From: Prevotella sp.
GTDB taxonomy: Bacteria; Bacteroidota; Bacteroidia; Bacteroidales; Bacteroidaceae
Assembly (NCBI GenBank): GCA_017462915.1
Contig: JAFTQG010000050.1
Location: 1-64,000, forward strand
Reading direction: 5' to 3'
Length of the DNA stretch: 64,000 nucleotides
The translations under genes and the position numbers were made by a program. The notes beneath the pieces were generated by a model. The model did no database searches, was not told where the DNA came from, and saw nothing but the letters and a program-made list of their open reading frames with translations. Below are positions 1 through 64,000 of this stretch, one piece after another (within the stretch, counting starts at the first letter, position 1; every line of letters begins with the position of its first letter).

Positions 1-396
1 CAAAATAATTCTGTAACTTTGTCCTCGGTGATCATAGCGATTATTGTTTGTAATTCTTTGTATTTGAGCACTATAAAGTTACAACAATTTTCGCTAATCA
101 CCAAATTTTCAAGCACTTATAATTCGTCGAACTCACGTTATCATAATAAAGTAATTACTTAAATCTTGTATGTATAAAGTTTGTTCTTTTTGGCTGTTTC
201 CGCCTTGTCTCTCAGTCACATAGCCCGCTATGTTCCTTCGTTTCAAGACGAAAACATCTCAAAAATAGCTGCGCTTTATATCATACATTAATTTTGTTGA
301 CTTACTTAGTTTAATAAACTTTTGCGAAAATATTTTGGACACATTGTAGGGAATTAGTAACTTAGCATACATCATTCATATAAAAGGAGTCATAAC
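1..396. other. Intergenic region at window edge
   Basis: No coding region is visible. The stretch holds a TAACTTTG motif at 14-21 that could be a plus-strand -7 element, and an inverted-repeat element at 161-308 listed separately. A purine-rich AAAGGAG sequence lies about 10 bases before the ATG at 397 and is the likely ribosome binding site for the cysteine-rich gene. The sequence TAACTTAG at about 351-358 resembles a degenerate -7 motif for that gene. Confidence 0.5.
161..308. repeat. Inverted-repeat intergenic element with CATAGCCCGCTATG core
   Basis: The left arm TTGTATGTATAAAG (about 166-179) pairs with the right arm CTTTATATCATACA (274-287). A perfect 14-bp palindrome CATAGCCCGCTATG sits between them at 219-232. 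The same palindrome is found at 7261-7274 inside another inverted-repeat region, with partly similar flanks when read on the opposite strand. The right end, running from CATACATTAA to the CTTAC at 300-305, is almost identical to the end of the element at 59320-59426. It looks like a small non-autonomous mobile element or a structured intergenic repeat. No transposase is visible. Confidence 0.5.
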
Positions 397-783
397 ATGA
401 AAAAACTATTGATGATTATTGCGGTGCTGATGTGCGCCGTCACAGTAAACGCCCAGGATGTCAAGGTAGACACAGCGGCAGTATGTAATATGCAGATAGA
501 CTGTCAGAAGCAGTGCAAGAAGTCTTGTGACAAGAAGTCTGCTGATTGTCAGAAGCAGTGCAAGCAGGTTTGTGAGAAGAAGTCTGCTGATTGCCAGAAG
601 CAGTGCAAGCAGGTTTGCGAGAAGAAGTCTGCTGATTGTCAGAAGCAATGCAAGCAGGTTTGTGAGAAAAAGTCTGCTGATTGCCAGAAGCAGTGCAAGC
701 AGGTTTGCGAGAAGAAATCGGCCGATTGTGCAAAACAGTGCGAGAAATCTTGCGAGAACAAGTGCGTAAATGTCAAGAAATAA
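397..783 (+). CDS. Exported cysteine-rich 15-residue repeat protein
   Basis: The product is 128 residues. It starts with a clear signal peptide (MKKLLMIIAVLMCAVTVNA, cleavage near residue 19/20), so it should act in the periplasm or outside the cell. The mature part holds about 20 cysteines in roughly 109 residues, arranged as six C-x3-C-x3-C triplets (Cys 36/40/44, 51/55/59, 66/70/74, 81/85/89, 96/100/104, 111/115/119) with an exact 15-residue period. The remaining residues are mostly Lys, Gln, Asp and Glu. The 45-bp DNA units are nearly identical, which suggests recent repeat expansion. I do not recognise the family. A metal- or thiol-binding role, or a disulfide-linked helical rod, would fit the pattern but is inference. 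An AAAGGAG ribosome binding site precedes the ATG. purT follows after 33 bp on the same strand. Confidence 0.8.
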   Translation: MKKLLMIIAVLMCAVTVNAQDVKVDTAAVCNMQIDCQKQCKKSCDKKSADCQKQCKQVCEKKSADCQKQCKQVCEKKSADCQKQCKQVCEKKSADCQKQCKQVCEKKSADCAKQCEKSCENKCVNVKK

Positions 784-816
784 CAGTCCACTAACAACAA
801 TCAACATTTCATTCCG

Positions 817-1968
817 ATGAAGATTCTTTTGCTTGGCTCAGGAGAACTGGGTAAGGAGTTTGTTATTGCTGCAAAGCGCAAAGGCGTATATGTTGTGGCA
901 TGTGATAAGTATGACAATGCCCCTGCTATGCAGGTCGCTGACGAGCGTGAGGTGTTCTCCATGCTTGACGGCGACAAGTTGGCGGAGGTTGTCGAGAAGC
1001 ATCGTCCTGATATAATAGTCCCGGAGATAGAGGCCATACGTACCGAGCGTCTCTTCAACTTTGAGAAGCAGGGCATACAGGTAGTGCCGTCGGCACGTGC
1101 CGTCAACTATACCATGAACCGTCAGGCTATCCGAGACCTTGCGGCAAAGGAGCTCGGCCTGCGCACGGCCAAGTATTTCTACGCAAAGACCTTCGAGGAG
1201 CTTGAGGCGGCAAGCCGCGAGATAGGTTTCCCGTGTGTCATCAAGCCTCTTATGTCATCCTCCGGCCACGGCCAGTCTACTGTAAAATGTGCCGAGGAAC
1301 TGCGTCCTGCCTTTGATGCCGCTATGGCAGGAGCACGTGGCGATGTGCAGGAAGTCATCATAGAGGAGTTCATACATTTCACATCTGAGTTCACACTGCT
1401 CACCGTGACACAGAAAAACGGTCCTACACTCTTCTGCCCTCCGATAGGACATGTGCAGAAAGGCGGCGACTACCGTGAGTCATGGCAGCCGTATCAGATT
1501 TCAGACAAGGACCTGAAGGACGCCCAGGAGATGGCGGCAAAGGTCACTGCATCGCTCACAGGAGCAGGTATCTGGGGCGTGGAGTTCTTCCTCACCGAGA
1601 CAGGTGTGGTGTTCTCAGAGCTCTCCCCACGTCCGCATGACACAGGTATGGTGACCCTTGGCCATACGACAAACCTCTCCGAGTTTGAGCTGCATCTGCG
1701 TGCCGTCCTCGGTCTCCCTATCCATGACATCAAGCTGGAACACGCCGGAGCATCGGCAGTGGTGCTTGCCGACAAGGATTATGAGCATGTACCGGAGTAC
1801 AATCTCAAGGATGTCCTCTCTGAGGAGAATGCACGTATCCGCATCTTCGGCAAGCCTGAGGCGCACAAGGGCCGTCGTATGGGCGTGGTACTCACATACG
1901 GTGACCTTGAGAACGGCACGGACTGTCTGCGCGACAAGGCAAAGCGTCTCGCCGAGACAGTGCTTTAA
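817..1968 (+). CDS. purT: Formate-dependent phosphoribosylglycinamide formyltransferase (PurT)
   Basis: Predicted to formylate GAR to FGAR with ATP and formate, the third step of purine synthesis, in the cytoplasm. The 383-residue length is close to the usual ~390. The N-terminus [14 protein letters not shown] is the Rossmann-like GSGELGKE motif of PurT. The ATP-grasp domain follows, with [12 protein letters not shown] around residues 147-158 as the glycine-rich ATP loop and a metal-binding stretch [24 protein letters not shown] near residues 250-275. It lies between the cysteine-rich gene and the Mrp-type ATPase, with 57 bp before the latter, so a three-gene transcript is plausible. No separate promoter is visible. 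Confidence 0.96.
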
Positions 1969-2025
1969 TCCTTTCTCCAAAGGCGGAAAGAAACGAGAAA
2001 AGAGCATAAAAAACGAACATTACTT

Positions 2026-3081
2026 ATGACATTGTATCCTAAACTTATCACCGACGCCCTCGCCACCGTGACCTATGCAGGCACGAAGAAGAATCTCATT
2101 GAAAGCGAGATGCTTGTCGATGACATCCGCATAGACGGCATGAAGGTGTCGTTCACCCTCCTCTTCCCGAGAGAGACAGACCCGTTTCTCAAGTCTACGG
2201 TGAAGGCTGCCGAGGCGGCTATCCACTACCATGTAGGCAAGGAGGTGGAGGTGACGATAAAGACAGAGTACCAGACGAAGCCGTGTCCGAAGGAGGATAA
2301 GTATCTTACCGATATGAAAATCATAGCGGTAAGCTCAGGAAAAGGCGGTGTGGGCAAGTCTACCGTCTCTGTGAATATCGCTGTTGCCATGGCGCGCCTC
2401 GGATATAAGGTGGGACTGCTTGATACAGATATCTTCGGTCCTTCCATACCGAAGATGTTCGGGTGTGAGGATGCGCGCCCGTATGCAGTGGAGGTAGACG
2501 GCAGACAGCTCATAGAACCTATAGAGAAATTTGGCGTAAAGCTGCTCTCAATAGGCTTCTTCGTGTCTCCGGAGACTGCGACGCTGTGGCGTGGCGGCAT
2601 GGCATGCTCGGCACTGAAGCAGCTTATCTGCGACTCAAACTGGGCGGACATAGACTATCTTATCCTCGATACTCCTCCCGGCACGAGCGATATCCATCTG
2701 TCTCTGCTGCAGATACTGAACATCACAGGTGCTGTGATTGTCTCCACTCCGCAGCAGGTGGCACTGGCAGACGCACGCAAGGGCATCGACATGTACCAGA
2801 ACGACAAGGTCAATGTCCCTATCCTCGGACTTGTAGAGAATATGGCATATTTCACGCCTGCCGAACTGCCCGAGAACAAGTATTACATCTTCGGAAAGGA
2901 CGGATGCAGGCATCTTGCCGAGCAGCTTGGCCTTCCGCTTCTTGCACAGATACCTATCGTGCAGAGTATCTGTGAGAAGGGCGATGACGGTGTCCCTGCG
3001 GCAATGGATGTCGCCTCACCTACAGGTCAGGCGTTCCTCGCTCTCGCACAGGGCATAGTCTCTAAGGTGCGCCTCCTTTGA
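2026..3081 (+). CDS. apbC: Mrp/NBP35-family P-loop ATPase, Fe-S cluster carrier
   Basis: The protein (351 residues) is predicted to assemble or carry iron-sulfur clusters in the cytoplasm. Residues 1-85 form a MIP18/DUF59-like domain. A deviant Walker A GKGGVGKS lies at 105-112, followed by the LLDTDIFGPS switch-like segment (131-140) and ILDTPPGTSD, all typical of Mrp/ApbC. The C-terminal CxxC that bridges the cluster in well-studied Mrp proteins is absent: the matching stretch reads ENMAYFTPAELPENKYYIFG, as I recall for other Bacteroidetes homologues. A strong terminator follows at 3119-3156, so this gene ends its transcript. Confidence 0.93.
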   Translation: MTLYPKLITDALATVTYAGTKKNLIESEMLVDDIRIDGMKVSFTLLFPRETDPFLKSTVKAAEAAIHYHVGKEVEVTIKTEYQTKPCPKEDKYLTDMKIIAVSSGKGGVGKSTVSVNIAVAMARLGYKVGLLDTDIFGPSIPKMFGCEDARPYAVEVDGRQLIEPIEKFGVKLLSIGFFVSPETATLWRGGMACSALKQLICDSNWADIDYLILDTPPGTSDIHLSLLQILNITGAVIVSTPQQVALADARKGIDMYQNDKVNVPILGLVENMAYFTPAELPENKYYIFGKDGCRHLAEQLGLPLLAQIPIVQSICEKGDDGVPAAMDVASPTGQAFLALAQGIVSKVRLL

Positions 3082-3118
3082 TAGGGACAAGGCGCGGGGA
3101 CACAGACGATTATAACAT

Positions 3119-3156
3119 AAAAAGGGTCGGCTTCATTCAAGAGGCCGGCCCTTTTG
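3119..3156 (+). terminator. Rho-independent terminator after the Mrp gene
   Basis: The arms AAAGGGTCGGC (3121-3131) and GCCGGCCCTTTT (about 3144-3155) form an 11-bp stem with one G:U pair and a T run at the 3' end. It lies between the plus-strand Mrp gene and the 3' end of the minus-strand acetyltransferase, so it may serve both. Confidence 0.8.
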
Positions 3157-3207
3157 TGTTGCTGTCAGATGGCTTTTGCATTGTTGCCAGACGGCTTTTG
3201 AGTTATT

Positions 3208-3897
3208 TCAGACGGAGAGATGGCGTATCTCATGTTGCAGGTTATCAAGAAACCGGGCGGCGTGTGCGCCGTCCATCTGTGTATGATGAAACTGGAAGGA
3301 CACAGTCAGGCGTGTCCTGAAGAGGCCTTTGCGGTATCTTCCCCATATCAGGAAGGGGTTGTTGTAGACACCGCTGTACATGCCTACGGCCATGTCTATG
3401 TCGGCGAATGCCATGCATGATGTGCCGATGACCATGCTGTCCGTGATGTCATGGCTTGTGCATGTCTCAGCCACATTCCTTGTCAGGCGCAGGTAGTCGG
3501 CGGAGAATGTCGCAAGGTCTTCTGAGAAAGGGATGTCGCACGAACTGACCTCGCCGTCTCTGTTGAGCACGATGGTGTTCACGGCGATGCTCTCGTATTG
3601 CATCAGCTTTCTGCCGACGGGCAACAGGTAGAACTCCTTTATCCGGCTTGCCGCCTTGCCTATACACCAGCACATCAGCATATTGAAGCCTGTATACATG
3701 TCTCTGTGGCTGTCGTTGTGCACCGCTTTCCTGCATAAAAGGCATGAAAGGGCGTGCCGGAAGCCGCCTTTCCTGCTGAGTCTTACGAGACGTGACACGT
3801 CAAGTGTCTTTACAAATGTCACCATTGGCATCGGAGCGTCCATCCATGCCTCAAACGCGTATGCACGGGTAGTGTCCCGGGGATTGATTTCTTTCAT
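3208..3897 (-). CDS. Chloramphenicol acetyltransferase-like protein (CatA family)
   Basis: A probable acetyl-CoA-dependent O-acetyltransferase of the trimeric CAT fold. The C-terminal part carries HHTQMDGAHAARFLDNLQ, which matches the catalytic HHxxxDG motif of type A CATs, and the N-terminal half shows the usual R-x-Y-x-F-x-W-like opening. The reading frame extends upstream to a TTG at 3918, but the ATG at 3897 (MKEINPRDT) gives about 229 residues, nearer to the family size, and is preferred. The true substrate is unknown and resistance to chloramphenicol cannot be claimed: many CatA-like housekeeping proteins in Bacteroidetes have no known drug target. A TACCTTTG -7 motif lies upstream on the same strand at 3966-3973. 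Confidence 0.8.
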   Translation of the reverse strand: MKEINPRDTTRAYAFEAWMDAPMPMVTFVKTLDVSRLVRLSRKGGFRHALSCLLCRKAVHNDSHRDMYTGFNMLMCWCIGKAASRIKEFYLLPVGRKLMQYESIAVNTIVLNRDGEVSSCDIPFSEDLATFSADYLRLTRNVAETCTSHDITDSMVIGTSCMAFADIDMAVGMYSGVYNNPFLIWGRYRKGLFRTRLTVSFQFHHTQMDGAHAARFLDNLQHEIRHLSV

Positions 3898-3965
3898 TGT
3901 TTTCTCTGCAAAAGTCAATGCAAACCGAACGCAATGGAGCTTGCTCCGGCGTAGCTTAACTTATG

Positions 3966-3973
3966 CAAAGGTA
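3966..3973 (-). promoter_or_regulatory. -7 promoter motif for the CAT-like gene
   Basis: The minus strand reads TACCTTTG, an exact TAnnTTTG Bacteroidetes -7 box, about 70 bases before the chosen ATG. No clear -33 TTTG is seen. Confidence 0.5.
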
Positions 3974-4069
3974 ATGCTTTTTCTTGAAACTCTCGGCATG
4001 GTTATAAGTAATCTTGAAGATTTTTTGAAAAAAAACATTGTTTGCAACTGAATTGCAAAACATTTTATA

Positions 4070-4077
4070 TAATTTTG
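4070..4077 (+). promoter_or_regulatory. -7 promoter motif for the metal permease gene
   Basis: TAATTTTG matches TAnnTTTG exactly. TTG-containing sequence occurs upstream (TTTG at 4041-4044, TTGC at 4053-4056), though neither has ideal spacing. A leader of about 105 nt would precede the ATG at 4187. Confidence 0.55.
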
Positions 4078-4186
4078 CAACAGAAAACGGGAATATGGAG
4101 GTCACGGCGCTATACCTTCCGTCCCCGTAACGAACAGAAAAACAGTTATAAAACCAGTATTAAAACAGAAAAAAACATAGAATATC

Positions 4187-5500
4187 ATGATTCAGGAAAT
4201 ACTCTCAGACTACGTGCAGTCGTTCTGGCATCTCCTTTGCGAGATGGCACCATATCTCCTTTTGGGCTTCTTCATTGCCGGGCTGTTACAGGCTTTCGTG
4301 CCGCGCAGCATGTTCTCACGTCATCTTGCCTCCAACGACTGGAAGTCGGTGGTAAAGGCGGCACTCCTTGGAATACCGCTCCCGTTGTGCTCGTGCGGCG
4401 TGATTCCCACAACGGCGGCATTACGTCGCGAGGGAGCATCGAAAGGTGCGGCAACATCATTCCTCATAGCCACTCCGCAGACAGGTGTCGACAGCATCAT
4501 GGCAACATACTCCGTGCTTGGCCCGGCGTTTGCCGTCATCCGTCCTATTGCTGCCCTTGTGACATCGTTTTTCGGAGGAGCTCTTGTCAACAGGCTTGAC
4601 GGTGACAGTGAGAAAAAGGGTGCTGAGGCTACAGAAGAGACACCGATGACGGAGTGTAAGGACGGTTGCTGTCACAGCCATGAGCACGACCACGACGCCT
4701 CGTTTACGTCACGCATGAAGTCTGCCCTTAACTACGGTTTCGTGGAGATGCTTCAGGACGTAGGCAAATGGCTGTTTATCGGTCTCCTCATCGCGGCCTT
4801 CATCACAGTGGCAGTGCCTACACAGTTTTTTGAGATGTTCTCGGGAAATACCCTTGTGAGCATGGCTCTTGTGCTGCTTGTGGCTATTCCTATGTATCTC
4901 TGCGCCACGGGAAGCATCCCTATCGCCGTCTCGCTGATGATGAAAGGCCTCTCTCCAGGCACAGCCCTTGTCATGCTGATGGCAGGTCCGGCAAGCAACG
5001 CCGCCTCAATCCTTGTCGTGCGCAAGATTATGGGACGCAAGACACTCTGCATATACCTCGCATCGATAATCTTCGGTTCGGTCGTCTGCGGCCTTGCTAT
5101 GGACTATCTCATGCCACGCGAGTGGTTTGCGCTGTCGCCTATGGGCATGATGGCAGACGGCTGCTGTGAGGAAGGAGGCCCCGGTTTCGTGGAGATAGCT
5201 TCCGGCGTGATACTCCTTGTGCTCCTTGCCAATGCCTTCATTTTCCGTCGCGGACACAGCCATCACAGTCATGAGACAGCAGAGACGGCTGCTGTACCGC
5301 CGGTATTCAAGATAAAGGTTGACGGCATGACATGTTCACACTGCCGTGCCAGTGTGGCAGGTGCCGTGCAGGCTGTCGCCGGTGTGGAGCGTGCGGATAT
5401 CATGCTTGACCGCGGCGAGGTGCATGTATGGGGCACATGTACTGCGGAATCTGTGCTGAAAGCCATTGATGCCGCAGGCTTCGAGTGCCGCCTACTGTAA
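4187..5500 (+). CDS. SO_0444-type Cu/Zn efflux permease with C-terminal HMA domain
   Basis: An integral inner-membrane protein of 437 residues in the DUF318/YraQ permease superfamily, predicted to export metal ions. It has two membrane halves. The first contains LPLCSCGVIPT with Cys68/Cys70 near residues 65-75, and the second the matching YLCATGSIPIAVSL segment. A cytoplasmic loop is rich in possible metal ligands (DGCCHSHEHDHD, residues 159-170), and another His cluster (HSHHSHE) precedes the last domain. The C-terminal ~70 residues form a heavy-metal-associated domain with GMTCSHC at 380-386. This layout matches the family named SO_0444 Cu/Zn efflux transporter. The substrate is inferred from the family and motifs. 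The gene follows its own TAATTTTG promoter. Confidence 0.85.
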   Translation: MIQEILSDYVQSFWHLLCEMAPYLLLGFFIAGLLQAFVPRSMFSRHLASNDWKSVVKAALLGIPLPLCSCGVIPTTAALRREGASKGAATSFLIATPQTGVDSIMATYSVLGPAFAVIRPIAALVTSFFGGALVNRLDGDSEKKGAEATEETPMTECKDGCCHSHEHDHDASFTSRMKSALNYGFVEMLQDVGKWLFIGLLIAAFITVAVPTQFFEMFSGNTLVSMALVLLVAIPMYLCATGSIPIAVSLMMKGLSPGTALVMLMAGPASNAASILVVRKIMGRKTLCIYLASIIFGSVVCGLAMDYLMPREWFALSPMGMMADGCCEEGGPGFVEIASGVILLVLLANAFIFRRGHSHHSHETAETAAVPPVFKIKVDGMTCSHCRASVAGAVQAVAGVERADIMLDRGEVHVWGTCTAESVLKAIDAAGFECRLL

Positions 5501-5506
5501 GGGAGC

Positions 5507-5600
5507 AACCCTAACCCTAACCTTAACCCTAACATTGGCCTTGACCTTAACGGACAAAAACCGCTTAACCGCCAAACCGTACAACCGTAAAACCGCCCCT
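5507..5600 (+). repeat. Telomere-like CCCTAA and degenerate AACCG repeats
   Basis: Positions 5507-5533 hold four copies of a hexamer close to CCCTAA. They grade into AACCGNN-type repeats up to about 5597. Similar AACCG-rich tracts are found at 25212-25265 and, on the other strand, at 32761-32912. The tract lies between the metal permease stop and the regulator start and stays open in the regulator frame (a Thr-Leu repeat), which extends that frame artificially upstream. Confidence 0.6.
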
Positions 5601-5606
5601 TATGCA

Positions 5607-7115
5607 ATGAATAGAATAACGCCCTTTACAGTAACGGCCTTGCTCGTACTGCTCATGGTTTCCTGTTCCGAGAGCAGGAAACCATGGCGCATAGGTGTGT
5701 CCCAATGCAGTGAGGACATCTGGCGTCACAAGCAGAACGGCGAACTTATAATCGGCGGATATGTGGACAATGCCGTCGAACTCGAGTTTCTTTCTGCCGA
5801 TGACAGTGACGAACGGCAGATAGAGCAGATAAACCATTTCATAGAAGAGAAGGTGGATCTGCTTATCGTCGCCCCGAATTCCGCTGCCAGTCTTACACCT
5901 GTAATAGACAAGGCATACGACAGTGGCATACCTGTCATCCTCTTTGACCGCCGTACGAACAGCGACAAATACACGGCTTATATCAGTGCCGACAACTATG
6001 CCATAGGCAATACCATGGGCAAGCTCATTGCCCGCGACATGAAGGGCAAGGGCACTTTGGTTGAGATTACAGGTCTTAAAGGTTCTTCGCCGGCGAAAGA
6101 AAGGCATCGCGGCTTTGCCGATGCTATTGCTGAGTATCCGCAGATAAGGCTGATTTCCTCCGAACTCGGCGACTGGACGGAGGAGAGCGGCAGCAAGGCG
6201 ATGGCGGAGGTGTTGAAGCATGACAGGGATATCGACTGCATATTCGGCCATAACGACCGCCTTGCCCTTGGCGCAAGAAATGTTGCGCTGAAGCATGGAC
6301 TCAGAAACATAAAATATTACGGTGTGGATGCCCTTCCTGTTCCAGGAGGCGGTATAGAGCAAGTGCAGAAGGGCGTGTTCGAGGCAACGTATATCTATCC
6401 TACACAAGGTCTTGAGGTGATGCGCCTTGCACGCAAGATTCTCAACGGAGAGAAATATGAGCGTTACAACAAGCTGCATTCTTCGGTGGTCGACAAGTCC
6501 AATGCCGACCTCCTGCTGACACAGCATCGTGAGATGGAGCGTGTCGGCAACGACATCAAGACGATACATGCCAAGGTGGATGAGTATTTCACTCAAGTCA
6601 ATCTTCAGCAGAAGATAATCATCGGTTTCATCGTGGTTCTTGTCATTATCGTCACCCTGTGCGTACTGACATACCGCTTTTATATAGCCAAGGTCATGGT
6701 AAATGAAGAGGTGGCAAAGGAGGTCGTGTCGCCCATGGCAAGCATCCCCTCGCCCGAAACGTCTGGGAATGACAAGCAGGCAGTGCCGGTACCGAACACT
6801 TTCCTTGACCGTTTCCGCTCGATATTGCAGCAGAATCTTCAGGATGCCGACTTCAATGTTGAACGCATAGGCGAGGAGATGGGCATGAGCCGCGTGCAGC
6901 TCTACCGCAAGATAAAGGCCTTGACGGGCATGACTCCCGTGGAACTTCTCCGCAAGGCGCGTGTGGCGCGCGGTAAGCAGCTCCTTGAGTCAACAGACCG
7001 TTCCGTCTCGGAGATTGCCTACGATGTCGGATTCACAGCCCCTTCCTATTTCGCCAAATGCTTCAAGGACGAGTTCGGCATAAGTCCCGGGGAGTTTAGG
7101 GGAACGAATAAATAA
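5607..7115 (+). CDS. Membrane-spanning regulator: periplasmic sugar-binding domain + TM + AraC HTH
   Basis: From the ATG at 5607 the protein has 502 residues. Residues 1-20 are a signal/anchor sequence with a marginal lipobox ending at Cys20. Residues 27-300 are a ribose-binding/LacI-type periplasmic domain (NHFIEEKVDLLIVAPNSAAS, then the DRR motif near 114-116). One strong TM helix spans about 337-359 and an AraC-type double HTH lies at about 400-498 (IGEEMGMSRVQLYRKIKALT). No histidine kinase, ATPase or receiver domain lies between TM and HTH, unlike the hybrid two-component sensors such as BT1754 that sense fructose in Bacteroides. It is therefore predicted to be a one-component membrane-bound transcription factor. 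Its nearness to the fructan locus suggests that target, but an unrelated ATPase gene lies between. Upstream codons back to 5466 are repeat-derived, so the internal ATG was chosen. Confidence 0.85.
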   Translation: MNRITPFTVTALLVLLMVSCSESRKPWRIGVSQCSEDIWRHKQNGELIIGGYVDNAVELEFLSADDSDERQIEQINHFIEEKVDLLIVAPNSAASLTPVIDKAYDSGIPVILFDRRTNSDKYTAYISADNYAIGNTMGKLIARDMKGKGTLVEITGLKGSSPAKERHRGFADAIAEYPQIRLISSELGDWTEESGSKAMAEVLKHDRDIDCIFGHNDRLALGARNVALKHGLRNIKYYGVDALPVPGGGIEQVQKGVFEATYIYPTQGLEVMRLARKILNGEKYERYNKLHSSVVDKSNADLLLTQHREMERVGNDIKTIHAKVDEYFTQVNLQQKIIIGFIVVLVIIVTLCVLTYRFYIAKVMVNEEVAKEVVSPMASIPSPETSGNDKQAVPVPNTFLDRFRSILQQNLQDADFNVERIGEEMGMSRVQLYRKIKALTGMTPVELLRKARVARGKQLLESTDRSVSEIAYDVGFTAPSYFAKCFKDEFGISPGEFRGTNK

Positions 7116-7125
7116 GCTCTAAATT

Positions 7126-7425
7126 TAATATCGGATTGTGTTAAACGATACTATATAAGATGGCTACACTTTAATCATATTGGATTTAACACACATCGGC
7201 CATTAGTTTTCACTTCGTTTTATTTTTATCTCCGTTGTATTGCAACCATTTCGTCGAAGGCATAGCGGGCTATGTCGAGACGGGACGGGAAGCAAGGCAG
7301 CGAAGAGAAAGGCGAAACGAATGAAAAGACCGTATAACAGTAACAGAACATTACCTTATGTCGGTCTAATGACCGATTTGGGTTTAAGTGTTATCTCCAT
7401 GAAATGTAGTATCGTTTAATTTTGT
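7126..7425. repeat. Long inverted-repeat element with CATAGCGGGCTATG core
   Basis: TTAAACGATACTA near 7142-7154 reappears inverted as TAGTATCGTTTAA at about 7406-7419, and the similarity extends inward for some 40 bp with mismatches. Near the centre (7261-7274) is the 14-bp palindrome CATAGCGGGCTATG, identical to the one at 219-232. The rest of the spacer shows no gene. It is probably a miniature mobile element or structured intergenic repeat. Confidence 0.5.
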
Positions 7426-7500
7426 TTGTCTACTACTAAAATAAATTTTATTCTTGTCATTTTTTTTCCTGTTTTTATTCTTTATTGCAGAAAAAAATAT

Positions 7501-7508
7501 TAACTTTG
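7501..7508 (+). promoter_or_regulatory. -7 promoter motif for the DUF4143-type ATPase
   Basis: TAACTTTG is an exact TAnnTTTG match. It lies just before the 33-bp tandem repeats, so these would form the 5' untranslated leader of the gene at 7630. Confidence 0.55.
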
Positions 7509-7514
7509 CGGTAG

Positions 7515-7600
7515 AAAGTCGTTTGGAAAACGTGCATGATTTGACAAAAAGTCGCTTGAAAAACGTGCATAAATCGGCAAAAAGTCGTTCGGAAAACGTG
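7515..7600 (+). repeat. Three 33-bp tandem repeats in an ATPase leader
   Basis: The units begin with GTCG at 7518, 7551 and 7584, an exact 33-bp period, and share AAAGTCG then GAAAACGTG. In units 1 and 3 a small hairpin is possible (CGTTT-GGA-AAACG and CGTT-CGGA-AACG), while unit 2 is weaker. They lie between the -7 motif at 7501 and the start codon at 7630. Confidence 0.7.
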
Positions 7601-7629
7601 TAAAAATATATTAACAGATTAAGTATCAA

Positions 7630-8958
7630 ATGTTTAGGAGGAAGATAGAAAAACAGCTTTTGGAATGGAAGAAGAATAGGGATAAGATGCCTCTAGTTAT
7701 AAAGGGTTGTCGACAATGCGGAAAAACATCCTCAGTGCTTGACTTTGCATATAAGAACTACAAAAATGTAGTCTATCTTGACTTCTTTCAGAATCCCGAA
7801 TACAAGACTATCTTCGATGGCTCGCTTGAGATAGATAATCTTGTGATTAACATATCGACCCTCGTGCCGTCTGCACGTTTGGTGCCTGGCGACACTTGTT
7901 TGGTATTTGATGAGATACAAGACTGTCCTCGTGCACGTACATCGTTGAAATTCTTCAAGACCGATGGTCGCTTTGATGTAATATGCACGGGCTCATTGCT
8001 CGGAGTCTGTGGATATAAGTCACAAGATGCAGATGCTGACAGATTTGCTCCTGTGCCTGTGGGATATGAAACGATAGTAGACATGTACCCTATGGACTTT
8101 GAAGAATGGCTTTGGGCAAATGGTATTCAGGAGGCTGTTATCAAGAAATTGGAAGAGTGTCTGGTATCGTTCACGCCTGTCCCAGATGTCATGCACAAGC
8201 GAATAAATCAGTTGTTGCTGCAATATGTGGTTGTCGGTGGAATGCCACGGGCTGTCACTGTATTCAAAGAAACACACAACATCCAAGAAGTGCTCAATGT
8301 GCAAAAGTCGATAATTGAGGAATATAAATCAGACATGCTGAAATATGCCCCTCAGCCCGACAAGTCGCGCATAAGGGAGTGTTTTGAATCCATTCCCAAG
8401 CAACTGAGCCGTGAAAACAAGAAATTTGCTTATGCCAAGGTCAGGGAAAATGGTCGAGGACGTGACTATCAGGGCAGTCTGAGATGGATAGAGGATGCTG
8501 GGATAATCCATAGATGCTATAATCTTGAGATTCCAGAGCTTCCGTTGGATGGCAATGCAATAGCTGAACAGTTTAAGGTCTACATGGCAGATACAGGATT
8601 GTTTGTGAGTATGTTGGAGCAAGGAACGACAGCCGATATACTTGGTGGAAATCTTTTCGGCTATAAAGGGGCAATCTTTGAGAATCTCATTGCCGACATA
8701 TTTGGAAAGATGGGCCGCAAACTGTATTATTTCCGCAAGGACAGCGGTTTGGAGGTGGATTTCGTGATGCGCTATAATGGCGAATGCACACTGGTGGAGG
8801 TGAAGGCGACAAGCGGCAATGTCAAGAGTACCAAAACAATACTTGCCCATCCTGATAAATATCATGTCCATAAGGCAATTAAACTTGGAGATTATAATAT
8901 AGGTATGTCGGGACCATTTATAACTTTGCCGCTGTATATGGCATTCCTTTTGAAATAA
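7630..8958 (+). CDS. AAA ATPase with DUF4143-type C-terminus
   Basis: The protein (442 residues) belongs to the large family of archaeal/bacterial ATPases with an N-terminal AAA_14 domain and a C-terminal DUF4143 nuclease-like domain. Walker A is GCRQCGKTSS at residues about 26-35 and Walker B is LVFDEIQDCP near 90-99. The C-terminus has YYFRKDSGLEVDFVMRYN then CTLVEVKAT, the D...E-x-K pattern of a PD-(D/E)xK-like fold. Its cellular role is unknown. It interrupts the region between the membrane regulator and the SusC gene, has a more AT-rich codon use than either, and has its own promoter and repeat leader, so it may be an insertion. Confidence 0.85.
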   Translation: MFRRKIEKQLLEWKKNRDKMPLVIKGCRQCGKTSSVLDFAYKNYKNVVYLDFFQNPEYKTIFDGSLEIDNLVINISTLVPSARLVPGDTCLVFDEIQDCPRARTSLKFFKTDGRFDVICTGSLLGVCGYKSQDADADRFAPVPVGYETIVDMYPMDFEEWLWANGIQEAVIKKLEECLVSFTPVPDVMHKRINQLLLQYVVVGGMPRAVTVFKETHNIQEVLNVQKSIIEEYKSDMLKYAPQPDKSRIRECFESIPKQLSRENKKFAYAKVRENGRGRDYQGSLRWIEDAGIIHRCYNLEIPELPLDGNAIAEQFKVYMADTGLFVSMLEQGTTADILGGNLFGYKGAIFENLIADIFGKMGRKLYYFRKDSGLEVDFVMRYNGECTLVEVKATSGNVKSTKTILAHPDKYHVHKAIKLGDYNIGMSGPFITLPLYMAFLLK

Positions 8959-9014
8959 GGAAGAAAAATGCAATAGAGAAATATCCATCAAGATAATAAA
9001 CAAGATAAAAAAGC

Positions 9015-9086
9015 AAAAAAATCGTTCATAGTCTGTAAAATATGATACATTGTAACAATATTTACAGTCTGTGAACGATTTTTTTA
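9015..9086. terminator. Long hairpin between the ATPase and SusC genes
   Basis: AAAAAAATCGTTCATAGTCT (9015-9034) pairs with AGTCTGTGAACGATTTTTTT (about 9066-9085). The stem is over 20 bp with few mismatches and is flanked by A and T runs on both sides, like a bidirectional terminator. It ends about 70 bp before the SusC start, so it could also act as a leader or regulatory structure for the fructan locus. Confidence 0.6.
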
Positions 9087-9109
9087 CGATTCCATCGACA
9101 GTTTCGCTG

Positions 9110-9117
9110 TACCTTTA
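9110..9117 (+). promoter_or_regulatory. Possible -7 motif for the fructan locus
   Basis: TACCTTTA differs from TAnnTTTG at the last base only and lies 37 bases before the SusC ATG. No convincing -33 element is seen, which is common for promoters that need an activator. Confidence 0.3.
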
Positions 9118-9153
9118 CGGCAGATTATTAAACTAATAACTAAAACAAACCAA

Positions 9154-12100
9154 ATGAAACATCTTAAAAGATTAATCGCAAGTGCGCTTATGCTTATGGC
9201 GTGTACCATAATATATGCGCAAAAGCTCGAGGTCAGCGGAACTGTGGTCGACCAGACAGGAGAGGCCATTGTCGGCGCCACGGTTATGGAGAAAGGTGTC
9301 GGTAACGGTACTGTCACGGACATTGACGGACATTTCAAGATGTCTTGCAATGAAGAGGCTGTTCTTGTCGTTTCTTACATCGGTTATGAAACACAGACAG
9401 TGAAGGCAGGCAGGGATATCAGAGTTGTCCTTGGCGAAACAGCAAGTATGCTTAATGAACTGGTCGTGACAGGCTACACTACACAGCGAAAGGCTGACTT
9501 GACAGGTGCAATATCTGTGGTCAGCGTCGACGAGCTGGCAAAGCAGAACGAGAACAACCCTATGAAGGCTCTTCAGGGACGTGTGCCGGGTATGAATATC
9601 ACTGCCGATGGTTCTCCGTCAGGCTCGGCGACAGTGCGCATCCGTGGTATAGGCACTCTCAATGACAACGATCCTCTCTATATCATCGACGGCGTACCTA
9701 CTAAAGCAGGTATGCACGAGCTTAATGGTAATGATATTGAGAGTCTTCAGGTATTGAAGGATGCTGCCTCGGCATCAATCTATGGCTCACGTGCCGCTAA
9801 TGGAGTAATCATCATCACCACCAAAAAGGGTAAGGAAGGGAAACTGAGAGTAGACGTGGACGCTTCTGTATCAGCTTCCATGTATGCTCATAAGATGGAT
9901 GTTCTCAATGCCAAGCAATACGGTCAGGTGTTGTGGCAGGCATTGCTGAATGACGGTCAAGACCCGAATTCAAACGGTCTCGGGTATAAGTTCGACTGGG
10001 GATATAACACGCAGGGCTATCCTGTGCTCAACGGCATATCCATGTCCAAGTATCTTGATGATGCAGGGACTGTTCCGGCTTCCGATACAGATTGGTTTGA
10101 CGAGACGACACGCACGGGAATCGTACAGCAGTATAATGTAGCTGTAAGCAACGGTTCTCAGAAGGGAAGCTCTTATTTCTCACTCGGTTACTATAAGAAC
10201 CTCGGTATCATAAAGACTTCCGACTTTGAGCGTTTCTCGGCACGCATCAATACTGATTATAAGCTGATAGGCGACAAACTTACCATCGGCGAGCATTTCA
10301 CGCTGAATCGCACAAGTGAGGTGCAGGCTCCTGGAGGATTCCTCGGCAATGTACTTGAATTCAATCCTTCGCTGCCGGTCTATAATACAAAAGGTGAGTT
10401 TGCAGAGCCGGTGAAAGGCTATCCTGACCGTGAGAATCCCGTGGCGCGCCTTGACCGCAACAAGGACAACCGCTATACCTATTGGCGTATGTTCGGTGAC
10501 GCGTTTGTGAACCTTAACCTCTTCAAGGGCTTTAACCTCCGTTCGACATTCGGACTGGACTATTCTCAGAAGGAGCAGCGCATATTCACCTATCCTATTC
10601 CTAACGGAACAATGGCAAACGACAAGAATGCCGTCGAAGCCAAGCAGGAGCATTGGACAAAATGGATGTGGAACGCTATCGCCACATACAACTTCTGTGT
10701 GGGCAAGCACCGCGGAGATGCAATGGCAGGTGTGGAGCTCAACAGACAGAATGATACGAATTTCTCTGCATATAAGGAAGATTTCATAATACTTAATCCT
10801 GATTACATGTGGCCGGATGCCGGTACAGGTACTGCACAGAGCTATGGCGGTGGCTCTGGTTACTCGCTTGTCTCTTATTTCGGAAAGCTGAACTATACGT
10901 ATGATGATAAGTATATGGCTTCTTTCACCATTCGTCACGACGGTAGCTCACGCTTTGGAAAGAGCAACCGTTATGCAACATTCCCGTCTGCTTCTGTCGG
11001 ATGGCGCATAAATCAGGAAAAGTTCTTGAAGAATGTACATTGGATAGACGATATCAAGATTCGTGCATCTTGGGGACAGACTGGTAATCAGGAAATATCC
11101 AATATAGCACGCTACACGGTATATGTAAGCAACTATGGAGTAAATGAGAGTGGCGGTCAGAGCTACGGAACATCATACGACATCGCCGGCACGAACGGCG
11201 GACAGACATTGCAGTCGGGTTTCAAGCGCAATCAGATTGGCAATGACAACATAAAATGGGAGACGACAACACAGACAAACCTCGGTCTTGATTTCTCTTT
11301 CTTCAACAGTTCATTATATGGCAGCTTAGACTGGTACTTCAAGAAGACAAAAGACATACTCGTGCAGATGGCTGGCATTGCAGCCATGGGCGAGGGTAGT
11401 ACACAGTGGATAAACGCTGGTGAGATGGAAAACAGAGGTGTGGAGTTCAATATCGGCTACAGAAACAAGACAAACTTTGGCCTTAAATATGATATCACGG
11501 GAAATATCTCTACATACCGCAACAAAATCACTAAACTTCCGGAGACTGTAGCAGCGAACGGAACATTTGGAGGCAATGGTGTGAAGAGTGTCATAGGTCA
11601 TCCTATGGGTGCGCAGGTCGGATATGTTGCTGACGGTATATTCAGGAGCCAAGAAGATATTGATAACCATGCCATACAGGAAGGTGCCGGACTTGGACGC
11701 ATACGCTGGAAGGATATTGATAATGACGGCAAGATAACCGAGGCAGACCAGGAATGGATTTATGACCCGACGCCAGCATTTACATACGGTTTCAATATCT
11801 ATCTTGAATACAAGAATTTCGACTTCACGATGTTCTGGCAGGGAGTGCAGGGTGTTGATGTCATCTCCGACCTGAAGAAGAATACCGACATCCTTACAGG
11901 CACTAATGTCACTAACCTGAACAAAGGACAGCGTCTGCTTGATGCATGGAGTCTGACAAACCAGAATTCAAATATCCCTGCATTGACGTTTAATGACAAT
12001 AATAACGAGAAGCGTGTCTCGACATATTGGGTGGAGAACGGTTCCTATCTGAAGCTGCGCACAATACAGTTCGGATATAACCTGCCTAAGAGCATAGCAT

Positions 12101-12255
12101 CGAAGCTGTATATGGAGCGTCTGCGTATGTATCTCAGTGCACAGAACCTGCTTACGATAAAAAGTGGCGACTTTACAGGAGTTGATCCGGAGAATCCTAA
12201 TTTTGGATATCCTATCCCGGTAAACATCACATTCGGTATCAATGTAACATTCTAA
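9154..12255 (+). CDS. SusC-like TonB-dependent outer-membrane transporter
   Basis: A 1033-residue outer-membrane protein that imports oligosaccharides, here probably fructans, using TonB energy and its SusD partner. It has a signal peptide (residues 1-22, ending IYAQ), a carboxypeptidase-D-like regulatory domain (about 26-100, SGTVVDQTGEAIVGATV), a plug domain containing LNELVVTGYTTQRKADLTGA and VRIRGIGTLNDNDPLYIIDG, and a long beta-barrel ending in an aromatic residue (INVTF). SusD follows after 13 bp. The substrate is inferred from the adjoining GH32 enzymes, permease and fructokinase. Confidence 0.95.
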   Translation: MKHLKRLIASALMLMACTIIYAQKLEVSGTVVDQTGEAIVGATVMEKGVGNGTVTDIDGHFKMSCNEEAVLVVSYIGYETQTVKAGRDIRVVLGETASMLNELVVTGYTTQRKADLTGAISVVSVDELAKQNENNPMKALQGRVPGMNITADGSPSGSATVRIRGIGTLNDNDPLYIIDGVPTKAGMHELNGNDIESLQVLKDAASASIYGSRAANGVIIITTKKGKEGKLRVDVDASVSASMYAHKMDVLNAKQYGQVLWQALLNDGQDPNSNGLGYKFDWGYNTQGYPVLNGISMSKYLDDAGTVPASDTDWFDETTRTGIVQQYNVAVSNGSQKGSSYFSLGYYKNLGIIKTSDFERFSARINTDYKLIGDKLTIGEHFTLNRTSEVQAPGGFLGNVLEFNPSLPVYNTKGEFAEPVKGYPDRENPVARLDRNKDNRYTYWRMFGDAFVNLNLFKGFNLRSTFGLDYSQKEQRIFTYPIPNGTMANDKNAVEAKQEHWTKWMWNAIATYNFCVGKHRGDAMAGVELNRQNDTNFSAYKEDFIILNPDYMWPDAGTGTAQSYGGGSGYSLVSYFGKLNYTYDDKYMASFTIRHDGSSRFGKSNRYATFPSASVGWRINQEKFLKNVHWIDDIKIRASWGQTGNQEISNIARYTVYVSNYGVNESGGQSYGTSYDIAGTNGGQTLQSGFKRNQIGNDNIKWETTTQTNLGLDFSFFNSSLYGSLDWYFKKTKDILVQMAGIAAMGEGSTQWINAGEMENRGVEFNIGYRNKTNFGLKYDITGNISTYRNKITKLPETVAANGTFGGNGVKSVIGHPMGAQVGYVADGIFRSQEDIDNHAIQEGAGLGRIRWKDIDNDGKITEADQEWIYDPTPAFTYGFNIYLEYKNFDFTMFWQGVQGVDVISDLKKNTDILTGTNVTNLNKGQRLLDAWSLTNQNSNIPALTFNDNNNEKRVSTYWVENGSYLKLRTIQFGYNLPKSIASKLYMERLRMYLSAQNLLTIKSGDFTGVDPENPNFGYPIPVNITFGINVTF

Positions 12256-12268
12256 AACAGTGAAGACA

Positions 12269-14002
12269 ATGAAAAAGATTATATATTTGTTCCTTGCGGC
12301 AACAATGGCTTTATGCAGTGGCTGTTCTGATTTCCTTGACGACCAAGTCCCTCAGGGGACTCTGGATGACGGTCAGGTGAAGGACCCGAAATATGTTGAC
12401 AACCTCGTACTATCGGCATACGCCGTATGGATTTCTGCCGAAGACATCAACTCTTCTTTCTCAATGTGGAATTTCGATGTACGCTCTGACGATGCATACA
12501 AGGGAGGAAACGGTATCGGTGACGGTGATGTATTCCATCAGCTGGAGATATCGCAGGGCATTCTTACCACAAACTGGAACATCAGTGACATGTGGCAACG
12601 TCTGTACAACTGTATCTCACGTGTGAATACGGCGATAGCCTTGCTTAACCAGACCGATGAAAGTACATATCCTCTGAAGGCGCAGCGTCTGGGTGAGATG
12701 AAGTTCTTGCGTGCTTACGGACATTTCCTGCTGAAGCGTCTTTACAAGAATATCCCGTTTGCCATGAATGAGAATCTTACTTCTGAGGAATATAACAACC
12801 TCTCCAACAGAGAGTATTCCAATGACGAGGGATGGCAGCAGATAATAAATGACCTTGAGACTGCATACAGAAACCTTCCTGTGAAGCAGAGCGAGGTGGG
12901 ACGTCCGTCAAAAGCCGCAGCTGCAGCTTTCCTTACCAAGGTATACCTTTATAAGGCATATCATCAGGACAACGAGGCGACCAACGAAATCACCTCTATC
13001 TCCACCGACGACTTGAAGAAAGTCGTTGAGTACAGTGACCCGAGCATATACAGCGCGGCCGGTTTCGACCTTGAGAGCGATTTCCGCAACAACTTCCGTC
13101 CGGAGCCACAATATGAGAACGGCGTGGAGAGCATCTGGGCAATGCAGTATTCCATGAATGACGGTACGACAAACGGAAACCTGAACTGGAGCTACGGACT
13201 TATCGTGCCGAACATACCGGGTGTTACCGATGGCGGATGCGACTTCTATAAGCCGAGCCAGAACTTGGTGAATGCTTTCCGCACCAATAATGACGGACTG
13301 CCGTATCTTGACACATTCAACCAGAACGACTACGACAAGGCAAGCGACTATGCCGACCCGCGTTTGTTCCTCACTGTTGGAATACCGGGGCTGCCGTATG
13401 AGTTCAACAAGAAATACATGATGGACGAGTCAAGCACATGGAGCCGCTCAAATGGTCTCTATGGATACAATGTGACGTTGAAATATAATGTAGATCCAGA
13501 CTGCGGCTATCTTATAAAAGGCTCATGGTGGGGAACTCCGATGAACCGCATAGTGTTCCGCTATGCAGACGTTATGCTTGAGCGTGCAGAGGCTCTCGCA
13601 CAGCTTAATGACGGCAGACTTGATGAGGCTATAAGCATCGTGAATAAGATACGTACACGTGCAAAGCAAAGTCTCGGTTCTATCTCTGACTATGAACTCA
13701 GCTACGGTGTAAGGATGAATATCGGCATGTATTCAGGCTCATACAACCAGGCTGAGGCTCTTAAAATCGTAAAGATGGAACGCCGTCTGGAACTGGGAAT
13801 GGAGAGCGAACGCTTCTTCGACCTTGTGCGTTGGGGCGAGGCAGAGAGCGTGCTCAACAAATATTATGCAGAAGAGGCTGGCAAATGTTCTATCTACAGC
13901 AGTGCACATTTTACAAAGAATAAGAATGAGTACCTTCCGATACCTTTCGCACAGATTGCGGCATCGAATGGTCACTATATACAAAACATAGGAGAATGGT
14001 AA
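12269..14002 (+). CDS. SusD-like surface lipoprotein
   Basis: The surface glycan-binding lid of the SusCD importer. From the ATG at 12269 it has 577 residues. A GTG at 12260 in frame is a less likely start. The lipobox is LCSGC with Cys near residue 19. The SusD fold is supported by a helical TPR-like N-terminal half (LYNCISRVNTAIALLNQ, LKAQRLGEMKFLRAYGHFLL) and the C-terminal RagB/SusD signature (MERRLELGMESERFFDLVRW and YLPIPFAQI). The next gene starts almost immediately, which suggests coupled translation. Confidence 0.95.
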   Translation: MKKIIYLFLAATMALCSGCSDFLDDQVPQGTLDDGQVKDPKYVDNLVLSAYAVWISAEDINSSFSMWNFDVRSDDAYKGGNGIGDGDVFHQLEISQGILTTNWNISDMWQRLYNCISRVNTAIALLNQTDESTYPLKAQRLGEMKFLRAYGHFLLKRLYKNIPFAMNENLTSEEYNNLSNREYSNDEGWQQIINDLETAYRNLPVKQSEVGRPSKAAAAAFLTKVYLYKAYHQDNEATNEITSISTDDLKKVVEYSDPSIYSAAGFDLESDFRNNFRPEPQYENGVESIWAMQYSMNDGTTNGNLNWSYGLIVPNIPGVTDGGCDFYKPSQNLVNAFRTNNDGLPYLDTFNQNDYDKASDYADPRLFLTVGIPGLPYEFNKKYMMDESSTWSRSNGLYGYNVTLKYNVDPDCGYLIKGSWWGTPMNRIVFRYADVMLERAEALAQLNDGRLDEAISIVNKIRTRAKQSLGSISDYELSYGVRMNIGMYSGSYNQAEALKIVKMERRLELGMESERFFDLVRWGEAESVLNKYYAEEAGKCSIYSSAHFTKNKNEYLPIPFAQIAASNGHYIQNIGEW

Positions 14003-14004
14003 TC

Positions 14005-15387
14005 ATGAAAAAGACTATTTCAATCATAACAGCGGCCGTACTCGCCATGATAATGATGGCGGCATGTACAGACGATAACGTATCAGATCTCAGACTGGAT
14101 GGCGATTGCATGGTGACGGCATTCGTGGCAGACGAATATGAAGGTGCAATAGATGTCGCAACAAAGACTGTCAGGGTAAGAGTGCCGGAAACATACAATA
14201 CGGAGTCCATGACTATAACGAAGTTGGGACTTAGTGCCGGAGCAGAGAGCAACATCAGACAGGGTGATGTGCTTAATCTCTCTTATCCACAGGTAATACA
14301 TGTTGTTAATGGAGATGTTTATCAAAACTGGACTGTCACTGTCAAACGCGATGAGGCCAAGATACTTTCGTTCAAGCTCAATGACACTTATACTGGTGTC
14401 ATAAACGAAGAAAGCAAGACCATAACGGTGTCTGTTCCAAATACATTGGACCTTAAAACGCTCGTGCCGACAATCACTTACAGTGAGGACGCCACTATAT
14501 CACCGCTGTCAGGAGTGCCTACGGACTTCACGCAACCTGTCGAGTATACAGTGACAAACAATTCCGCAAAGAGTGTATATACCGTGACAGTGACCCCGAT
14601 AGGTAAGCCCGCAGCTCTTTACGTGGGACTTGCATCCTCTATGGACCAGCTGAATATCGAGGAGCAGACCGCTTGCAGATGGATGCTTTCCAACATCCCG
14701 AACTCGCTCTATGCTTCATTTGCCGATATCAAGGCTGGCAATATCGACCTCTCGGAATGCAAGGTTATATGGTGGCACTTCCATAAGGATGGTGGAGTAG
14801 ACGGTAAGGCCGCTTTCGAGAATGCCGCACCAGAGGCTGTAGATGCAGCCGTGAAGTTGAAAGATTATTATAACAATGGCGGTTCGTTCCTTTTCACACG
14901 CTATGCAACCAATATGCCGGCAGAGATAGGCGCTGTGGCAAACGATGCTTGCCCGAACAACTGCTGGGGACAGAACGAGTATGAGGCAGAGACGGCAGGC
15001 AATCCTTGGAGCTTCTTCATCACAGGACATACAAACCATGCGCTTTACCAGAACCTTGAGATGGGTACTAACCCTGAGGAGATATTCACCTGTGATGCCG
15101 GATACAGGATCACTAACAGTACAGCACAGTGGCACATCGGCAGTGACTGGGGTGGCTATCCTACTACGGAGTCATGGCGACAGCAGACTGGTGGCATAGA
15201 CCTCGGATATGGCGGTGACGGCGCTATCGTAGCATGGGAGTTCCCTGCAAACGGCACACGCGGAGGCATTCTCTGCATAGGTTCAGGCTGTTACGACTGG
15301 TACAGTGTTGATGATGTTACGGAGTTCTATCACACCAACGTGGCGAAGATGACCCTCAACGCTTTCAACTATCTTATGAATAAATAA
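14005..15387 (+). CDS. DUF4960 surface lipoprotein, probable fructan-binding protein
   Basis: The product, about 460 residues from the ATG at 14005, is exported as a lipoprotein (MKKTISIITAAVLAMIMMAA then Cys). An alternative ATG at 13996 overlaps the SusD stop, but GGAG at 13991 is better spaced for 14005. Two Ig-like segments (about 25-195, with repeated VYQNWTVTVKRDEAKILSF- and VYTVTVTPIG-type ends) precede a C-terminal domain with YVGLASSMDQL, HTNHALYQNLE and GSGCYDWYS, which I assign to DUF4960. It occupies the place of BT1761, the surface levan-binding protein of the B. thetaiotaomicron fructan locus. The binding role is by analogy. Confidence 0.75.
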   Translation: MKKTISIITAAVLAMIMMAACTDDNVSDLRLDGDCMVTAFVADEYEGAIDVATKTVRVRVPETYNTESMTITKLGLSAGAESNIRQGDVLNLSYPQVIHVVNGDVYQNWTVTVKRDEAKILSFKLNDTYTGVINEESKTITVSVPNTLDLKTLVPTITYSEDATISPLSGVPTDFTQPVEYTVTNNSAKSVYTVTVTPIGKPAALYVGLASSMDQLNIEEQTACRWMLSNIPNSLYASFADIKAGNIDLSECKVIWWHFHKDGGVDGKAAFENAAPEAVDAAVKLKDYYNNGGSFLFTRYATNMPAEIGAVANDACPNNCWGQNEYEAETAGNPWSFFITGHTNHALYQNLEMGTNPEEIFTCDAGYRITNSTAQWHIGSDWGGYPTTESWRQQTGGIDLGYGGDGAIVAWEFPANGTRGGILCIGSGCYDWYSVDDVTEFYHTNVAKMTLNAFNYLMNK

Positions 15388-15407
15388 CCGGAAAAAGGAA
15401 TAAAACT

Positions 15408-17006
15408 ATGAAACAGATGATATATTCATTGGCTTTGACTGCGGTATTGGCGACACCATTATACTCTTGCAGCAATAATGATGATAACATGACCGAACAG
15501 AAAGACTGGATGGGAACAACGGCTTTCTTTTCCTCCACCGACGAGCAGTTGCAGTCTACGTATTACAAACCATACAGCGGCTACGTGGGCGACCCGATGC
15601 CGTTCTATGACCCGGTGGCAAAGGATTTCAAGATACTGTATCTACAGGACTACAGACCGAACCCCGCAGGCACATACCACCCTATATGGGGCGTGAGCAC
15701 TGCCGATGTGGCAAATTATACTTCCTTAGGCGAACTGATACCGTGTGGCGGGCTCGCGGAGCAGGATGCTGCCATAGGAACTGGCTCTACTGTATATAAT
15801 GATGCAGACGGACTGTATTATACATTCTATACAGGAAATAAATACCAGCCTACATCCGCAGATAATGGTCAGGTGGTGATGGTTGCCACGTCAAGTGATT
15901 TCAAGACATGGACAAAGAACCGCAACTTCTACCTGAAGGGTGACGCTTATGGCTATGGGAAGAACGATTTCCGTGACCCGTTTGTTTTCAAGGGTGATGA
16001 CGGCCTCTTCCACATGCTCGTATCTACGGTGAGAGGTTCAAAGGGTGTCCTTGCAGAGTTTACGTCTTCAGACCTTCTGAGCTGGAATCACGCAGGAGTA
16101 TTCATGACGATGATGTGGGACCGTTTCTACGAGTGTCCTGATGTATTCAAGATGGGCGACTGGTGGTATCTCGTTTATAGTGAGATGCATGCTGCCGTGC
16201 GCCGCGTGCAGTATTTCAAGGGCAGGACGCTTGAAGAACTGAAGGCCTGCACACGCGACGATGCCGGACAGTGGCCCGATAGCCACGAGGGATTCCTCGA
16301 CAGCCGTGGTTTTTATGCAGGAAAGACGGCAAGCGACGGCACTAACCGTTACATCTGGGGATGGTGTCCTACACGTGCAGGTAATGACAACACAGCCGTA
16401 GGCGCTTATCCTGCAGAGCCTGAATGGGCTGGCAACCTCGTGGTTCACCGCCTGATACAGCACGAGGACGGTACGCTTACACTTGGCGAAGTGCCGGGAA
16501 TAAGCGACAAGTACTCTACAGCGGCAGACATTAAGATAATGGAAAGTCATGGCGTGACGGCAGACGGTTCCGTTTATGAGCTCTCGGGTGACGATGCCTA
16601 CCTTCTGTTCTCAAGATTAGGCTATCATAACAAGATTTCCTTTACTGTCGAGACAAGCAACAACTGGGACAAGTTCGGCATATCGCTTGTACGTGGAAGC
16701 GACTCTGATAAATACTATACAATGGTCGTGAACCCTGAGAACGAGAATGCCCGCAAGGTGAACTTTGAGCAGGAAGGTAAAGAAGGAACTGGCTTTGTGG
16801 CTGGTATAGACGGATATGTATTCGACCGTCCTTCAGACAACATATATAATGTGACAATCTATACTGATAACTCCATCTGTGTGATGTATATCAATGACGT
16901 ATGCTGCTACACCAACCGCATATACGGAATACAGAAGAACTGTTGGAGCATAAACAACTATGGTGGCTCTGTCAAGGTGAGCAACCTGAAAATAACACAA
17001 TATTAA
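15408..17006 (+). CDS. GH32-like surface lipoprotein, candidate endo-fructanase
   Basis: A 532-residue lipoprotein (lipobox LYSC, Cys21) with a five-bladed propeller of the GH32/GH43 type. The three acidic blocks of GH32 can be placed: GDPMPFYDP with Asp62 in the nucleophile position, FRDP with Asp190, and YECPDV with Glu242. The first block differs from the classical WMNDPNG. A C-terminal beta-sandwich follows from about residue 370. Attachment to the cell surface next to SusCD suggests it makes the first cuts in extracellular fructan, as BT1760 does for levan. Endo action and substrate are inference. It lies 20 bp after the DUF4960 gene. Confidence 0.8.
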   Translation: MKQMIYSLALTAVLATPLYSCSNNDDNMTEQKDWMGTTAFFSSTDEQLQSTYYKPYSGYVGDPMPFYDPVAKDFKILYLQDYRPNPAGTYHPIWGVSTADVANYTSLGELIPCGGLAEQDAAIGTGSTVYNDADGLYYTFYTGNKYQPTSADNGQVVMVATSSDFKTWTKNRNFYLKGDAYGYGKNDFRDPFVFKGDDGLFHMLVSTVRGSKGVLAEFTSSDLLSWNHAGVFMTMMWDRFYECPDVFKMGDWWYLVYSEMHAAVRRVQYFKGRTLEELKACTRDDAGQWPDSHEGFLDSRGFYAGKTASDGTNRYIWGWCPTRAGNDNTAVGAYPAEPEWAGNLVVHRLIQHEDGTLTLGEVPGISDKYSTAADIKIMESHGVTADGSVYELSGDDAYLLFSRLGYHNKISFTVETSNNWDKFGISLVRGSDSDKYYTMVVNPENENARKVNFEQEGKEGTGFVAGIDGYVFDRPSDNIYNVTIYTDNSICVMYINDVCCYTNRIYGIQKNCWSINNYGGSVKVSNLKITQY

Positions 17007-17038
17007 ACTACAAATAAATAATAAGGAGTAATATCATC

Positions 17039-17899
17039 ATGAAAAGATTTATAATTTCAGCAATCGGTCTCTTTGTTGCAATCATGGCTTCTGCAACAGA
17101 TTTATGGGAAGGTTCACATGCAGTGGAGTGGGACAATACACTTAATATATCCGCTGATAAATTTGCCGACATGAAGGTCGGACAGAAGATTGTACTTGAA
17201 TTCAGTGTCACAAAGGAAGACATAATAGAGCTGCACAGTGACGGCTTGATGCTTCCCGGCACACGTTACGGACATCGTCTGTACAATGACAATACCAGCG
17301 TGGAGATATTTGTCACACAGGGAATGCTTGACAAGCTAAGGGATACAGGCATGGAAGTGTGTGGAAGTGGATTTACTCTTACAAAAGCATGGTATGGCGA
17401 CGGCAAGGAAGATGTCATGCAGGGAACAGTCTGGACCGGTTATTTCTGGATGGACGAGTGGACGACACTGGAATTGGCGAAGACCGCATTTGACGGTGTC
17501 GACTGGACCCGATACAAGGCTATAAGATTCTACTCGGAAGCAGGACGTACCGATTATGTCATCAATGTCAAGACCTCATGGGATGAGACAGGACATATCG
17601 CAGACGCTGCGACGATGACAATGACCGACGAGTATGCTGAGCTGAATATCGAGAATATCAATATGGACGAAAGACTTGCCTCCACTGACCGTCTCATGAT
17701 ACAGTGTAACAAGGAAAACGGTGCGCCGTTCAATTTCACATCCGTCACGCTTGTTGCCAAGGACGGTGGGACAACTGCTATCGGAACTGTTGTGGCAGAC
17801 AAGGTTGACGGAGACTGTTGGAATCTTTCCGGCAGCAAGGTCTCTCCTCTCAGCCGTGGCATCGTTGTCAAGAACGGCAAGAAATATCTTAGGAAATAG
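17039..17899 (+). CDS. Secreted two-module protein, probable glycan binder
   Basis: The protein (286 residues) has a signal peptide ending near residue 19 (MASATDLWEGS). Two similar beta-sandwich modules follow, the first opening with LWEGSHAVEWDNTLNISADK and continuing to about residue 110, the second covering about 115-225. The C-terminal ~35 residues (DCWNLSGSKVSPLSRGIVVK) resemble the conserved tail found on many secreted Prevotella proteins. The LWEG-type module is often attached to carbohydrate-active proteins in Bacteroidetes, so a fructan-binding role is likely but not proven. It is separated from the upstream GH32-like gene by only 32 bp. Confidence 0.7.
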   Translation: MKRFIISAIGLFVAIMASATDLWEGSHAVEWDNTLNISADKFADMKVGQKIVLEFSVTKEDIIELHSDGLMLPGTRYGHRLYNDNTSVEIFVTQGMLDKLRDTGMEVCGSGFTLTKAWYGDGKEDVMQGTVWTGYFWMDEWTTLELAKTAFDGVDWTRYKAIRFYSEAGRTDYVINVKTSWDETGHIADAATMTMTDEYAELNIENINMDERLASTDRLMIQCNKENGAPFNFTSVTLVAKDGGTTAIGTVVADKVDGDCWNLSGSKVSPLSRGIVVKNGKKYLRK

Positions 17900-18039
17900 T
17901 TTTTTTGCAACAGTTAGAATGGTATATGGTAAATGTTTGTTAGTCAGTAGGTCTTTGGTTTCTTCAAGGTAAAGAGATTGTTTTTCAAGGATAAATAAAG
18001 TGAAATAACTGGAGATAAACCTATAATGACAATAGATAT

Positions 18040-19737
18040 ATGAACAAAATAATCGTATGCCTCGTAAGTCTTTTGGCAACGGCAGGAGTACAGGCGCAGG
18101 TAAACCAGCAGATTCTCGGTGAAAGGCACGCCATGATGAGGCTTGACTCGCAGAAGAGATACCTGCTGTTGCCGGTAGAGGAGAAGGAGGAAAGTGCCCA
18201 CATCAGAGTGGTGAAGGACAACAGGCTCGTGAAGACTTTCAACTGTCGTCTTGCTGTGGATAAGGTGGACTATTTCGTGCCGTATGAGGTAGGGAAGGGT
18301 GAACTCTTCGATATAACCTTCAACGGCAATACCCGTTCCACTGGCGCCATCAATGACTTCACCTGCTGGAAGAGAATGGCTTACTCGGACTCTTTCGACA
18401 CGAAGAACAGGGAGAAGTTTCGCCCTATGTATCATCACACTCCTGCCTACGGATGGATGAACGACCCTAACGGATTGTTCTACAAGGATGGCACGTGGCA
18501 CCTGTTCTATCAATACAATCCGTATGGCTCGCAGTGGGAGAACATGAACTGGGGACACTCGACAAGCAAGGACCTTGTCCATTGGACTGCCGAGCCGACG
18601 GCCATAGAACCTGACGCGTTGGGTGCCATATTCAGCGGCTGCTGTGTGGTAGACAAGGAGAATACTGCTGGTTTCGGCAAGGATGCCGTAGTGGCTTTCT
18701 ACACCTCGGCAGGAGCACGGCAGGTGCAGTCGATGGCTTATAGCACCGACGGTGGCAAGACTTTCACAAAGTATGCGGACAATCCTGTGATAACAACCAA
18801 CGTGCCTGACTTCCGCGATCCTCATGTGTTCTGGAACGAGGAGGTCGGACACTGGAACATGATACTCGCCGCCGGACAGCAGATGAGAATCTACTCGTCG
18901 TCTGATCTGAAAGAGTGGAAGCACGAGAGCGACTTCGGTGCGGAGTACGGATGCCACGGCGGTGTCTGGGAATGCCCGGACCTGATGAAGATGAAGGTGA
19001 GGGGCACGGACAAGGAAAAGTGGATGCTCGTATGCAATATCAATCCTGGCGGCCCGTTCGGAGGTTCGGCGACACAGTATTTCATAGGACAGTTTGACGG
19101 CAAGACCTTCACCTGTGAGGATGAGCCGGGTGAGACAAAGTGGATGGACTACGGTAAGGACCACTATGCCACCGTGACCTTTGACAACGCTCCTGACGGG
19201 CGTCATGTCGGTGTCGCATGGATGAGCAACTGGCAGTATGCCAATCAGGTGCCTACGAAGCAGTTTCGCTCGGCAAACTCCATCATGCGCGACTACGGCC
19301 TGTTTGAGCATGGCGGCGAGACCTATTGCAGCGTGATGCCTGCAAAGGAGATGGACTCCGTGCGCGGCGCTCGTGTGAAATCGCCTGTCGAGGCGTGCGA
19401 GATAGTCGTCACTCTGAAAGGCGATGCGCAGCTCACCCTCCGCAACGGCAAGGGAGAGAAGGCTGTGATAACCTACGATGCTGTGGAGCAGACCATCGAC
19501 TTCGACCGCCGTCGCAGTGGCGATGTGTCGTTCAGCGATGCCTTCCCCTGCATAGTCACCTCGCCGACCTACGGACAGGTGAAGACCCTGCGCATATTCA
19601 TCGACCGTTGCAGTGTGGAGATTTTCGACGGCGAGGGTAAGATGGCAATGACAAATCTCGTATTCCCTTCCGAGCCATACGACAGGCTCACGGTAAAGGG
19701 AAAGGCGAAAGCAACAGTTTACAGACTTAAAAAATGA
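18040..19737 (+). CDS. Glycoside hydrolase family 32 fructanase/levanase
   Basis: A 565-residue exported enzyme (signal peptide to about residue 19, VQA-Q) predicted to release fructose from fructans or sucrose. An N-terminal beta-sandwich (about 20-115, DUF4980-like) precedes the propeller. The catalytic blocks are complete: WMNDPNG at 139-145 with nucleophile Asp142, FRDP with Asp260 as transition-state stabiliser, and WECPDL with Glu311 as acid/base. The C-terminal beta-sandwich ends with FIDRCSVEIFDGEGKMAMT, typical of GH32C. There is no lipobox, so it probably works in the periplasm on imported oligosaccharides. A 140-bp spacer separates it from the previous gene, and its stop overlaps the transporter start. 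Confidence 0.95.
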   Translation: MNKIIVCLVSLLATAGVQAQVNQQILGERHAMMRLDSQKRYLLLPVEEKEESAHIRVVKDNRLVKTFNCRLAVDKVDYFVPYEVGKGELFDITFNGNTRSTGAINDFTCWKRMAYSDSFDTKNREKFRPMYHHTPAYGWMNDPNGLFYKDGTWHLFYQYNPYGSQWENMNWGHSTSKDLVHWTAEPTAIEPDALGAIFSGCCVVDKENTAGFGKDAVVAFYTSAGARQVQSMAYSTDGGKTFTKYADNPVITTNVPDFRDPHVFWNEEVGHWNMILAAGQQMRIYSSSDLKEWKHESDFGAEYGCHGGVWECPDLMKMKVRGTDKEKWMLVCNINPGGPFGGSATQYFIGQFDGKTFTCEDEPGETKWMDYGKDHYATVTFDNAPDGRHVGVAWMSNWQYANQVPTKQFRSANSIMRDYGLFEHGGETYCSVMPAKEMDSVRGARVKSPVEACEIVVTLKGDAQLTLRNGKGEKAVITYDAVEQTIDFDRRRSGDVSFSDAFPCIVTSPTYGQVKTLRIFIDRCSVEIFDGEGKMAMTNLVFPSEPYDRLTVKGKAKATVYRLKK

Positions 19738-20903
19738 CAGTTATGAGCAAGACAAATAAAATGGCAATCGTTCCCGTGATGCTCTGTTTCTTCGCCATGG
19801 GATTCGTCGACCTTGTCGGCATTGCCTCCAACTATGTAAAGGAAGACCTGCAACTGAGCGATACCACTGCCAATGTGCTTCCCTCACTGGTGTTTTTCTG
19901 GTTCCTGATATTCTCCGTGCCTACGGGGATGCTCATGGACAGGATAGGCCGCAAGAATACTGTACTGCTCTCGTTGGCGGTCACGGTGGCGGCACTTCTC
20001 CTGCCGATATTTGGCGATTCGTTCCTGCTGATGCTCGTCTCGTTCTCCCTGCTCGGCATAGGCAACACGCTGATGCAGACATCGCTCAATCCGCTGGTGT
20101 CGTCGGTGATACGGGGCGGAAACCTCGCTTCGACGCTCACCTTCGGACAGTTTGTCAAGGCGATAGCCTCGTTTCTCGCGCCGTATATCGCGATGTGGGG
20201 AGCCATGGCTACAATCCCGACATTCGGACTGGGATGGCGTGTGCTCTTCCCCGTGTACATGGTGATAGGCATAGTGACCTCATTGCTTCTTGCCTCGACA
20301 CCTATCGACGAGCCGGAGCTGAAGGGCAGGGCGTCGTCTGTCGGCGACTGTGTGAGACTGCTGTCACGCAATATCGTCCTGCTCTCGTTTCTCGGCATAA
20401 TGTGTCATGTGGGAATAGATGTAGGAACGAACACCACGGCGCCGAAACTGCTGATGGAGCGTGTCGGGATGTCGCTCAATGACGCCGCCTTCGCGACATC
20501 GCTGTACTTCATTTTCCGTACCGTAGGCAGTCTCACAGGTTCGTTTTTCCTGCGCATAGTGAGCAGCAGGGTGTTCTTCATCGTCAGTGTCGTCATGATG
20601 GCATTGTCCATGTTGGGGCTTGCCGTGGGAGACTCGAAGGCCGTTCTCTACATTGCCATCGCCCTTGTGGGTTACGGCAACTCAAATATCTTCTCGCTCA
20701 TCTTCTCGCAGGCCCTGCTCTCTGACGAGCAGAGGCAGAACGAAATCAGCGGTCTGATGATTATGGGACTCTTCGGAGGCACGGTGTTCCCGTTGCTCAT
20801 GGGTCTCGCCGGCGACGCCGTAGGGCAGGTGGGAGCCGTGGCGGTGATGGCGATAGGAGTAGCTTATCTTTTTACTTATATACCTAAAATCAAGAAAAAC
20901 TGA
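19734..20903 (+). CDS. MFS sugar permease, probable fructose importer
   Basis: An inner-membrane major facilitator protein of 389 residues with about 12 predicted helices. The MDRIGRKNT loop between TM2 and TM3 is the MFS signature. Members of this FucP-like group import hexoses. The location between a GH32 and a fructokinase points to fructose, as with BT1758. The ATG at 19734 overlaps the previous stop (ATGA), which suggests translational coupling. An in-frame ATG at 19743 (MSKTNKMAIVP) is an equally plausible start. Confidence 0.85.
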   Translation: MTVMSKTNKMAIVPVMLCFFAMGFVDLVGIASNYVKEDLQLSDTTANVLPSLVFFWFLIFSVPTGMLMDRIGRKNTVLLSLAVTVAALLLPIFGDSFLLMLVSFSLLGIGNTLMQTSLNPLVSSVIRGGNLASTLTFGQFVKAIASFLAPYIAMWGAMATIPTFGLGWRVLFPVYMVIGIVTSLLLASTPIDEPELKGRASSVGDCVRLLSRNIVLLSFLGIMCHVGIDVGTNTTAPKLLMERVGMSLNDAAFATSLYFIFRTVGSLTGSFFLRIVSSRVFFIVSVVMMALSMLGLAVGDSKAVLYIAIALVGYGNSNIFSLIFSQALLSDEQRQNEISGLMIMGLFGGTVFPLLMGLAGDAVGQVGAVAVMAIGVAYLFTYIPKIKKN

Positions 20904-20909
20904 AAGACT

Positions 20910-21788
20910 ATGGAAGAGAAAAGAATAATAGTAGGTCTGGGCGAGGCGCTTTGGGACTGCCTCCCGGAGGGCCGCAAGTTGGGCGGTGCACCTGCAAATT
21001 TCGCTTATCACGCATCGCAGTTCGGCTATGACGCATACGCGGTGAGTGCTGTGGGCACTGACGCGCTGGGCAGGGAGACGCTTGCCGAGTTTGATGCCAA
21101 GGGACTGAAGTATGAGATGCCGCAGGTAGAGTATCCGACAGGCACCGTGCAGGTCGCTCTCGACGAGTCCGGTGTGCCGGCATACGACATCAAGGAGGGC
21201 GTGGCATGGGACAATATCCCGTTTACTCCACGCCTTGAGGATATGGCGCGGAGGTGCCGTGCCGTATGCTTCGGTTCGCTGGCACAACGCAATGAGGCTT
21301 CCCGGCAGACGATATACAGGTTTCTTGACGCCACGCCGAAGGATTGCCTGCGTATCTTCGACATCAACCTGCGGCAGAACTTCTACTCGAAGGATGTCAT
21401 CCGAGAGTCGCTGATGCGTTGCAATGTGCTGAAGATAAACGACGAGGAACTTGTCCTGATAGGCAGGATGTTCGGGTATCCGGGACTTGATTTCGAGAAC
21501 AAGTGCTGGCTTATCCTCGGCAAGTATGACCTCGATATGCTGGTGCTCACCTGCGGAGTGAACGGCAGTTATGTCTTCTCGCGCGGCGCGATGTCGTATC
21601 TCGAGACTCCGAAGGTCACGGTTGCCGACACGGTAGGTGCAGGCGACTCGTTCACAGGGGCGTTTGTCAGCTCGATACTCTCGGGCAAGTCGGTCCCTGA
21701 CGCCCACCGTATAGCGGTCAATGTCAGTGCCTTTGTCTGCACACAGAACGGCGCGATGCCTGAATTGCCGGAGGATTTGAAGAAATGA
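20910..21788 (+). CDS. PfkB-family fructokinase
   Basis: The protein (292 residues) is predicted to phosphorylate imported fructose with ATP in the cytoplasm. Both PfkB signatures are present: GGAPANFAYHASQFG near residues 27-41 and DTVGAGDSFTGAF near 241-253, the latter with the catalytic Asp in GAGDS. It follows the permease by 6 bp and ends the fructan transcript. Fructose rather than another sugar is inferred from context. Confidence 0.9.
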   Translation: MEEKRIIVGLGEALWDCLPEGRKLGGAPANFAYHASQFGYDAYAVSAVGTDALGRETLAEFDAKGLKYEMPQVEYPTGTVQVALDESGVPAYDIKEGVAWDNIPFTPRLEDMARRCRAVCFGSLAQRNEASRQTIYRFLDATPKDCLRIFDINLRQNFYSKDVIRESLMRCNVLKINDEELVLIGRMFGYPGLDFENKCWLILGKYDLDMLVLTCGVNGSYVFSRGAMSYLETPKVTVADTVGAGDSFTGAFVSSILSGKSVPDAHRIAVNVSAFVCTQNGAMPELPEDLKK

Positions 21789-22103
21789 AGTATATATGAT
21801 ATATAGGTATTAGTACAGAAATCAGGATAACATTATCTGAAAAATGCCTCGGCAGGATACCTGGGAAAGCCTTGACGTTTCATGCGGAGACGGCTGTGGC
21901 GAGTGACCGGAGACGGTATCCTGCGAGGAGTCTCTTTGAGCGGCGGGCTCTCTTCCCGTTATTCCCGACGGCACATTGCCGTGGAGGAATGACGGGCGGA
22001 GAGTCTGCCGCGTTCTTTCTCTTGTCCGTATGCTGTATCCGGCTTGGATGGTATAGCTGGTTGATGACAAACAGGCGATGTGCCGAGGAAAGCGGCAGGC
22101 TTG
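21789..22103. other. Intergenic region with inverted repeats after the fructokinase
   Basis: No credible gene is seen. CCTCGGCAGGATACC (21847-21861) is repeated inverted as GGTATCCTGCGAGG (21914-21927), and a second imperfect hairpin centred on GGCACATTGCC lies at about 21957-21994. These may end transcription between the convergent fructokinase and AraC genes, though no T run follows. Confidence 0.5.
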
Positions 22104-23024
22104 TCATTTCCTGCAGATACTGCTTGCGGAAGTGTCTGTCGTCCCTTCATGTCCTCTGAAAGAAGATGGAATAAAGCCCGTCTGGCGCTTGAAGAATTTC
22201 ACGAAGTAAGACGGGTCTTCAAAGCCAAGATAGTCGGCAATCTCCTTCATCATCATATTGGAAAAGCGTACAAGCCTTTTCGCTTCCAGTGTGATGCGGT
22301 CGTTGATGAACGACAGAGGTGTCTTCCCTGAACTCTCTATGACGCTGTTGCTGAGGGTCTTTGCCGAGACGTTCAGCCTGTCGGCGTAGTCCTGCACGGT
22401 ATGCAGATGCCTGTAGTTCAATTCCAGAGATTTACGGAACTGCATGAAGAGGCGATGTGCGGATTTCCTCTCGATGACAGGAATGTCTGTCTCCTTGCAG
22501 CAATGACGATGTATAAGGATAAGGAATATCTTGGTGAGCGAGCGCAACATGTCTCCATGCCCGATGCGATTGTCATCGGCCAGCTCCTCCTCCAGCTTGT
22601 GCAGCACAGACAGAAGGCGTTGTGCCGTATCCTCGTTGACAGTGCAGCAGGGCTGTAAATTGAAGGCGTTGAAGAGGTTGTACTTGATGTATACATCCTC
22701 GTCCGTATGCTCCTCTTTCAGGAAATCAGTGCACAACCTTATCTGTATGCCTTTATGCGCCATGGCATTGTCAAAGAAATGAACCTGCCCCGGCGAAAGG
22801 AAGAAAAGCGTATTGTCGGCTATCGGATACTCATTGAAGTCCACGGTATGTGTGCCGCCGCCTTCACGGAACCATAGTATCTCGTAGTATGTGTGCACAT
22901 GCGGCGAGTCGTTGTCCATGCTGTCGTGCAGGAATGTCTCAGGCATATAGTCGATGCTGAGCGCCATCCCGTCGGGAGCGCTGCACACCATGCTGTATAT
23001 TGTATCCAGTTTCGGCTGTTCCAT
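22104..23024 (-). CDS. AraC-family regulator with cupin sensor domain
   Basis: A cytoplasmic transcription factor of 306 residues. The N-terminal half has a cupin-like AraC sensor pattern (HVHTYYEILWFREGGGTHTV around residues 42-61, FFLSPGQVHFFDN). The C-terminal ~100 residues are the double HTH (DYADRLNVSAKTLSNSVIES and MKEIADYLGFEDPSYFVKFF). It is convergent to the fructan operon and divergent from rubrerythrin. It may sense a sugar and control the neighbouring locus. That link is positional only. Confidence 0.9.
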   Translation of the reverse strand: MEQPKLDTIYSMVCSAPDGMALSIDYMPETFLHDSMDNDSPHVHTYYEILWFREGGGTHTVDFNEYPIADNTLFFLSPGQVHFFDNAMAHKGIQIRLCTDFLKEEHTDEDVYIKYNLFNAFNLQPCCTVNEDTAQRLLSVLHKLEEELADDNRIGHGDMLRSLTKIFLILIHRHCCKETDIPVIERKSAHRLFMQFRKSLELNYRHLHTVQDYADRLNVSAKTLSNSVIESSGKTPLSFINDRITLEAKRLVRFSNMMMKEIADYLGFEDPSYFVKFFKRQTGFIPSSFRGHEGTTDTSASSICRK

Positions 23025-23057
23025 ATTCTTGATTGGTTTTGTTGGTTTTGTCAGTAG

Positions 23058-23150
23058 AGCAAGCCGGCAAAATTAATGTGTATTTTGACGTTTGCTTCAT
23101 TATATATGGTATCGTTTGATTTTGCAGGCTTGCTTATATCCGCAAAGTTA
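23058..23150 (-). promoter_or_regulatory. Two -7 motifs and a 16-bp inverted repeat upstream of the AraC gene
   Basis: On the minus strand TAATTTTG (23068-23075) and TAACTTTG (23143-23150) both match TAnnTTTG. AGCAAGCCGGCAAAAT at 23058-23073 is repeated inverted at 23119-23134 with one mismatch, overlapping the nearer motif. The repeat could be an operator for the regulator itself. Confidence 0.45.
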
Positions 23151-23290
23151 CACTTCCTCAGCAGATTATGCGCGGTAAAAAACGGAAGAGGAATGGTAAA
23201 TTCGGGAAAATTACAGACAATTAACATTTCATTTCCAGGATTTACCATTTATTTTCCGAAATGGGCAAGGCATTTTCCGACTTTTATCAA

Positions 23291-23298
23291 TATCTTTG
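23291..23298 (+). promoter_or_regulatory. -7 promoter motif for rubrerythrin
   Basis: TATCTTTG is an exact TAnnTTTG match, about 115 bases before the rubrerythrin ATG. No clear -33 TTTG at ideal spacing is seen. Confidence 0.5.
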
Positions 23299-23411
23299 CA
23301 AAAGATAAAGCGACGCCTCTGCAATTTCAAACATGTTTGATTGCATTCGGCTTGCATTATCCTTGAAATAGGGTAACAACATTATAAATAAACTAAAAAC
23401 ATCAAGACATC

Positions 23412-23951
23412 ATGACAACAAAGTACACAGGAACAAAGACCGAGAAGAATCTGGAAGCTGCTTTCGCAGGAGAAAGCCAGGCACGCAACAAGTATACTTA
23501 TTTCGCGTCAAAGGCGAAGAAGGAGGGATTCGAGCAGATAGCCGCCCTGTTCCAGCAGACGGCAGACAACGAGAAGGAACATGCGAAGATATGGTTCAAG
23601 GAACTGAACGGCATCGGAGACACTGCGTCAAACCTCGCCGCAGCGGCAGAAGGCGAGAACTATGAATGGACAGACATGTATGACGGCTTCGCGAAAACCG
23701 CGGAAGAAGAAGGTTTCCACGAACTGGCGGCGAAGTTCAGACTCGTGGCGGCAATAGAGAAAAGACACGAGGAGCGCTATCGCTCACTGCTGAATAACAT
23801 TGAAATGGCGCAGGTGTTCGCACGCAGCGAGGTTAAAGTCTGGGAATGCCGCAACTGCGGACATATCGTGGTCGGCGAGAAAGCTCCGGAAGTATGCCCT
23901 GTATGCGACCATCCGCAGGCTTATTTCGAGATTCATGTGGACAATTTCTAA
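23412..23951 (+). CDS. rbr: Rubrerythrin
   Basis: The protein (179 residues) reduces hydrogen peroxide in anaerobes using a diiron site and a rubredoxin centre. Ferritin-like ligands are visible as Glu21 (GESQAR), Glu54 and His57 (DNEKEHAK) and Glu117/His119/Glu120 (EKRHEERY). The C-terminal rubredoxin-type site has CRNCG (146-150) and [11 protein letters not shown] (162-172). It is a single gene with its own promoter and a perfect 11-bp hairpin downstream, consistent with an oxidative-stress monocistron. Confidence 0.97.
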
Positions 23952-23977
23952 GGAAGGACTGTGAGCCGCAGGTTACG

Positions 23978-24016
23978 GCCTTCCGGCAATCTCCCGGTAA
24001 ATTCATGCCGGAAGGC
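23978..24016 (+). terminator. Hairpin downstream of rubrerythrin
   Basis: GCCTTCCGGCA (23978-23988) pairs perfectly with TGCCGGAAGGC (24006-24016). There is no T run, so termination may be Rho-independent only in part, or the hairpin may protect the 3' end. Confidence 0.5.
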
Positions 24017-24089
24017 TGGGATGCCATGCGGAAACACATATCAAAAATAATCATTTATTTACTAATCTAATCAGAAAGGAGAACTTATC

Positions 24090-24656
24090 ATGAGAAGCAT
24101 CACGACATTCGACCTGCAGTATGCTCACCGTTTCTATGGCTTCAAGGGCGAAGCGCAATACCTGCATGGACATACAGGAGTATTGACCATCGAGGTGGAG
24201 GATACTGTCAATGAGGGGGTTAACATGGTCTACCCGTGTAACGAAATACAGAAGACGGCGTGGGACGTGCTGAAGAACTTTGACCATGCGCTGATTCTTC
24301 GTCAGGACGACCCGCTCCTGCCGGCCATCCTTGATGTTTATGAGAAGCAGGGCATAAGGAACGGCCACCCGCAGAATACGATGAAGGGTGCCGCCTTCAA
24401 GACGGAGCTTGCACAGGCTTACCCGGACTGCCGCCTCGTGGTAACCAAGGAGACCATGACCGTTGAGGGTATGATAAAGATCGTCTATGACCTTCTTAAA
24501 GACAAACTCAACATAGCGAAACTGACATTCACCAGCGGCGTAAACGCTGCCTGTCAGGAGTACAGTGCCCATAAGGACATAGAACGCTGCCCGCTTTGCG
24601 GCATAACGCTTGATGAAGACGGTGTGTGCCCTAAATGCGGATACAGGAAGAAATGA
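24090..24656 (+). CDS. 6-pyruvoyl-tetrahydropterin synthase/QueD-like protein with zinc ribbon
   Basis: The protein (188 residues) has the tunnel fold of the PTPS/QueD family. Zinc ligands are His13 (YAHRF), His26 and His28 (LHGH). NFDHALIL gives the Asp65/His66 pair and ETMTVE the conserved Glu. The family's catalytic Cys in CxxxHGH is missing: position 22 is Ala, with Glu21 beside it. The last ~25 residues add CPLCG then CPKCG, a small zinc ribbon not usual for QueD (about 120 residues). It may be a divergent PTPS paralogue rather than the queuosine enzyme. AGGAG precedes the ATG and a strong terminator follows. Confidence 0.75.
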   Translation: MRSITTFDLQYAHRFYGFKGEAQYLHGHTGVLTIEVEDTVNEGVNMVYPCNEIQKTAWDVLKNFDHALILRQDDPLLPAILDVYEKQGIRNGHPQNTMKGAAFKTELAQAYPDCRLVVTKETMTVEGMIKIVYDLLKDKLNIAKLTFTSGVNAACQEYSAHKDIERCPLCGITLDEDGVCPKCGYRKK

Positions 24657-24670
24657 ACTGAAAGATGATG

Positions 24671-24706
24671 GAAGTCCCCGGCCGGATGAACGGCTGGGGA
24701 CTTCTT
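24671..24706 (+). terminator. Terminator after the QueD-like gene
   Basis: GAAGTCCCCGGCCG pairs with CGGCTGGGGACTTC around a short GATGAA loop, followed by TTCG. The stem is about 14 bp with one mismatch. Confidence 0.75.
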
Positions 24707-24839
24707 CGTGTTTCCTGTATATGCCGTAATGCTGTGACGTGATTGCGGAGAACCGGCCTCCTGCCCGCTGTGGCTCCCGGACCCCTTGCCCGTGATGTGC
24801 CGCATGAACATGACGGACAGATACATGACATAGGACGTA

Positions 24840-24905
24840 TGTATTATGTGATTGGAACTTATATGTTATGTAATAGGGATTTGTATGTTATGTGATAGGG
24901 ACTTA
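24840..24905 (+). repeat. 22-bp tandem repeats
   Basis: Three units start near 24840, 24862 and 24884. They share TATGTTATGT followed by ATAGGGA-type sequence, and the first copy is the most divergent. Function unknown. Confidence 0.55.
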
Positions 24906-25086
24906 TGTATGATATGTCCTGTACTTATATATAATATAATAATGTGTAAGGCTCTTCCTGCTGTCGTCACATACGCTCTGGGATAATGATTGGCGACGGA
25001 AACGGACACCATTCCCTTTCCTTTGATGGAAGACGCAATGTCATTGCGACACGGATGTCGCGGAGAAATTGGATTGCTGACGTTGC

Positions 25087-25162
25087 GAAAGGTGACCCTT
25101 TATCTGATAAAGGGTCACCTTTCATATTGTCAACCGTGACCCTTCGCACGGTAAAGGGTCAC
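25087..25162. repeat. Nested palindromic intergenic element, copy A
   Basis: GAAAGGTGACCCTTTAT (25087-25103) pairs perfectly with ATAAAGGGTCACCTTTC (25107-25123), loop CTG. A second palindrome follows, GTGACCCTT (25136-25144) with AAGGGTCAC (25154-25162). The reverse complement of the whole aligns with the element at 34273-34355, and the GGTGACC core recurs at 59198-59279. Confidence 0.7.
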
Positions 25163-25211
25163 CCCTTGCATCGTGCCTCCCAGCTGCCGGACTTCCTCGC
25201 CGTGTCATCGT

Positions 25212-25265
25212 CACCGTACAACCTTATAACCGCCTGACCTTACAACCGTCTAACCGTCTAACCGC
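25212..25265 (+). repeat. AACCG-rich degenerate tandem repeat
   Basis: Several AACCG/ACCTT units with a spacing of 8-10 bases, including TCTAACCG twice in a row. Similar to the tracts at 5535-5600 and 32761-32912. Confidence 0.5.
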
Positions 25266-25493
25266 TCCCTGCTGCCGGGATTCCCAGCCGTGCCCTTTGC
25301 CTGCTTACAGGCTGTACGGAGGCTTCCTGAAGGAAAATTATCCGTGCTTTACAGCGCCGATATGGTCTTGTGAAAGTGTGTGGAGCACCATCTTTTGTGC
25401 TAAATTATACTCCTAAAAGTTATATTAAGTTAAATAATAATCTTCCTCTTATGATATGGATATATATAATTATGTTATTTTATGGAAAATATG

Positions 25494-25501
25494 TAACTTT
25501 G
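25494..25501 (+). promoter_or_regulatory. -7 promoter motif of the str operon (rpsL)
   Basis: TAACTTTG followed by GC is an exact -7 match in an AT-rich region, giving a leader of about 80 nt before rpsL. Confidence 0.65.
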
Positions 25502-25588
25502 CACCTCGAATCGGCTTTATTGGAGTCGGTGTATAGCTATGTATATAAGTAAATACAATAATATATAAATCAAAAAAAACAAAAAATT

Positions 25589-25969
25589 ATGCCTACAATT
25601 CAGCAATTAGTTAGAAAAGGCAGAAAGGTGCTCGTAGACAAGAGCAAGTCTCCAGCGCTGGAGGCGTGCCCACAGCGCCGCGGCGTATGTGTGCGTGTCT
25701 ACACAACAACACCTAAGAAGCCTAATTCGGCAATGCGTAAGGTTGCCCGTGTTCGTTTGACAAACCAGAAGGAGGTCAACTCCTACATCCCAGGAGAGGG
25801 ACACAACCTCCAGGAGCACTCTATCGTGCTCGTCCGCGGCGGTCGTGTGAAGGACCTTCCGGGTGTACGTTACCACATCGTGCGCGGTACGCTTGATACA
25901 GCAGGCGTGGCAAACCGCACACAGCGCCGCTCAAAGTACGGTGCAAAGCGTCCTAAGGCTAAGAAGTAA
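25589..25969 (+). CDS. rpsL: 30S ribosomal protein S12
   Basis: 126 residues, the usual size for this decoding-centre protein. [19 protein letters not shown] (about 41-59) and [17 protein letters not shown] (about 84-100) contain the two lysines that are changed in streptomycin-resistant mutants of other bacteria. Both are Lys here, the wild-type state. It is the first gene of the str cluster. Confidence 0.99.
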
Positions 25970-26127
25970 TCAGGTTACCGATATAGCACAAGACATCAAT
26001 AAGGAAAAGAAAAAAGATTACAAAACGTTTTGCTGGAGACTATAAAATGAAGGTTGAGTAAATGTCCGGGAGAGGACGTTGAAGAACAAGAAGAACAGCC
26101 CCACGCAAGATTAATCGACAAACAAAA

Positions 26128-26604
26128 ATGAGAAAAGCAAAACCAAAGAAGCGCGTGATCCTTCCGGATCCAGTGTACAATGACCAGAAAGTGTCAAAGT
26201 TCGTGAACCACCTCATGTATGACGGCAAGAAGAACCTCTCTTACGAGATCTTCTACAACGCCCTCAAGACTGTAGGCGAGAAGATGCAGAACGAAGAGAA
26301 GTCGGCTCTCGAGATATGGAAGCAGGCTCTCGACAACGTAACTCCTCACGTAGAGGTGAAGAGCCGCCGTATCGGTGGCGCCACTTTCCAGGTTCCTACA
26401 GAAATCCGTCCTGACCGTCGCGAGTCTGTATCCATGAAGAATATGATTGCCTTCGCACGCAAGCGTGGCGGCAAGGGTATGGCAGACAAGCTCGCTGCAG
26501 AGATCATGGACGCATACAACAACCAGGGCGGCGCCTTCAAGCGTAAGGAGGATATGCATCGTATGGCCGAGGCTAACCGTGCATTCGCTCATTTCAGTTT
26601 CTAA
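26128..26604 (+). CDS. rpsG: 30S ribosomal protein S7
   Basis: 158 residues. It nucleates assembly of the 30S head on 16S r[21 protein letters not shown] and the C-terminal [20 protein letters not shown] are characteristic. The 158-bp gap after rpsL is longer than usual for these neighbours and A-rich, with no promoter motif seen. Confidence 0.99.
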
Positions 26605-26626
26605 TATCTAAGGAGGAAAAAGAAAA

Positions 26627-28744
26627 ATGGCAAAACACGATTTGCATTTTACCCGTAACATCGGCATCATGGCCCACATCGATGCCGGTAAGACAACGAC
26701 ATCAGAGCGTATCCTTTTCTATACAGGTAAGACTCACAAGATCGGCGAGACACACGACGGCAGTGCTACCATGGACTGGATGGCACAGGAGCAGGAGCGT
26801 GGTATCACCATCACATCAGCTGCTACAACATGTTTCTGGAACTACCAGAACAAGCAGTACAAGATCAACCTCATCGACACTCCGGGACACGTTGACTTTA
26901 CCGCCGAGGTGGAGCGTTCACTCCGTGTTCTCGACGGTGCAGTCGCTACATACTGTGCAGTAGGCGGCGTGGAGCCACAGTCTGAGACTGTATGGCGCCA
27001 GGCCGACAAGTACAATGTGCCACGTATCGGATATGTCAACAAGATGGACCGTTCAGGTGCCAACTACTATGACGTAGTGAAGCAGATGAAGGAAGTCCTC
27101 GGTGCCAACCCTGTCAGCCTCTGCTGCCCTATCGGTGCAGAAGAGAACTTCAAGGGTCTCGTTGACCTCGTCAAGATGAAGGCTATCTTCTGGCATGACG
27201 AGACAATGGGTGCAGACTATGATATAGAGGACATCCCTGCAGATATGGTTGACGAGTGCAACGAATGGCGTGACAAGCTCCTTGAGTCAGCAGCTGAGTT
27301 TGACGAGGCTCTCATGGAGAAGTATTTCGAAGATCCTTCCACTATCACAGAGGAAGAGATTCTCGCCGCTATCCGTAAGGGTACTCTCGCGCTCCAGTGC
27401 GTTCCTATGCTCTGTGGCTCTTCATTCAAGAACAAGGGCGTGCAGACAATGCTCGACTATGTATGTGCTCTCCTCCCTTCACCAGTGGATACAGAGAACA
27501 TCGTAGGTACAAACCCTGACACAGAGGAAGAGGAAGACCGCAAGCCTTCTGAGACAGAACCGACATCGGCTCTTGCATTCAAGATCGCTACAGACCCTTA
27601 TGTAGGCCGTCTCGTGTTCTTCCGCGTCTACTCAGGCGTTGTCGCAGCAGGCTCATACGTATACAACCCACGTTCCGGAAAGAAGGAGCGCGTAAGCCGC
27701 CTCTTCCAGATGCACTCCAACAAGCAGAACCCTGTAGAGGAGATTGCAGCAGGTGATATCGGCTCAGGCGTAGGCTTCAAGGATATCCGTACAGGTGATA
27801 CCCTCTGTGACGAGGAACACCCAATCGTACTGGAGTCCATGACATTCCCTGACACCGTTATCTCTATCGCCGTTGAACCAAAGTCTCAGGCTGACATCGC
27901 CAAGCTCGACAACGGTCTCGCCAAGCTTGCCGAGGAGGACCCTACATTCACCGTACGTACAGACGAGCAGTCTGGTCAGACTGTCATCTCCGGTATGGGT
28001 GAGCTTCACCTCGACATCATCATCGACCGTCTGAAGCGTGAGTTCAAGGTAGAGTGTAACCAGGGCAAGCCACAGGTTAACTACAAGGAGGCAATCACAC
28101 GCGAGGTTAACCTCCGTGAGGTTTACAAGAAGCAGTCCGGTGGCCGTGGTAAGTTCGCTGACATCATCGTCAACATCGGTCCTAAGGATGAGGACTACAC
28201 AGAGGGCGATCTGCAGTTCATCAACGAGGTCAAGGGCGGTAACGTGCCTAAGGAGTTCATACCTTCTGTACAGAAGGGCTTCGAGGACTGCCTCAAGGCT
28301 GGTGTCCTCGGCGGCTTCCCTGTAACAGGTATCAAGGTTACCCTCATCGACGGTAGCTTCCACCCAGTCGACTCTGACCAGTTGTCATTCGAGCTCGCAG
28401 CACGCAACGCCTTCAAGAACGCATGTCCTAAGGCAGGTCCTTGCCTCATGGAGCCTATCATGAAGGTAGAGGTCGTTACTCCTGAGGAGAACATGGGTGA
28501 CGTCATCGGCGACCTTAACAAGCGCCGTGGCATGGTACAGGGTAGGGAGGAGGCCCGTAGCGGTGCACGCATCGTGAAGGCAATGGTTCCGCTGGCAGAG
28601 ATGTTCGGCTATGTGACAGCTCTCCGTACCATCACTTCCGGCCGTGCTACTTCTTCTATGGAGTATGACCACCACGAGCCTGTATCAAGCTCTATCGCAA
28701 AGACTATCCTCGAAGAGTGCAACGGTCGTGCCGACCTCGTTTAA
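26627..28744 (+). CDS. fusA: Elongation factor G
   Basis: A 705-residue translational GTPase that drives translocation. G1 is AHIDAGKTT (17-25), G3 is DTPGH and G4 is NKMD. All five EF-G domains can be followed to the C-terminal [17 protein letters not shown] upstream of the ATG is an unusually strong Shine-Dalgarno for this phylum. A large hairpin follows before rpsJ. Confidence 0.99.
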
Positions 28745-28774
28745 TGACGGCGGCATAAACGGCAAAGCTATAAT

Positions 28775-28824
28775 GTGAAAAGGGATTCCGTGAGCAAATG
28801 ACTCTTTACGGAATACCCTTTCAC
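28775..28824 (+). other. Intercistronic hairpin between fusA and rpsJ
   Basis: GTGAAAAGGGATTCCGT pairs with ACGGAATACCCTTTCAC with a small bulge. No T run follows, so it looks more like an mRNA processing or stability element than a terminator. Confidence 0.6.
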
Positions 28825-28858
28825 TCCTATCAATATTATAACTATTAAAACAAGAACA

Positions 28859-29164
28859 ATGAGTCAGAAAATCCGTATCAAGCTGAAGAGCTACGACCAC
28901 ATGCTCGTAGACAAGTCAGCAGAGAAGATCGTCAAGGCCGTTAAGGCTACAGGCGCTGTTGTCAGTGGTCCTATTCCACTCCCTACACACAAGCGCATCT
29001 TCACCGTGAACCGTTCAACATTCGTCAACAAGAAGGCTCGTGAGCAGTTCCAGCTCTCAGACTACAAGCGTCTTATCGACATCTACAGCTCAACAGCAAA
29101 GACTGTAGACGCTCTGATGAAGCTTGAGCTCCCTTCAGGTGTTGAGGTGGAAATCAAGGTGTAG
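28859..29164 (+). CDS. rpsJ: 30S ribosomal protein S10
   Basis: 101 residues. [21 protein letters not shown] and [17 protein letters not shown] are typical of S10/NusE, which also joins antitermination complexes. In most relatives rplC comes next, but here a terminator and an opposite-strand riboflavin operon follow. Confidence 0.99.
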
Positions 29165-29209
29165 TGTCAGGGCTATCGCAAGGATAGCCGGACAGATACA
29201 TTATAGAAT

Positions 29210-29244
29210 AAAGGCTGAGAACCGTTGCGGTTCCCAGCCTTTTG
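29210..29244 (+). terminator. Terminator after rpsJ
   Basis: AAAGGCTGAGAACCG pairs with CGGTTCCCAGCCTTTT around TTG, with one mismatch and a T run. A smaller hairpin GGCTATC-GCAA-GGATAGCC precedes it at 29171-29189. It closes the str transcript and separates rpsJ from the rest of the S10 cluster. Confidence 0.85.
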
Positions 29245-29304
29245 TCGTCTTTGGCAGTTGCATGTTTGTTGTTGCCGACGGTCTGCCGTATTGTTTTTGT
29301 TTGT

Positions 29305-29388
29305 GGCCTAATATGCAGAAAGTAAGGCCTAATATGCAGAAAGTAGGGTATAATATGCAGAGAGTAGGGGCTAATATGCAAAAAGTTT
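29305..29388 (+). repeat. Four 21-bp tandem repeats
   Basis: Units start at 29305, 29326, 29347 and 29368 and share CTAATATGCAGAAAGTAGG-like sequence. They lie between the rpsJ terminator and the 3' end of the minus-strand kinase gene. The phrase GCAAAAAGT in the last unit also occurs in the 33-bp repeats at 7515-7600. Confidence 0.75.
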
Positions 29389-29457
29389 ACACCATTTCCT
29401 GCCTACCATTTTACAATTAGGCCAAAAAGTAGGATGAAAACGGTGCTCATCTGCCAT

Positions 29458-30330
29458 TTAGGATATATTACTATCGGTTGCTGTCTGTATCTTTACCAAT
29501 CGTCTGAAATGCCCTTGGAATCGCGTTATAACCTCCTCTGGCAACCCTTCCGACGGCGCAAGCCATGTGAAGCAGCGTATCAGAGACAGCGTATCAAGAC
29601 GTTTCCTTATGGCTTGCAGCTCGCTCTCACTCTTGTCGCTGTAGTAATGGCGTAGCAGAGAGTCCCATAACGGTGCGGCATACTTGTCGGGAAAGCCGAT
29701 GAAACGTTGGATGTCGATGAGCCCGGAGGTCATCAAGGCGTGGACATGGGCGATGTCTATGAGCGGGTTGCCATAGCCCATCTCGCTCATGTCTATAAGA
29801 AACATCCTGTCATCCTCTATCATTATGTTTCCGGGATGCAGGTCGCCGTGAATCAGACAGTCACCTTGCGGTATGGTGTCGAGTATCCTTTCCAGAGCGT
29901 CCGTGCCGTCTTTCCCGAACAGCGGGGTGACGCGTCTGATGGCCTCCGCCTCTGATTCGTGGGCGTTAGGGACAGCGGCATCTTCAGTGACGGTCGTGGA
30001 ATGCAACCGTCTGTAGAGCTCTGCAAGACTTACGGCGTAGTCTTCAAGCCGCTCAGGGTGGGCGGTTATGGCCTGACTTAGCGTCATGCCGTTGCACAGT
30101 CCGTAGACTATACCATGCTGTCCGCTCTGCGTCTCTATTACTTCGTGTGGCTGTGGGGTAGGCATACCGAGGGCATAAGCCTTGCGTGCCATGTCGTATT
30201 CATGCGTGACGACGTCACGAGCAATGCCTTGACGGAATACTTTCACCGCCAAGGCATCACTATATCTATAGACCGTTGACATCCCGCCGTAGCCTATAGC
30301 CTGTAGCTGTGTAATGTCTATTGTCTGCAT
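29458..30330 (-). CDS. APH/choline-kinase-like phosphotransferase
   Basis: The protein (290 residues) has a protein-kinase-like fold of the aminoglycoside phosphotransferase group. The glycine-rich loop is GYGGMSTVYRY (13-23), the ATP Lys is in LAVKVF, the catalytic loop is IHGDLHPGNIM and the metal-binding Asp lies in FLIDMSEMGYGNP. Such proteins phosphorylate small molecules, and the substrate is unknown. It is the last gene of the minus-strand riboflavin group, about 100 bp after ribH. Confidence 0.8.
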   Translation of the reverse strand: MQTIDITQLQAIGYGGMSTVYRYSDALAVKVFRQGIARDVVTHEYDMARKAYALGMPTPQPHEVIETQSGQHGIVYGLCNGMTLSQAITAHPERLEDYAVSLAELYRRLHSTTVTEDAAVPNAHESEAEAIRRVTPLFGKDGTDALERILDTIPQGDCLIHGDLHPGNIMIEDDRMFLIDMSEMGYGNPLIDIAHVHALMTSGLIDIQRFIGFPDKYAAPLWDSLLRHYYSDKSESELQAIRKRLDTLSLIRCFTWLAPSEGLPEEVITRFQGHFRRLVKIQTATDSNIS

Positions 30331-30429
30331 TCGCCTGCTGATATACCGGCTTACGCCAGTGATTACATCTGAGTTATGAGTTGTGAGTTATGTGGTATGA
30401 CCTGTTGATGTGCTGTTTTCTGCCAGTAA

Positions 30430-30891
30430 TTACATCAGCTTTTTCAGGTTAATCATCTCGATAGCAGAAATCATGGCGTCTGCTCCCTTGTTTCCGGCCT
30501 TTGTTCCGGCACGCTCGATGGCCTGCTCTATGCTGTCGGTGGTAAGTATGCCGTTGAGTACAGGCACACCGCTCTTCATCGCAGCCGTGGCGATTCCCTT
30601 TGCCGATTCGTTGGCAACCATGTCAAAATGAGGGGTTGCGCCGCGGATAACTGCACCGAGACACACTACGGCATCATACTTGCCGCTCTCCGCCATCTGC
30701 TGTGCCATCATCGGAATCTCGAAAGCTCCAGGCACCAAAGCGAGGGTGAGGTCGTCTGTGTTGCCGCCGTGGCGCACGAAACAGTCCTCTGCACCGGAGA
30801 TGAGGTGAGAGACAATGAAGTCATTGAAACGGGAGGCGATAATGCCAATCTTCTGGCCCTGTGCGACCAGCTGTCCTTCTAATCTTTTCAT
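30430..30891 (-). CDS. ribH: 6,7-dimethyl-8-ribityllumazine synthase
   Basis: A 153-residue enzyme of riboflavin synthesis that condenses the pyrimidine intermediate with dihydroxybutanone phosphate and forms icosahedral or pentameric shells. [32 protein letters not shown] and the C-terminal [11 protein letters not shown] match the family. It starts 7 bp after ribBA. Confidence 0.97.
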
Positions 30892-30898
30892 AATGTAT

Positions 30899-32122
30899 TT
30901 ATTTCTTTTTTGGATTCTTTACATGCAGGAGATGTCCCATCTTTGCAAACTTCGTATACATGTAGAACTCGTCCTTCTCATTACACGTCATCTCTATCGG
31001 TTCGCGTCCCACGACCTTCAGACCGAAGGCGTCAAGGCCGGAAATCTTCAGCGGATTGTTGGTCATAAGGATAAGCTCGTGTATGCCGAGGTCGGCGAGT
31101 ATGCTTGCTCCCGTGCCGTATTCGCGGAGGTCAGCGGCAAAGCCGAGCGCGATATTCGCCTCTACAGTATCCATTCCTTGGTCTTGCAGCTTGTATGCCT
31201 TCAGTTTGTTCAGCAGACCTATGCCGCGTCCTTCCTGACGGAGGTACAGCAATACGCCGCGTCCGCGCTCCTCTATGCGTCGCATGGCCTCCGCCAACTG
31301 CTCGCCGCAGTCACAGCGGAGACTGCCGAAAGCGTCACCTGTGAGGCACTCTGAGTGCACGCGGCAGAGCACAGGCTCTGGAGTTGTCACATCGCCCTTG
31401 ACAAGAGCCACATGATGCTCTCCCGTCACCTTGTTTGAGTAACCGTAAGCGCGGAATGTGCCGTACTTCGTCGGCAGTTCGGCGTCAGTCACCCTCTCTA
31501 TGAGTTTCTCTGTACGGCGTCGGTATTCCACGAGAGACTTCACGGTGATGCACACCAGCTTATGCTCGCGGGCCAACTGTTTCAGTTCGGTGGTACGCAT
31601 CATTGTGCCGTCCTCACGCATAATCTCGCAACAGAGACCGGCCTCCTCCAGACCGGCAAGGCGGCAGAGATCGACGGTCGCTTCGGTATGTCCCGTGCGC
31701 ACCAGCACGCCGCCTTCACGCGCCTGCAGAGGGAACATGTGTCCCGGGCGACGGAAGTCCGTTGGCTTTGTGTTGGGGTCTGCCACGGCGCGGGCCGTTA
31801 TGCCACGCTCCACAGCACTGATGCCCGTCGATGTCGTGATATGGTCTACGGATACGGTGAATGCCGTCTGATGATTGTCACCGTTGTGAGTAACCATCTG
31901 CGGGAGGTTGAGCCGCTCGCAAAGCCTCTTGCTCATAGGCATACAGATAAGTCCCTTGGCAAGCGAAGCCATAAGGTTCACGTTCTCCGTGGTGGCAAAC
32001 TGCGCCGCGCAGATAAGGTCTCCCTCGTTCTCGCGGTCAGGGTCGTCTATGACAAGGACACACTGTCCCTGGCGTATGGCGTCGAGGGCTTCCTCGACGG
32101 TGTTGAATTCGAAGTCTTTCAT
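30899..32122 (-). CDS. ribBA: Bifunctional DHBP synthase / GTP cyclohydrolase II
   Basis: The protein (407 residues) supplies both precursors of riboflavin. Residues about 1-200 are the RibB half ([17 protein letters not shown] with acidic metal ligands, [27 protein letters not shown]). Residues about 205-400 are RibA with zinc ligands in [18 protein letters not shown] and RQEGRGIGL. Its start overlaps the end of ribE by 4 bp, indicating coupled translation. Confidence 0.97.
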
Positions 32123-32760
32123 TGCATCATGAAGTTACGATAGAGCTCGATTCTTGTGTCATCGCTGTCGGACGGCACGTTCATCAGACGCTCTACATAT
32201 TTCGCTATAATATCATTCTCAAGATTGACGAGGTCGCCGACACGTGCCTCGTGTAGTGTCGTGGCAGTCTGTGTGTGAGGGATAAGCGAGACGGCAAAGG
32301 CATTCCGCTCCACCTTTGCCACGGTAAGGCTGACACCCTGTATCGTTATGCTGCCTTTCTCGACAATATACCGCATGATGTCGTCACGGCATTCTATCCA
32401 CATCCACAGCGCATTGTCGTCTATATAGAGACGTGCGACACGTCCGGTGCCGTCGATATGTCCCGAGACGATATGTCCTCCGAGCGGCTTTTGCAGGGTC
32501 AGCGCACGCTCAAGGTTGACACGGCTTCCGGATTTCAGTTGGCTGAGCGACGTGCGGCTTACGGTCTCCGGCATCACATCGGCGGTGAAGACACCGCTGT
32601 CAATCCCCGTAACGGTAAGGCAGACGCCGTTTGTGGCGATGCTGTCGCCCACGACTGTCCCCTCAAGGGCTGTCGTTGCCTCTATCTCCAGCGTGAAACT
32701 CTTCGCTCCACGGCGTAGGGCGCGTACGGTACCTATGTCTTCTGTTATTCCGGTGAACAT
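32119..32760 (-). CDS. ribE: Riboflavin synthase alpha chain
   Basis: 213 residues. It dismutates two lumazines to riboflavin. The internal duplication of lumazine-binding domains is clear: [10 protein letters not shown] with NGVCLTV in the first half, and [11 protein letters not shown] with IQGVSLTV in the second. Between it and ribD on the same strand lie 155 bp of GGTT-rich repeats. Confidence 0.97.
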
Positions 32761-32912
32761 TTTGGTTGTTTAGTGGTTTGGTCGTTTGGTTGTTTAGTGG
32801 TTTGGTCGTTTGGTTGTTTCGGTTAGACGGTTGCGCGGTTAGGCGGTTGTTTCTGTTATGCGGTTGTGAGGTTTTTCGGTCAGGCGGTTATGGGGTTGTG
32901 CGGTTATGCAAT
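32761..32912. repeat. 24-bp direct repeats and GGTT/CGGTT tract
   Basis: A 24-bp unit is repeated exactly at 32761-32784 and 32785-32808, with a partial third copy to 32819. It passes into a run of CGGTTANGCGGTTG-like sequence to about 32908, the complement of the AACCG tracts found elsewhere in the window. It separates ribE from ribD within the minus-strand group. Confidence 0.7.
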
Positions 32913-32915
32913 CAT

Positions 32916-34034
32916 TTATCCTCTCAATCCGCTTACCATAATGTCGTTGCCTATCTGCTCGACAGACACATCCTTCAGCTGGACAGCGTCGGCCATGAGA
33001 CCGAATCCCTTGCCCTCCACTGGCGATAAGGCCTCGCTGCCGCCAATGATTTTCGGTGCGATGAATGCCGTAACCTCATCCACGAGCCCTTCGCAGAACA
33101 GCGATTCGTTGAGTATTCCTCCGCCTTCCACGAGGATGGAGTCGATATTCTCCTTTCCTGCACGCTCCATTATCTCACGGGCAGAACCGCAGTGCCATAC
33201 CTGTGCTCCAGCCTCGACGAGAGCCTCCTCTTTCTTCTTGTCAGTATCGGTGGAGGCAGCGATTACCAGCGGAATGTCGTGCGCTGTACGTGCCAGCTGC
33301 GAGTCAAGCGGGATACGCAGATGTCTGTCGGCAATTATGCGTATCGGCTGGCGTATATCGTCGGCAGGGACGACATCCTCCGGCAACCGCACGTTGAGCA
33401 TCGGATCATCGGCAAGCACTGTCCCGATGCCGCACATGATAGCCTTGTGACGGCGGCGCATGAGGTGTACACGCTGGCGGGACTCAGGAGACGACACCCA
33501 TTTGCTGTCGCCCGTACGGGACGCTATCTTGCCGTCCAGCGTCATCGCCCATTTCGCGGTCACCCACGGCATACGTGTCGTTATGAATTTCTGGAAGATA
33601 CGGTTCTGATACAGCAGTTCCTTGTAAAGCGGCAGGTCAGGAGAGAGGCAGTCCACCTCTATGCCGGCCTCCTGCAACAGTCTTACACCCTTGCCTGCGA
33701 CAAGCGGATTAGGGTCAGGGAGACCCATGACGACGCGCCTGATGCCGTGCTCTATGATGGCCTCCGTGCAAGGCGGCTGATGTCCATGGTGGCAGCAAGG
33801 CTCGAGAGTGACGTATATCGTTGCGCCACGACAGTCTATACCGCGGCTGTCGGCATCGCGGAACGCGTTTCTCTCGGCGTGCAAGTCTCCGTAGCGCGCG
33901 TGCCATCCCTCGGCAATCACCTCACCGTCACACACGATGACAGCCCCCACCAACGGATTTGGGCTTACCCATCCCTCGCCACGTCGGGCGAGAGTCATGG
34001 CGTGCTGCATGAGAGTAATGTCTTCCTGTGTCAT
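32916..34034 (-). CDS. ribD: Bifunctional pyrimidine deaminase/reductase RibD
   Basis: Carries out deamination and ribose reduction of the riboflavin pyrimidine intermediate. The N-terminal zinc deaminase has HAERNAF and the PCCHHGHQPPC ligand block. The C-terminal reductase has WAMTLDGKIA and the DSILVEGGG loop. The ATG at 34034 (MTQEDITLMQHAM) gives 372 residues, matching the usual start. An in-frame ATG at 34076 would add 14 residues without family similarity. It is the promoter-proximal gene of the minus-strand rib group. I saw no FMN riboswitch upstream. Confidence 0.95.
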   Translation of the reverse strand: MTQEDITLMQHAMTLARRGEGWVSPNPLVGAVIVCDGEVIAEGWHARYGDLHAERNAFRDADSRGIDCRGATIYVTLEPCCHHGHQPPCTEAIIEHGIRRVVMGLPDPNPLVAGKGVRLLQEAGIEVDCLSPDLPLYKELLYQNRIFQKFITTRMPWVTAKWAMTLDGKIASRTGDSKWVSSPESRQRVHLMRRRHKAIMCGIGTVLADDPMLNVRLPEDVVPADDIRQPIRIIADRHLRIPLDSQLARTAHDIPLVIAASTDTDKKKEEALVEAGAQVWHCGSAREIMERAGKENIDSILVEGGGILNESLFCEGLVDEVTAFIAPKIIGGSEALSPVEGKGFGLMADAVQLKDVSVEQIGNDIMVSGLRG

Positions 34035-34595
34035 AAGTGTTGTCCCAAAAGTATTGCGGCTGCGCTTGGGATACATGTCTGGAAAACCTGCCGAAGCCGT
34101 TTCCTCGTATCCCGTAGTCTACTGCGTCCGCTTAAATCCCTACAAAGATACATGTTTTCTCCGATATGACCAAATTTTTTATAGAAAGTTATGTATACGG
34201 ACAGAGTACGGGGGCTTGCCTATTGCTGATATGCAGGAACGTGGTGTATTGCGTCATCATGCCATGCGGAGTGTGACTCTTCGCATGGCAAAGCGTCACG
34301 GTTGACACGATGAAAGGTGGCGTTTCGCTTTGTGAAACGTCACCTTTCATCGTGTTTTATATAAGCGTGATACACAGTGATATACAGCGGCCTCCGTGGA
34401 CGATGCCAGTCGAGATGGCAGTCGTTGGCATTTATATATAATAATGTACACGCGTACAATATTATAATTATATAGGGACTGGTGTGCATGTATGTTGTTT
34501 GCCCCTAAACAGGTGTCATTTCGTTGTCTCATGGAAGGGCGAAGCGTTGCTTGCAGCCTGCCTGTTTCTCCGGCATGAAAAAATATCAGAAAATA
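34035..34595. other. Divergent spacer between ribD and rplC
   Basis: No gene. Contains palindromic element B (34273-34355) and AT-rich sequence with short palindromes near 34430-34470. The promoter and leader of rplC follow. Confidence 0.6.
34273..34355. repeat. Nested palindromic intergenic element, copy B
   Basis: GTGACTCTT (34273-34281) pairs with AAGCGTCAC (34291-34299). A larger hairpin follows, whose arms ACACGATGAAAGGTGGCG and CGTCACCTTTCATCGTGT span 34305-34355 with one mismatch. In the opposite orientation it aligns with copy A at 25087-25162, including the GTCACGGTTGACA linker. Confidence 0.7.
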
Positions 34596-34627
34596 TTTGC
34601 ATAAAACAAAAATATTTCGTATCTTTG
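34596..34627 (+). promoter_or_regulatory. Promoter of the rplC (S10/spc) operon
   Basis: TTTG at 34596-34599 and TATCTTTG at 34620-34627 are separated by 20 bases, the ideal spacing of the Bacteroidetes -33/-7 promoter. Transcription would start near 34634. Confidence 0.75.
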
Positions 34628-34688
34628 CATCATAAAAGGTGTGGATTGCGCTGGCTTATGCTATCAACCCGCTGGAAATGAACGCCTT

Positions 34689-34714
34689 AGGACTTTTGAA
34701 AATAAGTCCTTTTG
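34689..34714 (+). promoter_or_regulatory. Attenuator-like hairpin in the rplC leader
   Basis: AGGACTT (34689-34695) pairs with AAGTCCT (34704-34710), followed by TTT. It sits within the roughly 190-nt leader of rplC, a position where ribosomal-protein autoregulation occurs in other bacteria. Confidence 0.4.
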
Positions 34715-34819
34715 GTGGTTCTGTTTCTGCGTGTATATACACCTTGTCGGAGAAAACAACTGAAAAGTTGGATATTAAAAACGAAAAAAATACACATTAT
34801 TATTAAATTTTAAATTGAA

Positions 34820-35434
34820 ATGCCAGGATTAATTGGAAGAAAAATCGGAATGACATCCGTTTTCAGTGCCGACGGTAAGAATGTACCGTGCACTGTTATC
34901 GAAGCTGGTCCTTGTGTTGTCACTCAGGTGAAGACTGTCGAGAAAGATGGCTACCAGGCTGTACAGCTTGGCTTTGCGGAGGCTAAGGAGTCCCGTACAA
35001 GCAAGCCTATGATGGGCGTCTTCAAGAAGGCTGGTACAACACCGAAGAAGCACTTGGCCGAGTTCAAATTTGAAGAGGATTACAATCTCGGAGACACAAT
35101 CACTGTTGAGCTGTTCAACGACGCCTCTTTCGTAGACGTTGTAGGCACATCAAAGGGTAAAGGTTTCCAGGGCGTTGTGAAGCGCCACGGTTTCGGCGGT
35201 GTAGGTCAGGCTACACACGGTCAGGACGACCGTCTCCGCAAGCCAGGTTCAATCGGTGCCTGCTCTTACCCTGCAAAGGTGTTCAAGGGTATGCGAATGG
35301 GCGGCCACATGGGCAACGAGCGTGTGACAACCCAGAACCTCAGAGTGTTAAAGGTAATACCGGAGCAGAACCTTATCATTGTCAAGGGCTCTGTAGCTGG
35401 TTATAATGGTTCAACAGTCTTAATTCAGAAATAA
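34820..35434 (+). CDS. rplC: 50S ribosomal protein L3
   Basis: 204 residues. [15 protein letters not shown] opens the protein and the central loop [19 protein letters not shown] reaches the peptidyl transferase centre. It is the first gene after the riboflavin insertion and has its own promoter. Its TAA shares one base with the rplD start. Confidence 0.99.
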
Positions 35435-36063
35435 TGGAAGTTAACGTATTAGATATAAAAGGTCAGGAGACCGGAAGAAAGGTTACGTTAAACGAATCTA
35501 TCTTCGGAATTGAGCCAAACGATCATGTTCTTTACCTTGATGTCAAGCAGTATCTCGGCAATCAGCGTCAGGGAACAGCGAAGGCAAAGGAGCGTTCAGA
35601 GCTCTCTGGCTCAACACGCAAGCTCGGACGTCAGAAGGGTGGCGGCGGCGCACGTCGCGGTGACATCAACTCGCCGGTACTTGTAGGCGGTGCACGCGTC
35701 TTCGGTCCTCGTCCACGCGACTACCGCACAAAGCTCAACCTCAAGACAAAAATTCTTGCACGCAAGAGCGCACTCTCATACAAGGCACAGGAGAACGCCA
35801 TCGTCGTTGTCGAGGACTTCAACATCGAGACTCCTAAGACAAAGGACATGCTGGCAATCGCAAAGAACCTCGGCGTAGAGGGAAAGAAGATACTCTTCGT
35901 CCTGCCTGCCGAGAACAAGAACATCTACCTCTCTGCACGCAACGTACAGAAGATGAAGGTGCAGGCTGCGGCAAACATCCACGCTTACGGCATCCTCAAC
36001 GCTGATGTCCTCGTGGTAGCCGAGTCATCCTTCGCGACAATCGACAATATCTTGAACAAGTAA
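35434..36063 (+). CDS. rplD: 50S ribosomal protein L4
   Basis: 209 residues. The extended tunnel loop is seen as [33 protein letters not shown]. In E. coli L4 represses the S10 operon. Whether it does so here through the rplC leader is not known. Confidence 0.99.
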
Positions 36064-36083
36064 AGTAAAGGAGACACTAAAGT

Positions 36084-36377
36084 ATGGCATTCATTATTAA
36101 ACCACTGGTCACCGAGAAGATGACCAAGATTTCTGAGAAAAAGCCTAACCGCTACGGTTTCATTGTGCGTCCTGAGGCTAACAAGCTTGAGATAAAGAAG
36201 GAGGTCGAGACACTGTACAATGTCACAGTAGAGGATGTGAACACAATGCGCTATGCAGGCAAGCGTTCCGCACGCTATACCCGCGCAGGTCTCGTAAAGG
36301 GCCAGAAGAACGCATTCAAGAAGGCTATCGTCACTCTCAAGGAGGGCGAGACTATTGATTTTTATAGCAATATCTAA
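36084..36377 (+). CDS. rplW: 50S ribosomal protein L23
   Basis: 97 residues. [14 protein letters not shown] and [21 protein letters not shown] are typical. L23 lies at the tunnel exit where trigger factor and SRP dock. Confidence 0.99.
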
Positions 36378-36382
36378 ATAAA

Positions 36383-37210
36383 ATGGCAGTACGTAAATTA
36401 AAACCAGTTACTCCTGGTCAAAGACACAAGGTTATTGGCACGTTCGAGGATATTACTGCATCCGTGCCAGAGAAGTCTCTCGTTTACGGTAAGCGTAGCA
36501 CCGGCGGTCGAAACAACACCGGTAAGATGACAGTCCGCTACATGGGCGGCGGTCACAAGCGGAAGTATCGTATCATCGACTTCAAGCGAGAGAAAGATGG
36601 TGTTCCAGCAGTGGTAAAGTCTATCGAGTACGATCCAAACCGCTCGGCTCGCATAGCACTTCTCTACTATGCTGATGGTGAAAAACGTTACATTATCGCT
36701 CCTAACGGACTTCAGGTCGGCACGACCCTGATGTCAGGCGCGGAAGCTGCTCCTGAGGTTGGAAACACTCTCCCTCTGGCCAACATACCAGTAGGTACAG
36801 TGATTCACAACATCGAGCTCCGCCCGGGACAGGGTGCCCTGCTCGTCCGTTCGGCTGGTAACTTTGCTCAGTTGACATCCCGTGAGGGTCGTTACTGTGT
36901 TATCAAGCTCCCTTCTGGAGAGACACGCCAGATACTCTCTGCGTGCAAGGCTACAGTAGGTTCTGTGGGCAACTCTGACCACGCTCTCGAGCAGTCAGGA
37001 AAGGCAGGCCGCTCACGCTGGCTCGGCCGTCGTCCTCACAACCGCGGTGTTGTCATGAACCCTGTTGATCACCCGATGGGTGGTGGCGAGGGACGCCAGT
37101 CAGGTGGCCATCCACGCTCACGCAAGGGTCTCTATGCTAAGGGCTTGAAGACACGTGCACCTAAGAAGCTTTCCAACAAGTACATCATTGAGAGAGCTAA
37201 CAAGAAGTAA
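36383..37210 (+). CDS. rplB: 50S ribosomal protein L2
   Basis: 275 residues. [20 protein letters not shown] and the conserved C-terminal [16 protein letters not shown] with the functionally important His are present. It starts 5 bp after rplW. Confidence 0.99.
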
Positions 37211-37233
37211 TTAATTAGCAAACTGAGTAAATT

Positions 37234-37500
37234 ATGAGTCGTTCATTAAAAAAAGGTCCATACATCAACGTTTCTCTTGAGAAGAAGATTCTCGCCATGA
37301 ATGAGAGCGGCAAGAAGAATGTTGTCAAGACTTGGGCTAGAGCCTCGATGATCTCACCTGATTTCGTGGGTCATACAGTGGCTGTTCATAACGGTAACAA
37401 ATTTATCCCTGTTTACATCACCGAGAATATGGTAGGCCACAAGCTTGGTGAGTTTGCGCCAACACGCCGCTTCGGCGGTCACGCAGGCAACCGCAAGTAA
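37234..37500 (+). CDS. rpsS: 30S ribosomal protein S19
   Basis: 88 residues. [12 protein letters not shown] at the start and [15 protein letters not shown] at the end are diagnostic. It binds the 30S head with S13. Confidence 0.99.
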
Positions 37501-37534
37501 GCAGGCATGACAATCCAAAACCATAAGAAACAAA

Positions 37535-37936
37535 ATGGGAGCAAGAAAACATAACGCTGCTAAAGCAAGAAAAGAAGCCCAGAAGAATTTGTACTTTGCA
37601 AAGCTCAACGGCTGTCCTTCTTCACCACGCAAGATGCGCTACGTCGTTGACATGGTGCGTGGCATGGAGGTGAACCGTGCGCTCGGCGTGCTGAGATTCT
37701 CCAAGAAGGCGGCATCTGCCGACGTCGAGAAGCTTCTCCGTTCCGCTATTGCAAACTGGGAGATAAAGAATGATCGTAAGGCTGAAGAGGGAGAACTCTA
37801 CATCTCCAGGATCTTCGTTGATGAAGGTGTCACAATGAAGCGCATGCGCCCAGCACCACAGGGCCGCGGCTACCGTATCCGCAAACGCTCCAACCACGTG
37901 ACACTGTTCGTAGATGCAAAAACTAATGACAATTAA
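37535..37936 (+). CDS. rplV: 50S ribosomal protein L22
   Basis: 133 residues. It includes the tunnel beta-hairpin [20 protein letters not shown] and the globular [17 protein letters not shown]. Macrolide-resistance changes in other species map to this hairpin, and no anomaly is seen here. Confidence 0.99.
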
Positions 37937-37942
37937 TTAAGT

Positions 37943-38674
37943 ATGGGACAGAAAGTTAATCCAATCGCTAACCGCCTCGGCATCGTCCGTGGATGGGATT
38001 CAAATTGGTTCGGTGGCAAGAACTTCGGAGACAACCTCGTGGAGGACAGGAAGATCCGCAAGTATCTTAACGAGCGTCTCGCAAAGGCCAGCGTCTCTCG
38101 CATCATCATCGAGCGTACATTGAAGTTCGTCACCATCACTATTTGCACAGCCCGTCCGGGTATTGTCATTGGTAAGGGTGGCCAGGATGTCGACAAGTTG
38201 AAGGAAGAGCTCAAGAAGCTTTACGACAAGGACATCCAGATCAACATCTTCGAAGTCAAGAAGCCAGACCTTGACGCGACAATCGTGGCAAACAACCTCG
38301 CTCGCCAGATAGAGGGCAAGGTAGCATACCGCCGCGCCATCAAGATGGCTATCGCCAACGCCATGCGCGCAGGAGCAGAAGGCATCAAGGTCCAGATCTG
38401 CGGACGTCTCAACGGTGCTGAAATGGCACGCAAGGAGATGCTCAAGGAAGGACGTACTCCACTCCACACATTCCGCGCAGACATAGACTACTGTCAGGCA
38501 GAGGCACTCACCAAGGTGGGTATTCTCGGCATCAAGGTATGGATCTGCCGTGGCGAGGTCTATTGCAAGAAGGACGTTACCGTCAACTTCACACAGGAGA
38601 AGCAGAGCAACGGCCGTTCCAACAGTCCACGCTCAGGCAGAGGCGGTAACCGCAAGAGAAACAATAACCGTTAA
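37943..38674 (+). CDS. rpsC: 30S ribosomal protein S3
   Basis: 243 residues. The start [20 protein letters not shown] and a KH domain with [16 protein letters not shown] are clear. The C-terminus carries a basic, Arg/Asn/Gly-rich tail (residues about 220-243), a common variable region. Confidence 0.99.
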
Positions 38675-38688
38675 AAGTAGAGTCTACC

Positions 38689-39117
38689 ATGTTACAGCCA
38701 AAAAGAGTAAAATACAGAAGACCGCAAGACGGTCGTGGCAATAAGGGCAACGCTCACCGCGGCACTCAGCTCGCTTTCGGTTCCTTCGGCATCAAGACCC
38801 TTGAGCCAAAATGGATCGACAGCCGCCAGATAGAGGCAGCCCGTGTGGCGATAAACCGTTATATGAACCGTGAAGGCCAGGTATGGATCCGCATCTTCCC
38901 AGACAAACCTATCACACGCAAGCCGGCCGACGTCCGAATGGGTAAAGGTAAGGGTGACGTGGCAGGATGGGTTGCTCCGGTGACACCGGGCCGTATCCTC
39001 TTCGAGGTAGAAGGCGTGCCTTTCGCAGTGGCAAAGGAAGCACTCCGCCTCGGAGCACAGAAGTTGCCAGTAAAGTGTAAGTTTATTATCCGTCGTGACT
39101 ACGACAAGAACGCATAA
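38689..39117 (+). CDS. rplP: 50S ribosomal protein L16
   Basis: 142 residues. [20 protein letters not shown] and [20 protein letters not shown] are family marks. It helps position A-site tRNA. rpmC starts 2 bp after its stop. Confidence 0.99.
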
Positions 39118-39119
39118 TT

Positions 39120-39314
39120 ATGAAGATAAAAGAAATCAATGAACTCGAGACCAAGGAATTGGTCGAGAAGCTCGAGACAGCAGAGGCTGCTCTTCAGCAG
39201 ATGAAGCTCAACCACGCTATCACTCAACTCGAGAATCCATCTCAGATTAAGGGCGCTCGTCGTGACATAGCACGCATGAAGACAGTACTCCGTCAAAGGG
39301 AACTTAACAAATAA
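39120..39314 (+). CDS. rpmC: 50S ribosomal protein L29
   Basis: 64 residues forming a two-helix hairpin, with LKLNHAITQLENPSQIKGARRDIARMKT-like sequence in its C-terminal half (about residues 32-55). Neighbours rplP and rpsQ confirm the call. Confidence 0.98.
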   Translation: MKIKEINELETKELVEKLETAEAALQQMKLNHAITQLENPSQIKGARRDIARMKTVLRQRELNK

Positions 39315-39326
39315 CAATTATCCACG

Positions 39327-39584
39327 ATGGAAACAAGAAATTTAAGAAAGACAAGACAGGGTGTTGTTATCAGCGACAAGATGGAGAAGTCCATTGTCGT
39401 TGCTGCTAAGTTCAAGGAGAAGCATCCTATATACGGTAAATTTGTCCAGAAGACAAAGAAATACCATGCACACGATGAGAACAACGAGGCTCATGTGGGC
39501 GATACAGTGCTAATCATGGAGACACGTCCTCTCAGCAAGACAAAGCGCTGGAGATTAGTTTCAATAACTGAAAAAGCTAAGTAA
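39327..39584 (+). CDS. rpsQ: 30S ribosomal protein S17
   Basis: 85 residues. [20 protein letters not shown] and [14 protein letters not shown] are the conserved S17 blocks. It binds 16S rRNA early in assembly. Confidence 0.99.
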
Positions 39585-39586
39585 AT

Positions 39587-39952
39587 ATGATACAGGCAGA
39601 ATCAAGACTTACAGTATGTGATAACAGCGGTGCACGCGAGGCTCTCTGCATCCGTGTCCTTGGTGGTACCAGGCGCCGTTACGCAAGCGTGGGTGACGTC
39701 ATCGTCGTAGCTGTCAAGAACGTCATCCCATCAAGTGATTTGAAGAAAGGTGCAGTATCAAAGGCTTTGATCGTACGCACAAAGAAGGAGATTCGCCGTG
39801 CAGATGGCTCGTACATCCGTTTCGATGACAACGCATGCGTACTGCTCAACAACGCTGGCGAGCTCCGCGGCAGCCGTATCTTCGGCCCTGTAGCCCGTGA
39901 GCTCCGTGCGGTGAATATGAAGGTCGTTTCTCTGGCACCTGAGGTTCTCTAA
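39587..39952 (+). CDS. rplN: 50S ribosomal protein L14
   Basis: 121 residues. [18 protein letters not shown] and the C-terminal GPVARELR are typical. It starts 2 bp after rpsQ. Confidence 0.99.
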
Positions 39953-39972
39953 TAATTAAAAGTTACAGGAAA

Positions 39973-40290
39973 ATGACAAAGTTACATATAAGAAAAGACG
40001 ATAATGTCATCGTTCTTGCCGGCAAGGACAAGGGCAAGAAAGGCAAGGTCCTCAAGGTTCTCGTGGCAGAGCAGCGCGCCATCGTAGAAGGCGTGAACAT
40101 GGTCAAGAAGAGCCAGAAGCCAAGTGCAAAGAACCCTCAGGGCGGCATCGTCGAGCAGGAAGCTCCTATTCATATCTCAAATCTGAGTCTCATCGATCCG
40201 AAGAGCGGCAAGGCTACACGCGTCTCCATCAAGCATGAAGGCAAGAACGTCATCCGCATCGCTAAAAAGTCAGGGGAGGAAATCAAGTAA
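39973..40290 (+). CDS. rplX: 50S ribosomal protein L24
   Basis: 105 residues. It contains the KOW motif ([20 protein letters not shown], about 6-25). Its last base is the first base of the rplE start codon. Confidence 0.99.
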
Positions 40291-40844
40291 TGGATACAGC
40301 ACAGTTAAAGAAGGTTTATGCTGAGACAATCGCTCCAGCACTCCAGAAGCAGTTCAACTACTCTTCGTCAATGGAGATTCCTCAGTTGACAAAGATTGTA
40401 GTAAACCAGGGACTTGGTGACGCAACCCAGGACAAGAAGCTCATCGAGGTGGCAATCAACGAGATAACAACCATCACAGGACAGAAGGCAGTCGCTACAT
40501 ATTCAAAGAAGGATATCGCGAACTTCAAGCTCCGTAAGAAGATGCCTATCGGCGTCATGGTCACTCTCCGCCGTGAGCGCATGTACGAGTTCCTCGAGAA
40601 GCTCGTGCGCATAGCACTCCCTCGTATCCGCGACTTCAAGGGTATCGAGTCAAAGCTCGACGGACGCGGCAACTACACGCTGGGTATCCAGGAGCAGATC
40701 ATCTTCCCTGAAATCAATATTGACAATGTTGACCGCATCCAGGGTATGAACATCACATTCGTCACCACAGCAAAGACTGACGAAGAGGGATACGCACTCC
40801 TGAAGGCATTCGGTCTCCCATTCAAGAACGCTAAAAACGATTAA
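40290..40844 (+). CDS. rplE: 50S ribosomal protein L5
   Basis: 184 residues. It binds 5S rRNA and contacts P-site t[22 protein letters not shown] and [19 protein letters not shown] are the conserved segments. Confidence 0.99.
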
Positions 40845-40849
40845 GAGAT

Positions 40850-41152
40850 ATGGCAAAAGAATCAATGAAGGCACGTGAGGTAAAGCGTGCTCGTCTGGTA
40901 GCTCGCTACGCGGAGAAGCGTGCAGCACTCAAGAAGATCATCGCTACCACTGATGATCTCGCAGAGGCATACGAAGCTGCCCGCAAGCTCCAGAGCATAC
41001 CAAAGAACGCCAACCCTATTCGACTCCACAACCGTTGCAAGATCACCGGCCGTCCGAAGGGTTATATCCGCCAGTTCGGCATTTCCCGTATCCAGTTCCG
41101 TGAGATGGCTTCTGCAGGTCTCATCCCTGGCGTGAAGAAGGCAAGCTGGTAA
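40850..41152 (+). CDS. rpsN: 30S ribosomal protein S14, zinc-free form
   Basis: 100 residues, the long C-minus type. The C-terminal half reads [20 protein letters not shown], in which only one Cys remains where zinc-binding S14 has a CxxC pair. A 200-bp structured spacer follows before rpsH. Confidence 0.98.
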
Positions 41153-41352
41153 TATATCGTACATACAGAAAAGTCACGCCTCTCCTCCATCAGTGACGGA
41201 GGGCGGACTTGCTTCCTCCTTCCGGCAGAAGCCATGCCGCGACTGCCGGAAAGGATAAAATTTAATATTGTCGGGAAAGTCCCGATCAATTAAACCTTTC
41301 ACCATTTTAATATTGTCGGGGCAGTCCCGATTAATTAAACTTCATTTTTATC
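41153..41352 (+). other. Structured spacer between rpsN and rpsH with repeated hairpins
   Basis: The spacer holds TCCGGCAG/CTGCCGGA (41221-41250), a perfect 8-bp stem, and two copies of a 35-nt unit at 41261-41295 and 41306-41340. Each unit folds as TCGGG-NNNG-TCCCGA flanked by TTAAT/ATTAA. It is unusually long for this operon and could be a regulatory or processing site. Confidence 0.6.
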
Positions 41353-41748
41353 ATGACAGATCCAATAGCAGATTATCTGACAAGACTCAGAAACGCAATC
41401 ATGGCTCATCACCGTGTCGTTGAGGTGCCTGCGTCAAATCTGAAGAAAGAGATCACAAAGATTCTCTTCGAGAAGGGCTACATCCTCAACTACAAGTTCG
41501 TGGAGGACGGTCCTCAGGGCTCCATCAAAGTCGCTTTGAAATGGAATCCTACAACAAAGGCAAACGCAATCAAGTGCCTTAAGCGTGTCTCTACACCAGG
41601 TCTCCGTAAGTACACAGGTTACAAGGACATGCCACGAGTTATTAACGGACTGGGTATCGCAATCCTGTCCACATCCAAGGGCGTCATGACAGACAAAGAG
41701 GCTGCCGAGCTCAAGATTGGCGGCGAGGTTCTTTGCTATGTCTATTAA
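41353..41748 (+). CDS. rpsH: 30S ribosomal protein S8
   Basis: 131 residues. MTDPIADYLTRLRNAIMAHH and the C-terminal GISVLSTSKGVMTDKEA-type block (here GIAILSTSKGVMTDKEA) are diagnostic. S8 is the spc-operon repressor in E. coli, so the structured spacer just upstream is of interest. Confidence 0.99.
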   Translation: MTDPIADYLTRLRNAIMAHHRVVEVPASNLKKEITKILFEKGYILNYKFVEDGPQGSIKVALKWNPTTKANAIKCLKRVSTPGLRKYTGYKDMPRVINGLGIAILSTSKGVMTDKEAAELKIGGEVLCYVY

Positions 41749-41764
41749 TTAAGGAGGAACAGCA

Positions 41765-42331
41765 ATGTCAAGAATAGGTAAATTGCCAATAGCTATCCCT
41801 GCCGGCGTAACTGTAACCCTTAATGACGGTGTCGTAACTGTCAAGGGCCCGAAGGGAGAAATGTCACAGAAGGTTGACTCATCCATAATCGTTAAGGTAG
41901 AGGACGGCCACATCACTTTCACAGTAGACGAGAACAGCCCGGTAAACTACAAGCAGCGCAACGCTTTCCACGGCCTGTACCGTTCACTTGTCAACAACAT
42001 GGTCGTAGGTGTAAGCGAAGGCTACAAGAAGACTCTTGAGCTCGTCGGTGTCGGCTACCGTGTATCCAACCAGGGTAACCTCATCGAGTTCGCGCTCGGC
42101 TACACTCACCCTATCTTCCTCCAGCTCCCTGCTGAGGTTAAGGTAGAGACAAAGTCTGAGCGTAACCAGAACCCTCTCATCATGATTGAAAGCTGCGACA
42201 AGGCACTTCTCGGCCTTATCTGCGCAAAGATTCGCTCATTCCGTAAGCCAGAGCCTTACAAGGGTAAGGGTATTCTCTTCCAGGGTGAGGTTATCCGTCG
42301 CAAGTCTGGCAAGAGTGCTTCGGCTAAGTAA
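41765..42331 (+). CDS. rplF: 50S ribosomal protein L6
   Basis: 188 residues with the duplicated L6 fold. MSRIGKLPIAIPAGV and the C-terminal RKPEPYKGKGILFQGEVIRR are conserved. AAGGAGG precedes the start. Confidence 0.99.
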   Translation: MSRIGKLPIAIPAGVTVTLNDGVVTVKGPKGEMSQKVDSSIIVKVEDGHITFTVDENSPVNYKQRNAFHGLYRSLVNNMVVGVSEGYKKTLELVGVGYRVSNQGNLIEFALGYTHPIFLQLPAEVKVETKSERNQNPLIMIESCDKALLGLICAKIRSFRKPEPYKGKGILFQGEVIRRKSGKSASAK

Positions 42332-42353
42332 TAATCATTAAACATTAACGATT

Positions 42354-42698
42354 ATGACAACAAAGAAAGTAGAAAGACGAATCAAAATCAAATATAGAAT
42401 TCGCAAGAATGTAAGCGGTACAGCAGAGCGTCCACGTCTCAGCGTCTTCCGCAGCAACAAGCAGATCTATGCACAGGTGATCAACGACCTCACAGGCTGC
42501 ACTCTTGCTTCGGCTTCTTCCCTCGGACTCGAGACTATGCCTAAGAAGGAGCAGGCTGCAAAGGTCGGCGCACTCGTGGCAGAGAAGGCCAAGGCCGCAG
42601 GCATCACATCGGTAGTTTTCGACCGTAACGGATATCTTTACCACGGTCGCGTAAAGGAGCTCGCTGATGCAGCTCGTAATGGTGGACTTAATTTCTAA
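42354..42698 (+). CDS. rplR: 50S ribosomal protein L18
   Basis: 114 residues. It binds 5S rRNA with L5. [20 protein letters not shown] and [20 protein letters not shown] match the family. Confidence 0.99.
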
Positions 42699-42707
42699 TG
42701 AACAATT

Positions 42708-43220
42708 ATGGCAATTGATAAAGTAAAAGTAAGTGGCGAGTCAGAGCTCAAGGACAAGCTCGTAGCCATTAACCGTGTTACTAAGGTAACAAAAGGTGGT
42801 AGAACCTTCACATTCGCTGCCATCGTTGTTGTGGGTGACGGTAAGGGCCAGATAGGCTGCGGTCTCGGTAAGGCCGGTGAAGTTACCGCTGCCATCACAA
42901 AGGGTACAGAGGCCGCAAAGAAGAACCTCGTAAAGGTTCCTGTAATCAACGGTACCATTCCACATGAGATAGAAGTGCGCTTCGGCGGCGCCCAGGTGTT
43001 CCTGAAGCCGGCAGCAGCCGGTACAGGTCTTGTGGCCGGTGGTGCCATGCGTCCTGTTCTCGAGAGCGCAGGTGTGACAGATGTCCTCGCAAAGTCAAAG
43101 GGCAGCTCAAACCCTCACAACCTCGTGAAGGCTACAATCAAGGCTCTCAGCCTTATGCGTGATGCCCGCACAATCGCAAGCGAGCGTGGAATCAGTATTG
43201 AAAAAGTATTTAAGGGATAA
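42708..43220 (+). CDS. rpsE: 30S ribosomal protein S5
   Basis: 170 residues. It has the double-stranded RNA-binding N-terminal domain ([20 protein letters not shown]) and [20 protein letters not shown]. rpmD follows after 11 bp with an AAGGAGG box. Confidence 0.99.
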
Positions 43221-43231
43221 GGAGGATAATT

Positions 43232-43408
43232 ATGGCAACAATAAAGATCAAACAGACTAAAAGTAGAATCGGCGCTCCTATAGACCAGAAGCGCACACTG
43301 CAGGCCCTTGGTCTTCACAAAATCTCTCAGGTTGTAGAGCGTGAGGATACTCCTGTTCTCCGTGGCATGATTCGTAAGGTTCACCATCTGGTAACCGTTG
43401 TTGAATAA
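43232..43408 (+). CDS. rpmD: 50S ribosomal protein L30
   Basis: A 58-residue protein read directly from the sequence (start MATIKIKQTKSRIGAP, end MIRKVHHLVTVVE). QTLQALGLHKISQVV-type sequence (here RTLQALGLHKISQVVERED) identifies L30. The position between rpsE and rplO is standard. Confidence 0.97.
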   Translation: MATIKIKQTKSRIGAPIDQKRTLQALGLHKISQVVEREDTPVLRGMIRKVHHLVTVVE

Positions 43409-43440
43409 TTAATGTAATTATCTTTTAAATAGACACGATT

Positions 43441-43890
43441 ATGAAATTAAATAATTTGACCCCAGCTGCAGGCTCTACTCATTCACGTCGTCGTATCGGT
43501 CGTGGTCCAGGTTCAGGCCTCGGCGGTACATCTACTCGTGGCCACAAGGGTGCTAAGTCTCGCTCAGGTTACAAGCGCAAGATCGGTTTTGAGGGTGGTC
43601 AGATGCCTCTGCAGCGTCGTCTGCCTAAGTTCGGCTTCAAGAACATCAACCACAAGGAATATCTTGCAGTCAATCTCTCTACCATACAGAAGATTGCAGA
43701 GAAGCAGAACGTTTCTAAGATCGGCATTGACGAGCTCGTTGCAGCCGGCCTGACTAACGGTAAGGAACTTGTCAAGATTCTTGGCATGGGTCAGCTTACT
43801 GTAAAGGTCGATGTGGAGGCTCATGCATTCTCGAAGACTGCAGAAGAGGCTATCAAGGCACAAGGTGGTAACACAACAATTATTGAATAA
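43441..43890 (+). CDS. rplO: 50S ribosomal protein L15
   Basis: 149 residues. The glycine/arginine-rich N-terminus (RRIGRGPGSGLGGTSTRGHK) and GFEGGQMPLQRRLPKFGF are diagnostic. Its stop shares a base with the secY start. Confidence 0.99.
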   Translation: MKLNNLTPAAGSTHSRRRIGRGPGSGLGGTSTRGHKGAKSRSGYKRKIGFEGGQMPLQRRLPKFGFKNINHKEYLAVNLSTIQKIAEKQNVSKIGIDELVAAGLTNGKELVKILGMGQLTVKVDVEAHAFSKTAEEAIKAQGGNTTIIE

Positions 43891-45236
43891 TGAAAAAAAT
43901 CATTGAGACACTGAAGAACTGTTGGAAGATTGAGGATCTGCGTCAGCGGCTCCTCATCGTCCTGCTGTTCACCGCAATATATCGTTTTGGGTCGTTCATA
44001 GTGCTTCCGGGCATTAACCCTGGACAGCTTGAGAAGCTCCAGTCACAGACAAGCGGTGGACTTATGTCGCTTCTTGACATGTTCTCTGGTGGTGCATTTT
44101 CCAATGCGTCAATCTTTGCGCTTGGTATTATGCCGTATATCTCAGCCTCAATCGTAATGCAGCTTCTCGCAGTCGCTGTGCCTTATTTCCAGAAGATGCA
44201 GCGTGAAGGTGAGAGTGGCCGTAAGAAAATCAGTTGGTATACTCGTGTCCTCACGGTTGCCATACTTCTGTTCCAGGCTCCTTGCTACCTCGTGAACATA
44301 AGGACACAGGCAGGAGAAGCACTGGCGTCAGGAATCTCCTGGCAGGTGTTCATGATTCCTGCTACGATTATCCTTGCAGCAGGTTCCATGTTCATCCTTT
44401 GGCTCGGTGAGCGTATTACCGACAAAGGCATAGGCAATGGCGTGTCCATTATCATCATGCTCGGTATCATCGCCCGTCTGCCACAGGCTTTTGTACAGGA
44501 AATCACCTCTCGTTTTACAGCCATCTCAGGAGGCGGTATCGTGATGCTTATAGTCGAGATTCTCATACTGTATGCTGTAGTTTGCGCCGCAATAGTCCTC
44601 ACACAGGCTACCCGTCAGATACCTGTACAGTACGCCAAGCGTGTGGAAGGTCGCGGCACAGCACGCCAGATTGGCGGCGCACGTCAGTATATCCCTCTGA
44701 AGCTTTTCGCTGCCAACGTGATGCCTATCATCTTTGCCCAGGCATTGATGTTTATCCCGCTTACAGTGGTGGGCTTCACGGCAGACGGCGCTTCGGCAGG
44801 CCTTCGACAGCTTATGGATAACGGAAGTTTCCTCTATAACCTCATCTATGTAGTTCTCATTATCGCGTTCACATATTTCTATACAGCCATCACACTCAAT
44901 CCTACACAGATGGCAGAGGATATGAAGCGCAACAATGGATTCATACCAGGCGTGAAGCCGGGTCATGATACAGCAGAGTACATAGATACCGTTATATCAC
45001 GTATAACACTTCCGGGCTCTATCTTCATTGCATTCATTGCTGTCATGCCAGCCCTTGCAGGACTTCTTAATGTGCAGCAGGCATTCGCACAGTTCTTCGG
45101 TGGAACATCACTCTTGATTCTTGTCGGCGTTGTCATCGACACACTCCAGCAGATAGAGTCACATTTGATGATGCGTCACTATGACGGACTGCTGAAGAGC
45201 GGACGTACACGAAACGGTGGCGTTGCTGCATATTAA
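43890..45236 (+). CDS. secY: Protein translocase subunit SecY
   Basis: The 448-residue core of the Sec channel in the inner membrane, with ten TM helices. LFTAIYRFGSFIVLPGINP lines TM1 and the plug, and the cytoplasmic loop GGARQYIPLKL and MAEDMKRNNGFIPGVKPG are conserved. It is coupled to rplO by overlap. Confidence 0.99.
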   Translation: MKKIIETLKNCWKIEDLRQRLLIVLLFTAIYRFGSFIVLPGINPGQLEKLQSQTSGGLMSLLDMFSGGAFSNASIFALGIMPYISASIVMQLLAVAVPYFQKMQREGESGRKKISWYTRVLTVAILLFQAPCYLVNIRTQAGEALASGISWQVFMIPATIILAAGSMFILWLGERITDKGIGNGVSIIIMLGIIARLPQAFVQEITSRFTAISGGGIVMLIVEILILYAVVCAAIVLTQATRQIPVQYAKRVEGRGTARQIGGARQYIPLKLFAANVMPIIFAQALMFIPLTVVGFTADGASAGLRQLMDNGSFLYNLIYVVLIIAFTYFYTAITLNPTQMAEDMKRNNGFIPGVKPGHDTAEYIDTVISRITLPGSIFIAFIAVMPALAGLLNVQQAFAQFFGGTSLLILVGVVIDTLQQIESHLMMRHYDGLLKSGRTRNGGVAAY

Positions 45237-45244
45237 TCTGAGAT

Positions 45245-46045
45245 ATGAGGATATTTCTCAAGACTGAGGAAGAAATACAACTTATGCGAGAGGCTAACCA
45301 ACTCGTTGGTCAGACCCTCGCGGAGTTGTTCCGCCATATAAAGCCGGGAATCACGACGCTTCAGCTGGACAGAATCGCGGAGGAGTATATCAGGGACCAC
45401 GGGGCAATACCGACATTCCTGAATTATCCTAATCCCTATGGCCAGCCTTTCCCAGCCTCTATATGCACATCAGTCAACGACTGCGTGGTGCATGGGGTGC
45501 CGTCAGAGAAACAGACTCTGAAAGATGGAGATATCGTCTCCATCGATTGCGGAACGCTTCTCAACGGCTTCTGCGGTGACTCAGCCTATACATTCTGTGT
45601 CGGAGAAGTGTCGGAAGAAATACGGAAACTTCTGCGCACGACGAAAGACTCCTTGTATAAGGCCATTGAAACCGCAACAGCAGGAAAGAAGGTCGGAGAC
45701 ATCGGATATGCTGTCCAGAGCCATTGTGAGGCGGAAGGCTACGGAGTAGTAAGAGAACTGACAGGACACGGCATAGGAAAGGATATGCATGAGGATCCGC
45801 CAGTCCCTAACTATGGCAGGCGTGGCAATGGCGCAACTCTGAAAAACGGGATGTGCATAGCCATCGAGCCGATGATTACAATGGGCGACAACAGGATAGG
45901 ACTGATGCCCGACAAATGGAGTATAGTGACGCTTGACCATAAACCCGCTGCTCATTTTGAGCACACGATTGTGGTGCGCCACGGCAAGTCTGAGATATTA
46001 TCATCATTTGAAGAAATAGAACGTTTAGAAGGCGAAATTTACTGA
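45245..46045 (+). CDS. map: Methionine aminopeptidase, type I
   Basis: A 266-residue cytoplasmic enzyme that removes N-terminal Met. The dimetal ligands can be read as the Asp pair in [16 protein letters not shown], His in [14 protein letters not shown], Glu in CIAIEPM and the late Glu in FEHTIVV. It sits between secY and infA, 8 bp after secY. Confidence 0.98.
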
Positions 46046-46046
46046 T

Positions 46047-46265
46047 ATGGCAAAACAATCGGCTATCGAGCAGGACGGCAGAATCATAGAGTCGCTGTCA
46101 AATGCAATGTTCCGTGTGGAACTTGAGAATGGTGTGGAAATCATCGCACACATCTCTGGCAAGATGAGAATGCATTACATAAAGATTCTTCCAGGAGATA
46201 AGGTGAAGGTGGAGATGTCCCCGTATGACCTTACTAAGGGAAGGATATCATTCAGATATAAATAA
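46047..46265 (+). CDS. infA: Translation initiation factor IF-1
   Basis: 72 residues, a single OB fold. [20 protein letters not shown] and [20 protein letters not shown] are typical. One base separates it from map. Confidence 0.99.
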
Positions 46266-46289
46266 AGGAACCTCAAATAAATTAGAGAA

Positions 46290-46406
46290 ATGAAGACAAG
46301 AGCATCTTTGAAGAAGCGTACTCCTGACTGCAAGATCGTACGTCGTAAGGGCCGTCTTTTTGTAATCAACAAGAAGAACCCTAAGTTCAAGACTCGTCAG
46401 GGTTAA
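46290..46406 (+). CDS. rpmJ: 50S ribosomal protein L36, zinc-free form
   Basis: 38 residues read directly (start [20 protein letters not shown]). The zinc-binding C-C-C-H set of classical L36 is largely lost: only one Cys (residue 14) remains and the later Cys and His are Asn/Lys/Phe-type residues. The standard place between infA and rpsM supports the call. Confidence 0.95.
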
Positions 46407-46495
46407 AGGTTTTAATGTACGTTAAAATCAAGACGTAGAAGTTAAAAAACTTTGGATATAACACTCTGAAAATTCAGAATTGCAAAAGTTTTTTG

Positions 46496-46503
46496 TAACT
46501 TTG
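46496..46503 (+). promoter_or_regulatory. -7 promoter motif of the alpha operon (rpsM)
   Basis: TAACTTTG followed by GC matches TAnnTTTG. It lies in the 158-bp gap between rpmJ and rpsM and would give rpsM-rpoA-rplQ their own promoter. Confidence 0.65.
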
Positions 46504-46564
46504 CAATTCGGATTTTCGGGTATATACCCATTATGTCTATTATTTATTCATTTTATAACAAACA

Positions 46565-46945
46565 ATGGCAATAAGAATTGTTGGAGTAGATTTGCCCCAG
46601 AACAAGCGTGGCGAAATCGCATTGACCTATATCTATGGTATAGGCCGAAGTAGTTCAGCAAAGATATTGGATAAAGCAGGTGTCAGCCGTGACCTTAAGG
46701 TTAACGAGTGGTCAGACGACGATGCAGCTAAGATCCGTGAAATTATCGGCGCTGAATTCAAGGTGGAAGGTGATCTCCTTTCAGAGATCCAGTTGAATAT
46801 CAAGCGACTGATGGATATTGGTTGCTATCGTGGTGTCCGTCACCGTAACGGTCTCCCGGTTCGTGGACAGAGCACAAAGAACAATGCTCGTACACGTAAG
46901 GGTAAGAAGAAGACTGTTGCTAACAAGAAGAAGGCCACTAAGTAA
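46565..46945 (+). CDS. rpsM: 30S ribosomal protein S13
   Basis: 126 residues. [20 protein letters not shown] and [20 protein letters not shown] are conserved, and a basic tail contacts P-site tRNA. Confidence 0.99.
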
Positions 46946-46969
46946 TAACGCTTAAAAGATTGTAAAGTC

Positions 46970-47356
46970 ATGGCAAAGAAAACAGCAACAAAGAAAAGAA
47001 ACGTGCGCATTGACGCTGTAGGTCAGCTTCACGTACATAGCTCTTTCAACAATATTATCGTCTCTCTTACAAACGGCGAGGGTCAGGTCATCTCTTGGTC
47101 TTCAGCAGGTAAGATGGGTTTCCGCGGCTCAAAGAAGAACACTCCTTATGCAGCCCAGATGGCAGCAGAGGATTGTGCGAAGGTCGCTTATGACCTCGGT
47201 CTACGTAAGGTGAAGGCTTTCGTCAAGGGTCCAGGCAACGGTCGTGAGTCTGCTATCCGCGCTTGCCACTCTTGTGGCATTGCAGTGACAGAGATTGTTG
47301 ACGTTACTCCACTTCCACATAACGGATGCCGCCCTCCAAAGCGTCGTCGCGTATAA
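46970..47356 (+). CDS. rpsK: 30S ribosomal protein S11
   Basis: 128 residues. [18 protein letters not shown] and the C-terminal [15 protein letters not shown] are diagnostic of S11 on the platform. Confidence 0.99.
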
Positions 47357-47396
47357 TCCGAATTATTTTCACATATTATTTATATAAATAGCAATT

Positions 47397-48002
47397 ATGG
47401 CTAGATATACAGGTCCGAAATCAAGAATTGACCGTCGATTCGGTGAAGCAATCCTCGGCTCAGAGAAAGTTTTGTCCAAGAGAAACTTCGCTCCTGGACA
47501 GCATGGCAACAACCGTCGTCGCAAGATGTCTGAGTATGGTGTCATGTTGGCAGAGAAGCAAAAGGCCAAGTACACATACGGTGTGCTCGAGCGCCAGTTC
47601 CGTAACTTGTTCGAGAAGGCCGCCAAGGCTGACGGCATCACCGGTGAGGTTCTCCTCCAGCTCCTTGAGAGCCGTCTTGACAATGTTGTCTATCGTCTCG
47701 GCATCGCTCCTACACGTCGTGCAGCACGTCAGCTCGTAGGTCACAAGCACATCACAGTTGACGGTTCTGTCGTGAACATTCCGTCTTTCTCCGTAAAGGC
47801 AGGCATGGTGATTGGCGTACGTGAGAAGTCAAAGTCTCTCGAGGTTATCGAGGATTCTCTCGCTGGCCGCAACCACAGCCAGTTCCCTTGGATAGAGTGG
47901 GATCAGCAGACAAAGTCCGGCAAGTTCCTCCACCGTCCAGACCGTGCAGACATTCCTGAGAACATCAAGGAGCAGTTAATCGTTGAGTTGTACTCTAAAT
48001 AA
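47397..48002 (+). CDS. rpsD: 30S ribosomal protein S4
   Basis: 201 residues. The RNA-binding S4 domain has [20 protein letters not shown], and the N-terminal [18 protein letters not shown] is typical of the Bacteroidetes form. S4 represses the alpha operon in E. coli. Confidence 0.99.
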
Positions 48003-48013
48003 TCATTAAATTA

Positions 48014-49006
48014 ATGGCGATATTAGCATTTCAAAAACCCGATAAAGTTGTAATGCTGGAGGCCAATGACAAAGTCGGCAAGTTCGAATTTCGTCCTCTT
48101 GAGCCAGGCTTTGGTGTTACCATCGGTAACTCATTGCGCCGCATTCTCCTTTCATCGCTTGATGGCTATGCTATCAATACCATCAAGATTGATGGTGTGG
48201 AACACGAGTTCTCTTCTGTTCCAGGCGTAAAGGAAGATGTCACCAACATTATCTTGAATCTCAAGCAGGTCAGATTCAAGCAAATAGTAGATGAATTCGA
48301 GAATGAGAAAGTCTCTATCACAGTTGAGAACACAACAGAGTTCAAGGCTGGCGATATAGACAAGTATCTGACTGGATTTGAAGTGTTAAATCCTGATTTG
48401 GTGATTTGTCATTTGGATGCGAAAGCATCAATGCAGATTGATATCACAATCAATAAGGGACGTGGCTATGTCCCTGCTGACGAGAACCGTCAGTTCTGTA
48501 CAGATGTCAATGTGCTCCCAATCGATTCTATCTACACCCCAATCCGTAACGTACGCTACAGTGTCGAGCCTTACCGCGTAGAGCAGAAGACTGACTACGA
48601 CAAGCTCGTCATAGAAGTGTCTACGGACGGCTCCATACACCCGAAAGATGCTCTTAAAGAGGCGGCAAAGATTCTGATTCATCATTTTCTCCTCTTCTCC
48701 GACGAGAAGATCACTCTGGAGAACCCAGAGATGGAGGGTAATGAAGAGTTCGATGAGGAAGTCCTCCACATGCGCCAGCTCCTGAAGACACGTCTTGTTG
48801 ACATGAACCTCTCCGTTCGTGCCCTCAACTGTCTTAAGGCTGCTGATGTGGAAACCCTCGGCGACCTTGTTCAGTTCAATAAGACCGACCTCCTCAAGTT
48901 CCGCAACTTCGGTAAGAAATCGCTTTCAGAGCTTGATGATTTGCTCGAGAGTCTGAATCTGTCGTTTGGAACCGATATTACAAAATACAAACTTAATCAG
49001 GACTAA
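48014..49006 (+). CDS. rpoA: RNA polymerase alpha subunit
   Basis: 330 residues. The N-terminal dimerisation domain has [20 protein letters not shown], and the C-terminal DNA-binding domain has [19 protein letters not shown] and [20 protein letters not shown] hairpin follows immediately after the stop. Confidence 0.99.
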
Positions 49007-49070
49007 TGTCCCGCTTATGATTCCCGTTGCCTCGCCACATCCGTGTGCAAGGTAGGGGAATAAGCAGACA
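49007..49070 (+). other. Intercistronic hairpin between rpoA and rplQ
   Basis: TGTC-GCTTAT-TTCCC on the left (49007-49025) pairs with GGGGAATAAGC-GACA (49055-49070) with small internal loops. There is no T run, so read-through into rplQ is expected. It may be a processing site. Confidence 0.55.
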
Positions 49071-49102
49071 TTTGCCGACTGGTTAAAAAGAAAACAAACA
49101 AA

Positions 49103-49594
49103 ATGAGACACAATAAGAAATTCAATCATCTCAGTCGTACTGCATCTCATCGTTCCGCTATGCTTGCAAATATGGCGATTTCGTTGATCATGCACAAAAG
49201 AATCACTACGACTGTAGCAAAGGCTAAGGCCCTCAAGAAATATGTTGAGCCACTCGTGACACGCTCAAAGGAAGATACAACAAACTCACGTCGTGTTGTC
49301 TTCTCATACCTTCAGAACAAGTACGCTGTCACAGAGCTCTTCAAGGTAGTCGCACCAAAGGTCGGTGACCGTCCAGGCGGATACACACGTATCATCAAGC
49401 TTGGTGTCCGTCAGGGAGATGCCGCTTCTATCTGCTTTATCGAGCTTGTCGATTTCGACGAGAACATGGCAAAGGCTCCAAAGGCTGCTAAGAAGACTCG
49501 CCGTGCAGGCAAGAAAGCAGCTCCAAAGGCTGAGACAGCAGAGACTGTAGAGGCTCCAGTAGAGGAGACAACAGCAGAGACAACTGAGGCTTAA
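49103..49594 (+). CDS. rplQ: 50S ribosomal protein L17 with extended tail
   Basis: 163 residues, about 35 longer than the E. coli protein. The core ([20 protein letters not shown]) is normal. The extra C-terminus is low-complexity, first Lys/Ala/Arg-rich and then Glu/Thr/Ala-rich (residues about 125-163). Confidence 0.99.
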
Positions 49595-49627
49595 TCCTTA
49601 CAAGTCAAAGAAACAAAAAAGCTTTCG

Positions 49628-49735
49628 GCCTAACCTATGGCAGAGGTGATGCAACCTGTATTGTCAGAAAGTGATATATATTACTCAAGACACCACCGTA
49701 CATCACATGAATTCAGCTACGTTAGGTTCGTCCGA
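49628..49735 (+). other. Possible structured RNA between rplQ and rplS
   Basis: CCTAAC near 49631 pairs with GTTAGG near 49721, and inside it GTGATG near 49647 pairs with CATCAC near 49703. This suggests a two-tier stem in the 170-bp spacer. It could be an L19 leader, but the evidence is only base pairing by eye. Confidence 0.3.
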
Positions 49736-49764
49736 TAAAACAAATTTAATAAAATCAAGAAACA

Positions 49765-50124
49765 ATGGATTTGATTAAAGTTGCTGAAGAAGCATTTGCA
49801 ACCGGCAAGCAGTTCCCGGAATTCAGAGCAGGTGATACTGTTACTGTCGCTTACAAAATTATCGAGGGTTCAAAGGAGCGTATCCAGCTCTACCGTGGCG
49901 TAGTCATCAAGATCTCCGGCCATGGCGAGAAGAAGCGTTTCACAGTACGCAAGATGTCAGGAACAGTTGGTGTAGAGCGTATCTTCCCAATCGAGTCACC
50001 GAACATCGATTCTATCGAGGTCAACAAGCGTGGTAAGGTTCGCCGTGCTAAGCTGTACTACCTCCGTGCTCTTACAGGTAAGAAGGCACGTATCAAGGAA
50101 AAGCGTACCATCGTTAAGGATTAA
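49765..50124 (+). CDS. rplS: 50S ribosomal protein L19
   Basis: 119 residues. [20 protein letters not shown] and [20 protein letters not shown] match L19, which lies at the subunit interface. It follows rplQ here rather than trmD, and a perfect terminator closes the unit. Confidence 0.98.
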
Positions 50125-50142
50125 TATTTCTTATCTCAATAA

Positions 50143-50181
50143 AATATCCGGCAATCGTTATTCGATTGCCGGATATTTTTG
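50143..50181 (+). terminator. Terminator after rplS
   Basis: AAATATCCGGCAATCG pairs perfectly with CGATTGCCGGATATTT around TTATT, with a T run. It marks the end of the ribosomal block. Confidence 0.9.
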
Positions 50182-50583
50182 TTTGTGGGCTATTTGGATG
50201 GTAAGGTAAGGCTAATCTTGTAGCAATAGAGAATTCTTAAGTTAAAAGGGGATAAGAATTGTAGGCCTAATTGTGGATAAGCATCTTCTGCCTAACAATA
50301 AAGGACAGCCGTTCTTGTTGGGAAGAAAGGGGCTTGCCCCCTATTAAAATCAAAAGGAGTGAGGCTTTCAGCATGTTTAGCGGACAGTAATAATTGTTAT
50401 TACCTCATTTGGATGGGAGATATAGAATCCCATCCTTTCCACATATTCTGCTATAAACAAGAAATGATATTGATGTTATTGCCAATTATTGCCAATTATT
50501 TATAAAAAGATGCTCTTTTTTTTGCGTATTTCTTCGTGATTCTCATGGTTTATTTGTAATTTTACATCGAAAAGGTGTCTTTT
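50182..50583. other. Gene-free spacer at the start of the defence-type island
   Basis: No gene seen. The stretch is AT-rich with a short direct repeat (ATTGCCAATT twice near 50479-50498). A TAATTTTA sequence at about 50557-50564 resembles a -7 box with one mismatch for the XRE gene. It may mark an island boundary, but no att site or tRNA is visible. Confidence 0.45.
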
Positions 50584-50797
50584 ATGGAAAGAGAAATGAT
50601 TAACAGGCTGAAGATTGTGCTGGCAGAAGAACAAAAAAATAGTAAGTGGCTGGCAGAACAATCAGGAAAAGACAGGGCTACTGTCTCCAAATGGGTGACG
50701 AATACCATGCAGCCTGACGCAAGAAACCTCCTGTATAGCAGAGGCTTTGAATATTGATGCAGGTAGACTGCTCAACCAACAACATTTGAAGAAATGA
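50584..50797 (+). pseudogene. XRE-type HTH regulator, frameshifted
   Basis: The intact frame codes for MEREMINRLKIVLAEEQKNS, KWLAEQSGKDRATVSKWVTN and TMQPDARNLLY, a Cro/C1-type HTH, then stops at TGA 50755-50757. Changing frame at about 50735-50738 gives AEALNIDAGRLLNQQHLKK and a TGA that overlaps the next ATG (ATGA at 50794-50797), exactly how such regulators usually end. A loss of two bases, or gain of one, near the TATAGCA at 50734-50740 explains this. The regulator would have been translationally coupled to the AlbA_2 gene. It may be an inactive gene, a sequencing error or, less likely, a recoding site. Confidence 0.75.
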
Positions 50798-52419
50798 AGG
50801 AAATAGATATTCTCCAACAGATAAAACTTGGCGAGATCAGTAAGGTGCAGTTCAAAGAGCGGCTCCTTGACAACTATGATATTGGTTGCGAACTGGTGGC
50901 ATTCAGCAATGCACGTGGTGGAACACTGGTTGTTGGTGTAAAGGACAAAACTGGCAGCGTCAATCCTTTGTCGTATCAGGAAGTACAGGAAACGACGAAT
51001 ACACTTGGCAACATCGCATCAGAGAATGTTGTTCCTGCCATTCGTGTTGATGTGGAAACCATTTCCGTAGATGGCGGCAGTCTTGTTGTGGCTCACATCA
51101 AGGAAGGAGTGAACAAACCCTATCATGACAATCGTGGTATTGTGTGGGTAAAGAACGGTGCCGACAAGCGCAAGGTGTTCGATAATGCCGAGCTTGCCGA
51201 GATGATGACCGACTGCGGCAGTTTCTCGCCTGATGAAGCAGGAGTCCGTGATGCCACCATTAAGGATCTGGACGAGAATACCATCAAAACCTTCCTGAGC
51301 AATAAGTTTGAAAAAGTATTAGTGAGAAAAGGGCTCATGGGCGATGCTTTACACGAAGCCTCTTTAGATACAGTCTGCTCTGCTATCGCCAGTGGGCATA
51401 ATGGAGAGAAACTGCTACGTAACCTACGCTTCATTCGTCCTGATGGGAAAATCACAGTGGCAGCAATGCTACTGTTTGGCAAGTATACCCAGCGTTGGCT
51501 TCCGGTAATGACAGCAAAGTGTATTTGCTTTGTGGGTAACAATCTTGGTGGAACACAATTTCGTGATAAGGTGAATGATGCCGATATTGAGGGCAATCTG
51601 CTTCATCAGTTTGAGACTATCATGGACTTCTTTACCCGAAACCTGCGTCACATACAAGTAGGAAAAGAGTTTAACTCGCAAGGAGTGTTGGAAATTCCTT
51701 ACACCAGCCTCGTTGAGTTCACCGTAAATGCTTTAGTGCATCGCTCGCTGAATGCGACAGCCCCTATCCGCATATTCATCTTTGACGACAGGGTGGAGAT
51801 ACACAGCCCTGGAATTCTCCCTAATGGGCTTTCTGTAGATGATATTGTTGTGGGAACTTCCATGCCGCGCAATATGTTCCTTTTCACAAATGCCATCCAT
51901 TTGCTTCCCTACACTGGAGCAGGTAGTGGTATGCTTCGTGCCTTGTCTGAGAATGTGAATGTCTCGTTCACCAATAATGACAGGACAAATGAGTTCGTGA
52001 TTACTATAAATAGGCCAGTAGGTAACAAAGATAGCAAAGAAAGTAACCAATTTAATGGCAACTTAGATACAAAACTTGGACACCCTGACACTAACTTATG
52101 TACCGACTCTGACACTTGTGACAATGACTCTGACACTAAACTTGGATACTCTGACACCGACTTAGATGCCAACTCTGACACTTTTGGCAGCGACTCTGAC
52201 ACTAAACGTCCTAAAATAACAAATAAACAGAGGGATGTAGTAAATTTCTGTAGCGTACCACGTAGCAGCAAAGAAATTCTTGAAAGAGCAGGTGTGATAT
52301 ATCATAGCAAGAATATCCAAACATACATTATGTCACTTGTCGATGCAGGGTATCTCGAAATGACCAATCCTGAACATCCCAATGCAAGCAATCAAAAATA
52401 TAGGAGAAGTAAAAAATAA
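50794..52419 (+). CDS. AlbA_2/Schlafen-type putative regulator with repeat region
   Basis: A 541-residue protein of the family once called AAA_4. The N-terminal AlbA_2 domain (about 15-140) has VQFKERLLDNYDIGCELVAF then SNARGGTLVVGV. An ATPase-like C-terminal domain of the same family (about 310-405) has VNALVHRSLNATAPIRIFIF and RVEIHSPGILP. Residues about 425-470 are an Asp/Thr/Ser-rich stretch with two copies of a 22-residue unit (DTKLG and SDT phrases). A winged-helix-like segment closes the protein (KEILERAGVIYHSKNIQTYI). Such genes often accompany restriction systems. Its role here is unknown. Confidence 0.75.
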   Translation: MKEIDILQQIKLGEISKVQFKERLLDNYDIGCELVAFSNARGGTLVVGVKDKTGSVNPLSYQEVQETTNTLGNIASENVVPAIRVDVETISVDGGSLVVAHIKEGVNKPYHDNRGIVWVKNGADKRKVFDNAELAEMMTDCGSFSPDEAGVRDATIKDLDENTIKTFLSNKFEKVLVRKGLMGDALHEASLDTVCSAIASGHNGEKLLRNLRFIRPDGKITVAAMLLFGKYTQRWLPVMTAKCICFVGNNLGGTQFRDKVNDADIEGNLLHQFETIMDFFTRNLRHIQVGKEFNSQGVLEIPYTSLVEFTVNALVHRSLNATAPIRIFIFDDRVEIHSPGILPNGLSVDDIVVGTSMPRNMFLFTNAIHLLPYTGAGSGMLRALSENVNVSFTNNDRTNEFVITINRPVGNKDSKESNQFNGNLDTKLGHPDTNLCTDSDTCDNDSDTKLGYSDTDLDANSDTFGSDSDTKRPKITNKQRDVVNFCSVPRSSKEILERAGVIYHSKNIQTYIMSLVDAGYLEMTNPEHPNASNQKYRRSKK

Positions 52420-52502
52420 ACTCACATATATTTACCAACAGAAATGGCAATACGCTGTTGTTTGGGTATGAGGTCACATTAGAAAATTTCGTAAAATAGA
52501 AA

Positions 52503-55500
52503 ATGATTACAAAAGATAATTTTAAAGAACTCCTCCTTTCAATAGGATTTGAAAAAGTTTCTGTAGGCAACTTTTTCACAAAAAAATATTCTTCGTGTAG
52601 TATTCATGTGGATTTTGACAATGACAAGCTGGTATATCCAGAAGCGGAAGGATTGGTTGTTAATGACAAGACTACAAGCAATTTCTCACATAACGAGAAT
52701 TTTGTGGTCTTTGAATGTGTCTGTCGTTTGTTGGAAAAAGGATATCGCCCTGAGCATATTGAATTGGAGCCAAAATGGCAACTTGGACGTGATGCCAAAG
52801 GAGGCAAGGCTGACATCGTTGTTAAGGACGAGAAAGGAAACGTTCTGATTATTATCGAATGTAAGACCGCTGGAGCAGAATACAATAAAGAGGTAAAAAA
52901 TACTGAGGAATATGGTGGGCAGTTATTCAGTTATTGGCAGCAAGAAAATGCAACTCGGTGGTTGGCTCTATACGCATCCGATTTGAAAAATGGCGAGATA
53001 TTGGTAAAATCACAGGTCATCTCATGTTTGGATGATAAGAACATTGAGGCTATGGCCAAGAAGGACAGAGATGTCCTAATCTATCGTAACGCCAAAAACG
53101 ATTCAGAACGTTTTGAAGTATGGTGCGAAACATACAATAAGGCATGGATAGACAATCTTATTTTTGATGAGGAAAGCCAAGCATACAATATTGGTATTCC
53201 GCCATTGCGCAAACAGAAATTACGTGATTTTACTCCTGAAGATAGAATTGTAAATCGCTTCGAGGAAATATTGCGTCATAACAATGTGTCCGATAAGGAA
53301 AATGCCTTCAATAGATTAGTGGCACTCTTTATTTGTAAACTTGTGGATGAAATCAAGAAGCAAGATTTTGAGGAGGTAGAGTTTCAGTATAAGCAAGGTA
53401 CAGATACATACGAAAGCCTGCAAGACCGTCTGCAAAGATTGCACACACAGGGCATGGAGGAATTCATGAAAGAGAAAATCTTTTATGTCGAAGCTGACTA
53501 TGCTGAGCGATTGTTTGTGCAATATACTGGCCACAAGCGTAAACAGGCAATAGAAGAACTCAACAAGACGATTCGTATTTTGAAATTCTATTCCAATAAT
53601 GATTTCGCATTTAAAGATGTTCATAACGAAGAATTGTTCTTTCAGAACGGCAAAATCCTTGTCGAGGTAGTCCAGTTGTTCCAGCCTTATCGCATCGTAT
53701 ATCCAAGCAAACACCAATTCCTTGGCGACCTCTTTGAACAACTGCTCAACAAGGGATTCAAGCAAAACGAAGGACAGTTTTTCACTCCTATGCCCATTAC
53801 TCGTTTTATATGGGACAGTCTACCTTTACAAACCTACATATCTGACAATGGGCTGCCCAATGTCATTGACTATGCTTGCGGTGCTGGTCATTTTTTGACC
53901 GAAGCAGTAGAAGCGATAGACAAGGTTCGAAATGACATGGACAACTCTTGGGTGGAAAAGCACATTTATGGCGTAGAAAAGGACTATCGTCTTGCTCGTG
54001 TCTCCAAGATTTCTCTCTTCATGAATGGTGCTGGAGGAGCGAACATTGTCTTTGGCGATGGATTGGAAAACTATGCAGACAAAGGCATAGAAAGAGGCTC
54101 TTTTGATATTCTCGTCGCCAATCCACCTTACTCTGTTAGTGGATTCAAACAACATCTCAAACTGCGTAACAATACATTCCGCATACTTGATATTGTCACG
54201 AACGATGGCAAAGAAATAGAGACACTTTTTATAGAACGCATATCACAGCTTCTGCGTCCTCGTGGACTTGCAGCTGTCGTACTCCCGGCGTCTATACTCA
54301 GCAATTCGTCCGCAACCTATATGGCTGCACGTGAGGAGTTATTGCAAAATTTCTATATTCGAGCGATTGTAAGTTTCGGAAGCAAGACCTTTGGAGCAAC
54401 AGGAACCAATACTGTCACGCTTTTCCTTGAACGTTACAACGAGCCACCTCGCATTGCGGAGCTAACTAAAGATAGTATTGATGCCATAATGAGAGGTGAG
54501 ATTCTATCGGACTTTGTTGACAAGCAAATACTTGCGGATTATTTGCAACATCAGCATATCCAAGAAGAAGAGTACCTTCGCTTCACTCGTAAAGAGATGG
54601 ATTGGGAAAAACTATGTGGCAATAGCTATCTTAAAGTTTACACTGATGCCTTTGCACAAATGCCTATCTCTTTGCCCAAGAAATGTACGGCAGAAGAAGA
54701 GAAACAAATACGCAAAGAAAAGTTCTTTGAGTTCGCACTTGGTGTGGAACGTGACAAACTATACTATTTCTCATTAGCGAGAGAACAACGAACGCTCGTG
54801 ATAACATCTCCTGCGGACAATAAAGAGCAAAAGACTTTTCTTGGATATGACTGGAGCAACCGCAAGGGTGCAGAGGGCATTGTCATAAATAAGCCGGGTG
54901 GTATGCTATACAATCCCGATGATAGGTTTGCACGTGGCACTTTAGCATCTGCTATACGTAACTCTTTTATTGGAGGAGGAACAACGACTTCTTTGCCTGA
55001 AAGTCTCGAAAAATATGCCAAGACATATTGGCTGAAGGATATGATGGATTTCTCACGTGCAGAATTTGACAAAACTATTGCTACATCTGCAAAGACTGTC
55101 TCAACTTTCAGTAGTAACTTCCCAGTTCACTTACTAGTTGATTTGGTTAATATAAATGAGACTGAGCGTAATCCGAAACTTGAACCTGACAAAAAATTCA
55201 TCTATATTGATATAGCATCTGTAAGCAATGGAACTGGTGAGATATCACTGGACAATGAGATAATTGGTAACGAAGCTCCAAGTAGGGCTCGTAGATATGC
55301 TTTTGATGGTAGCGTACTCATATCAACAGTAAGACCTAATTTGAAAGCATTTGCGTATATAGATAAAGAAATACCTAATGCTGTTTATTCGACGGGATTT
55401 GCTGTGTTGCGTTCAAAAAACGAGAAAGTATTGATGAACAAATATCTTTATCTCATTTTTATGAATTTGGATGAACTGATGAACCAAATTATAGATAGAA

Positions 55501-56252
55501 TGCCCAAAGGTCAATATCCAAGCATTAACAAATCAGATATAGAAGGGCTTAAGATACCTCTTCCGCCTCTTTCCATCCAACAGCAAATCGTAAAAGAATG
55601 CGATACGGTTGATAGAGAATACAACACAAGTCGTATGACAATAGAGACGTATCGGAAGAAGATAAGTGACATCTTTGATAGACTTGAAGTTGTTAATAAA
55701 TCTAAAATGGGGGGGGTAATTCCGATTAGCGAAATCTGTGCATACGCTACAAAACGCATCTCATATGCTTCCATTGATGCAGATAATTACGTGACTACCG
55801 ATAATCTGTTGCAAAACTGCGAAGGTGTAGTGGTGTATGATAGCGTTCCTACGACAGACACTGTAGTAGAGTATCGTAAGGGAGATATTCTACTTTCCAA
55901 CATACGACCTTATCTGAAGAAAATATGGCTTGCAGACCATGATGGTGGTTGTAGTCCCGATGTTCTTGTGATTCGTCAAAAAAATAACAGCGTGCTTCCT
56001 GAATACCTCTATAATACGTTGTGTCGGCAGCAGTTCTTTGATTACGTTATGAAAGATATAAAAGGCATGAAAATGCCGCGAGGGAACAAAGACCATATTA
56101 TGAGATACCGTATTCCTATCATTGATGGAGAAACACAAAGATTCATTGTCGAAAAGGTTCAAGAATACGAAGCAATTATATACGAAGCCCAACAGATATT
56201 GAATTTATGTTCACAGCGTAAAAAAGACATACTACTTGGTTATCTTGATTGA
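52503..56252 (+). CDS. Single-chain restriction-modification-specificity protein (Type IIG / RMS fusion), phase-variable
   Basis: A 1249-residue protein joining all three functions. Residues about 1-190 are a PD-(D/E)xK nuclease of the HsdR-N type, with Asp104 in GGKADIVV and Glu119-Cys-Lys121 in LIIIECKT. Residues about 400-700 are an N6-adenine methyltransferase, with SAM motif IDYACGAGHF (455-464) and catalytic NPPY (540-543). The C-terminal ~370 residues hold two HsdS-like target-recognition halves separated by a helical segment (SIQQQIVKECDTVDREYNTS). A G8 tract at 55709-55716 lies just before the second half. Either G7 or G9 gives a stop within a few codons, cutting the protein near residue 1071-1074. 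The low GC suggests transfer. Confidence 0.88.
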   Translation: MITKDNFKELLLSIGFEKVSVGNFFTKKYSSCSIHVDFDNDKLVYPEAEGLVVNDKTTSNFSHNENFVVFECVCRLLEKGYRPEHIELEPKWQLGRDAKGGKADIVVKDEKGNVLIIIECKTAGAEYNKEVKNTEEYGGQLFSYWQQENATRWLALYASDLKNGEILVKSQVISCLDDKNIEAMAKKDRDVLIYRNAKNDSERFEVWCETYNKAWIDNLIFDEESQAYNIGIPPLRKQKLRDFTPEDRIVNRFEEILRHNNVSDKENAFNRLVALFICKLVDEIKKQDFEEVEFQYKQGTDTYESLQDRLQRLHTQGMEEFMKEKIFYVEADYAERLFVQYTGHKRKQAIEELNKTIRILKFYSNNDFAFKDVHNEELFFQNGKILVEVVQLFQPYRIVYPSKHQFLGDLFEQLLNKGFKQNEGQFFTPMPITRFIWDSLPLQTYISDNGLPNVIDYACGAGHFLTEAVEAIDKVRNDMDNSWVEKHIYGVEKDYRLARVSKISLFMNGAGGANIVFGDGLENYADKGIERGSFDILVANPPYSVSGFKQHLKLRNNTFRILDIVTNDGKEIETLFIERISQLLRPRGLAAVVLPASILSNSSATYMAAREELLQNFYIRAIVSFGSKTFGATGTNTVTLFLERYNEPPRIAELTKDSIDAIMRGEILSDFVDKQILADYLQHQHIQEEEYLRFTRKEMDWEKLCGNSYLKVYTDAFAQMPISLPKKCTAEEEKQIRKEKFFEFALGVERDKLYYFSLAREQRTLVITSPADNKEQKTFLGYDWSNRKGAEGIVINKPGGMLYNPDDRFARGTLASAIRNSFIGGGTTTSLPESLEKYAKTYWLKDMMDFSRAEFDKTIATSAKTVSTFSSNFPVHLLVDLVNINETERNPKLEPDKKFIYIDIASVSNGTGEISLDNEIIGNEAPSRARRYAFDGSVLISTVRPNLKAFAYIDKEIPNAVYSTGFAVLRSKNEKVLMNKYLYLIFMNLDELMNQIIDRMPKGQYPSINKSDIEGLKIPLPPLSIQQQIVKECDTVDREYNTSRMTIETYRKKISDIFDRLEVVNKSKMGGVIPISEICAYATKRISYASIDADNYVTTDNLLQNCEGVVVYDSVPTTDTVVEYRKGDILLSNIRPYLKKIWLADHDGGCSPDVLVIRQKNNSVLPEYLYNTLCRQQFFDYVMKDIKGMKMPRGNKDHIMRYRIPIIDGETQRFIVEKVQEYEAIIYEAQQILNLCSQRKKDILLGYLD
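55709..55716 (+). repeat. G8 homopolymer tract inside the RMS gene
   Basis: Eight consecutive G bases encode the end of Met1069, Gly-Gly and the start of Val. In this AT-rich gene such a run is conspicuous and is a typical slipped-strand phase-variation site. Confidence 0.85.
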
Positions 56253-56319
56253 GAAAGGCAGAGTTACTTGGAGGAATAACGGATTTACAGGCATCCATAA
56301 AAGCTGATATGGACAGATG

Positions 56320-56347
56320 TATTAGGGGCGGAATACCGCCCCTAATA
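56320..56347. terminator. Bidirectional hairpin after the RMS gene
   Basis: TATTAGGGGCGG pairs perfectly with CCGCCCCTAATA around AATA. Flanking T runs are weak. It lies between the RMS gene and the end of a minus-strand reading frame. Confidence 0.65.
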
Positions 56348-56764
56348 GTTTATGTTGCATAATATACAACCAGCCATAATCCCAACGTATAAACGAGCAA
56401 GAGTATCACCAAGACCTTCATCCTGAAGTCCGAGTATCAAACGCCCTCCATTCAGTCTGAGGATTTTGCGCATATTGGATTCATGCTCGCCAATAAGTTC
56501 CGATTGTTCGGTCCGATGATTTGCCAACACCGAAGTCCAATTTTCTATAGAATGGTCTATGAGTTGTCTAAGTTCGGCAAGCTGTTCGGGAGTGTTGGTC
56601 GCCTTGAATTTGGTATCTCGTTCTGCTTTCACTATTGCATTGCAGATGCCGTTGACTTTACACTTTATGTATTTTTCCCGATTATTTATGCAAATTTCTT
56701 CGATTTTCTTTGCAGATTCGGGAAAAATGATTAATTTTGCGCCGTGATGGATACTGTCCGTCAC
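56342..56764 (-). CDS. Hypothetical protein, low confidence
   Basis: A 140-codon frame opening with GTG. The middle is charged and helical in character (TPEQLAELRQLIDHSIENWT), and the end is more hydrophobic (ARLYVGIMAGCILCNINY). I do not recognise a family. Its start overlaps a strong plus-strand promoter at 56709-56739, so the true start may be further in, or the frame may not be expressed. The stop lies inside the hairpin at 56320-56347. Confidence 0.35.
   Translation of the reverse strand: MTDSIHHGAKLIIFPESAKKIEEICINNREKYIKCKVNGICNAIVKAERDTKFKATNTPEQLAELRQLIDHSIENWTSVLANHRTEQSELIGEHESNMRKILRLNGGRLILGLQDEGLGDTLARLYVGIMAGCILCNINY
56709..56739 (+). promoter_or_regulatory. Promoter for the AAA+ ATPase gene
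   Basis: TTTG at 56709-56712 and TAATTTTG at 56732-56739 are spaced 19 bases apart, near-ideal for Bacteroidetes. A hairpin CGCCGTGA/TCACGGCG (56740-56767) begins almost at the expected transcription start. A leader of about 285 nt would result. Confidence 0.65.
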
Positions 56765-56809
56765 GGCGTAAAATTAATATCATATAGTTAAAACAATTCA
56801 TTTTCAGCT

Positions 56810-56887
56810 ATGAAGCAAATTCATTCAAACAACAGCAAGGTTGGCGGTGTCGCTCCTCCGGGCGATGCGCGGATGAGGTGCGAATAG
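56810..56887 (+). CDS. Possible 25-residue leader peptide
   Basis: Within the long leader of the ATPase gene an ATG opens a 25-codon frame (start MKQIHSNNSKVGGVAPPGDA) ending at TAG. An A-rich run precedes the ATG. It could be a regulatory leader peptide, but chance is also possible. Confidence 0.2.
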   Translation: MKQIHSNNSKVGGVAPPGDARMRCE

Positions 56888-57031
56888 CTGTTTCTCCAAC
56901 AATTCCTTACTCGGGAAATGCCTTGTCAGGCGTGGTGCGTCTTGTGCGTGCCTGTGCGTCTTGCGGCAAGGGAATGGAGTGTTCTTTGACATGTTGGTGT
57001 CAGCAAAGGAGGAAGGCCTCCTGCTGAAAAA

Positions 57032-59050
57032 ATGAATTGTTTAACCTGTGAGGGTCGTTTGGCTCTCACTCTAAAGCTATATGATATGAAGAGAAGGTAT
57101 TCATTACAGTTGGCTGAGATGCGGTTTTACGCCTACAACTCAGACGAGATTTCAGATTTATGTTTTATCCCACGGTTTGCTTTCGGCAAACGTCATGACT
57201 TTCTTGTGCGACCGGACTTTGCCGGTATCGCGACAAGATTGATGTTTCACAATAATATTTCCGACGATGGATGCCCGCGTGGCGTCCGCAGACAGGTGAC
57301 GGTCACGCTGGTAGACATGACTATGCGCTGTGAAGTGGCTGAGCGTCAGGTGCGTGTCAGCATGGACAAGAGTCAGGTGATGAAGTCTGTCTATGTCGAT
57401 TTCCCTATGGAAGAAGTCCGGTTTGACCCAGGGCACACCTACAAGATTGTCGCCCGTGACAAAGCCGCCAATGAGTTTCTCGGCGAGGAGACGATACACC
57501 TTTACAGTATGGAGACGTTCGGACATCCTGCTTTCTGGTATGCTGCCTCGGAGGGCGGTGTCCGTACGGAGTGGGACGAGCGGCTTTACAAATCCGTTTC
57601 CTACATGGACAATGAGGACTACCGTGTCCAGTTCTGTATCACTCCGGTCTTTATCGACGTCCGTCCGCTGATACTTCCCGAACTGGAGCTGCACATCCAC
57701 TATCCCGACGGGGAGAAAGTCACGGCATGGTTTGCCGAGCCAAAGGCCCTGATGCTTGGCGGAGCGCACTATACGGTAGACGCACCGTTCTACACAAACG
57801 AGGACAGGCACGGCGTTTACTATGCCGAACTCCTGTGCATGGGCGAGTCCGTGGCAGGTTTTGCCTTCACCACCGACGGCTCCTGTGTAGAAGGGACGTT
57901 TGACGGCGATGCGCTCGAACCCATGGCCGGCTATACGCTGGAAGGAGCAGAGAAGCGTCTTGCCGCCTTTCTGTCGGAGGAGAAGGAAGATGACGATGAG
58001 CGAGACGACTTTGACAAGCTCCTTGACGAGTTCATCGCCTCTGAGATTTGTGCTTCCAAAGGCATTCACATAAAGGAGCCGCAGGCGGAGACAGCCCCGC
58101 CGGACAGTGAAGACGCGGAGGAAGAAGATGCGGAAGAGCCTTGTGAAGACGAAGAAGAGGACGACGAGGAGGAAGCCTCCGAGGAGAAGGAGGATGCCAG
58201 TCTCCTGCTGTCGCTTGACCATCTTACAGGTCTGCGGTCTGTAAAGGAGAAGCTGTCGGTCTACGAACGTGTCGTGCGCTTCAACAAAATGCGCGCCGAC
58301 AAGAATCTTCCAGTCTCCGCAATGCCGTTGCACGCCATGTTCCTCGGTTCTCCCGGGACAGGAAAGACCACTGTCGCGAAGATGATGGGCGTGATGCTGC
58401 GTCGTGCAGGGATGCTCTCCAGGGGACATGTCGTCGTGCGTGAGCGTGCCACACTGCTCGGACAGAACTACAGTTCGGAGTCGGAGAATACGCTTGCCGC
58501 CATAGAGAAGGCGAGGGGCGGCATACTCCTCATAGACGAGGCCTACCAGCTCTATCAGCCCAACGACCAGCGCGACCCGGGGAAATTTGTCATAGAGACA
58601 CTCCTCACCGCCCTTGCCGACGAGAGAAACCGCGACTGGATGCTCATTCTCGCAGGCTATCCCAAGGAGATGGAGCGGATGTTTGACATGAATCCCGGCC
58701 TCAAGTCGCGCATACCGGAGTCGAACATCTACATCTTCGACGACTTCACGGAGGCGGAGCTTGTAGACATTGCGGAGAAATACATCACACGCAAGCAATA
58801 TACGCTGAGCGAGGATGCGCGTGTCGCCTTGGCGGAAAGGCTGAAGGCAGACTATTGCCAGCGTGAGCGCAATTTCGGCAATGCCCGCCATGTCATCAAC
58901 CTTATCGAGACCGAGGTGCTCCCGGCGATGGCTGTGAGGGTCACCACCGAGGGCGCCGACGACGAGTTTTCGCTGACAGAGATAAAGGCCACCGACATCC
59001 CCAAGCCTGTCCTGAAGCCTGTTGCGGCACGTCCCCGTATAGGGTTTTAG
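57032..59050 (+). CDS. CbbX/SpoVK-like AAA+ ATPase with unknown N-terminal region
   Basis: The protein (672 residues) is modular. Residues about 20-310 are beta-rich with no family I recognise and may contain two sandwich domains. Residues about 315-390 form a very acidic linker (runs of Glu/Asp). Residues 395-640 are an AAA+ module of the CbbX/Ycf46/SpoVK type: Walker A GSPGTGKTT (439-447), Walker B ILLIDEAY (498-505), arginine finger in GLKSRIP (556-562) and sensor 2 GNARHV (616-621). Related ATPases remodel protein complexes such as Rubisco or type VII secretion parts. The partner here is unknown. The ATG at 57032 follows an A-run. An alternative start at 57086 (MKRRYSLQLAEM) is possible. 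A terminator follows. Confidence 0.8.
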   Translation: MNCLTCEGRLALTLKLYDMKRRYSLQLAEMRFYAYNSDEISDLCFIPRFAFGKRHDFLVRPDFAGIATRLMFHNNISDDGCPRGVRRQVTVTLVDMTMRCEVAERQVRVSMDKSQVMKSVYVDFPMEEVRFDPGHTYKIVARDKAANEFLGEETIHLYSMETFGHPAFWYAASEGGVRTEWDERLYKSVSYMDNEDYRVQFCITPVFIDVRPLILPELELHIHYPDGEKVTAWFAEPKALMLGGAHYTVDAPFYTNEDRHGVYYAELLCMGESVAGFAFTTDGSCVEGTFDGDALEPMAGYTLEGAEKRLAAFLSEEKEDDDERDDFDKLLDEFIASEICASKGIHIKEPQAETAPPDSEDAEEEDAEEPCEDEEEDDEEEASEEKEDASLLLSLDHLTGLRSVKEKLSVYERVVRFNKMRADKNLPVSAMPLHAMFLGSPGTGKTTVAKMMGVMLRRAGMLSRGHVVVRERATLLGQNYSSESENTLAAIEKARGGILLIDEAYQLYQPNDQRDPGKFVIETLLTALADERNRDWMLILAGYPKEMERMFDMNPGLKSRIPESNIYIFDDFTEAELVDIAEKYITRKQYTLSEDARVALAERLKADYCQRERNFGNARHVINLIETEVLPAMAVRVTTEGADDEFSLTEIKATDIPKPVLKPVAARPRIGF

Positions 59051-59077
59051 CCGCGAAATGCGATTCTGATAACGATG

Positions 59078-59117
59078 AAAGCCCCGATTGCCTATAGCTG
59101 GCAGTCGGGGCTTTTTC
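59078..59117 (+). terminator. Terminator after the AAA+ ATPase
   Basis: AAAGCCCCGATTGCC pairs with GGCAGTCGGGGCTTTTT with one G:U pair and a T run. Confidence 0.88.
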
Positions 59118-59197
59118 CGTTTCTTACTCTACATGAGATAATGGTTTGTCGTATTACTTGATAATCAACATGTTATGTATGGTGTGGTTTCGCGGGG

Positions 59198-59279
59198 TGA
59201 AAGGTGACCTTTTATAATATCAAGTGTCACCCTTGACATGGCAAAAGGTCACCTTCTCTGCGGAGAAAGGTGACCTTTT
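59198..59279. repeat. Nested palindromic intergenic element, copy C
   Basis: AAAGGTGACCTTTT at about 59200-59213 is complementary to AAAAGGTCACCTT (59243-59255), which also pairs with AAGGTGACCTTTT (59267-59279) around CTCTGCGGAG. Three mutually complementary segments allow alternative hairpins. It is related to copies A and B through the GGTGACC/GGTCACC core. Confidence 0.65.
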
Positions 59280-59319
59280 GTTTTGCTTGTATGTAAGTGC
59301 GTTTTCAATATAAAGATAC

Positions 59320-59426
59320 GTAAGTCAACAAAATTAACCGATACAATCTGTAATGAAATGGGTTGTAAAATCTTGTATGTACAAAACGTAGTTGTTTTGT
59401 GACATACATTAATTTTGTTGGCTTAC
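59320..59426. repeat. Inverted-repeat element with outward -7 motifs
   Basis: GTAAGTCAACAAAATTAA (59320-59337) is repeated inverted as TTAATTTTGTTGGCTTAC (59409-59426) with one mismatch. A second inner pair, TGTATGTACAAAAC / GTTTTGTGACATACA, lies at about 59374-59409. Each outer arm contains TAATTTTG reading outward. The right half matches the right end of the element at 161-308. It ends 78 bp before the RhuM stop. Confidence 0.6.
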
Positions 59427-59503
59427 TAAAAAAACTATATGGGATTGTCAGTTTTTTACATTACTTTCTTATCCCGAACTCGTGTTATATTGTTGTAAAC
59501 ATT

Positions 59504-60529
59504 TCAAATCGTGGTCCTATTGCCTTCCTCACCTCCCAAGAGGCGTTTCTGCTCTCGTTCAAAGTTTTCGAGGAAGTGGATTTCCACAGGTGACAGGGCG
59601 TTCTTGGTACGCTCCTTAAATTTGTCGTATTCTGTGTCGGCTTTCTCCTTTGCCAATTTAGCAGAAACAGTGCCTGCATGAGTGAGGATATCCTTTCGGG
59701 AAATGCGGAGGAAGTCGTCAAGAATATTTATCCAGTCTTTCATGTACATAGGGCGATGCTCTTCTGCCTGCATTTCTGCAAAATCGAGATAAAGGCTGAC
59801 GATACGGTTCAATGACGCTATCTCTTCTTTCGTCAGATAGTTCTTGGCAATCTCAGCCTCAGGTTTAGTGGGCATGGCTCCCGACCATGTGGTAAGTCCC
59901 ATGAAGTCTTTATCCGCATCGGCCCGCTCATAGATAATCTCGGCTGCCGTATGTCCATGAACAGAATAGTGTATCTTGTTTTGCACCGTCTTAAAGAACT
60001 TCTGTGTCATTTCCACTTTTGGGTCATAGTCTATGCTGAGAGCATATATTTCAAGTATTTTACGGTAGAAAACTTTCTCGCTGGAACGGATGTCCCGGAT
60101 GCGGGCAAGCAGTTCGTCAAAATAATTGCCTCCACCAGCACGTTTCAACAGGTCGTCGTTCAATGCAAATCCTTTTATGATATACTCTTTCAAGACCTTG
60201 GTGGCCCAAATGCGGAATTGTACGCCACGGTAGGAGTGTACCCTGTAGCCTACGCTGATAATCATGTCAAGGTTGTAGAAGGCAATCTTTCGCTCAACCG
60301 TTCGGGCACCTTCATTTTGAACTGTTGCAAAAAATGCAACAGTTGTCTTCTCGTCCAACTCTCCTTCATCCAACACATTTTTGATATGACGGGAGATAGT
60401 TGATTTGTTGCGTTGAAATAGTTCCGCCATCTGAACGGCAGAGAGCCATACGTTATCGTTCTCCAATCTAACCTCTATCTTGGATTCCCCATCTGGCGTT
60501 TGATATAATAAGATTTGGCCTTTGTCCAT
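59504..60529 (-). CDS. RhuM family protein
   Basis: A 341-residue protein of the RhuM (virulence RhuM) family. Its N-terminal DNA-binding-like part has VRLENDNVWLSAVQMAELFQ, then RNKSTISRHIKNVLDEGEL, and the family core has YNLDMIISVGYRVHSYRGVQ and FRIWATKVLKEYIIKGFALN. The C-terminal half is helical and full length. Related proteins occur on pathogenicity and mobile islands, and the biochemical role is unknown. It lies alone between the ATPase terminator region and the NAD(P)HX repair gene, with both neighbours' spacing over 190 bp. Confidence 0.9.
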   Translation of the reverse strand: MDKGQILLYQTPDGESKIEVRLENDNVWLSAVQMAELFQRNKSTISRHIKNVLDEGELDEKTTVAFFATVQNEGARTVERKIAFYNLDMIISVGYRVHSYRGVQFRIWATKVLKEYIIKGFALNDDLLKRAGGGNYFDELLARIRDIRSSEKVFYRKILEIYALSIDYDPKVEMTQKFFKTVQNKIHYSVHGHTAAEIIYERADADKDFMGLTTWSGAMPTKPEAEIAKNYLTKEEIASLNRIVSLYLDFAEMQAEEHRPMYMKDWINILDDFLRISRKDILTHAGTVSAKLAKEKADTEYDKFKERTKNALSPVEIHFLENFEREQKRLLGGEEGNRTTI

Positions 60530-60723
60530 TCTTTTTTCTCTTTTATGTCATTCTGTGGTATGCTAAGGATTCTGACTGTCTTACGGAGAGTCTGCAAGAA
60601 TTCTTTCTGTCAATGAGTGTCATTGGTGCGTGAAGTCAAGGCCTGCCGTGACATGCTTTATGCGTGCGTTACCGTTCCCGGTAAGGGTGTGATGCCTGAG
60701 ACTTGAAACAGATGGACAACGCC
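60530..60723. other. Spacer between RhuM and the NAD(P)HX repair gene
   Basis: No gene, strong hairpin or promoter motif was recognised in these 194 bp. Confidence 0.5.
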
Positions 60724-62238
60724 CTATGCGAGAGAGAGGAACGCCTTGGGCAGAGCCTCGATGATGTCTGTCGCCACAAGGCTCTCGTAGCCCTTGTCCT
60801 TTGCGGCGATGTCGCCGGCGAGACCGTGGAGATACATGCCCGTGACGGCGGCCTCCGCCTGCGTGTATCCGCGCGCCATGAGGCCGACGATGATGCCTGT
60901 CAGGACATCGCCGCTGCCTGCGGTGGCCATGCCGCTGTTGCCTGTGGTGTTGAATATCACGGAGCCGTCGGGCTGGCAGAGCATGGAGTAGTGGCCTTTC
61001 AGGAGGATGTATGCCTGCAGGCGCTGTGCCATCTCACGCGCTTTGGCGAAGCGTTCGTAGTCGCTGTTGTTGTCCGAGCCGTCCAGACGGTCGAACTCCT
61101 TGGGGTGAGGCGTGAGCACCACACCCTGCGGCAGCTGCTGCAGCCACGCCTTGCGGCTGCCGAGGATGTTCAGGGCGTCGGCATCGAGGACGGCAGGAAT
61201 CGTCGTGCGCCGTACCTGCGATATGAGTGCCACGGCCGTGGTGTCGCGCTGCCCTATGCCGGGACCTATCGCCATGGCGTTGTAGCTGGCCGTATCGACC
61301 GGTTCGGAGAAGCAGTATTCGTCCTTGTCTATATGCACTATCGCCTCAGGGACGGATATCTGCATGATGTCGTAGTTGCGGTCAGGGATATGCGCCGTCA
61401 CCTTTCCCACGCCGGAGCGCAGGCACGCCTTCACGGCAAGCACTGCCGCGCCTGCCATGCCGTAGGAGCCGGCGATGACGAGGGCGTGGCCCATGGTGCC
61501 CTTGTGTGCGAAGTCGTGGCGTTTTCTTATCAGCGGCAGGAGATTTCCGCGCTTCAGGACGGTGAACGGCGAGTAGGTCTTCTCCGTCCACTCCTCGGAG
61601 AGCCCGATGTCGAGCACCTCTGTCTCTCCGAGAAACTGCTGGCAGTCGGCGAAATACATGCACAGCTTCTTCATCTGGAGCGTCAGCGTGAGGCTGGCGC
61701 GGATGATGTTCGAGTGGATGTTGTATGTGTTGTCCTCCGCCATAAGTCCGGAGGGGAGGTCGATGCTCACCACGGTGCTGCCCGAATTGTTGATGTAGTT
61801 TACCAGCGACGCGAAGCCTCCTCCGAGCGGCTTGTTGAGCCCGGAGCCGAAAAGTCCGTCGATGACGAGAGTCTCCTCCGTGAGAGCCGGCGGGTCAAAC
61901 TCGTCCTTTACCTCCTGAAACTGCTTCAGGTGTTTGGAGTCCTGCAGCCTTGTCTTGTTCGTGTGGCAGTCTTCGCTGAGGCTGTCCTTTATGTTGAAGA
62001 GGTATGTCGTGACGCTGTACTGCCTCTCTGCCAGCATCCTTGCCACGGCGAGGGCATCGCCGCCGTTGTTTCCCGGTCCGGCGAAGACGGTGACGGGCGT
62101 CTCTCGGCCCCATCGTCTTGTGATAGCCATCGTCAGAGCCTTGGCGGCGCGCTCCATGAGGTCTATGGATGATATAGGCTCATGCTCTATGGTGTAGGCG
62201 TCCAGTTCGTGTATCTGCTTGCTTGTAAATATCTTCAT
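60724..62238 (-). CDS. nnrE-nnrD: Bifunctional NAD(P)H-hydrate epimerase / ADP-dependent dehydratase
   Basis: A 504-residue repair enzyme for hydrated NADH and NADPH. The N-terminal epimerase (YjeF_N, about 1-215) has FAGPGNNGGDALAVARML and VIDGLFGSGLNKPL. The C-terminal dehydratase (about 225-500) is a ribokinase-like fold with GHALVIAGSYGMAGAAVL, DADALNIL, LTPHPKEFDRL and TAGSGDVLTGIIVGLMARG. A TATTTTTG -7 motif lies on the same strand at 62269-62276. It is divergent from hpt. Confidence 0.97.
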   Translation of the reverse strand: MKIFTSKQIHELDAYTIEHEPISSIDLMERAAKALTMAITRRWGRETPVTVFAGPGNNGGDALAVARMLAERQYSVTTYLFNIKDSLSEDCHTNKTRLQDSKHLKQFQEVKDEFDPPALTEETLVIDGLFGSGLNKPLGGGFASLVNYINNSGSTVVSIDLPSGLMAEDNTYNIHSNIIRASLTLTLQMKKLCMYFADCQQFLGETEVLDIGLSEEWTEKTYSPFTVLKRGNLLPLIRKRHDFAHKGTMGHALVIAGSYGMAGAAVLAVKACLRSGVGKVTAHIPDRNYDIMQISVPEAIVHIDKDEYCFSEPVDTASYNAMAIGPGIGQRDTTAVALISQVRRTTIPAVLDADALNILGSRKAWLQQLPQGVVLTPHPKEFDRLDGSDNNSDYERFAKAREMAQRLQAYILLKGHYSMLCQPDGSVIFNTTGNSGMATAGSGDVLTGIIVGLMARGYTQAEAAVTGMYLHGLAGDIAAKDKGYESLVATDIIEALPKAFLSLA

Positions 62239-62268
62239 GATTTAGTCAAAATATGTCTTCATACTGTG

Positions 62269-62276
62269 CAAAAATA
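62269..62276 (-). promoter_or_regulatory. -7 promoter motif for the NAD(P)HX repair gene
   Basis: The minus strand reads TATTTTTG, an exact TAnnTTTG match, about 30 bases before the start codon. Confidence 0.5.
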
Positions 62277-62319
62277 CAAAATTAATGTAAATAATCTGCC
62301 CTGTTTGCCGTTTTTTTAT

Positions 62320-62327
62320 TAATTTTG
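62320..62327 (+). promoter_or_regulatory. -7 promoter motif for hpt
   Basis: TAATTTTG is an exact match 49 bases before the hpt ATG. A TTTG at 62304-62307 is closer than the ideal -33 spacing. Confidence 0.5.
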
Positions 62328-62375
62328 TAGCAAATTTTGATTTTGCAACATTAGAAATATACTCGACAGAGACTG

Positions 62376-62912
62376 ATGAAGGAAATAAAACTGAAGGACA
62401 AATATTTCCGCCTCTCGTTGCCGGAGGCAGACATCCTTGCACGCATCCGTGAGGTAGCGCGAGAGATAAACAAGGACTATGAGGGCAAGACCCCGCTGTT
62501 TCTTGCCGTGCTCAACGGCTCGTTCATGTTTGCCAGCGACCTCATGAAGGAGATATCGGTAGACAGCGAGATAAGTTTCGTGAAGCTGGCGTCCTATCAG
62601 GGTACCATGTCGACAGGCAAGGTCCATGAGGTGATAGGCATCAACGAGGACCTCCACGGCCGCGACATAGTCATTGTGGAGGATATTGTGGAGTCGGGCA
62701 AGACGATGGTGCAGATGATGGACTCGCTCGCCAACAGGCATCCGGCATCGGTAAGGATATGCACGCTGTTTTTCAAGCCGTCGAAACTGACGGAGGATAT
62801 CAAGGTAGACTACTGTGCATTCGAGATACCCGATGACTTCATCGTCGGCTACGGGCTCGACTACGACCAGAGGGGCAGGAACCTCAGGGATATATATACC
62901 ATCGTGGAATGA
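62376..62912 (+). CDS. hpt: Hypoxanthine phosphoribosyltransferase
   Basis: A 178-residue salvage enzyme that makes IMP/GMP from hypoxanthine/guanine and PRPP. LAVLNGSFMFASDLM is the substrate loop, IVIVEDIVESGKTMVQMM (about 95-112) is the PRPP-binding signature and CAFEIPDDFIVGYGLDYDQR the base-binding end. adk follows after 99 bp and may be cotranscribed, which would pair two purine nucleotide functions. Confidence 0.97.
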   Translation: MKEIKLKDKYFRLSLPEADILARIREVAREINKDYEGKTPLFLAVLNGSFMFASDLMKEISVDSEISFVKLASYQGTMSTGKVHEVIGINEDLHGRDIVIVEDIVESGKTMVQMMDSLANRHPASVRICTLFFKPSKLTEDIKVDYCAFEIPDDFIVGYGLDYDQRGRNLRDIYTIVE

Positions 62913-63011
62913 TACGTTGACAGGCCGTGAAGGTCTGGAAAAGAATAGGATAAAGACAGGCCGGACATGTCTCTCACGGCATGACGGCACGTAAAACAAA
63001 TAAGGTAAAAG

Positions 63012-63584
63012 ATGAAGAACATAGTAATTTTCGGTGCCCCGGGTTCAGGCAAGGGCACACAGAGTGACAAGATTATCGAGGAGTTTGGCGTGGAGCATAT
63101 CTCCACAGGCGATGTGCTCAGGGCAGAGATAAAGGCCGGCACGGAGCTTGGCAAGACCGCTGCGGAATATATCAATGACGGCAAACTTGTGCCTGACTCT
63201 CTCATCATAGACATCCTCGCGTCGGTGCTCGACGGCAAGGGCAAGGACATCAAGGGCGTAATCTTCGACGGCTTCCCGCGCACTATAGCACAGGCGGAGG
63301 CTCTCGACGTGATGCTCAAGGAGCGTGGCACAGAGGTCTCCACCGTAATAGGACTGGAGGTCGACGATGCCGAACTCATTGCGCGCATCATAGCACGCGG
63401 CAAGACCAGCGGACGCGCCGACGACAACGAGGAGACAGCCAAGAAGCGTCTGGAGACATACTACTCACAGACCCTTCCGCTGAAGGATTTCTACATCAAG
63501 CAGGGCAAGTATGCCAAGATAAACGGTGTAGGCTCGATTGACGACATCTATGCGGAGATAAGCAAGGCCATCAAGGCTTGCTGA
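63012..63584 (+). CDS. adk: Adenylate kinase
   Basis: The protein (190 residues) is the short form without a zinc LID. The P-loop GAPGSGKGTQS is at residues 7-17, then HISTGDVLRAEI, and the DGFPRTIAQAEAL signature lies near 85-97. RGKTSGRADDNEETAKKRLE is the LID and Arg-rich region. Confidence 0.98.
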   Translation: MKNIVIFGAPGSGKGTQSDKIIEEFGVEHISTGDVLRAEIKAGTELGKTAAEYINDGKLVPDSLIIDILASVLDGKGKDIKGVIFDGFPRTIAQAEALDVMLKERGTEVSTVIGLEVDDAELIARIIARGKTSGRADDNEETAKKRLETYYSQTLPLKDFYIKQGKYAKINGVGSIDDIYAEISKAIKAC

Positions 63585-63638
63585 CTTCGTGGTGTCGGTG
63601 TTTTCTCTTTATAACGGTATACATTATTATAATAATAT

Positions 63639-64000
63639 ATGGAATCGAACTTCGTCGATTATGTCAAGATACAGTGCCGCTCGGGAAAGGGCGGACGCGG
63701 CTCTATGCACCTGCGCCACGTACAGTACAATCCCAACGGCGGTCCTGACGGAGGCGACGGAGGAAATGGCGGCAGCATCATACTGCGAGGCAACCATAAC
63801 TACTGGACTCTGCTCCATCTGAAGTACCAGCGTCACTTCTTTGCCGAGCACGGAGGCAACGGCGGCCGCGACAAATGTCACGGCACCAACGGCAAGAACA
63901 TCTATATCGATGTCCCTTGCGGCACCGTCGTCTACGATGCCGAGACAGGAAAGTTTGTCTGTGACGTCATGTATGACGGACAGGAGGTAGTGCTCCTGAA
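63639..64000 (+). CDS. obgE: Obg family GTPase, 5' part only
   Basis: The window ends inside this gene after about 120 codons. From the ATG at 63639 the protein begins MESNFVDYVKIQCRSGKGGR and continues with PNGGPDGGDGGNGGSIILRG, the glycine-rich Obg fold. The G domain lies beyond the window. Obg GTPases act in ribosome assembly and stress control. The order adk-obgE is common in this phylum. Confidence 0.95.
   Translation, partial: MESNFVDYVKIQCRSGKGGRGSMHLRHVQYNPNGGPDGGDGGNGGSIILRGNHNYWTLLHLKYQRHFFAEHGGNGGRDKCHGTNGKNIYIDVPCGTVVYDAETGKFVCDVMYDGQEVVLL

Follow-up and report, generated by a model that had tools for sequence, protein, structure and literature searches.

Background

Restriction-modification (R-M) systems whose phase varies through a poly-G tract are already known, among them NgoAV, Cj0031 and the BcgI-like enzymes of Helicobacter pylori. 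NgoAV, a Type I system of Neisseria gonorrhoeae, has a poly-G tract between the halves of its specificity gene, which occurs in truncated and fused forms with tract lengths that vary among strains, and both of its specificities have been measured (PMC9577141). Cj0031, a Type IIG enzyme of Campylobacter jejuni, is a single-chain R-M protein with a poly-G switch at nt 2573 of 3732 that is confined to some alleles. It is TaqI/Eco57I-like, with one variable region (region IV) as its TRD, and is regarded as an ON/OFF system, and the passages used here leave the placement of the tract with respect to that region unstated (PMC4889913). The Type IIB BcgI-like systems of H. pylori (HP1471/HP1472 and JHP1364/JHP1365) have a specificity gene that contains a poly-G run (13/14 G) and keep RM and S as separate subunits, and neither the activity of a truncated S nor the place of the run within S is given in the portion of the report used (PMC3936762). 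In the Type IIG enzymes JHP1272 / HP1353-HP1354 of H. pylori, which are similar to TaqII/MmeI, a C-terminal recognition piece is gained or lost through a second homopolymer frameshift, with a change of target; this piece resembles part of the single TRD rather than a second half-site domain following a conserved helix (PMC3936762).

Two further enzymes are close in architecture. TstI, an AloI-like protein of 1251 aa, unites an endonuclease, a methylase and two-part recognition within a single chain, and phase variation is not mentioned in the parts of that report relied on here (PMC4027205). BsaXI is a Type IIB system encoded as two genes, RM and S (PMC9159934, PMC11997821). Its engineered TRD1-CR1 combined with RM cuts AC N5 GT instead of AC N5 CTCC (PMC9159934).

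The gene described here lies in a 64,000-nucleotide stretch of a Prevotella sp. contig, referred to as the window. It shares a poly-G tract between recognition halves with NgoAV, but nuclease, methylase and specificity are in one chain here rather than in separate hsdM, hsdS and hsdR genes, and its specificities are predicted where those of NgoAV were measured. It is a single-chain enzyme with a probable poly-G switch, like Cj0031, but with two Methylase_S halves in place of one variable region.

Gene and domain architecture

The gene occupies 52503..56252 on the forward (+) strand, as do all features given below, and in its full-length phase (G8) is an uninterrupted open reading frame of 1249 aa. 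PADLOC matched residues 1-1248 to REase_MTase_IIG (E=1.3e-297), placing predicted restriction and modification functions on one polypeptide as in Type IIG, and Pfam identified HSDR_N_2, N6_Mtase and two Methylase_S stretches. The HSDR_N-like nuclease core (residues 78-134, 52734..52904, HSDR_N_2 E=4.6e-6) includes D104 and E119-C-K121, and the N6-adenine methyltransferase domain (residues 404-648, 53712..54446, N6_Mtase E=2.4e-33) includes IDYACGAGHF beginning at residue 455 and NPPY at residue 540. The first recognition half, TRD1-CR1, spans about residues 863-1068 (55089..55706, best Methylase_S stretch 878-1040) and matched the S subunits 5ybb_D and 3okg_A and, weakly, S.BsaXI. The second half, TRD2-CR2 (residues 1073-1249, 55719..56249), matched residues 13-189 of 7vru_C and is absent from the short phase.

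Among solved structures, BsaXI (8w0p_A, E=1.9e-37) was closest in sequence to the R-M part. An N-terminal nuclease, an N6 methylase and TRD1-CR1-TRD2-CR2 follow one another in one chain as in single-chain Type IIB enzymes, and this architecture fits single-chain Type IIB (AloI/TstI-like) best, with predicted cleavage on both sides of a bipartite site.

The G tract and its reading frames

A run of exactly eight G (55709..55716) is located at the junction of TRD1-CR1 and TRD2, and its first G closes an ATG codon (55707-55709). Loss of one G brings an immediate TAA (55717..55719) into the -1 frame and yields a product of 1071 aa, while gain of one G leads through GGT AAT TCC GAT to a TAG (55727..55729) and a product of 1075 aa ending in GGGNSD. 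A G10 tract gives 1072 aa, and the frame is kept open past the tract with G8 or G11. The tract is thus a homopolymer within an open reading frame in which a change of length truncates the product, and as in NgoAV it sits between the recognition halves and leaves a complete TRD-CR half behind. A preliminary description of the locus had proposed a nuclease, a methylase and two recognition halves in one frame, divided by this run and truncated at once by G7 or G9; the domain reading was correct by Pfam and PADLOC, all of the named residues and motifs were found in the translation, and the placement of the run and both truncations were borne out.

Slipped-strand mispairing in the tract would toggle the gene between two products. 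The full R-M-TRD1-CR1-TRD2-CR2 chain would be made with G8 or G11 and would read a two-part asymmetric site, while with other tract lengths the chain would end directly after the first recognition half as R-M-TRD1-CR1. We infer both that slippage takes place within a strain and what kind of site each form would read.

The tract among related enzymes

The junction tract was present in eight of the 17 scorable clade members, window included, and missing from the other nine. The tract-bearing loci come from different species, and the collections compared contain one genome per species. Copies from the same genome were dropped (L087, L088, L091, L103, L104, L105, L120 and L156), four loci that were interrupted or short of the junction were excluded from the clade (L007, L051, L052 and L056), and the junction was unscorable in L033, whose frame ends at 998 aa near the contig end, and in L106, where TRD2 is deleted. 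One locus (L158) came to light only once the tree had been made. Among viral contigs, a scan yielded no confirmed relative.

In the eight non-redundant loci the tract lengths were 8 (window), 9, 10, 9, 8, 9, 8 and 12, with two loci in the full-length frame (G8 and G9) and six in a truncating frame, so that the repeat varies at the same site across species with both phases represented. Tract length is less sure in these relatives, as 19 loci in one set of 25 are labelled MAG, among them each of the six named relatives with the tract. Stops occurred within six codons in both shifted frames in all eight loci, compared with 11.9% of 7,689 in-frame background positions, and one shifted frame always stopped 0-2 codons past the tract. 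The R-M-TRD1 parts were free of stops throughout, and the nuclease residues ((G)(K/R)AD and ECK) and the methylase motifs DYACGAGHF and NPPY were retained in every tract-bearing copy. In each of the six truncated relatives the second half remained open over 175-186 codons in a shifted frame. The second half has evolved under constraint, as shown by a dN of 0.155-0.22 over 11 pairs, 10 of which had saturated synonymous sites; the pairs were drawn from seven of the eight loci (L089 left out), and dN was used without a dN/dS ratio owing to this saturation. The earlier reading of the run as a slip site gains support from its retention at varied lengths in both phases, and a tract fixed at eight G, which had been named as the outcome that would refute that reading, is contradicted across species by lengths of 8, 9, 10 and 12.

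A single G8 is by itself ordinary and unsurprising. The tract was the only G/C run of at least 7 in the window, and the 2.93-Mb genome contained 23 G/C runs of at least 8 (37 overlapping matches before merging) against 25.3 expected from the dinucleotides of the window, with no genome-wide enrichment. Other genes of the genome with such runs included typical contingency loci, namely five Acyl_transf_3 genes and one PS_pyruv_trans gene. The position of the tract, unlike its mere presence, is surprising, because a run of G8-G12 recurs at this junction in close to half of the scorable members while the 64,916 bp of 18 clade genes (two partial) contained no other G/C run of at least 6. A tract of eight G is among the shorter ones that are prone to slip.

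Exchange of recognition domains

TRD1 families of clade members were only 25-41% identical where the R-M part was 60-88% identical, and the comparison showed TRD1 exchanged between species while the second half and the tract stayed. The tract was found in eight of nine position-2 copies of the TRD2 family of the window (at least 42% identity to the window) and in none of the eight other position-2 TRDs of the clade. A tract simply travelling with the TRD2 sequence was rejected, as the family was tract-less in position 1 (L035, L036 and L039) and in position 2 of L044. Beyond the window and L127, a tract-bearing copy, no G run of at least 6 was found at a TRD start in 26 aligned loci comprising HsdS-sized frames and single-chain enzymes (28 of 30 loci aligned; L146 and L147 gave none). 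In L131 a G6 was located 350 nt upstream of the TRD start.

A conserved operon partner was also rejected. Of 16 relatives, several with short flanks, two (L033 and L039) had a weak match to the upstream 541-aa gene and none matched the downstream AAA gene.

Alternative explanations and the proposed switch

The gene very probably encodes a phase-variable single-chain Type IIB-like (AloI/TstI-type) R-M enzyme that is toggled by slippage of the G tract. A chance run that hardly slips, with the truncated relatives as decaying pseudogenes, would agree with the chance number of G/C runs of at least 8 in the genome and with the tract-less clade members, both of which were counted against the proposal, as was the shortness of G8. 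This explanation is very improbable given the same junction in eight loci with no comparable run elsewhere in 64.9 kb, and given truncated copies whose second halves are open and constrained and whose R-M-TRD1 parts are otherwise free of stops. Assembly or sequencing errors in the draft relatives are no more credible: homopolymers are error-prone and the MAG origin of the tract-bearing relatives was also counted against the proposal, but the tract recurs at one site, the window copy is in frame and the two full-length copies differ in length. Lengths of 8-10 are usually readable in sequencing. Programmed ribosomal or transcriptional slippage, which would give both products at a fixed ratio from either allele with no heritable phase variation, could also make use of a homopolymer whose two shifted frames both stop early. 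For transcriptional slippage, G runs are weaker sites than A/T runs, and the variation of tract length across species is unlike what is expected of a programmed site, leaving this explanation very improbable as well.

A stronger rival is a plain ON/OFF switch in which the short R-M-TRD1-CR1 form is inactive and slippage silences methylation and cutting together. Cj0031 is switched ON with G9 and OFF with G10; its authors predicted that simultaneous loss of both activities would be less toxic (PMC4889913). TstI is a homotetramer with one S region per R-M chain (PMC4027205), compared with (RM)2S for BsaXI, and since each TstI chain carries both halves, the pairing of half-S regions may fail, unlike with the separate subunit of BsaXI. 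This was counted against the proposal, as was the exposure of unmethylated host sites to the nuclease of the enzyme itself under a new specificity. An inactive short form, and with it a plain ON/OFF switch, is a serious possibility but falls below an even chance. Against it, a complete TRD1-CR1 half remains in the short form, the short phase was found in six of eight tract-bearing copies, TRD1-CR1 alone is active with BsaXI RM (PMC9159934) and NgoAV is active when truncated (PMC9577141).

The alternative is an active short form that would pair two TRD1 halves and read a palindromic site, to which we give about an even chance. Of the two outcomes named in the preliminary description, silencing and a changed target, the latter is at least as likely as a plain ON/OFF switch because the short form ends near the engineered truncation of BsaXI, which is active on a new palindromic site (PMC9159934). 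The TRD1-CR1 of BsaXI ends at residue 233, counted from the printed sequence (PMC9159934), and F226 of S.BsaXI aligned with F1058 of the window protein, where the G7 stop follows residue 1071; for the S part, the sequence alignment behind this relation is weak (E=3e-4 for the chain). A switch within one gene between two active specificities, with the long form reading an asymmetric two-part site and the short form a TRD1-pair palindrome, is a tentative reading that falls just short of an even chance. As TRD1 is exchanged between species while the second half and the tract stay, each lineage would then own a palindromic alternative.

Implications

If the proposal is true, members of a group of gut and rumen bacteria can switch their genome-wide methylation when one base slips in one gene, and their barrier to phages and plasmids would be switched by that same slip. 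Specificity switching driven by a tract, as in the Type I system NgoAV, would then also occur in Type IIB-like enzymes of one chain, and with two active specificities the locus would be a natural counterpart to the engineered BsaXI truncation. A one-gene switch could be studied as one piece in a laboratory strain. Annotators of these genomes should bear in mind that a 'frameshifted' Type IIG gene may be an allele in its short phase and not a broken gene.

Single-chain restriction-modification gene and its poly-G tract

The gene under study (52503-56252, + strand) is an open reading frame of 1,249 amino acids with the Pfam domains HSDR_N_2 (residues 78-134), N6_Mtase (residues 404-648) and two stretches of Methylase_S, the best at residues 878-1040, and the PADLOC model REase_MTase_IIG spans residues 1-1248 (E=1.3e-297). 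On this architecture the enzyme is filed as a predicted Type IIB. Nuclease residues D104, E119, C120 and K121 and the methyltransferase motifs IDYACGAGHF (from residue 455) and NPPY (from residue 540) lie where the preliminary description had placed them, and the run of eight G at 55709-55716, the first of which is the last base of an ATG codon, was confirmed by count. The expectation that a change of one G would stop the protein early was borne out by translation with altered tracts, which gave products of 1,071 amino acids at G7 and 1,075 at G9. A G10 version gave 1,072 amino acids while G8 and G11 were read through.

One G8 alone is ordinary in the genome of the window (2.93 Mb in 59 contigs). 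Scanning the two strands for GGGGGGGG gave 37 overlapping matches, which merged into 23 runs, compared with 25.3 G/C runs of at least 8 expected from the window dinucleotides. The case for phase variation therefore depends on the relatives.

Junction tracts among relatives

Relatives were drawn from 25 loci in the genome contigs and from overlapping searches of 60, 398, 399, 45, 58 and 393 genomes. After removal of copies a tree gave a well supported clade of eighteen R-M (nuclease-methyltransferase) parts, to which L158, with 65% identity in residues 337-864 of the R-M part, was added afterwards. In 17 of the 19 members, all but L033 and L106, the point where the recognition halves TRD1-CR1 and TRD2-CR2 meet (the junction) could be scored. 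Eight carried a G run there: the window (G8), L041, L032 and L038 (G9), L037 (G10), L040 and L043 (G8) and L089 (G12). Of the 25 genome-contig loci, 19 are from metagenome-assembled genomes, in which homopolymer length is less certain, and these include all six that bear the tract. The window and L041 were in the full-length frame and the other six were stopped at the tract. Nine members (L034, L035, L036, L039, L042, L044, L045, L090 and L158) had no junction tract, and the scanned distant relatives had no G run of at least 7 at the junction as far as their contigs reach. Apart from the eight junction tracts, no G/C run of at least 6 occurred in the 64,916 bp covering eighteen clade genes. 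The tract label required at least four changes on the tree, and the tract has therefore been gained, lost or moved repeatedly. A Helicobacter locus matching part of the methylase region (L054) had a G11 at 6408-6418, downstream of the matched stretch.

Exchange of the first recognition half

Identity between the window and L032 was 88% for the R-M part, 36% for TRD1-CR1 and 68% for TRD2-CR2, and the corresponding values for L037 and L043 were 86%, 36% and 74%. The first half is swapped freely among relatives while the second stays constant. The second halves of the eight tract loci formed one family (42-76% identity) and the first halves about four, namely the window with L041, L043 and L089 (49-71%), L037 with L038 (75%), L032, and L040. 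The TRD2 family of the tract loci was also present in position 1 of the tract-less enzymes L035, L036 and L039, in position 2 of tract-less L044 and, without a tract, in HsdS-sized frames. Within the clade, a tract accompanied eight of nine position-2 copies of this family and none of the eight other position-2 TRDs. In L106 (1501-4857) the second half was deleted and the chain ended past CR1 with a CR2-tail-like remnant behind the stop, possibly a natural fixed half-S form.

Signs of a role for both forms

All eight tract-bearing copies were without stops upstream of the tract and retained the AD and ECK residues of the nuclease together with the DYACGAGHF and NPPY motifs. The second half was open in a shifted frame for 175-186 codons in each of the six truncated copies. 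Its dN was 0.155-0.22 over 11 pairs from seven of the tract loci (L089 excluded; the full-length window and L041 figure in some of the pairs), with synonymous sites saturated in ten, and the second half has therefore been maintained under constraint. Past the tract, all eight loci had a stop 0-2 codons into one shifted frame and 3-6 codons into the other, compared with a background of 11.9% of 7,689 in-frame positions at which both shifted frames stopped within 6 codons. Because the eight loci are related, these early double stops count as no more than supportive of a role for both forms.

Nature of the short form and known systems

Pairing of two short chains would bring together two R-M parts and two halves, a composition as in BsaXI. 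In a weak phmmer match, F1058 of the window protein pairs with F226 of S.BsaXI (8w0p_C). The engineered BsaXI TRD1-CR1 subunit, 233 amino acids by count of the printed sequence, ends 7 residues past F226 whereas the natural G7 product ends 13 past F1058, and with RM subunits the engineered half is described as cutting AC N5 GT rather than AC N5 CTCC (PMC9159934). The NgoAV HsdS is described as recognizing GCAN8TGC when naturally truncated and GCAN7STCA when fused (PMC9577141). By analogy with these two cases, the short form R-M-TRD1-CR1 is plausibly active and directed at a palindrome. Two points speak against this: TstI, a studied one-chain enzyme of the same architecture, is described as a homotetramer whose chains each hold the two halves (PMC4027205), and a newly exposed target would lack methylation in the host.

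A candidate second slip site lies in a sister clade, where methylase and TRD1 join at a run of A9/A10 (L097 at 4086-4094 and L111 at 3423, +; L098 at 4089 and L107 at 2931 on the gene strand; also listed for L163, L165, L168, L169, L172 and L179). Among closely related R-M parts (tree branches of 0.02-0.07), A10 reads through (L107, L111) and A9 stops at once (L097, L098). The A9 stop in L097 and L098 would leave R-M and S as separate pieces. Elsewhere A9 is the in-frame length, and the run might equally reflect Lys-rich coding. The full-length L003 of the same group was without the A run.

The ingredients are already known: published systems have a poly-G tract in the Type IIG gene Cj0031 (PMC4889913), 13/14 G in BcgI-like Type IIB S genes of H. 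pylori, where JHP1272/HP1353-HP1354 is a Type IIG pair among the compared systems (PMC3936762), and a tract between the HsdS halves of NgoAV (PMC9577141). Among the papers listed by a limited search of open-licence PMC literature, none described a one-chain enzyme whose complete halves flank the tract, and none described restriction genes of Prevotella or any other Bacteroidota that are switched by a homopolymer; the available part of a Prevotella intermedia methylome paper names Type IIG genes and is without the word 'homopolymer' (PMC5608340). Within this search, what is new is the combination in one chain, with the tract between complete halves.

Tracts elsewhere in the genome

The longest run in the genome of the window, a C12 at C16:64572-64583 (L066), lies close to where an open frame of 302 aa begins, and about 0.06 runs of at least 12 would be expected. 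Pfam was run on six of the run-associated frames. Five Acyl_transf_3 genes had G/C runs of 8-9 inside or at the frame start (C12:36280, C12:59919, C26:63770, C26:66143 and C26:69747; L062, L065, L072, L074 and L075), and another of the 23 runs was at the start of a polysaccharide pyruvyl transferase gene. This G9 run (C12:38342-38350, L063) adjoins a frame matching the Pfam profile from position 63 onward only, as an out-of-frame copy would. Surface-sugar genes of these sorts are classic contingency loci, and the five Acyl_transf_3 genes are likely surface-glycan contingency loci. Although the total number of runs was not above chance, their location at acyltransferase and pyruvyl transferase genes suggests that the organism, Prevotella-like and within Bacteroidales to judge from its relatives, uses tract slippage more widely.
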